From a virus, in IMG/VR virus record IMGVR_UViG_3300047557_003866, positions 1-21,803 of that record: DNA of 21,803 bases; one strand, written 5' to 3'. The number at the start of each line of letters is the position of its first letter. Within the stretch, counting starts at the first letter, position 1. Below are positions 1 through 21,803 of this stretch, piece after piece. The notes beneath the pieces are model-generated. The model did not search any database. It had not been told where the DNA came from and saw only the letters and a program-made list of their open reading frames with translations. Made by a program: the position numbers and the translations under genes.

Positions 1-837
1 ACCACGATAGACGCTCTTGCTCATATCATTGAGCACTAAACGATTGCGCACATCAGCTTCCTTGCCAGCAGCAAGCATGGTGCTCAGACCACGAAGCTTA
101 TGGACAAAAATGTCAAATTCAGTAAGCAACGTGGCAGCAGAGTTTAAGCCAGTCCAATAATGTTTAAAGCTGTCATAAACAGCCTGTAAACTGCTCATCC
201 CCCATCCATAGTTCCGCTGTCTAATGCGATAGGGAAGCCATTCCCCATCGAATCGCAGAATCCTGTCTTTATGGATGCGAACAAGCTGAGGCTGTTGAAT
301 AAGATCGCCAGAAATAATTTGGTAGTAAGTTGCCTTGGAATAGTCGTACAGATTTTCTTCTTCGATCATTGGCGCAATCTGCCAACGATCAAGCACTTCC
401 ATTCCTTCAATGGAGCGAATATTACGCTTGTCTACGGGCTGATCAGCACGGCGTCCATCATCGATATACATCAGAATGCAAGCGCCGCCATACAGTCGCG
501 CATTCTTAGAAGCCAGCAGAAAATTCTCAAGGATATAAAGATCCTCAATTACTTGCTCCACGCCAGCCACTTCTTCAGCGGCAGCACCTTCGCCCCCAAA
601 CAATACTTTGAAGCCTTTACGAGTGGATTGTTCAGCAACAATATCTACGATGCGCTTTGGAATCCATTCCCCATAAAGATTTTCAAGCTCCTCTTGGGTG
701 AGGAAGATAATGGGCTGGGCAGTGGTATAACGGCTCTTGTCACGGCCAGTACCCATTCCCGTCAAGGCATTGGCAAGACCATCGAGACGCAGTTCGCCAC
801 CAGTCGTGTGACCTAAATCCACCACTTCATCAGCCAT
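1..837 (-). CDS. phage portal protein (DUF1073 / Phage_portal_3 type), 3' part cut off by window
   Basis: The gene starts at the ATG at 837 (TTTACCTTTCTT region on the plus strand, an AAAGAAAGG stretch upstream on the coding strand) and stays open for 279 codons to the window edge. The N-terminus has the DUF1073 portal pattern: a short leader, then LANALTGMGTGRDKSRY, then a Q-E-E-L-x-x-L-Y-G-E-W-I-P-K-R-I-V-D-I-V-A-E block, a central SKNARLYGGACILMY segment, and D-R-W-Q-I-A-P. In the family, twelve copies form the ring at the capsid vertex through which DNA is packaged. It diverges from the nuclease-terL genes across a 71-bp gap, which must hold promoters for both directions. This is unusual, since portal and terL are normally co-oriented. 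The C-terminal clip and crown are not in view. Confidence 0.85.
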   Translation of the reverse strand, partial: MADEVVDLGHTTGGELRLDGLANALTGMGTGRDKSRYTTAQPIIFLTQEELENLYGEWIPKRIVDIVAEQSTRKGFKVLFGGEGAAAEEVAGVEQVIEDLYILENFLLASKNARLYGGACILMYIDDGRRADQPVDKRNIRSIEGMEVLDRWQIAPMIEEENLYDYSKATYYQIISGDLIQQPQLVRIHKDRILRFDGEWLPYRIRQRNYGWGMSSLQAVYDSFKHYWTGLNSAATLLTEFDIFVHKLRGLSTMLAAGKEADVRNRLVLNDMSKSVYRG

Positions 838-908
838 CGCCTTTCTTTACCTTTAGGAGTATGTTCCCATTCTAATTGTGTGTATGATGTGGACGATGCC
901 TTTGCTTT
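838..908. promoter_or_regulatory. divergent intergenic region between portal and packaging genes
   Basis: This 71-bp gap separates two divergent start codons, so it should carry promoters in both directions. On the plus strand TATGAT (884-889) resembles a -10 box, but I see no clear TTGACA-like -35 at the right spacing. On the minus strand TAGAAT-like sequence occurs near 873-878. The boxes are weak, so only the position supports the call. Confidence 0.35.
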
Positions 909-1400
909 ATGACCCCAACTCCCATTGTCTTCACCTTTACCGATGAAGAGCGCAGGATTGCAATGGAAGAAGGCATTCGTCGCCAGGCAGTGAATGAAGC
1001 GAAAGGACTGCGCGGACGCAATCGTGGGCCTCGTTTTGGGCAGAAGGCCTTAGACGTGCATTTACTTGGCGCGGCAGGGGAGATGGCTGTAGCGAGCTAT
1101 CTTGGACTGAAGCATGAACTGTATAAAGAAAAAGAGGCTAAGCGCGGTTCTGACGATCTGCCAGGCATTGATGTCAAAACGCGCTCAAAACACTCGTATG
1201 ACTTGATAGTGCAAAAAAATGAGAATCCTTGCAAAAAATTTGTTTTAGTCACCATAGAAAGTCAAAAAACGTTAATTCATGGATGGTGCTATGGAAAGGA
1301 AGCGATGGAGGAAAAGTTTTGGGCTGATCCTGCGCGTGGAAGGGCTGCTTATTTCGTTCCCAAACAATATCTTCGACCTATTGATACCTTGATGGCATGA
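909..1400 (+). CDS. PD-(D/E)XK-type nuclease-like protein preceding terL
   Basis: This 163-residue protein has the signature of a PD-(D/E)XK nuclease: an acidic residue in a helix (GAAGEMAVASYLGL, about residues 56-69), then a strand with GIDVKTRS (about 88-95, giving the D-x-K pair), then a hydrophobic strand KFVLVTIE. Such proteins cut or resolve DNA using a metal ion. The stop overlaps the terL start by ATGA (1397-1400), so translation is coupled. It occupies the place where a small terminase usually sits, but it has no visible HTH domain. It may trim DNA during packaging or resolve branched DNA. That role is inferred from fold motif and neighbourhood only. No clear Shine-Dalgarno sequence precedes the ATG. 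Confidence 0.65.
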   Translation: MTPTPIVFTFTDEERRIAMEEGIRRQAVNEAKGLRGRNRGPRFGQKALDVHLLGAAGEMAVASYLGLKHELYKEKEAKRGSDDLPGIDVKTRSKHSYDLIVQKNENPCKKFVLVTIESQKTLIHGWCYGKEAMEEKFWADPARGRAAYFVPKQYLRPIDTLMA

Positions 1401-2776
1401 GTGATCTTCGTTGTTCGGAATTTGCCCAGCACGCACTTGGCGTGGAATTATGGCCTAAGCAACAGCAAGTGCTAAACGGCCTTTTTGAAAAAGGCATTAG
1501 CCATGCCATTTGGGCCATGGGAAGAAGAAGTGGTAAGACGTTTATGGCTGCAGTAGCGGCCACTTATCTTTGCTTTGTGCAAGACCACTACTTCCAAAAA
1601 AGAGTAAGAAAGGGCGAGAAATGGTATGTAATTACAGTGGCGAACGATCTTGGGCAGTCCAAGATTGCCCTTGACAATATTCGTCAACTCATTATCAATA
1701 GTCCGTTTGAGCGGGAAATCATCCGTGAAACGGCAATGGAAATTGAAATAAGTAATGGCTGTGTATTCCAAGCCATTCCTGCATCAGCTCGTGCTTCTCG
1801 TGGTAAAGCAGTGGTAGGAGTGATTATGGACGAACTTGCCTTCTCCATTGAAGGTGATGCAAACCGTGGCGCAAAAGCCATGTATGACGCACTTGCTCCC
1901 TCCATTGCTCAGTTTGGTAAGAGAGGAAAAATTATTGAACTATCTTCGCCATGGCTCACTGACGGTTTGTTCTTTGAACATTTCAAGCAAGGTGAAAGTG
2001 GTGAATATCCAGGCATGCAGTCTCTTAAAATTCCCACCTGGGACATCAATCCAAATCTCCCCTGGGGCTGCGACTTCCTTGAAAACGCCAAGAAGAAAGA
2101 CGAAGAAAGCTTTTGGATTGAATTTGGTGCTGAGTTTGCTCGTAATAATTCTTCTCTGCTTGCCCCAGAAATTGTTGATGTGGCAGTCAATAAAGAACGC
2201 GGAATATTATTTCCACAGCGTGAATATATGGGCACTTATGTTCTTGCACTTGACCCTGCCCGTGGTGGCGTTGGTCGCGACGATTACACAGCTTGTATTG
2301 TTCATTATGAAGGACAGAGGCTAATCGTAGACAAGTTTCATGCCTTTGAGCCCGATTTTGAGATTGGTGGAAAAAAAGAAGTGAATATTGCAAAAGTTGA
2401 GGAATGGATTAAAGAACACCATCGCATTTATGACTTCCAAAGCATTGTTCTTGACCAGTTCAACTCCAGCGCTACCATTCAAAGTCTTTCTGGAGAATTC
2501 CCCATTGCCGAACTTGCATGGTCAGTGAGCACCAAAATGAAAGCATTTAGCAAGATGAAAGAACTTTTTAATGCTGGCCTAGTAGAAATGTATCCACATA
2601 AAGAAGCAATTAAACAGCTTAAAAATCTTGGCGTGATCTATAGAGCTAGTGGACAATGGAGTGTGACTGGTGGTAAAGAAAGCAGCGTTGACGACTATGC
2701 GTTTGCAATGGCAGCCGCAGTATTAGAAGCCTCTAAGGATAATGACATTGATTGGCTAAACAGCTTGGTACGTTAG
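1397..2776 (+). CDS. terL: terminase large subunit
   Basis: This 459-residue protein is the packaging motor. The N-terminal ATPase has a Walker A motif GRRSGKT (residues 42-48) and a Walker B with catalytic acid IMDELAF (143-149), followed by a coupling-motif-like LSSPW (182-186). The C-terminal RNase H-like nuclease has LALDPARGG with Asp286, a second acid in IVLDQF (about 358) and a third in SVDDYAFA (about 440). The length is normal for Terminase_6-type TerL. In the phage head-filling cycle it binds the portal, translocates DNA and cuts it. It overlaps the preceding nuclease gene by 4 bp. The portal is on the opposite strand, 560 bp upstream. Confidence 0.95.
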   Translation: MSDLRCSEFAQHALGVELWPKQQQVLNGLFEKGISHAIWAMGRRSGKTFMAAVAATYLCFVQDHYFQKRVRKGEKWYVITVANDLGQSKIALDNIRQLIINSPFEREIIRETAMEIEISNGCVFQAIPASARASRGKAVVGVIMDELAFSIEGDANRGAKAMYDALAPSIAQFGKRGKIIELSSPWLTDGLFFEHFKQGESGEYPGMQSLKIPTWDINPNLPWGCDFLENAKKKDEESFWIEFGAEFARNNSSLLAPEIVDVAVNKERGILFPQREYMGTYVLALDPARGGVGRDDYTACIVHYEGQRLIVDKFHAFEPDFEIGGKKEVNIAKVEEWIKEHHRIYDFQSIVLDQFNSSATIQSLSGEFPIAELAWSVSTKMKAFSKMKELFNAGLVEMYPHKEAIKQLKNLGVIYRASGQWSVTGGKESSVDDYAFAMAAAVLEASKDNDIDWLNSLVR

Positions 2777-2812
2777 ATTTTCACAAATTCCGAATTTTTG
2801 TTATTCCTGAAA

Positions 2813-2989
2813 ATGGTAAGCGTTGACATTTCCCTGCAGGAAGCCACTTTTCTTCTCGCTCTCTTGGAAGCAGATAGACAGACTGCCCTACAGCTCTTGG
2901 CTGCCGATCATGTTTATGAACCATCGCTGCTCCCTAAGTTACGAAAAGCTCACCGCGAACTTCGAAGAGTAGCAAAGGAAGCGGTTTAG
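2813..2989 (+). CDS. small helical protein of unknown function (58 aa)
   Basis: I chose the ATG at 2813 over an in-frame TTG at 2798, because the ATG gives a compact protein starting MVSVDISLQEATF. The product is almost wholly helical, with leucine-rich amphipathic stretches (FLLALLEADRQTALQLLAA) and a basic C-terminus (LRKAHRELRRVAKEAV). It follows terL by 36 bp on the same strand. I do not recognise the family. No strong Shine-Dalgarno sequence is visible. Confidence 0.6.
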   Translation: MVSVDISLQEATFLLALLEADRQTALQLLAADHVYEPSLLPKLRKAHRELRRVAKEAV

Positions 2990-3016
2990 ACTAAATAAAC
3001 ATTCGCCTCTTTATTC

Positions 3017-3250
3017 ATGGATCGCGATGTAGAAAATGCTTTTCATGCAGTAGTCGAGGCCGCATATGCCATGCAAGAAGCAGGAAAGCGATGGGGAAGA
3101 AGTAGTAAGGAGCTAGAACTTGCCAGCAAAGCCTACGAAAATTGCATGGCCGAATATTACGAGCTAACTGGCAAATCTCGTACTGAGCATTGGGACAAAT
3201 ATTGCAACGAAGATCCGTCCTGTCAAGAATGCAAGCAGTTTGATCTGTGA
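3017..3250 (+). CDS. small protein with C-terminal cysteine cluster (77 aa)
   Basis: The gene opens at ATG 3017 (MDRDVENAF), 27 bp after the previous gene. The product is acidic and helical, with a C-terminal CNEDPSCQECKQ segment holding three closely spaced cysteines that could bind a metal. Its stop TGA overlaps the next start by one base (TGATG at 3248-3252), so the two are probably translated together. No function can be named. Confidence 0.65.
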   Translation: MDRDVENAFHAVVEAAYAMQEAGKRWGRSSKELELASKAYENCMAEYYELTGKSRTEHWDKYCNEDPSCQECKQFDL

Positions 3251-3378
3251 TGATCAGGCTTTATTTTTGTCTCCATGGGAAACACTATGAAGCAGTGGTG
3301 CCATTCCATGAAGCAAAGCGGGTAAACCGCACTCTTTTCGACCAGGGCGCTGCCGTGTACTGGACAGAGCGGTGCTAA
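3250..3378 (+). CDS. small protein of unknown function (42 aa), translationally coupled
   Basis: This short gene begins at the ATG that shares a base with the previous stop (TGATG) and ends with TAA at 3376-3378. The protein (MIRLYFCLHGKHYEAVV at its start, ending VYWTERC) is mixed beta/alpha in character with hydrophobic alternation, which argues for a folded peptide. The TGATG coupling is the style used throughout this genome, so I consider it real despite its size. The function is unknown. Confidence 0.6.
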   Translation: MIRLYFCLHGKHYEAVVPFHEAKRVNRTLFDQGAAVYWTERC

Positions 3379-3382
3379 ATTG

Positions 3383-3517
3383 ATGGAGCTTCGGCCGAAG
3401 CACCGTGGCCACGGTTTGCCCTTTCGCTCAGGGAAGGGCTTCAAGAAGGTATCCTCGTCAATGCCTTCTTCTGATTCCGTCAGGGATCAATGGAGCGAGG
3501 GAAGCGCTCCACGATGA
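3383..3517 (+). CDS. possible small basic protein (44 aa)
   Basis: An ATG at 3383 sits five bases after the previous stop and opens 44 codons (MELRPKHRGHGLPF at the start, a Ser-rich middle, ending SEGSAPR). The composition is basic and low in hydrophobic residues, so the protein would be disordered. It is supported only by tight spacing and strand. It could equally be a 3' untranslated stretch leading to the tRNA. Confidence 0.35.
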   Translation: MELRPKHRGHGLPFRSGKGFKKVSSSMPSSDSVRDQWSEGSAPR

Positions 3518-3582
3518 AGCAACAAGCAGAGCATGGGCCGCACCCATTGATTCCCTAATGCGGGAAGACTCTGCTTCTTCCA

Positions 3583-3658
3583 GCCCCTGTAGCCCAGTTG
3601 GTAGCAGGCAAGCGACTTAAAATCGCTAAAGGGGCAGGTTCGAATCCTGCCAGGGGCA
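3583..3658 (+). tRNA. tRNA with UAA anticodon (Leu, reads UUA), short variable loop
   Basis: Fold read by eye: acceptor GCCCCTG/CAGGGGC with discriminator A at 3658, a D-arm with GTTGGTAG loop, and an anticodon stem AGCGA/TCGCT closing the loop CTTAAAA. The anticodon is therefore TAA with U33 in place. The T-arm is GCAGG-TTCGAAT-CCTGC. CCA is not encoded. At 76 nt the gene has only a 6-nt variable loop (AAAGGG), whereas leucine tRNAs normally carry a long variable arm. The assignment to Leu rests on the anticodon alone. The tRNA lies just upstream of the riboswitch unit. Confidence 0.9.
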
Positions 3659-3676
3659 TTTGGTAAACTGAAGACA

Positions 3677-3728
3677 CGTTCACCCCGCGAGGGGCGCATG
3701 CAACCCACTCACGGAACGGGGAGTGGAA
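3677..3728 (+). promoter_or_regulatory. glutamine-II (downstream-peptide) type riboswitch candidate
   Basis: The element starts CGTTCA. A hairpin CCCC-GCGA-GGGG (3683-3694) follows, then CGCATGCAA. An H-type pseudoknot can form from two interleaved helices: CGTTC (3677-3681) with GAACG (3714-3718), and CCACTC (3705-3710) with GAGTGG (3721-3726). The order CGUUCA, hairpin, CGCA, C-rich strand, CGGAAC, G-rich strand matches what I know of the glutamine-binding downstream-peptide RNA of cyanobacteria and their phages. That class sits in front of very short ORFs, exactly as here. The last helix ends 6 nt before the GGAGG of the 33-codon ORF, so ligand binding would control ribosome access. The class assignment is from memory of the consensus. 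Confidence 0.7.
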
Positions 3729-3743
3729 CCATGGAGGAACGCC

Positions 3744-3845
3744 ATGAACCCTCTGCTACTTGTGAAGCAGCGCCTGCTTAAGGCTGCTCGTCTTCATCAG
3801 GCCCAGTTGGCTTCAATCAACGGCTATCGCTCTTGCGTTGCTTGA
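3744..3845 (+). CDS. 33-residue downstream peptide behind riboswitch
   Basis: The ATG at 3744 has the best Shine-Dalgarno sequence in this part of the window (GGAGG at 3733-3737, 6 nt before the start). The peptide starts MNPLLLVKQRLLKAARLH and ends NGYRSCVA. It is short, basic and amphipathic. A terminator follows 7 nt after the stop, so riboswitch, ORF and terminator form a self-contained transcription unit. In the downstream-peptide class the tiny protein is presumed to act in nitrogen or glutamine metabolism, but I do not recognise this sequence and assign no activity. Confidence 0.75.
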   Translation: MNPLLLVKQRLLKAARLHQAQLASINGYRSCVA

Positions 3846-4048
3846 TGACTACAGCCCGCTTCGGCGGGCTTTTCTTTGTCGTTCCAATGCCTGATCACAC
3901 CAGCCACGATAAAAGTATTTGTCGCCATATAAGACACTAATACAACTGTCCTAACCCAAGCAATTACATCAGCTTCAAGATTGTTTCTACCGACCTTCGG
4001 TCCGAGAGATTTTGACCATATCCTCCATAACTTTTGCCTCTTCCGCAT
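3824..4048 (-). CDS. possible small single-pass membrane protein (74 aa)
   Basis: An ATG at 4048 opens 74 codons with one clear hydrophobic segment (about residues 28-52, IAWVRTVVLVSYMATNTF onward) flanked by charged ends. Against it: it overlaps the preceding gene by 62 bp in another frame, no ribosome binding site is evident, and its last 17 codons read through the plus-strand terminator. A start at the internal ATG (MATNTF) would give a shorter membrane peptide. It is listed because of the membrane segment and position at the end of the operon. Confidence 0.3.
   Translation of the reverse strand: MRKRQKLWRIWSKSLGPKVGRNNLEADVIAWVRTVVLVSYMATNTFIVAGVIRHWNDKEKPAEAGCSHQATQER
3853..3880 (+). 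terminator. intrinsic terminator of the riboswitch-peptide unit
   Basis: The stem AGCCCGC (3853-3859) pairs with GCGGGCT (3864-3870) around a TTCG tetraloop, followed by TTTCTTTG. It ends the plus-strand run. A minus-strand reading frame runs through the stem. Confidence 0.9.
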
Positions 4049-4226
4049 GTATCCAAGCTTTTAGTTCGTGGAGATATTCTCTAATAAATGCTGCTTTCTG
4101 CAAATGCCAAGGATTGCCATCTCGCAAGAAAGCTGAATTGTGATGATCAACTGCTTGGAGCAGACGATGGATAATGGGATTCCATGGTTCGCGGATGGGC
4201 GTATTAAAAGTTCTACGCTCCTCCAT
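3987..4226 (-). CDS. small helical protein of unknown function (79 aa)
   Basis: I start it at ATG 4226 (MEERRTFNTPIREPW), which overlaps the end of the phosphoesterase gene by 14 bp, rather than at an upstream in-frame start deep inside that gene. The product is helical and rich in His, Trp and charged residues (IIHRLLQAVDHHNSAFL, then AFIREYLHELKAWIHAEE). Same operon as the phosphoesterase and HNH genes. No family recognised. Confidence 0.65.
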   Translation of the reverse strand: MEERRTFNTPIREPWNPIIHRLLQAVDHHNSAFLRDGNPWHLQKAAFIREYLHELKAWIHAEEAKVMEDMVKISRTEGR

Positions 4227-4740
4227 TGTCCGCAAAATATTGTTTGATCTCTTCAAATGGTACTGGAAAAAAGTTATGCTGCTCGACACAGGAATTGAAA
4301 TAATGCTTGTCAGGCTGTCCGTCTTTTAGAACCAAATGACAATGGAGATGGCCATGCACATTTCCCTTGTATCGCCCCTCAAAAGAATCACTATGGATGG
4401 GAATATGAGTGAAGATTAAGGAGTCACGAACGTGAGCACCACGAATGTCTTCAAAATATGGCAAATAATCAGATAGTTTATAAATGTCGTGATTGCCTTT
4501 GATGAGAATTTTTCGTCCATTGCAGCGCTCCAGCAGCTTTAGGCCGCGTCGAGGGATGGCAACATCGCCCAAATGGTAAATAGTATCTTTCGCATGCACT
4601 CGCTCATTCCATCGCTGCACCATAATCTCATCCATCTCTTCCATTGAAGAAAATGGACGCAACAACTCACCATCTGGCTTTAAAAAAGTGATGGCTTTGG
4701 CGTGGGAAAAATGAGTGTCGGAAGTAACAAAAAGACTCAT
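4213..4740 (-). CDS. calcineurin-like metallophosphoesterase
   Basis: This 175-residue protein carries the metallophosphoesterase ligand set in order: SDTHFSH (residues 7-13), HLGDVA (about 57-62), KGNHD (about 80-84), a FTHIPIH histidine block (about 110) and GNVHGHLH (about 126-133). These bind two metals and hydrolyse phosphomono- or diesters. Related small phage and bacterial enzymes act on cyclic or nucleotide phosphates. The actual substrate cannot be read here. The start overlaps the HNH stop by ATGA (4737-4740), so the two are coupled. Confidence 0.9.
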   Translation of the reverse strand: MSLFVTSDTHFSHAKAITFLKPDGELLRPFSSMEEMDEIMVQRWNERVHAKDTIYHLGDVAIPRRGLKLLERCNGRKILIKGNHDIYKLSDYLPYFEDIRGAHVRDSLIFTHIPIHSDSFEGRYKGNVHGHLHCHLVLKDGQPDKHYFNSCVEQHNFFPVPFEEIKQYFADNGGA

Positions 4741-5264
4741 CGGACCTGTTTTGCATACAACTCAAAAGCCTTTTTAATCGCCCATTCTCGACTTGATTTT
4801 TTCATTTTAATTCCAGTGTTGGACTGAGAAAAATGAAACGAAGTCATCTCTATAGATTTTTCAATGCAAGAGTTCAAAATTTCAAAATCAATACGTCCTT
4901 CCTCTTTCGTTACGCATTCAATAATTACATCTCGGAGGTGCCAGTAACGGCCTAGCCCAAGTCCACATAAGGGATTTTGCTGGCCTTTAATCCACCTAAA
5001 CATTTCTTGACCATCACTTACGTCTGGCGCTTCATCGTGACAGGAAGCGCATAACGGCACCAAATTATCGGCCTCGTCACTTCCTCCTAAAGACTTAGGG
5101 ATAATATGACATTTTTGCAGTGTACTAACATGACCGCAGCACCAACATCTTGTGCGTTCTTCTTCCCAATCTCCCCAATCAACGGCAATATCAAGCTCGC
5201 TTATATGTTGAGAATGATAATCCCAGCATTCTTTGACCCATTTCAATTCTTTTAGGCGAGCCAT
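4737..5264 (-). CDS. HNH endonuclease
   Basis: The HNH core is KCHIIPKSLGGSDEADNL-VPLCASCH (about residues 51-76), with a zinc-binding CWCCGH just before it (40-45) and C-A-S-C-H after it. The metal and catalytic His is in CHIIP. The C-terminal 100 residues are of unknown fold and rich in basic residues near the end. I use the ATG at 5264 (MARLKELKW). A GTG at 5285 in frame would add seven residues and is possible, as GGAGG lies between the two. Its start abuts a degenerate tRNA-like element, which fits a mobile homing-type nuclease. Confidence 0.85.
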   Translation of the reverse strand: MARLKELKWVKECWDYHSQHISELDIAVDWGDWEEERTRCWCCGHVSTLQKCHIIPKSLGGSDEADNLVPLCASCHDEAPDVSDGQEMFRWIKGQQNPLCGLGLGRYWHLRDVIIECVTKEEGRIDFEILNSCIEKSIEMTSFHFSQSNTGIKMKKSSREWAIKKAFELYAKQVR

Positions 5265-5313
5265 GGTAAACAGTGAAGCCTCCACAGCATACCAGGACCA
5301 AAGAAGATGTCAA

Positions 5314-5382
5314 GAGCGCTTCTAGGAATCGAACCTCAGTATTCTGGACTATCTGCCCAGCGTGTGCCAACACTTAAGCGCC
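5314..5382 (-). tRNA. degenerate tRNA-like element, function doubtful
   Basis: On the minus strand GGCGCTT pairs with AAGCGCT as a 7-bp acceptor (one G-U). A TTCGATT T-loop is present, and CTGGG/TCCAG closes a 7-nt loop CAGATAG. Against a working tRNA: there is no U33, the D-arm is reduced to GTG/CAC around TTGG, and the T-stem has a mismatch or bulge. The would-be anticodon is GAT. At 69 nt it looks like a decayed tRNA or a tRNA mimic. Confidence 0.35.
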
Positions 5383-5387
5383 AGTGG

Positions 5388-5485
5388 CCCCTCGGTTTGG
5401 GCATTATTGGTAACTAAGTGAGGATGCCTGCAAGCCTGTGCGCACAGTGTAAAGCCGTCCTCGTTACCAAGCTAAGCCTGAGGGG
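5388..5485. ncRNA. nested stem-loop element, strand unclear
   Basis: Four sets of complementary arms are nested in order: CCCCTC (5388-5393) with GAGGGG (5480-5485); TTGGTAAC (5407-5414) with GTTACCAA (5463-5470); GAGGA (5420-5424) with TCCTC (5458-5462); and CTGTG-CG-CACAG (5436-5447) at the tip. Such a long concentric fold is unlikely by chance and suggests a structured RNA of about 100 nt. The perfect arms do not reveal the transcribed strand. No terminator or known class was recognised. Confidence 0.45.
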
Positions 5486-5629
5486 GTGTTACGCAAACGC
5501 GGCGATCGGAAATTTCCAATCCTTGCGCTGCACTCTACCGACAGAGCAGCAGAGGATGATGGACCAAACGTGAAGCGATTAGACAAAGCTAAATGCTTCA
5601 GAGGCTTGGCCTCTATCAATGCAATCGTA
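5486..5629. other. non-coding stretch with hairpins downstream of the RNR small subunit
   Basis: No gene is seen between the nested element and the end of the RNR small-subunit gene. It contains a hairpin AGAGGC-TTG-GCCTCT (5600-5614), placed after the RNR stop on the minus strand and possibly acting in termination, though it lacks a long U run. A GCTGC/GCAGC stem on the minus strand (about 5525-5552) resembles a tRNA D-arm (GGTAGAG), but no T-arm accompanies it. Confidence 0.4.
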
Positions 5630-6370
5630 TCACACCTGCCCGTAAGCAGGCAAGTCATAATTAGCCGCCTCAAAAAACGCTGGCACGCGACTGGCGCGAG
5701 TGGCGGCCATCTCAGGAGCTTTGCCAGTAAAGAACAGATTTTCAGACTGACGCAGCCAGAAATCCTTATCCAGCCATTGATTAGAAGACTTACCAAGCTT
5801 TTCAAACAGCCAAGCCACGGTGGCAGCCCGCAGTTTGTTCAGGCTTTGCGAATCCTCTTCACCAAGTTCCTTTGCCACCATGCCATGAATGGCCGTATGC
5901 ACACGCTCATCGCGGGAAATATCTGCTGAAACAGTGCGCATGCCCACATCCCCGTTCTGGCGGAAGAACGGCAGTGCCACAAAGAACACGCTCCGCTCAA
6001 GAATGGAAGCCTTATGGATGGGGTGGGCAGGATGCTCCATCCACACCTTCAGAATGCTCATTACTTCCTTCTCGGCTTTCTCATCAGTGCCATGGGCAGC
6101 AGCGATGTAGCTCAGCGCCTGGTCATGACGCTCTTCATCTTCCTGGTTCGAACGCAGCGCTTCAATGATGCCAGGAGTGGAAGGCAGTTCACGCTCCAGT
6201 CCCTGCTGTAGCAGATCCTTCACAGGCAGCTCCAGATGACGAAGCGCCAGGGCCTTCATCAGAGTTTCTTCTGCACCATCTTCTACTTTTCCTTTACCAA
6301 CAGGCACGGCCTGCCATGCACGCTTTTTAGCAATGGTGGTGAGATAGGGGCTATTGTCGATCGTGATCAT
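5630..6370 (-). CDS. nrdB: ribonucleotide reductase small (beta) subunit-like ferritin-fold protein
   Basis: The protein has 246 residues from ATG 6370 (MITIDNSPYLTTIAKKRAW). It shows ferritin-like di-metal motifs: DEERH (78-82, E79-x-x-H82), E125 in ILERS, and SRDERVH (152-158, E155-x-x-H158), the last matching the RDEALH signature of RNR beta. It is much shorter than the usual 350-380 residues. At the position four residues after the first ligand His, where the radical Tyr usually lies, there is Leu86; the nearest Tyr is Tyr88. It probably supplies the radical for the neighbouring large subunit. The leader is pyrimidine-rich with no Shine-Dalgarno sequence, and a terminator hairpin separates it from the large-subunit gene. 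Confidence 0.75.
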   Translation of the reverse strand: MITIDNSPYLTTIAKKRAWQAVPVGKGKVEDGAEETLMKALALRHLELPVKDLLQQGLERELPSTPGIIEALRSNQEDEERHDQALSYIAAAHGTDEKAEKEVMSILKVWMEHPAHPIHKASILERSVFFVALPFFRQNGDVGMRTVSADISRDERVHTAIHGMVAKELGEEDSQSLNKLRAATVAWLFEKLGKSSNQWLDKDFWLRQSENLFFTGKAPEMAATRASRVPAFFEAANYDLPAYGQV

Positions 6371-6404
6371 TGTCTGAAAAGAAAGAAAGAAGGAGAAAAC
6401 TGAG

Positions 6405-6430
6405 AAGAAAAAGGGCAGCACTTGCTGCCC
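6405..6430 (-). terminator. intrinsic terminator between RNR large and small subunit genes
   Basis: On the minus strand GGGCAGCA-AG-TGCTGCCC is followed by TTTTTCTTC. It lies 25 bp after the large-subunit stop and about 35 bp before the small-subunit start. Small-subunit expression therefore needs read-through, processing or its own promoter. Confidence 0.88.
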
Positions 6431-6454
6431 AAGAGATATGCAATTGAAGGGAAA

Positions 6455-7903
6455 TCATTCAGAACAGGCCGAACAGAACCCAGCCTCCATATCACAAGTG
6501 ACAGCATCCTCCATAGTCTCGTTGTCATCGAGACCAAACATGCTCTTAAAGCTGTCATCTAATGCCGCGAAGGCATCATCCTTACTCTGCGTACCAGGCA
6601 GAACTTGGAGAGAGTAATAGAGACTCGTTTGAGGAGAATCAAACCAGCTCTTCAGGAACTCGCGGTCATAAATGACCACATCGCTCCAACTATTGAAACT
6701 ATAGCCATGGAAAAGTCCACTCCGCTGATAAAGCGCAACTAAACCATTTGCAACTTTGAAATAGGCTTCCCAGCCCACTTCCTCAGCAATTTCCACTTCC
6801 CCATAGTCAAACGTTTCTACGCCAAAGGTGCCGCTATCGCGATCCACTACACGGGCGATGGGAGGGGCGATTTCAGGCGTAGTGGTAAAGCCACGGCTAT
6901 CGAGGTAGCGGTAGGAACAGGAGGCCGTAGGAGCAATGCAGAAGGCACGTTCCATGCCATAGCCCTTGGCGATTGCTGCGGCGGCCTCAATGCCATCAGA
7001 AAGAGCCTTCACGACCTTGCCCGCAGGTTGGTCGCACCAGTGGTGACACCAAGGATGTGGATCATCCATCAGAAAAGCTTCCAGAGCATCACCAAATTCC
7101 TTGTAAGAGATGCCATGGATGGAAAGGAAATTGGCAAGACCAAGGATGCCAAGGCCCACTTGCTTATCAATTTCAGGCGACAGATATTCGCCAGTGTCGC
7201 CCACGCCAGTTTTGCCATGCAGCTCACAAAGCTGCTTCATACCTTCAGTAAAGGCGCCTTCAAGATCAGCAATGGAACAAGCGCCCATGTTTACGTGCTG
7301 AAGAAGGCAAGTACCACGATGCGGCAGATACACTTCCAAGCAAACATTGGCGCGAATGCGCTCACCACGCTCGTTGTAGCGAATCTTGTTGAGCCAAATA
7401 TCACCAGCAGAAATGCCCTTCAAAAGCTCGTCAATCAATTCGCCAGAAGCATTGTCCAAAAATTTTTCGTCAACATTCAGACAACGCTTCACCCAAGGCA
7501 GTTCTTGACGAGAAGCTTTAATAAAATCAATGGCATCGGGATGCGTGTAGTCAAGATGCAGCACTACGGCGCCGTTCTTATATTTGCCGCCCCTACGAAG
7601 AATTTCATTCAGCGTGGAATAAATCTTACCAAAACTAACTGGACCACTAGCAACTAAACCCTTGCCATTCTCATTACCCTTCTCGCGCAGATCAGACAGA
7701 TGGACGGCTACGCCTGCGCCATTGCGGAGACCATGGGAAACAAAACGCCACGAATCTTCAATGCCATTTTCCCCTTCCATCGAATCCTGCACATTGAATA
7801 CAGTGCAGCTAACGGGAAGACGCCCTTCCGGATCATCAATCCAACTTTGGACTCGACCAGTGCGTGCAATCTTCTCTGCTTTTGCTCCTTCTTTCAATTT
7901 CAT
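6455..7903 (-). CDS. nrdA: ribonucleotide reductase large (alpha) subunit, short cyanophage type
   Basis: It reduces ribonucleotides to deoxyribonucleotides for phage DNA synthesis. The 482-residue product keeps the catalytic core: VSCTVFNV (Cys33, first redox Cys), ANVCLEV (Cys188 thiyl and Glu190), GTCLLQHVNMG (Cys199, second redox Cys), a PTASCSYRY-like loop for phosphate binding, and a C-terminal GFCSACSE pair (Cys477/Cys480) that re-reduces the site. There is no ATP-cone, and only about 30 residues precede the first Cys, far less than in E. coli NrdA. The adjacent beta-like gene argues for class I rather than B12-dependent class II. I start at ATG 7903; an upstream TTG lies inside a terminator stem. 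Confidence 0.88.
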   Translation of the reverse strand: MKLKEGAKAEKIARTGRVQSWIDDPEGRLPVSCTVFNVQDSMEGENGIEDSWRFVSHGLRNGAGVAVHLSDLREKGNENGKGLVASGPVSFGKIYSTLNEILRRGGKYKNGAVVLHLDYTHPDAIDFIKASRQELPWVKRCLNVDEKFLDNASGELIDELLKGISAGDIWLNKIRYNERGERIRANVCLEVYLPHRGTCLLQHVNMGACSIADLEGAFTEGMKQLCELHGKTGVGDTGEYLSPEIDKQVGLGILGLANFLSIHGISYKEFGDALEAFLMDDPHPWCHHWCDQPAGKVVKALSDGIEAAAAIAKGYGMERAFCIAPTASCSYRYLDSRGFTTTPEIAPPIARVVDRDSGTFGVETFDYGEVEIAEEVGWEAYFKVANGLVALYQRSGLFHGYSFNSWSDVVIYDREFLKSWFDSPQTSLYYSLQVLPGTQSKDDAFAALDDSFKSMFGLDDNETMEDAVTCDMEAGFCSACSE

Positions 7904-7907
7904 TTGA

Positions 7908-7931
7908 CAAAAAAGCCCGCTCAAGCGGGCT
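7908..7931 (-). terminator. intrinsic terminator directly upstream of RNR large subunit gene
   Basis: On the minus strand AGCCCGC-TTGA-GCGGGCT is followed by TTTTTTG. It ends the two-gene unit 7994-8661. The U-run stops only about 5 nt before the RNR start codon, leaving almost no room for a separate promoter and leader. Confidence 0.9.
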
Positions 7932-7993
7932 GGTCACGACAGAGGAAGGCTAGCGCAACTTCCCTGGAGCAGAGCCGAGGCTTCAGGGTTTCT

Positions 7994-8395
7994 TCAGGAG
8001 CGTTGGACGATTAATGAACGAAAGATTTCTTCAATTTGTCCCCTGATAACACCACGCTCTTTCTCATAACCAAGACGCTCTAATTGACGATCAAGCCAAT
8101 AATAAACTTCCGTCATAATTTCATCTTGAGCCTTTGCACGATCAGTCAAGCAAGAATAATAACTTTCAAGAGTTTCCGTAAGCTGCTCATAAATCACTGA
8201 CTCTTCATACTTCTCATAGGCATCTCCAGTGATTTCCTCCTTTGCAATTAAATAACCAAGCGCAGCAGCACCAGCTTTTGTCTTGGCATGCTCCATCATC
8301 GAAAGCCTTTCCTTCAGCGCTTCAAACTCACTAGTGTCGCCCAGGACATACTTCGTCACCACGCGAGCAAATTCATCAAAGCGTTCAGCAGCCAT
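7994..8395 (-). CDS. conserved-looking helical protein of unknown function (133 aa)
   Basis: It starts at ATG 8395 (MAAERFDEFARVVTKYV), which overlaps the stop of the preceding gene as TAATG. The product is acidic and helical throughout, with heptad-like segments (EFEALKERLSMMEHAK, then YEQLTETLESYYSCL) suggesting coiled coils. No catalytic motif or recognised family. It is the last gene before the terminator in front of nrdA. Confidence 0.7.
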   Translation of the reverse strand: MAAERFDEFARVVTKYVLGDTSEFEALKERLSMMEHAKTKAGAAALGYLIAKEEITGDAYEKYEESVIYEQLTETLESYYSCLTDRAKAQDEIMTEVYYWLDRQLERLGYEKERGVIRGQIEEIFRSLIVQRS

Positions 8396-8661
8396 TACCA
8401 GTCGGGATAGGAACACGGCTCATCGATTGTAGGGGCAATGGAGAAGAAAGCAAGTTCTGCTAAATACCCTGCGCCAACCCTTCCACCAGTGGATTTGTAT
8501 TCTCGTTTTGAGACTGAAGCGAGACTCTTGAGAAGCTCCTTGATCACTTTTGAAGCAAATCTTGCGTAGGTAATCCTTACCGTCCAAATTGCTTCAAGCT
8601 TGATTGTCGTGAAAGCTGGGCGGTAATAATTGCCATTTCCTTTGCTTCCCCCATAGGCCAT
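8395..8661 (-). CDS. small basic protein of unknown function (88 aa)
   Basis: The ATG at 8661 is chosen because GGAGG sits 6 nt upstream; a TTG 21 bp further upstream is less likely. The product starts with a Gly/Asn/Tyr-rich flexible part (MAYGGSKGNGNYYRPAF), followed by a basic helical middle and a hydrophobic C-terminal third (GAGYLAELAFFSIAPTI). It is first in the two-gene unit, downstream of the operator-like repeats at 8766-8799. Function unknown. Confidence 0.7.
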   Translation of the reverse strand: MAYGGSKGNGNYYRPAFTTIKLEAIWTVRITYARFASKVIKELLKSLASVSKREYKSTGGRVGAGYLAELAFFSIAPTIDEPCSYPDW

Positions 8662-8765
8662 GCTTTCCCTCCATTGAGCCAAATAATGTTAACCCATGCA
8701 GTAGTGGACACTTTCTCAACTGTCTCCTTTGGTTAAGAACTGGTTAAACCCTTGCTATCACTACT

Positions 8766-8799
8766 GTCTCATTTCTGTCTCATTTGAGACTCATGAGAC
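8766..8799. promoter_or_regulatory. operator-like cluster of GTCTCAT / ATGAGAC sites
   Basis: Four copies of one heptamer lie in 34 bp: GTCTCAT at 8766-8772 and 8777-8783, and the reverse TGAGAC at 8785-8790 and ATGAGAC at 8793-8799. The two forward copies are 11 bp apart (one helical turn), and each can pair with a reverse copy as an inverted repeat. This is the layout of a cooperative repressor or activator site. It is 105 bp upstream of the 8661 start. Confidence 0.55.
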
Positions 8800-8828
8800 T
8801 GGCCTGTACACTGGATATAGGCGAAGCC

Positions 8829-9018
8829 TTGGTACGAGCAGCTTACGCAGCTACGCGTGCCAAGCACCTTCGTGAGCCGCTTCGAGAGGGGAGCCTCAAG
8901 CGATCGTACAAAGCGGCTCTGCTCCACCACTCTCTCTTGCTTACTTTCTTCTCTAAGGAACTTTTGCAAGGGAGCCGTACGAGCAGAAGCCCCCAAGGCG
9001 ATTGATCATAAGGCTCCC
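8829..9018. other. three consecutive long stem-loops in an intergenic region
   Basis: Stem 1 is TTGGTACG (8829-8836) with CGTGCCAA (8856-8863). Stem 2 is GAGCCGCTT (8874-8882) with AAGCGGCTC (8911-8919), with an inner GAGG/CCTC. Stem 3 is GGGAGCC (8970-8976) with GGCTCCC (9012-9018). A 10-bp direct repeat GTACGAGCAG occurs at 8832 and 8977, within stems 1 and 3. I treat the open reading frames crossing here as chance. Possible RNA or protein-binding region. Confidence 0.4.
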
Positions 9019-9313
9019 CTCCCCACAAACCATTTATAAATAACTTTCGCGAGAGCATTAGAAGCCGCTCATATAGTGCTCAGCCTACAGCGATAGTTGT
9101 TTTCTCGATAAAAGCCATTTATTCGTTTTCGTGATATTTATAATTCTTTTCAAAGAAAGCTCAATGAACAACGCTCCTTGAGGGAGCTTCCTTCTCGCAG
9201 AGCTTTCTCTTCGCGTGGTCTCTCATCTCATGCGCTCACTCCCGTTCGTGCAGTTCTAGATCGTTCGCGCAGTGGCAATTGGCATGTCCCATCCATCGAA
9301 AAGAAGGGGCAAA
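9019..9313. other. AT-rich non-coding stretch with TATA-like boxes
   Basis: The stretch holds TATAAATA at 9035-9042 (like T4-type late promoter cores) and TATAAT at 9139-9144 on the plus strand, without clear -35 boxes. A hairpin GCTCC-TTGAG-GGAGC lies at about 9172-9186, and a five-codon ORF (ATG 9163) ends inside it. Either TATA box could drive the small ORF at 9314. No larger gene is seen. Confidence 0.35.
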
Positions 9314-9433
9314 ATGAAACTCGATCAAAATATCACACCTTCAAAATTAGGTATCCCGCCACTGCTTAAATCGAAGCCTGCCTGCTACTGCGCTGTATCA
9401 ACGGATACAGTTTCACACCTTGTAACGTTGTGA
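9314..9433 (+). CDS. possible 39-residue protein
   Basis: ATG 9314 is preceded by GAAGGGG at a workable distance and opens 39 codons starting MKLDQNITPSKLGIPPLL, with a CYCAV pair of cysteines in the middle, ending SHLVTL. An inverted repeat TTTCACA/TGTGAAA (9411-9417 and 9430-9436) straddles the stop codon. It is the only plus-strand frame here with both a ribosome site and ordinary composition. No family recognised. Confidence 0.4.
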   Translation: MKLDQNITPSKLGIPPLLKSKPACYCAVSTDTVSHLVTL

Positions 9434-9499
9434 AACGTTAAAAACCTACCCGATAATGGGTAGATTCTGGCGGATTGTCTCTCAGCCAAGCCAAACTAA

Positions 9500-9525
9500 A
9501 GGCCCAGACTATAAAGCCTGAGCCT
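9500..9525 (-). terminator. terminator-like hairpin after the minus operon
   Basis: On the minus strand AGGCTCAG pairs with CTGGGCCT (one T-G wobble) around a 10-nt loop, followed by TTAGTTTGG. The plus strand would have a C-A mismatch at the wobble, so the minus strand is the likelier RNA. It lies 25 bp past the stop at 9550. The U tract is short. Confidence 0.5.
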
Positions 9526-9549
9526 AAACTTAGCGGCAACCAGAGTAAG

Positions 9550-9747
9550 TTAATCGGCCTGATAATAGGCCTCTAACTGCTCGCGGAGCTGATGGATTGC
9601 ATCGCGGAGGCGATAGCTTGGGCCATCGTCTAAGTGGGCTTCGAGAAGTGCGATTGCAGCCTCTGCGTCTGCTGCGGTGTCGAAGGTGTCCACTATTTCA
9701 GAATGACCGTAATCGTTTAGGTCGGTTAGGTAGAAAAAGGGGTTCAT
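9550..9747 (-). CDS. small protein of unknown function (65 aa)
   Basis: It starts at ATG 9747 (MNPFFYLTDLNDYG), overlapping the previous stop by ATGA. The N-terminal third looks like beta strands; the rest is helical and alanine-rich (DTAADAEAAIALLEAHL), ending in an acidic tail. It is the last gene of the minus operon that begins at 11084. Function unknown. Confidence 0.7.
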   Translation of the reverse strand: MNPFFYLTDLNDYGHSEIVDTFDTAADAEAAIALLEAHLDDGPSYRLRDAIHQLREQLEAYYQAD

Positions 9748-9905
9748 GGCTTGCGAGAATAAGGAGATGAGAGAACGCCTAAGCGTCCGAGTTTGATAAT
9801 GAGAGAGTCCAGGGCTTCGGACTCTGAGAGAGAGTCTGGCTCATAGGATTCGGCCAAGCTGGCGACCAGAGCTAGTTCGTCGCCAGACAATATGAGACGG
9901 ATCAC
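9744..9905 (-). CDS. small acidic protein with GTG start (53 aa)
   Basis: This gene is easy to miss because it begins with GTG (9903-9905), overlapping the previous stop as GTGA, and ends with a TGA that overlaps the next ATG as ATGA (9744-9747). Both junctions being 4-bp overlaps is strong support. The product starts VIRLILSGDELALVASLAE, has an acidic Ser/Glu middle, and ends LGVLSSPYSRKP. It resembles a small DNA- or protein-binding helical domain only in a loose sense. Function unknown. Confidence 0.7.
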   Translation of the reverse strand: MIRLILSGDELALVASLAESYEPDSLSESEALDSLIIKLGRLGVLSSPYSRKP

Positions 9906-10513
9906 GATGCAGCAATGGTGGGATAGGCGTTTAGAGTTTCAACTAACGAATCGTAGAGTCGCTTAAAGCCGTCCTCCCAGGGTGCACCATCACGCCTAGC
10001 AGCCAACACGCAAAGACCATAATCCTGAAGCATTCTCACTCTATCAGCTATAGATTCGTCAGCCCATAGCTTGCCAATGCCGAAGCATTCAAGGTAGGAG
10101 TGTTCATCATCACTGATAAGCGGGTAAGATTCCAGAGCTTGAATAGTCTCGATAATGTCATCAGTGATGCGCAGAATGTCAATACAGACGCCACGGCCGT
10201 TCCACCCATAACTTAGTTCAATAATGCATCCATTCGGATCAGGAGTGGAGCTGGGATCAGTCAGTACTCTGTAATTTGCAAGGCCAACTAGCCCAGTGTT
10301 GCTGTAGTCTGAATAACCGCAATAAGAGGGAACGAATCCTAGAGAGAGTCCGCGCCAACGTTGGGCCAGGCATTCGGCTAGATAGGCGTCGGGCGATTGG
10401 TGCCAATGGTGGGAGCAATCGCGGTCGGGGTCGCCGTCACGAATAAGCAGCCAATGGCCCTGGCAGCCATTAAGGGCGTCGATGCGGCGCAGTAGTTCGG
10501 GAGATGCTTTCAT
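9902..10513 (-). CDS. protein of unknown function (203 aa)
   Basis: I start it at ATG 10513 (MKASPELLRRIDALNG), 7 bp after the previous stop, rather than at an upstream start that would overlap the previous gene for 200 bp. The product is rich in His, Asp, Trp and Cys (HWLLIRDGDPDRDCSHHWH), then has mixed segments including ELSYGWNGRGVCIDILRIT and a helical C-terminus. The region looks like a globular domain of its own. No family recognised. Part of the 11084-9550 operon. Confidence 0.7.
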   Translation of the reverse strand: MKASPELLRRIDALNGCQGHWLLIRDGDPDRDCSHHWHQSPDAYLAECLAQRWRGLSLGFVPSYCGYSDYSNTGLVGLANYRVLTDPSSTPDPNGCIIELSYGWNGRGVCIDILRITDDIIETIQALESYPLISDDEHSYLECFGIGKLWADESIADRVRMLQDYGLCVLAARRDGAPWEDGFKRLYDSLVETLNAYPTIAAS

Positions 10514-10520
10514 TGTTTGC

Positions 10521-10754
10521 TCAGTAGAGGGGAGAGATAAAGGCAACGACGCAAGCGCCATAAGGACGGAGTTCAATGGTTTCGCCAAGGTCGCAACGTT
10601 TGCAACGAATGCCAGATAGGCCAAGCTCAGCTTTAGCCCTGCGCACAAGTGCAAGGTCCGAAGCCTTGTCGGGTAGAGTAATTTCAGAGCGATGACACCA
10701 CGAATAATTGGCTTCACCGCCCATGGTGTCGGTGAGTTCGACAGAGTATTTCAT
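10521..10754 (-). CDS. small protein with C-x-x-C motif (77 aa)
   Basis: It starts at ATG 10754 (MKYSVELTDTMGG), 3 bp after the previous stop. The middle contains a helical segment (SDLALVRRAKAELGL) followed by GIRCKRCDLGETIEL and PYGACVVAF. The C-x-x-C plus the later Cys could hold a zinc or a disulfide. The fold is probably alpha-beta. Function unknown. Third in the operon. Confidence 0.7.
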   Translation of the reverse strand: MKYSVELTDTMGGEANYSWCHRSEITLPDKASDLALVRRAKAELGLSGIRCKRCDLGETIELRPYGACVVAFISPLY

Positions 10755-10757
10755 GGC

Positions 10758-11084
10758 TCAATTAGTGGCTTGAAGGTACTGAAGGAGCGCCCCGTAAACT
10801 TCGGTGGGGGCGTATTGTCCGACGCAATAGTCAGGCTCACCATTGGGGAGGATGGTGAGTCGCCCATAGGAGCCAGGGGTAAGAGGCTCGGTGCCGCTTG
10901 CGAGCCTGCCAGGAAAGGCTCGCAGGCACTCCTTACGTGCCGCATCACGACGGCGACAATCACGACGCCATGCGCTTATCTGCTGGACTCTAAGCTCACC
11001 ACGTGCCCACGGATCAATGTAGTTGTGGGATTCGATGCGCGCTTGCAAGCGGCAATAAGCCACGAGATCGGACAGTGTGTGCAT
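10758..11084 (-). CDS. protein of unknown function (108 aa), first gene of the operon
   Basis: The ATG at 11084 opens MHTLSDLVAYCRLQAR. The protein has a helical, strongly basic middle (SAWRRDCRRRDAARKECLR) and a C-terminal part with small beta-like segments (GRLTILPNGEPDYCVGQYA) and a last helix. Basic character suggests nucleic acid contact, but no motif is diagnostic. The leader on the coding strand is a pyrimidine tract (TCTCTCCTTTTTC) instead of a Shine-Dalgarno sequence. The promoter must lie in the gene-poor region upstream. Confidence 0.7.
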   Translation of the reverse strand: MHTLSDLVAYCRLQARIESHNYIDPWARGELRVQQISAWRRDCRRRDAARKECLRAFPGRLASGTEPLTPGSYGRLTILPNGEPDYCVGQYAPTEVYGALLQYLQATN

Positions 11085-11298
11085 GGTTTGAAAAAGGAGA
11101 GAAAGGCTTTAAGGACAGAGACAGTCAGCGGCCAGACAGTCGCAGCAGGCACAATTCGGCCGACTGGCCAGAGGCTCTGCAAGCAACAAACAGCCGCTGA
11201 TCTTGAGAAGCCAGGGAAGCCGTGAAAAGCAACAACAGCGAACCTGCGAAAAGCCCGCAGAGCTTGGCAGCAGTGCTCGCAGGCACCAAGTAAGGAGA
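11085..11298. other. gene-poor stretch, strand bias switches
   Basis: To the left of 11085 genes run leftward. From here the plus strand is purine-rich, as if transcribed rightward. Overlapping plus-strand frames exist (one ends TGA at 11225, overlapped by a GTG that opens a 23-codon frame ending at 11293), but none has a convincing ribosome site or domain. The promoter of the 11084 operon should be here; I cannot point to clear boxes. Confidence 0.35.
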
Positions 11299-11517
11299 AT
11301 GCATCAAAGAAAAGCAGAGGGAAGGCCCATAAGGGCCAAGACACGGGAAGCGATTCGATCGCAAGCCGTCGCGGCATCTCCACAGAGAGGCCCCGTGCCA
11401 AGACCGCGCAAGGCGGAAAAGCGGTTTTTCGGTTTTCAAGGTACCGACGCCGCGCCAGAGAGGCTGCGCCCGTCGTTGAAAGAACACTACAGCCTCAAAA
11501 GCCCCAGTAAAGGCTGA
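11299..11517 (+). CDS. possible small very basic protein (72 aa)
   Basis: An ATG at 11299 follows AAGGAG, but the spacing is only 1 nt. The frame encodes a Lys/Arg/Ala/Pro-rich, probably disordered protein (MHQRKAEGRPIRAKTREAIR at the start, then PRPRKAEKRFFGFQGTD). The plus-strand purine bias supports rightward transcription, and the opposite-strand frame is unlike a protein. Without homologs it remains a guess. Confidence 0.3.
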   Translation: MHQRKAEGRPIRAKTREAIRSQAVAASPQRGPVPRPRKAEKRFFGFQGTDAAPERLRPSLKEHYSLKSPSKG

Positions 11518-11537
11518 AAACGCCAGAGAAAAGCAGT

Positions 11538-11573
11538 GCTAATCAATAGGAGGCTGAAAGGTCATTGATTAGC
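11538..11573. repeat. 10-bp perfect inverted repeat
   Basis: GCTAATCAAT (11538-11547) and ATTGATTAGC (11564-11573) are exact inverted copies with a 16-bp spacer. They mark the left edge of the repeat-dense, non-coding region. Confidence 0.75.
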
Positions 11574-11721
11574 GGATACGCTTATGGGAGCCCAGAATCG
11601 CTCCGAATGAAAAGCCAGGCTTATGACACCAGCGCCAGGGCTCACGCGTCGAAGCAGAAAAAAGAACGCGCACACGCGCGTGCCATACAAGCGGCCCATT
11701 CGTCAATAGGGCATCACAGAG

Positions 11722-11838
11722 CATCACATAACGGCAGCGCTATATGGTGTTCCCATTGGCAAGCCTCTGTTACGATCCGTCACACAACGGCATCGTTTTA
11801 TCGGCAAGCGATTGGCAAGGGTGCGTTACAAAACGTCA
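11722..11838. repeat. diverged repeats of the YRTYACANAACGNCA type
   Basis: Three related 15-mers are CATCACATAACGGCA (11722-11736), CGTCACACAACGGCA (11778-11792) and CGTTACAAAACGTCA (11824-11838), spaced 56 and 46 bp. GGCAAGC also recurs nearby (11758, 11802). They look like degenerate binding sites preceding the stricter arrays. Confidence 0.55.
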
Positions 11839-11853
11839 CGCGCGGGAAACTCT

Positions 11854-11908
11854 CAGAATCCCCATCGGAGAACCGTGGTTTGAGAATCCCCAGAATCCCC
11901 ATCGGAGA
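11854..11908. repeat. two exact copies of an 18-mer
   Basis: CAGAATCCCCATCGGAGA occurs at 11854-11871 and 11891-11908, 37 bp apart. The second copy forms an inverted repeat with the following TGGGGAT (ATCCCCA/TGGGGAT). Confidence 0.85.
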
Positions 11909-11955
11909 GGTGGGGATTAGAGCAATCCGCTCAATCCAGATAGGCTTGCCGTGGA

Positions 11956-11980
11956 ATGTGACAATCGCCAACTGTCACAT
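11956..11980. repeat. 8-bp inverted repeat, operator-like
   Basis: ATGTGACA (11956-11963) and TGTCACAT (11973-11980) are exact inverted copies around a 9-bp spacer. TGTGA-type half sites are typical of CRP-family proteins, but the spacing does not match the usual CRP site. Confidence 0.6.
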
Positions 11981-12006
11981 AGTATGGGTGTACTGGTCCG
12001 CGTCCT

Positions 12007-12190
12007 ATAAGGGCAGCCTATGGATTGGCGGAGAATCATAAAGGCGGCTTATACGATAAGCCTGGCTTATGGGAGGGCCTGGAATCATAAGGGTGGCTTA
12101 TGCGATAAGCGGAGCCTATGATTTGGCCGCGATCGATAAGGCTGGCTTATACGATAAGCCCAGCTTATGTGACAGATAAGCCTGGCTTAT
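12007..12190. repeat. array A: eight ATAAG(N5)GCYTAT palindromes, 49-bp period
   Basis: Eight 15-bp imperfect palindromes start at 12007, 12038, 12056, 12087, 12105, 12136, 12154 and 12176. Two are exact (ATAAGCCTGGCTTAT at 12056 and 12176). Start spacings are 31, 18, 31, 18, 31, 18 and 22 bp, so the underlying unit is 49 bp with two palindromes each, present about 3.7 times. The flanks of each copy vary while the palindromes are kept. That suggests protein binding sites rather than a fresh tandem duplication. Confidence 0.92.
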
Positions 12191-12212
12191 GAGTACAGAT
12201 GTACTATGCGGC

Positions 12213-12310
12213 TATGCGCCTAGGAGCATACAACGATATTGAGATATGCCGATATGCGCATATGAGCATAGAACGGTAGCGTTGTATGATTTTATGCGGC
12301 AGGGCGCATA
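12213..12310. repeat. array B: three TATGCG(N6-7)GCATA palindromes, 40-bp period
   Basis: Three 18-bp palindromes start at 12213, 12253 and 12293, exactly 40 bp apart: TATGCGCCTAGGAGCATA, TATGCGCATATGAGCATA and TATGCGGCAGGGCGCATA. The centres differ but remain nearly self-complementary in the first two. Copies two and three are followed by (G/T)AACGGTAG, copy one by CAACGATA. Confidence 0.9.
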
Positions 12311-12329
12311 TAACGGTAGGGCGATACCT

Positions 12330-12442
12330 AGATACGCTCGTCGCCGGATCCAATAGATACGCTTGCCGCCGGGTCTTGACCATTCCAATATAGATACGCT
12401 TGGCCCCGGGTCTTACAGATACGCTCGGGGCCGGGACTTGAG
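12330..12442. repeat. array C: four AGATACGCT...CCGG iteron-like repeats, 62-bp period
   Basis: AGATACGCT(C/T)G followed by a GC-rich stretch and CCGGGTCTT-like sequence starts at 12330, 12355, 12392 and 12417. Spacings of 25, 37 and 25 bp give a 62-bp unit repeated twice. All copies point the same way, like iterons. The last copy ends against the 3' end of the homing-type HNH gene. Confidence 0.88.
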
Positions 12443-12443
12443 A

Positions 12444-13100
12444 CTAAGGTTTGACGCGTGTATGATCGTAAAACCTTCCACTATTATTAATACAATCCAA
12501 AGCAATCCAGAGTAGTTTGGATTTGCAAATTTTCATCATTGGCTCAACTAAGTCCCAGTCCTGGCGTTTCCACGCAGCAAATTGCTGGATCCTTTTAATA
12601 TTGCCAGTCGATGTATTGAATTCCTCAGCTAACGTCCTTACCTTTTCTCCTGCTATTAAACGAAGACGAATTTGCCTTACCTGCGCGTTAGTAAATATAC
12701 TGTTCGGCCTGTTTTCTCCAAAAGACTGAAGGCCGGTCTCCCAAGCATGCTTTAAATTTTCATCGTGAGTAATCCACTCAAGATTTTCAAGGCTATTATT
12801 TAATTTATTTCCATCTTTGTGGTTAATTTGATATTTACCACGAGCGGCGCCCCACTCTCCAGGACAGGGCTCCATCCAGGTTTTGGCCATTAAATGATGA
12901 ACAAACCTAGGACGCTTGCAGTTATCATCATCGATCATTAGGCACGTTAAATACATCTTTTTAGCATCAAGATGCTTCGTTAATTGCCTATTACGAATAG
13001 TGCTCCAAACGTTTGATTCTTTATCGATGAAATAGCGTCCGCCATACCCAGGGATCTCCTTGAATCCTTCGGGCACGCTGCTATGATTGCCTTTAGCCAT
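12444..13100 (-). CDS. NUMOD4-HNH homing-type endonuclease
   Basis: Starts at ATG 13100 (MAKGNHSSVPEGF) with GAAGGGG upstream; a TTG two codons earlier is less likely. Domain order in 218 residues: a NUMOD4 motif (EGFKEIPGYGGRYFIDKESN, about 11-30), an HNH core (QINHKDGNKLNNSLENLEW, about 92-110) and a C-terminal helix-turn-helix (FTNAQVRQIRLRLIAGEKVR onward, about 137-180) that would read the DNA target. This is the layout of phage free-standing or intron homing nucleases. It is flanked by the repeat arrays on one side and an RNA-like hairpin (13129-13162) on the other, and may have inserted here as a selfish element. Confidence 0.9.
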   Translation of the reverse strand: MAKGNHSSVPEGFKEIPGYGGRYFIDKESNVWSTIRNRQLTKHLDAKKMYLTCLMIDDDNCKRPRFVHHLMAKTWMEPCPGEWGAARGKYQINHKDGNKLNNSLENLEWITHDENLKHAWETGLQSFGENRPNSIFTNAQVRQIRLRLIAGEKVRTLAEEFNTSTGNIKRIQQFAAWKRQDWDLVEPMMKICKSKLLWIALDCINNSGRFYDHTRVKP

Positions 13101-13128
13101 GGCCAAACCCCTTCTTTGGTAGTGGTTA

Positions 13129-13162
13129 GAAACGGCGTAGGATGCCAGTCCTGCGTCGTTTC
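13129..13162 (+). ncRNA. 14-bp hairpin with G-U pairs favouring the plus strand
   Basis: GAAACGGCGTAGGA (13129-13142) pairs fully with TCCTGCGTCGTTTC (13149-13162) around TGCCAG if two G-U pairs are allowed on the plus strand. On the minus strand the same positions are A-C mismatches. The asymmetry suggests a plus-strand RNA. It lies upstream of the HNH gene start and past the end of the 51-codon gene, where it may instead serve as an imperfect minus-strand terminator. Confidence 0.4.
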
Positions 13163-13172
13163 GTCATATTAG

Positions 13173-13328
13173 CTAATCCTTCTTACCAAAGGCCGCATTT
13201 TCAGCGGCCTCCTGGCTTTCGTAAGGGCCTCCCACAACGTTTACATCAATGTCGCTGTAGTAATACCAGCCTTCAACAAGCTCTGTGTACTTGCAGGCTT
13301 CCCTGGAGAAGAAATCAATCAGAATCAT
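13173..13328 (-). CDS. small protein of unknown function (51 aa)
   Basis: The ATG at 13328 overlaps the stop of the gene before it as ATGA, and the frame ends TAG at 13173. The product starts MILIDFFSREACKYTELV, continues with GWYYYSDIDVNVVGGPY, and ends with an Ala/Glu-rich helix. The alpha-beta pattern and coupling support a real gene. Function unknown. Confidence 0.7.
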   Translation of the reverse strand: MILIDFFSREACKYTELVEGWYYYSDIDVNVVGGPYESQEAAENAAFGKKD

Positions 13329-13633
13329 TTGGCAATCCTCTTGAATTTAGAAAGGTGTAGGCGCCACATTTCCTTGCTCATTGTGCCAGGACGGTAAAGC
13401 TTATAAGCTCGTTCAATATATCCCCATTCACCATCAATATATTCAGGGGCTCCTTCATCCACCCACATGCCCTTGCATTCGCCTTCTCCATTGAAAATGC
13501 CAATTTGATAGTCACCGTCGTCCATACAAAGGCGCGTGTGGAAAAGGATTTCTTTAAGAGATGAGGCTTGATAACAGCCTTGCGTAGCGGGGAAATACGG
13601 GCCGTTGGAGCTGTAGTTGCAGACGTAGTACAT
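13325..13633 (-). CDS. aromatic-rich protein of unknown function (102 aa)
   Basis: Starts at ATG 13633 (MYYVCNYSSNGPYF). The first 70 residues are rich in Tyr, Gly and Cys with beta-strand alternation (YQIGIFNGEGECKGMWV), and the last 30 are helical and basic (SKEMWRLHLSKFKRIAK). No Shine-Dalgarno sequence; the leader is pyrimidine-rich (CTTTCC, CTTCTCTC). It is the first gene of a two-gene coupled pair. No family recognised. Confidence 0.7.
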   Translation of the reverse strand: MYYVCNYSSNGPYFPATQGCYQASSLKEILFHTRLCMDDGDYQIGIFNGEGECKGMWVDEGAPEYIDGEWGYIERAYKLYRPGTMSKEMWRLHLSKFKRIAK

Positions 13634-13669
13634 GAGAGAAGATCGATGGAAAGGAAAGTTGATTAAGGA

Positions 13670-13864
13670 TCAGTCTTCATCGTCCCAGAAAAGCTTAAAG
13701 TCAGGATCATTTACTTTCTTAATCCATCGACATTGATTCAACATTGGAAACACTACAAAGACTTTCTCGGAATGGTTTTGCTCGACAATACCAAGGACGG
13801 GCTTGGTACCAATACGGCTCTTGCCTTTCTTGCTGATAGCAAGCACGTTTACAGCGTCGTTCAT
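13670..13864 (-). CDS. small protein of unknown function (64 aa)
   Basis: Its ATG (13864) shares the A of the previous stop (TGATG). The protein starts MNDAVNVLAISKKGKSRIG and has beta-like strands (GTKPVLGIVEQ, EKVFVVFPML) and an acidic end (DPDFKLFWDDED). It is possibly a small beta-barrel. Function unknown. Confidence 0.7.
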   Translation of the reverse strand: MNDAVNVLAISKKGKSRIGTKPVLGIVEQNHSEKVFVVFPMLNQCRWIKKVNDPDFKLFWDDED

Positions 13865-14112
13865 CAGCCTTTGCTCCATCGAACAATGCGAGCCATGATG
13901 TCATCGCTAGTTTCATTGAAGAGGAGAGTGCCCATAAAACCATCGCGGCCAAGGATGATGCGACCATCACCACGCTTCTCAAGAAAAGCAATGGAAGGAA
14001 TGTCAAGGCGAGCACCAGGCTGTGCTTCAGTCATGAAGCGAGCAATCAGGCTATGAAGCTGATTTTCCGAATGCTTGATCAGCAGGGAGCCGGAGGCAAC
14101 AGTGAATGTCAT
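13864..14112 (-). CDS. small protein of unknown function (82 aa)
   Basis: I start at ATG 14112 (MTFTVASGSLLIKHSENQL). An upstream in-frame start would swallow most of the neighbouring gene in another frame. The C-terminal half has beta strands (LDIPSIAFLEKRGDGRIILG). The leader holds a GGGAGC-GCGA-GCTTCC hairpin and a CTTCCTCCTCC tract, much like the leader of the gene at 15260. Coupled to the next gene by TGATG. Confidence 0.7.
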   Translation of the reverse strand: MTFTVASGSLLIKHSENQLHSLIARFMTEAQPGARLDIPSIAFLEKRGDGRIILGRDGFMGTLLFNETSDDIMARIVRWSKG

Positions 14113-14127
14113 GGTTTTGAAGGAGGA

Positions 14128-14160
14128 GGAAGCTCGCGCTCCCGATGAAATAAGAATACT
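14128..14160 (-). promoter_or_regulatory. leader hairpin with GCGA tetraloop (copy 1)
   Basis: Coding-strand order: TTCTTATTTCATC, then hairpin GGGAGC-GCGA-GCTTCC (14143-14128), then CTCCTCCTTC and the ATG at 14112. The same arrangement with a compensated stem precedes the gene at 15260. Likely a promoter with a stabilising 5' hairpin or a shared control element. Confidence 0.5.
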
Positions 14161-14209
14161 ACGCAGAAGGGCCGCTTTAGGCTCCTGTTGCAAAGGTTTA
14201 CAAAAGCTC

Positions 14210-14470
14210 TCAGCTACGCTGGTCGCAGATGCCAGTGAGCATTTCACCCACGTACTGGTGAGCCTCGCGCAGCTTGTCAAGGGCTTCCTGACGCTCATCA
14301 CGAGCCCTGTAGAAGGCTCCGTCAGGTTGAGGATAGAAATCTCGTCCATTGAGCGTGGCGGCAGCCAGGGTCTCTATAGCCTTGTCGATAGCGTCATAAG
14401 CAGCAGCGTATTCATCACGCAGCGTGGTAAAGGCAGTGCCGTTGAGGTGGATAGTGGGAATGGTGGTCAT
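14210..14470 (-). CDS. conserved phage protein of unknown function (86 aa)
   Basis: Starts at ATG 14470 (MTTIPTIHLNGTAFTTLRDE); the in-frame ATG 24 bp upstream lacks support. The start MTTIPTIHLNGT followed by a long helix and a NGRDFYPQPDGAFYRARDE segment is a pattern I recall from many phage and cyanophage small proteins without known function. The rest is helical (ALDKLREAHQYVGEML). Confidence 0.75.
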   Translation of the reverse strand: MTTIPTIHLNGTAFTTLRDEYAAAYDAIDKAIETLAAATLNGRDFYPQPDGAFYRARDERQEALDKLREAHQYVGEMLTGICDQRS

Positions 14471-14474
14471 GAGA

Positions 14475-14738
14475 TCAAGCGCAAATTGTTTCAAGAAGTT
14501 TTTTCTGACTTACTCGCTTTCCATTGACTTTCCAGAGAGTAGTGCTGCTCCAGCGGCCAGCTCCCATACAGCGAGGAATAATCCAACAAGCGATTTCCTT
14601 GTCATTGAAGCATCCAGAAGCAAAACCACCAGCGTGGCTTCCATTATTGCGACGCTGAGAAAATGCGTCATCGTAAAGCTTGCCAGTAAAGACAGTGGCG
14701 TCAGAAGCAATGAACAATGGGTCCATGAAATCAGCCAT
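14475..14738 (-). CDS. small Cys/Gly-rich protein of unknown function (87 aa)
   Basis: The ATG at 14738 (MADFMDPLFIASDATVF) lies inside the end of the previous gene (8-bp overlap). The middle has NNGSHAGGFASGCFNDKEIACW with two cysteines, then IPRCMGAGRWSSTTLWKV, and a basic C-terminus. Strands and turns dominate. Function unknown. Confidence 0.7.
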   Translation of the reverse strand: MADFMDPLFIASDATVFTGKLYDDAFSQRRNNGSHAGGFASGCFNDKEIACWIIPRCMGAGRWSSTTLWKVNGKRVSQKKLLETICA

Positions 14739-14940
14739 TAATAATGTTGTTGAAATACTGCTCAGCTTGCCATTGATAATCAAACAAGCCGTAGGAAGTG
14801 TCGTGAGTGGCTAGTTCTGTAAGGCGTTCCCACCCATAGGCTTCCCATTTAACGGTGCCATCAGCACAGCGATATTTGCGAACGCCATAGCCACTGAGTT
14901 GAGCTTGACGATCAGCTTCAAGACGTTCCAAGTAAGTCAT
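14731..14940 (-). CDS. small protein of unknown function (69 aa)
   Basis: Starts at ATG 14940 (MTYLERLEADRQAQL); an in-frame start 21 bp upstream would overlap the previous gene. The N-terminus is helical, followed by a GYGVRKYRCADGTVKW beta hairpin and a C-terminal helix ending FNNIING. The stop overlaps the next gene by 8 bp. Function unknown. Confidence 0.7.
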   Translation of the reverse strand: MTYLERLEADRQAQLSGYGVRKYRCADGTVKWEAYGWERLTELATHDTSYGLFDYQWQAEQYFNNIING

Positions 14941-14951
14941 TTTTCTGTTAC

Positions 14952-15260
14952 TCAATTCCAATTGCCAGCGCTGATAAAATCACCAAACTGCATGGTCTGG
15001 CCATTGCTGGTGATCTTCACCACGCGCTCGCAGTCAAACGAGCGCCAAGCACCTTGGCCTTCTTTCCGGGCGACAGCGAAATCACGGCAACGAACGATGG
15101 AAGGCTTCTTGCTGGGAGTGCCAGTGCCTTTGATTTCTTGCGTGTCGCGAGGATTGAATTGAAGCTTACGGAGAGTGCCATCAGCTTTGACAAACTCCAC
15201 GCTGATGATATGGGAACCAGCGTTAAAGATGAACTGCTTGATAATTGAGGTTTTGTCCAT
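14952..15260 (-). CDS. SH3-like beta-barrel protein (WYL_2-like), 102 aa
   Basis: Starts at ATG 15260 (MDKTSIIKQFIFNAGSH). The pattern ISVEFVKADGTLRKLQFNPR, then a Lys/Thr/Gly linker, SIVRCRDF, WRSFDCERVVKI resembles the Sm-like SH3 barrel family found in many phages (ISVxFxKxDGtxRxmxxt...vxVyDl...wRsfxxdrv). The family function is not established; it is often thought to bind nucleic acid. Its leader carries the second copy of the GCGA-tetraloop hairpin and a CTTCCTCTCCTTCC tract. Confidence 0.7.
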   Translation of the reverse strand: MDKTSIIKQFIFNAGSHIISVEFVKADGTLRKLQFNPRDTQEIKGTGTPSKKPSIVRCRDFAVARKEGQGAWRSFDCERVVKITSNGQTMQFGDFISAGNWN

Positions 15261-15275
15261 GGAAGGAGAGGAAGC

Positions 15276-15306
15276 GGGACTCGCGCCCCTGACGAAATTA
15301 AAATTA
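15276..15306 (-). promoter_or_regulatory. leader hairpin with GCGA tetraloop (copy 2)
   Basis: Coding-strand order: TTTTAATTTCGTC, then hairpin GGGGC-GCGA-GTCCC (15289-15276), then GCTTCCTCTCCTTCC and the ATG at 15260. Compared with copy 1 (14128-14160), the stem bases differ but still pair. Confidence 0.5.
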
Positions 15307-15383
15307 CTTCCTGGCTGTGGGCATGGTCAAGCCCGTTGGCTATTAAGAACGCTGATGATTATTTCCCTTGAAGGCTCTTGACA

Positions 15384-15457
15384 AAGAACTGAGGCAGCCT
15401 GCTTTTGCGAAGCTTTTCTGGGCTAACGAATTGCTGGCTGCTGGTGCCTCAGTTCTT
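15384..15457. repeat. 13-bp perfect inverted repeat after the 37-codon gene
   Basis: AAGAACTGAGGCA (15384-15396) and TGCCTCAGTTCTT (15445-15457) are exact inverted copies enclosing 48 bp. The right arm contains the stop codon of the gene 15449-15562. It could end or protect that transcript, though no U run follows. Confidence 0.7.
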
Positions 15458-15562
15458 GATTTTGATGAGCTTTCCATCGGGCGACATGCCAGTGACGGTG
15501 TATTGTCCTCGCCAGCCAAAGAGCTGGTCATTGAGATCGACAATATCGCCCGTGGAAAACAT
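15449..15562 (-). CDS. 37-residue SH3-like mini-protein
   Basis: The ATG shares the A of the HicA-like gene's stop (TGATG at 15560-15564). The short product starts MFSTGDIVDLNDQLFGW and continues with YTVTGMSPDGKLIKIKN. The pattern T-G-D-x-V-x-L ... Y-T-V-x-G ... D-G-x-L-I-x-I is that of a small SH3-type barrel or an N-terminal barrel fragment. The coupling supports it as real. Function unknown. Confidence 0.65.
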   Translation of the reverse strand: MFSTGDIVDLNDQLFGWRGQYTVTGMSPDGKLIKIKN

Positions 15563-15762
15563 CAGCTCATTTTCTTCTCCATTGATTCTGCCAGTTTCTT
15601 GAGATCACGCTCAATATTGCGGAGGGAGCGATAGTCGCTTGAACTCTTGGAACAAACGAAAAGCTGGCCAGTAGTGGTGTGCTTGAAGATAAAATGCTTT
15701 TTCTGACGCACCATCTCGTAGCCATAGCTTTTAATGAGCGCCATTGCTTCCTTGTTGATCAT
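15562..15762 (-). CDS. HicA-like small protein (66 aa)
   Basis: The ATG at 15762 overlaps the previous stop by ATGA. The protein (MINKEAMALIKSYGYEMV at its start) has the HicA layout: helix, then strand RQKKHFIFKH with the His expected at the ribonuclease site, then GQLFVCSKS and a helix SLRNIERDLKKL. HicA toxins are about 60 residues and cleave mRNA. There is no HicB antitoxin next to it, only a signal-peptide protein and an SH3-like mini-protein. In phages such orphan HicA folds may serve as RNA-binding or host-takeover proteins. Fold call by eye. Confidence 0.5.
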   Translation of the reverse strand: MINKEAMALIKSYGYEMVRQKKHFIFKHTTTGQLFVCSKSSSDYRSLRNIERDLKKLAESMEKKMS

Positions 15763-15923
15763 TGCATGCTTCCATAGGTAATCATGCAATAACGATACGG
15801 ATGCCATTTGAGGCAATCGTTCAAAGCTTGTTCGTTAGTGGAAGGCTTTTCTGGGGAAGCAGCGAGCATGGCGAGGCATGTTGCCAGTACGGCAAAGGAG
15901 AAAATAGTTCTGCGCTTGTGCAT
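15759..15923 (-). CDS. exported small protein with signal peptide (54 aa)
   Basis: Starts at ATG 15923. MHKRRTIFSFAVLATCLAML is a basic N-terminus plus a hydrophobic core, and AAS follows as a likely signal-peptidase site, leaving about 30 residues (PEKPSTNEQALNDCLKWH to the end) with two cysteines. A lipoprotein is unlikely, as the Cys in the core lacks a proper lipobox. It is coupled to the HicA-like gene. An in-frame start further upstream is rejected because it would hide the signal peptide. Confidence 0.65.
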   Translation of the reverse strand: MHKRRTIFSFAVLATCLAMLAASPEKPSTNEQALNDCLKWHPYRYCMITYGSMQ

Positions 15924-15991
15924 GGTTCTTGAGGAAGCCAGTTGCCATAGTAAGGGGCGATGGAGAAAAGACTGGTGAAGTGTTACAAAGT

Positions 15992-16018
15992 GAAACAAAA
16001 GGCCTCCGAAGAGGCCCT
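15992..16018 (-). terminator. intrinsic terminator of the helicase operon
   Basis: On the minus strand GGCCTC-TTCG-GAGGCC (16016-16001) is followed by TTTTGTTTC. It lies 5 bp past the stop at 16023. Confidence 0.9.
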
Positions 16019-16022
16019 AGGA

Positions 16023-16655
16023 TTAGTCCAGAATCAGCTCTGACAGTTCTTCAAGGAGCTGGAGACACCATTCCTTGCCTTTCTTGTCGAGCAGTTTCTG
16101 AGCCGTTGGAGACGGCTCTTTGAGCTGAAGCGATGGAGGAGAGGGCTTAATAAAACCAGCGGCGATACCGGCGGCACGAACGGAGGGAAATTCTCCCCTA
16201 GTCAACGCTTCGGCAAGTTCTGGTGCGTCACGCTTAAGGCGGCTCACCACATACTCACTGCTGGCTCCCCGTTGGCAAACGTTATCATGATAACCTTTCC
16301 TTTTCTGTCCTTGGCGGTTCAGTGCAGGAATCATCCCGGCAAATGGATCAAGCCTTTCGTCAAGTCCCACCATCCGCCAGTAAAGCGTCTTAGCTGGACT
16401 ACCTTCATCCTGAGCGCGAAGTGCCTTCATGAATGGCACCCAGTCAGGAATATCCAAACCCTCGTTACTTACGACAAATTCCAACAAATTAGGGAAGGAA
16501 AATGTTTTGTGGAGACGAGGATCATAATATTCCAGGTAATAAGAGTCGTCCAGAATGCGATTAATAGCAACGAAAAACGTTGGGTCCGAAATACCTTCAA
16601 AGAAGCCTTTTGCTCCATAACGTGCTCCGTAAACAATGAAATGAGAATCGCTCAT
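16023..16655 (-). CDS. protein of unknown function with C-terminal repeat-like helical region (210 aa)
   Basis: The ATG (16655) shares the A of the helicase stop (TGATG). The first 120 residues look like a globular domain (MSDSHFIVYGARYGAKGFFE at the start). The C-terminal half holds YVVSRLKRDAPELAEALTRG followed by VRAAGIAAGFIKP. This matches a pattern I know from phage and cyanobacterial proteins ('rLkrd.Pelae.v.aGe..v.aAaieAGf') that resembles a ParB-type or HTH helical part. It may be a DNA-binding partner of the helicase. Function not established. Confidence 0.7.
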   Translation of the reverse strand: MSDSHFIVYGARYGAKGFFEGISDPTFFVAINRILDDSYYLEYYDPRLHKTFSFPNLLEFVVSNEGLDIPDWVPFMKALRAQDEGSPAKTLYWRMVGLDERLDPFAGMIPALNRQGQKRKGYHDNVCQRGASSEYVVSRLKRDAPELAEALTRGEFPSVRAAGIAAGFIKPSPPSLQLKEPSPTAQKLLDKKGKEWCLQLLEELSELILD

Positions 16656-18592
16656 CACTCAACAGTCGAGCGTTGATCAAGCCAAGCACTTGCGAAGTTA
16701 ATCCACTTGCGTTTATCCTCAAGAGTAGCTTTTGAGAAATTACCGATGCCAGAGCCCTTATTTAACTTGCCCCAGATTTTGCCATACGCAGTGTTGTTGT
16801 CTTGGTCTTTAAAAGGAGCAACGGTATTGCGAATGCGATGAACAATGGCATGGGCATCCTCTGAAAGCAATTTAGATTGCTGGTCGTAACTCAATTCAGG
16901 TACCAAAATTTTGTTAGTGGAAGCTTCTTCGTAATGTACTTCCATTTCGCAGCATTTTTGCTTGATAAGAGTTTCAGCGAAATCTTCCTTTCCATCCAGA
17001 ATGAGAGAGTTTAAGTAGTTGCCCCAATGTGTATTAACAGCAAAATCAGAGGCTCGCGGATGGTTAACAAGTTTGTCAATAATGCCGGTCAAGTAGAGCT
17101 TGTTAATAGCCTTACCACGATACAAAGCACGACTGTCACCAGCAGAATTAACTTCGTATTTTTTGAACATTCGTGGCTGCTGATCAGGCTGAGGCTGATC
17201 GTCTTTTACCGTTGTGTTTAGGGATTGGCGCGCCTGCCTAATATCTTCTTCAATTTGACGCGCCATCCAGATGATATAAGGATGAGCGGGAGCAAGGAAA
17301 TAGCTTGGAGTTTCGTCAATCAAATCATCACTATCTGCGTACCCATTGTTAATTTGATTTTCCACAAGTTTGTCTAAGCGGATACGCCGCTGTCCCCTGC
17401 CAATAAGCTGAATCAAATAAAGCAAGGTCAAGATTTTATTAAAATACACAGTAACTTTAATTGCAGGTATATCCACCCCTTCCGAAATCATTCCAACGGA
17501 AATAATTACATCTGGGCGATCATGACTTGCTTGCCTACATGCACGTTGGATTTCTTCAATACGTTTGGCGCTGCTTGCGTCTTCACTAACAATGGTTTCA
17601 GCTTTCACCCATGGGAAAGTAGTAGTGATGTAACTTTCTACACTCCTAGCATCATTAACGCAAGAACAAGCAACGTGCATGATTGATACGTCAGAAATGC
17701 CACAGGCATTTTTAATTTGTTCTCGAGACTTTTCTAGAGCTTTCAGCCCTTTTTCCAAGAGATTGCGATGCATTTTTTTGCCTTCTAGTCGCGCATTCCG
17801 AGGCATCGCTTTGTCCGTAATAGTTACATACTTTCCAAGCGGCTCTTTGCAGCGCTCATCAGCCAATTGCCACCAGTCATCTGTATCAAGAAGCAAGCTG
17901 TAAATCTCACCGGTATCCTTATCAATTGCTTCTGCTGGTTCAAACTCAAAATGAACAGGCACGGTAGCGCGAGTTTCTTTTTCTTCTAAATCGGCTTTAT
18001 AGCGATAAAAATGATCGGGCTCAATTGTGCCATCGTCGCTGTAATAGGGATGGTTATAAATGTTGCGTTCTTTTTCAAGAAGAGCAATAGTTCCTTGCGT
18101 GCGCCAAGGGGTTCCGCTGAGCATTAAAACGTGCTTAGCGCCCTTACTTAAAGTTTCAACCGCTTGCCCCCATTGAGCTTCGCGCTCTGCATGGTGGTAT
18201 TCATCAACAATTAGTAAATAGCCTTTAGTCATACGACTTGCCAAGGCATTGCAGATTGCTTTATAGCCTGCGTAAGTTGTTACCCATACTTGAGTATCAG
18301 CTTGATAATTAGGCCCTGCAGTTGCGTTGAGCGAGCCTTTAAAGGCATTAAGCCAGCCAGTAAGTACTCCGATGGATGGTACAACAACAATAATCAAATC
18401 AATAGTGCCACTTTCATACATCTGAATAGCAGTATCTTTGGCGAAGAAAGTTTTACCTCCGCCCGTTACAGTTTCTTGCACCCAAACACGCTTACCATTC
18501 GCGAATTGCACGAGACATTTTTGCTGCGCTTGTTTTTGCCATTTACGCAACGAACGATTGTTACCTTGCTCAGTCTTAAACCCGGTTGCCAT
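16655..18592 (-). CDS. SF2 DExH-box helicase (restriction-type / UvsW-like)
   Basis: Starts at ATG 18592 (MATGFKTEQGNNRSLRKWQ) with GGAGC upstream, giving 645 residues. Motifs in order: Q-like LRKWQKQAQ, motif I VTGGGKT (42-48), motif Ia VVVPS, motif II VDEYHHAE (129-136), motif III SGTPWR (159-164), and RecA2 motifs VGMISEGVDIPAIK and QLIGRGQRR. Such enzymes unwind or remodel branched DNA in replication and recombination. It is coupled to the HNH gene upstream (17-bp overlap) and the unknown gene downstream. Confidence 0.9.
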   Translation of the reverse strand: MATGFKTEQGNNRSLRKWQKQAQQKCLVQFANGKRVWVQETVTGGGKTFFAKDTAIQMYESGTIDLIIVVVPSIGVLTGWLNAFKGSLNATAGPNYQADTQVWVTTYAGYKAICNALASRMTKGYLLIVDEYHHAEREAQWGQAVETLSKGAKHVLMLSGTPWRTQGTIALLEKERNIYNHPYYSDDGTIEPDHFYRYKADLEEKETRATVPVHFEFEPAEAIDKDTGEIYSLLLDTDDWWQLADERCKEPLGKYVTITDKAMPRNARLEGKKMHRNLLEKGLKALEKSREQIKNACGISDVSIMHVACSCVNDARSVESYITTTFPWVKAETIVSEDASSAKRIEEIQRACRQASHDRPDVIISVGMISEGVDIPAIKVTVYFNKILTLLYLIQLIGRGQRRIRLDKLVENQINNGYADSDDLIDETPSYFLAPAHPYIIWMARQIEEDIRQARQSLNTTVKDDQPQPDQQPRMFKKYEVNSAGDSRALYRGKAINKLYLTGIIDKLVNHPRASDFAVNTHWGNYLNSLILDGKEDFAETLIKQKCCEMEVHYEEASTNKILVPELSYDQQSKLLSEDAHAIVHRIRNTVAPFKDQDNNTAYGKIWGKLNKGSGIGNFSKATLEDKRKWINFASAWLDQRSTVE

Positions 18593-18797
18593 GGAAAGTT
18601 GCTCCTTTATGTAAATTGCAACTTTCGCAACATGCCACCCCATTCTCCATTACGGTTAAACCGCCTTTGGAAAAAGGAACAATGTGATCAACGTGGATCT
18701 TGTCGCCAACGTTTAATTGCTTGCCACAGTATCCACACAGCCATCCTTGCCTAGCAAGAAGAAGGCTGCGCTCAAGCTTGGTAAAACAACGACGCAT
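18576..18797 (-). CDS. small HNH nuclease (73 aa)
   Basis: A minimal HNH protein: RQGWLCGYCGKQL (zinc Cys pair, 17-29), IHVDHIVPFSKGG (the catalytic His, 34-46), ENGVACCESCNLHKG (the N and the second Cys pair, 51-65). The length is about that of a bare HNH domain. It is the first gene of the operon and overlaps the helicase start by 17 bp. It may nick DNA together with the helicase, or be a stand-alone packaging or anti-host nuclease. No Shine-Dalgarno sequence. Confidence 0.85.
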   Translation of the reverse strand: MRRCFTKLERSLLLARQGWLCGYCGKQLNVGDKIHVDHIVPFSKGGLTVMENGVACCESCNLHKGATFHGNRV

Positions 18798-18898
18798 TTT
18801 GACAACAGAGGTGGCCCACAGTCGGAACCAGCAGGGGTGTCCTGCTAGTCACATGCCACGAAAGCGTCGCTTGATTAGCGACGGGAAAATCTTAGCAA

Positions 18899-18923
18899 CA
18901 AAAAAGCGCCCCAAGGGGGCGCT
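18899..18923 (-). terminator. intrinsic terminator of the RlpA-like gene
   Basis: On the minus strand AGCGCCCC-CTT-GGGGCGCT is followed by TTTTTTG. It lies just past the stop at 18946. Confidence 0.92.
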
Positions 18924-18945
18924 CTGCAGATATTCCGCGATCAGT

Positions 18946-19308
18946 CTACACCCTGGCGAAACACACCCTCACCTCTCCATTGTCAGGATGGGCGATGCGA
19001 GCAAAAGCGCCGTAGGAGAGATCGAGAATCCTACCGCCGTAGTAAGGGCCACGATCTGTGATCCTGATGGTGACGCTACGACCGTTGCGCTGGTTCGTCA
19101 CACGCAGTCTGGTGCCAAAAGGAAGCCATGGATGGGCAGCAGTGAGGCCATGAGCATCGAAACGACTGCCATCAGCAGCTCGCTGGCCGTGATAGCCATC
19201 TGACACGCCATAGTGCGAGGCATAGCCGCAGGAAGACGCCGCCTCCACCGCGACTGGCGCCATTGCACCAAAGACGATGGAAGCAGCAGTGAAAATTCGT
19301 AAAAGCAT
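18946..19308 (-). CDS. exported RlpA-like double-psi beta-barrel protein
   Basis: I start at ATG 19308, so that MLLRIFTAASIVFGAMAPV is a signal peptide with cleavage after VEA. The mature part (ASHYGVSDGYHGQRAADGSRF, then GLTAAHPWLPFGTRLRVTN, SVTIRITDRGPYYGGRILDL) is the RlpA core with the His of TAAH and the Asp of TDRGP, both linked to lytic transglycosylase activity in RlpA. It has 120 residues and lacks the SPOR domain of bacterial RlpA, so it is not anchored to septal glycan. In a phage it may degrade peptidoglycan late in infection. Leader is TTTTTCTTCTTG with no Shine-Dalgarno sequence. Confidence 0.85.
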   Translation of the reverse strand: MLLRIFTAASIVFGAMAPVAVEAASSCGYASHYGVSDGYHGQRAADGSRFDAHGLTAAHPWLPFGTRLRVTNQRNGRSVTIRITDRGPYYGGRILDLSYGAFARIAHPDNGEVRVCFARV

Positions 19309-19377
19309 CAAGAAGAAAAAGTAGTGAGTGAGGCTTGCCAGGAGGTCGCCCTCTAGCAATGCCCACATTACCACGAT

Positions 19378-19405
19378 TTGCCAGTGGCTTGGCTTGTGGT
19401 AGTAT
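19378..19405 (+). promoter_or_regulatory. sigma-70-like promoter on the plus strand
   Basis: TTGCCA (19378-19383) and TAGTAT (19400-19405) with a 16-bp spacer form a recognisable -35/-10 pair pointing right. The start of transcription would be near 19412, giving the RNA that ends at the terminator near 19617. Confidence 0.55.
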
Positions 19406-19411
19406 TTCGTT

Positions 19412-19617
19412 GTTGAGTTGGTCCTGAGGCTTAATCGCCTCCTGCGTTGCAGCCGCGAGGGTGGACGGGTCTGAGCAGACTGGACTTTTCGCGAGGATTG
19501 TCCCTGGTTTTGCATGGTTCCAGTGAGGGGTCTGTTCCCTTAGTCGAGCATCTCCTGAGGAGCTTGGCCTATCGGAAGCTCAATAAGAGGGAAGGGCCGA
19601 AAGGCCCTTTTCTTTTG
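19412..19617 (+). ncRNA. candidate structured small RNA 1 (about 205 nt)
   Basis: Between the promoter-like pair and a strong terminator there is no good ORF but a chain of hairpins: GAGGC/GCCTC (19426-19441), CGCGA/TCGCG (19454-19493) enclosing GTCTG-AG-CAGAC, CTGG/CCAG within CCC/GGG (19502-19530), and two mutually exclusive stems CTCC/GGAG (19552-19562) and GAGCTT/AAGCTC (19560-19581). The switchable last stem before the terminator would suit an attenuator or a ligand-sensing RNA, but no gene follows on this strand. No known class recognised. Confidence 0.5.
19592..19617 (+). terminator. intrinsic terminator of small RNA 1
   Basis: AAGGGCC-GAAA-GGCCCTT (19592-19609) followed by TTCTTTTG on the plus strand. 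Confidence 0.9.
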
Positions 19618-19625
19618 TCATAGAA

Positions 19626-19733
19626 TGCTGACGGTATGAATGGCAGGCGGATTATTCCGTCTGTGAGCAATCAGCTCTCGGACGCCAGGAGGATCCCGTC
19701 AGCACAAAGGGGCCGAAAGGCCCCTCTTTTCTT
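19626..19733 (+). ncRNA. candidate structured small RNA 2 (about 105 nt)
   Basis: A 9-bp closing stem TGCTGACGG (about 19627-19635) with CCGTCAGCA (about 19696-19704) encloses two internal hairpins, AGGCGGA-TTAT-TCCGTCT and GAGC-AATCA-GCTC, plus short GGC/GCC pairing, giving a compact multibranch fold followed at once by a terminator. A 33-codon frame (ATG about 19637) runs through it but has no ribosome site, so I take the RNA structure as the function. No known class recognised. Confidence 0.5.
19708..19733 (+). terminator. intrinsic terminator of small RNA 2
   Basis: AGGGGCC-GAAA-GGCCCCT (19708-19725) followed by CTTTTCTT on the plus strand. It lies against the end of the convergent minus-strand gene. 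Confidence 0.9.
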
Positions 19734-19845
19734 AAATGCCAGTTGCTTTCTTGTAGAGCCTAAGAAGCATTGCCTCGCGCTCTTCTAAAAGTTTCTTGAG
19801 ACGTTTTTCCTCTGCTAGCATTTTCTTTCCCAATGATTTCTTCAT
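19732..19845 (-). CDS. 37-residue lysine-rich coiled-coil peptide
   Basis: Starts at ATG 19845 with AGG nine bases upstream. The peptide starts MKKSLGKKMLAEEKRLKKLL and ends RLYKKATGI; it is one amphipathic, highly charged helix. It is separated from the upstream gene by a GAGCCAG/CTGGCTC hairpin in the 63-bp gap. Last gene of the right-hand minus operon. Function unknown. Confidence 0.65.
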   Translation of the reverse strand: MKKSLGKKMLAEEKRLKKLLEEREAMLLRLYKKATGI

Positions 19846-19908
19846 GGGCGTTACCTGCTACGGGACAAGCAGTGAGAGCCAGCGCCTCGCGAAGCCTGGC
19901 TCAGTCCT

Positions 19909-20217
19909 TTAATCATTAAGCAAGACATTGAGATCGTCATAGTTTTTGTTGTAAGACTCTGGGCTGTACCAATAGTCACGATGCCCCACTTGGAAGCCAA
20001 ATAAGCTGACATAGAAAGAAAGTTTGCCGAGGTGAAAAGCAAGTCGAATGGCGTGTGTTTTGTGAGGCCAGCAAACTACAAGACTTACTTCTGGAAACGA
20101 AGGATACTCGCAGAAATCAATATCAATGGAGGCAAGAATGAAGCTTCCAATTTTTAAGAAATCGGAATAGGATTCAACGCCAAAATCATTGTGCTTAGCG
20201 AAGCGGAATAGCTTCAT
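19909..20217 (-). CDS. protein of unknown function (102 aa)
   Basis: The ATG at 20217 overlaps the previous stop by ATGA. The product starts MKLFRFAKHNDFGVESYSDF, has several beta strands (GSFILASIDIDF, EVSLVVCW, LSFYVSLFGFQVG) and an aromatic, Asn-rich C-terminus. It looks like a compact beta domain. No family recognised. Confidence 0.7.
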   Translation of the reverse strand: MKLFRFAKHNDFGVESYSDFLKIGSFILASIDIDFCEYPSFPEVSLVVCWPHKTHAIRLAFHLGKLSFYVSLFGFQVGHRDYWYSPESYNKNYDDLNVLLND

Positions 20218-20417
20218 TGGCCCTCCAGTTCGTCGGCAATTACTTGCAATTCTTGCATAATCAAATGAGCCATTTGCCAATCAGCATACTGATACTTAGG
20301 CAGTACAACTTCTAAGGCAGCAGCGCGAAGGGTGGCAGCTACCGCTAGCCTGTTGTCGCAGGGGGAGCGGAGAAAAGCGTACAGAATTGTCTGCGCCGCA
20401 GGAGAGAGTTGAGTCAT
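20214..20417 (-). CDS. LSPAAQ/LRAA family protein, paralog 3 (67 aa)
   Basis: Starts at ATG 20417 (MTQLSPAAQTILYAF), because the preceding 36-codon gene ends in an overlapping ATGA there; an ATG 15 bp upstream is less likely. It shares LSPAAQ at the start, AATLRAAALEVV in the middle and IADELEGQ at the end with the 20521-20856 gene, so the two arose by duplication. Similar LSPAAQAVLDA...LRAAADQVVP proteins are known to me from cyanophages and marine cyanobacteria, with no known function. Confidence 0.75.
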   Translation of the reverse strand: MTQLSPAAQTILYAFLRSPCDNRLAVAATLRAAALEVVLPKYQYADWQMAHLIMQELQVIADELEGQ

Positions 20418-20524
20418 TTGCGATCTAGCCATACAAGAAAAGAAAGGAGAACAACGCTCGGCAAGACTTGCGTGGCAAGGGCAATGCCGATTCTGCTGAA
20501 GTCGTCGGGGGAGAGTTCAGTCAT
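20414..20524 (-). CDS. 36-residue single-pass membrane peptide
   Basis: Overlaps both neighbours by ATGA (20521-20524 and 20414-20417). It starts MTELSPDDFSRIG, nearly the same as the start of the 20856 gene (MTELSPNDLSH), then continues with a hydrophobic stretch (IALATQVLPSVVLLSFLVW) and a basic end LDRK. It looks like the N-terminus of the paralogous family joined to a membrane anchor. Function unknown. Confidence 0.7.
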   Translation of the reverse strand: MTELSPDDFSRIGIALATQVLPSVVLLSFLVWLDRK

Positions 20525-20856
20525 TGGCCCTCCAGCTCGGCTGCGATCCGGTAAAGAGCAGCGCGAACATCTGTGTTCCTAAGAGTTTTTCCGGCAACCA
20601 TGCCTCGGACAAACTCATCATGCTTTGTAGGTGGGTCATAATCTTCTGGCACCACCTGATCAGCAGCAGCGCGAAGGGCGGCGGCAATGTCGTACTCGTA
20701 AGGTGAATCTTCCGGCGTGTTAATCGCGGCATCCAGTACCGCCTGCGCGGCGGGACTCAATGGCTCCGCCCCTGGTGCGTGGTGGCCTTGGGGGCATAGG
20801 GCATTGAAATCTTCGTCGCTCATATGGCTGAGGTCGTTGGGGGATAGTTCAGTCAT
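20521..20856 (-). CDS. LSPAAQ/LRAA family protein, paralog 2 (111 aa)
   Basis: Starts at ATG 20856 (MTELSPNDLSHMSDEDF), overlapping the previous stop by ATGA. The body has LSPAAQAVLDAAI (about 34-46), YDIAAALRAAADQVVPEDY (about 54-72) and ends IAAELEGQ. It is helical and acidic. The longest complete member of the duplicated family in this window; the 67-residue paralog lacks its first 30 residues. Function unknown. Confidence 0.75.
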   Translation of the reverse strand: MTELSPNDLSHMSDEDFNALCPQGHHAPGAEPLSPAAQAVLDAAINTPEDSPYEYDIAAALRAAADQVVPEDYDPPTKHDEFVRGMVAGKTLRNTDVRAALYRIAAELEGQ

Positions 20857-20924
20857 CGAGTTGCCCATGCAGCAATGAAAATAATGGCGGTAAAGAATAG
20901 CAAAGAGGCTTGGTAATCAGTCAT
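20853..20924 (-). CDS. 23-residue membrane peptide
   Basis: MTDYQASLLFFTAIIFIAAW is followed by ATR and the stop. It overlaps the upstream gene by 8 bp (ATGACTGA) and the downstream start by ATGA. The tiny size would normally argue against it, but both junctions copy the ATGACTGA junction style of the array and the residues form a clean membrane helix. Function unknown. Confidence 0.6.
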   Translation of the reverse strand: MTDYQASLLFFTAIIFIAAWATR

Positions 20925-21240
20925 CGAGTTGTTCTAGTGCGCGGCGGATGGTGTCTGCGTTACACGCCCCCATGTTTTCCAGTGAATCCAATTCACTGAG
21001 CGCCTGCTCTTTCAAACTCGGCGGCTTGGGGCGGCGGGCATCACGTAGTGCCTCAGGGATTTCCCATCTGCCTACGTTCTGCCGAAGCCATTCACAGCAC
21101 GCCTCCAGCTCCTGATCGCTGCCCCAGTGGGCGGCTCGTATAACGGCGGCTCGTATGGCCATGGAATCACGAGTTGAACTTTCACCAGAAAGCCACTCTG
21201 TAATCAGTTCATGCGTTGGCGTAATCGGATGTTCAGTCAT
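20917..21240 (-). CDS. HPITP/ARRPKP family protein, paralog 2 (107 aa)
   Basis: Starts at ATG 21240 (MTEHPITPTHELITEWL) behind GGAGGAG. It shares HPITP at the start, ELEAC-EWL in the middle, ARRPKP-SLKEQAL and DTIRRALE near the end with the next gene upstream (21253-21609), so the two are a tandem duplication. Two helical modules are joined by the basic ARRPKP hinge. Such proteins are familiar to me from cyanophages but have no assigned role. Confidence 0.78.
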   Translation of the reverse strand: MTEHPITPTHELITEWLSGESSTRDSMAIRAAVIRAAHWGSDQELEACCEWLRQNVGRWEIPEALRDARRPKPPSLKEQALSELDSLENMGACNADTIRRALEQLDD

Positions 21241-21252
21241 TAGTCTCCTCCA

Positions 21253-21609
21253 CTAATCGGGCAGGGATTCCAGTGCGCGGCGGATGGTGTCAGTTTTGAT
21301 CATCCCTTGGTTCCGCAGAATCCCATTGACGCACTCAAGCTGCTCTAGTGCTTGCTCCTTCAGGCTCAGCGGCTTGGGGCGGCGGGCGGCGCGGAGATAA
21401 GAGCCTGGATGTATTTGTTCATCACCATTCCATGTGACAGGAGCATCTCCTAACCACTCCACGCAAGCCTCTAGCTCGGCATCAGCTCCCCAGCGGGCGG
21501 CTTGGGTGGCAATGTAGTTTTCCAAGCCGATGAAGGTGCCATCGCGCCATTCGTTGTGCCACTGCTGCACCAACTCAGGCGGGGGAGTAATCGGGTGTTC
21601 TTGAGTCAT
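21253..21609 (-). CDS. HPITP/ARRPKP family protein, paralog 1 (118 aa)
   Basis: Starts at ATG 21609 (MTQEHPITPPPELVQQW). Same layout as the 20917-21240 gene: HPITPPPEL, a Trp-rich helical first part, GADAELEACVEWL, RAARRPKPLSLKEQAL and a C-terminal DTIRRALESLPD. About 12 bp separate it from its paralog, and that gap carries the paralog's Shine-Dalgarno sequence. Function unknown. Confidence 0.78.
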   Translation of the reverse strand: MTQEHPITPPPELVQQWHNEWRDGTFIGLENYIATQAARWGADAELEACVEWLGDAPVTWNGDEQIHPGSYLRAARRPKPLSLKEQALEQLECVNGILRNQGMIKTDTIRRALESLPD

Positions 21610-21633
21610 TGTTGAACCTCGTAGTGTGTAGAT

Positions 21634-21803
21634 CTAATGGGCTTCAAGCTCGTTAACAATAATCAGGATCTCATCAAGAGCGTCCTCGTACCCATCGACA
21701 TAGCTTTGATGTACATAGTCAATGTCTTTAATGGTTTTGCTTGGAGCTAGTTCATCACGGGCAGCGCGAAGGGCGGCAACGGTCGATGCACGTTCTAGTG
21801 CCC
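21634..21803 (-). CDS. LRAA family protein, paralog 1, N-terminus outside window
   Basis: The frame is open from the window edge to TAG at 21634-21636 (56 codons plus two bases). It ends with ASTVAALRAARDELAPSK, DYVHQSYVDGYEDALDEI and IVNELEAH. AALRAA and the final I-x-x-E-L-E match the 20521 and 20214 genes, so this is a third member of that family. Function unknown. Confidence 0.7.
   Translation of the reverse strand, partial: ALERASTVAALRAARDELAPSKTIKDIDYVHQSYVDGYEDALDEILIIVNELEAH

Follow-up and report, generated by a model that had tools for sequence, protein, structure and literature searches.

A Glutamine-II riboswitch and its micropeptide gene form a predicted glutamine-controlled unit in a cyanophage clade

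Downstream of the terminase gene in the virus record IMGVR_UViG_3300047557_003866 lies what is very probably a self-contained phage unit made up of a promoter, a riboswitch of the Glutamine-II class, a ribosome binding site, a peptide of the phrog_545 family that may copy a host nitrogen-control peptide, and a terminator. We found a conserved RNA fold, conserved ligand contacts, an aptamer that strictly co-occurs with the peptide, and selection acting on the latter. The stretch analyzed here, referred to as the window, is the whole record of 21,803 bases, which may itself be a partial genome.

Results

The cassette runs in the order tRNA-Leu, extended -10 element, aptamer, GGAGG, 33-codon ORF and terminator. 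Its parts are listed below with the neighboring terminase gene.

1397-2776: terminase large subunit gene (terL), from the gene content of the window
3583-3658, plus strand: tRNA-Leu (anticodon TAA), predicted by ARAGORN; Rfam tRNA score 57.9 bits
3661-3669, plus strand: putative extended -10 element TGGTAAACT, directly upstream of the aptamer; conserved form TGNTANNNT among relatives
3674-3727, plus strand: Glutamine-II riboswitch aptamer; RF01704 match and covariation among relatives
3677-3681, plus strand: pseudoknot strand 1, CGTTC (C1-C5 in the crystal numbering), partner of GAACG at 3714-3718
3683-3694, plus strand: P1 hairpin CCCC-GCGA-GGGG, read from the sequence, with covariation at 3 of 4 pairs
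3695-3698, plus strand: linking strand C17, G18, C19, A20, with the ligand triple at G18 and the long-range pair C19:G41 (3719)
3705-3726, plus strand: P2 helix CCACTC (3705-3710) / GAGTGG (3721-3726), its loop containing pseudoknot strand 2 (3714-3718)
3733-3737, plus strand: Shine-Dalgarno sequence GGAGG, six bases past the last helix (P2)
3744-3845, plus strand: 33-residue peptide MNPLLLVKQRLLKAARLHQAQLASINGYRSCVA, with ATG at 3744 and a TGA stop; phrog_545 match, purifying selection and homologues
3853-3877, plus strand: intrinsic terminator, a 7-pair stem AGCCCGC-TTCG-GCGGGCT (3853-3870) followed by TTTCTTT

The class of the RNA was examined by searching the whole window against all Rfam families. 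The Glutamine-II family RF01704 scored 43.0 bits (E 1.3e-7) against a curated cut-off of 33 bits, and it was the sole above-threshold RNA match besides a tRNA. The glnA-type family RF01739 gave no match at E<=1 in a covariance search of window 3400-5600. An earlier note made from the letters alone had proposed a Glutamine-II, or downstream-peptide, riboswitch in which the CGTTC/GAACG and CCACTC/GAGTGG helices interlock around the CCCC-GCGA-GGGG hairpin, ahead of GGAGG and a 33-codon ORF with its own terminator, and had suggested a covariance search. All of these elements lie where the note had placed them, and the search upheld the proposed class. The sequence match thus confirms that the window RNA belongs to the Glutamine-II class, with L-glutamine as its predicted ligand.

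The window numbering of the aptamer was mapped from the crystal structure reported by Huang et al. 2019 (PMC6698751), so that A6 corresponds to position 3682, A33 to 3711 and G35-G42 to 3713-3720. The set of glutamine-contact bases C1, G2, G18, C19, C39, G40 and G41 is complete in the window, and the core bases A33 and G42 are likewise present (3677-3720).

We gathered 80 IMG/VR loci by terL similarity, which with the window and the isolate Synechococcus phage S-CBS4 made 82 sources. RF01704 by itself exceeded its cut-off in 15 of the 50 records searched, counting S-CBS4. A covariance model of our own, built from an alignment of 17 aptamers, marked 28 of the 82 sources, and an HMM of the first 24 peptide residues marked the identical 28, the window included. 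No source had just one of the two, and their position was just after terL. The loci in which neither was detected may be incomplete or may come from clades lacking the unit.

The 17 clade aptamers support the proposed fold. The structure was 98.9% paired compared with 83.4% after shuffling, and a slide of one base cut pairing to 54-61%. Two-sided changes were seen in 9 of 16 pairs, a number reached by 0 of 500 shuffles, although such counts are not probabilities because the related sequences are not independent. Five of the six P2 pairs showed two-sided changes, and the pseudoknot pair C5:G36 was C-G in seven aptamers, G-C in five and U-A in five. The A6.C17 contact, which is coplanar and unbonded in the crystal (PMC6698751), becomes G.U or A-U in relatives. 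G18, C19 and G41 are invariant and the ligand-contact bases are unchanged. Relatives with replacements at C5:G36 and A6.C17 (L094-L104), among them L096 with CGTTT and L094 with CGTTG, score near or slightly over the Rfam cut-off.

Such variation next to the pseudoknot might be expected if the RNA were an aptamer for another ligand or a relic that no longer switches. The changes are nevertheless compensatory or pair-like, they leave every ligand-contact base intact, and covariation is not expected of relics; in the window copy the core is canonical. We therefore hold this reading to be very unlikely, and we expect from their sequences that the natural compensatory pseudoknot variants retain glutamine binding.

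The peptide matched the phrog_545 profile at E 1.3e-6, with its residues 1-29 on profile positions 1-28 of 55. Among 13 distinct window-type ORFs of equal length, 81% of the single-base codon differences were synonymous, compared with 25% expected, and the start codon and Shine-Dalgarno sequence were preserved throughout. This codon bias indicates that the peptide is under purifying selection as a protein. Its homology reaches phages of quite different DNA; a cyanomyovirus phrog_545 member used as query found relatives in 377 phage records. The full-length members in T4-like cyanophages (e.g. syn9 gp198) share the N-terminal stretch and add a DUF4278-like tail, and a cyanomyovirus homologue matched DUF4278 (PF14105) at E 1.3e-4. 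DUF4278 is a domain associated with the glutamine riboswitches of hosts (PMC6316151). The window peptide itself had no Pfam match at E<=0.1, DUF4278 included, and profile searches of Pfam and NCBIfam gave no match to the glutamine synthetase inactivating factors IF7/IF17.

Since the unit is short and has its own promoter and terminator, the RNA rather than the peptide could be the functional product, with the ORF incidental. The host RNA Yfr6 (about 200 nt) was originally described as a non-coding RNA, and its 5' part is the downstream-peptide motif (PMC2864571). A Yfr6-like regulatory role fits poorly with the synonymous bias, with 13 distinct ORFs of one length that retain start codon and Shine-Dalgarno sequence, and with peptide homologues in otherwise very different phages. 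We judge it improbable and favor the reading in which the peptide is the product.

Glutamine aptamers were found to be very common in marine virus contigs (at least 120; L107-L226), and those contigs include aptamers followed by YRG micropeptides, for example MTVTYVYRGIAYTKIIK (17 aa) and MAQVTYRGVKYD...LTYRGVK. Comparable aptamer/micropeptide units occur in MAG contigs labelled Dehalococcoidia (L288), Porticoccaceae (L301) and Blastopirellula (L281), which are probably phage contigs.

The promoter was recognized by comparing relatives and not by a generic sigma-70 scan, which found none; no -35 element was identified before the aptamer. TGNTANNNT precedes the aptamer in every relative listed although the neighboring bases vary, and for this reason we read TGGTAAACT as a likely extended -10 element, with transcription predicted to start at about 3675-3677, in the opening bases of the aptamer. 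Among glutamine aptamers from marine viruses, 78 of 102 have TANNNT within 22 nt upstream versus 43 expected, with a peak 13-14 nt before C1. The tRNA-Leu(TAA) lies immediately upstream; the earlier note mentions neither it nor the -10 element. We rejected the tRNA as an integral part of the cassette because several relatives keep the cassette without a detectable tRNA. A tRNA-Ile (GAT) is predicted on the minus strand at 5314-5382.

The window encodes HNH endonucleases, both ribonucleotide reductase subunits, a phosphoesterase and a helicase in addition to TerL. Its closest isolate is S-CBS4, with 70% identity across half of the first 8 kb. In S-CBS4 (NC_016766) the same position after terL holds a tRNA, an RF01704 match of 44.9 bits and a 39-residue peptide, gp007; the riboswitch is absent from the annotated features of that record. 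The motif is common among Prochlorococcus and Synechococcus genomes, and the window could on that account be host DNA or a chimeric contig with no phage module. The genome of the isolate S-CBS4 already contradicts this: the cassette follows terL there and in 26 more virus contigs, and the locus L008 shares riboswitch, peptide and terL with the window. We give virtually no weight to a host origin of the stretch, and the phage setting of the riboswitch, which the earlier note had also claimed, is borne out by the virus record, the terL neighbor and the same cassette in the isolate.

Other features were noted near the cassette. A 77-residue ORF at 3017-3250 (plus strand), 330 bases upstream of the tRNA, has a weak match to CP12 (Pfam E 0.003, under the cut-off), a gene type known from cyanophages. 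The abiF RNA (RF03085) lies close to the cassette in the relatives L093 (188-224) and L096 (33-69), with 54.5 and 55.7 bits; S-CBS4 (L002 4650-4687) has a match of 34.3 bits, under the cut-off, and window 3400-5600 has none.

A genome scan with the aptamer pattern found matches mainly in Prochlorococcus, Synechococcus and Cyanobium. Directly downstream of Glutamine-II aptamers in Cyanobium/Synechococcaceae contigs are the 33-residue ORFs MNHLVLIRERILKAQRLHQAQLASVSNSRTAII and MNPLALIREQILKAERLRQAQLASVQNPKAEIF, the latter matching phrog_545 at E 3e-5. Given these host homologues, the window unit is best read, from its sequence, as the phage form of a glutamine-controlled micropeptide found in hosts. 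PirA was set aside as the host counterpart because marine picocyanobacteria lack it (PMC8092223).

Outside the window, we found two glutamine-aptamer halves upstream of phrog_545 in T4-like cyanophages. We parsed 54 distinct arrays from isolates and marine contigs, which have the order CGUUC1-hairpin-GACGCAAGUA-s-GGAACG1-linker-CGUUC2-hairpin-GACGCA-s'-GAA-GGAACG2. In 37 of the 54 the second hairpin exceeds 100 nt and has a complete ORF inside. This ORF belongs to the family phrog_504 (T4-GC_430); its AUG follows CGUUCAUCCC and its stop is just past GGGACGCA. Since the last codons are the aptamer core, the protein ends mostly in WDAND, WDAHD or WDAKAD. The arrays with the ORF can be located as follows.

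L003 1213-1448: nested array with phrog_504 ORF; also in L004, L006, L347-L351, L353, L355 and marine contigs, e.g. L110, L161 and L193

The hairpin arms flanking the ORF covary, with U7:A16 changed to C7:G16 (D to G in the protein) and other C-G to U-A swaps. They show 10 two-sided changes versus 3.8 in shuffles, none of 2000 being as high, in sequences that are related and non-independent. The strands s and s' (P3) also pair and covary, as AGUCG:CGACU, AGUCA:UGACU and GG-A-CGG:CCG-A-CC. In the minimum-energy folds of 17 uninterrupted arrays, the first CGUUC is predicted to pair with the last GAACG (5 of 5 pairs in 16 arrays, 3 of 5 in one), while in many of them GAACG1 and CGUUC2 form an inner hairpin. 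Because of this pairing in all 17 folds and the covariation of the P3 strands, a simple tandem reading is not favored.

Fourteen isolates with the ORF family were examined, and 10 of them have both 5' strands. The phages syn9, S-TIM54 and S-CAM1 (L005, L352, L354) have lost the first CGUUC strand and kept the other parts, and they represent a natural single-site version. In Bellamy the ORF is a distant relative and no part of the array is present. Rfam scores for the arrays checked were 25-29 bits, under the cut-offs, and the arrays may have gone unannotated for this reason. PMC2864571 mentions glnA RNAs in tandem; the papers we searched contained no report of nested glutamine aptamers or of a gene within an aptamer.

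Discussion

We propose that the aptamer would form the extreme 5' end of a transcript started from the extended -10 element. L-glutamine would stabilize the pseudoknot, and the stabilized pseudoknot would make GGAGG usable by the ribosome; the peptide would therefore be made when cellular glutamine is high, as expected of an ON switch. The crystal paper proposes that forming the pseudoknot frees the ribosome site, and the crystallized relative binds L-glutamine with micromolar affinity (PMC6698751). ON switching has been reported for a Prochlorococcus type-2 switch, and a review describes type-2 switches as activating upon glutamine (PMC6316151). With less confidence, we suggest that this phage-borne peptide copies a host micropeptide for nitrogen control and would bind a host nitrogen-assimilation protein. 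By sensing glutamine, the phage may thus achieve the direct nitrogen-status takeover that the earlier note had envisaged.

How the OFF state would form was also considered. A GAACG at 3737-3741, beside the Shine-Dalgarno sequence, is a potential partner for the pseudoknot strand CGUUC. As a conserved anti-Shine-Dalgarno decoy it was rejected: a match of this kind is no rarer than expected by chance (P 0.15), and relatives of the CGTTG class lack it. For these reasons we keep an OFF helix between CGUUC and GAACG as a possibility. The best predicted fold of the leader pairs different bases.

The window element shares its fold, ligand-contact bases and short downstream ORF with RF01704 of marine picocyanobacteria (type 2 glutamine). 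It differs in being phage-borne, in its position after terL and in a promoter abutting the aptamer, and in its phage relatives C5:G36 is replaced by U:A or G:C, and A6.C17 by G.U or A-U. The S-CBS4 cassette with gp007 occupies the same place and encodes a homologous peptide, although this peptide is longer and has a YRGVAY tail, and a tRNA-Thr replaces the tRNA-Leu. Glutamine riboswitches have already been reported in the phages Melnitz, Mosig, AG-345-P14 and S-CREM1 (PMC9004378, PMC9964418), each, as here, a glutamine aptamer on a marine phage. The window element thus adds one more to published examples from cyanophages and marine phages. Those of Melnitz (reported as glnA-like) and S-CREM1 (RF01739) are of the type-1 class, unlike the Glutamine-II element of the window, and the Melnitz switch is associated with ssrA and not with a micropeptide. 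Cyanobacterial DUF4278 proteins and IF17 (PMC6316151) resemble the window peptide as small proteins under glutamine control; whereas full-length phrog_545 members have the DUF4278-like end, the window peptide corresponds to the N-terminal helix part alone. With an Rfam match, a cassette in an isolate and a host counterpart, the element is solid rather than surprising.

We consider it likely that cyanophages have made the glutamine-riboswitch/micropeptide module into a viral nitrogen-sensor family, whose T4-like form is nested, in most arrays contains an ORF, and controls the downstream phrog_545. The window apparently represents the simple form of this family and the nested arrays its elaborated form in related viruses. 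In the nested form, the outer element would be a type-1 junction whose P3 arm holds a second, circularly permuted aptamer. Because the phrog_504 ORF lies inside the inner aptamer hairpin, its translation and the folding of the sensor would interfere mutually and so control the downstream phrog_545 gene. The T4-like relatives point to an RNA architecture in which a gene lies within a riboswitch aptamer, and of which we found no description. The natural compensatory pseudoknot variants can serve to test how the binding site has been modelled structurally, and the module is directly testable with S-CBS4, an isolate that infects Synechococcus CB0101. For this cyanophage clade, our findings describe a compact micropeptide gene, predicted to be under glutamine control, that mirrors a nitrogen-control module of the host.
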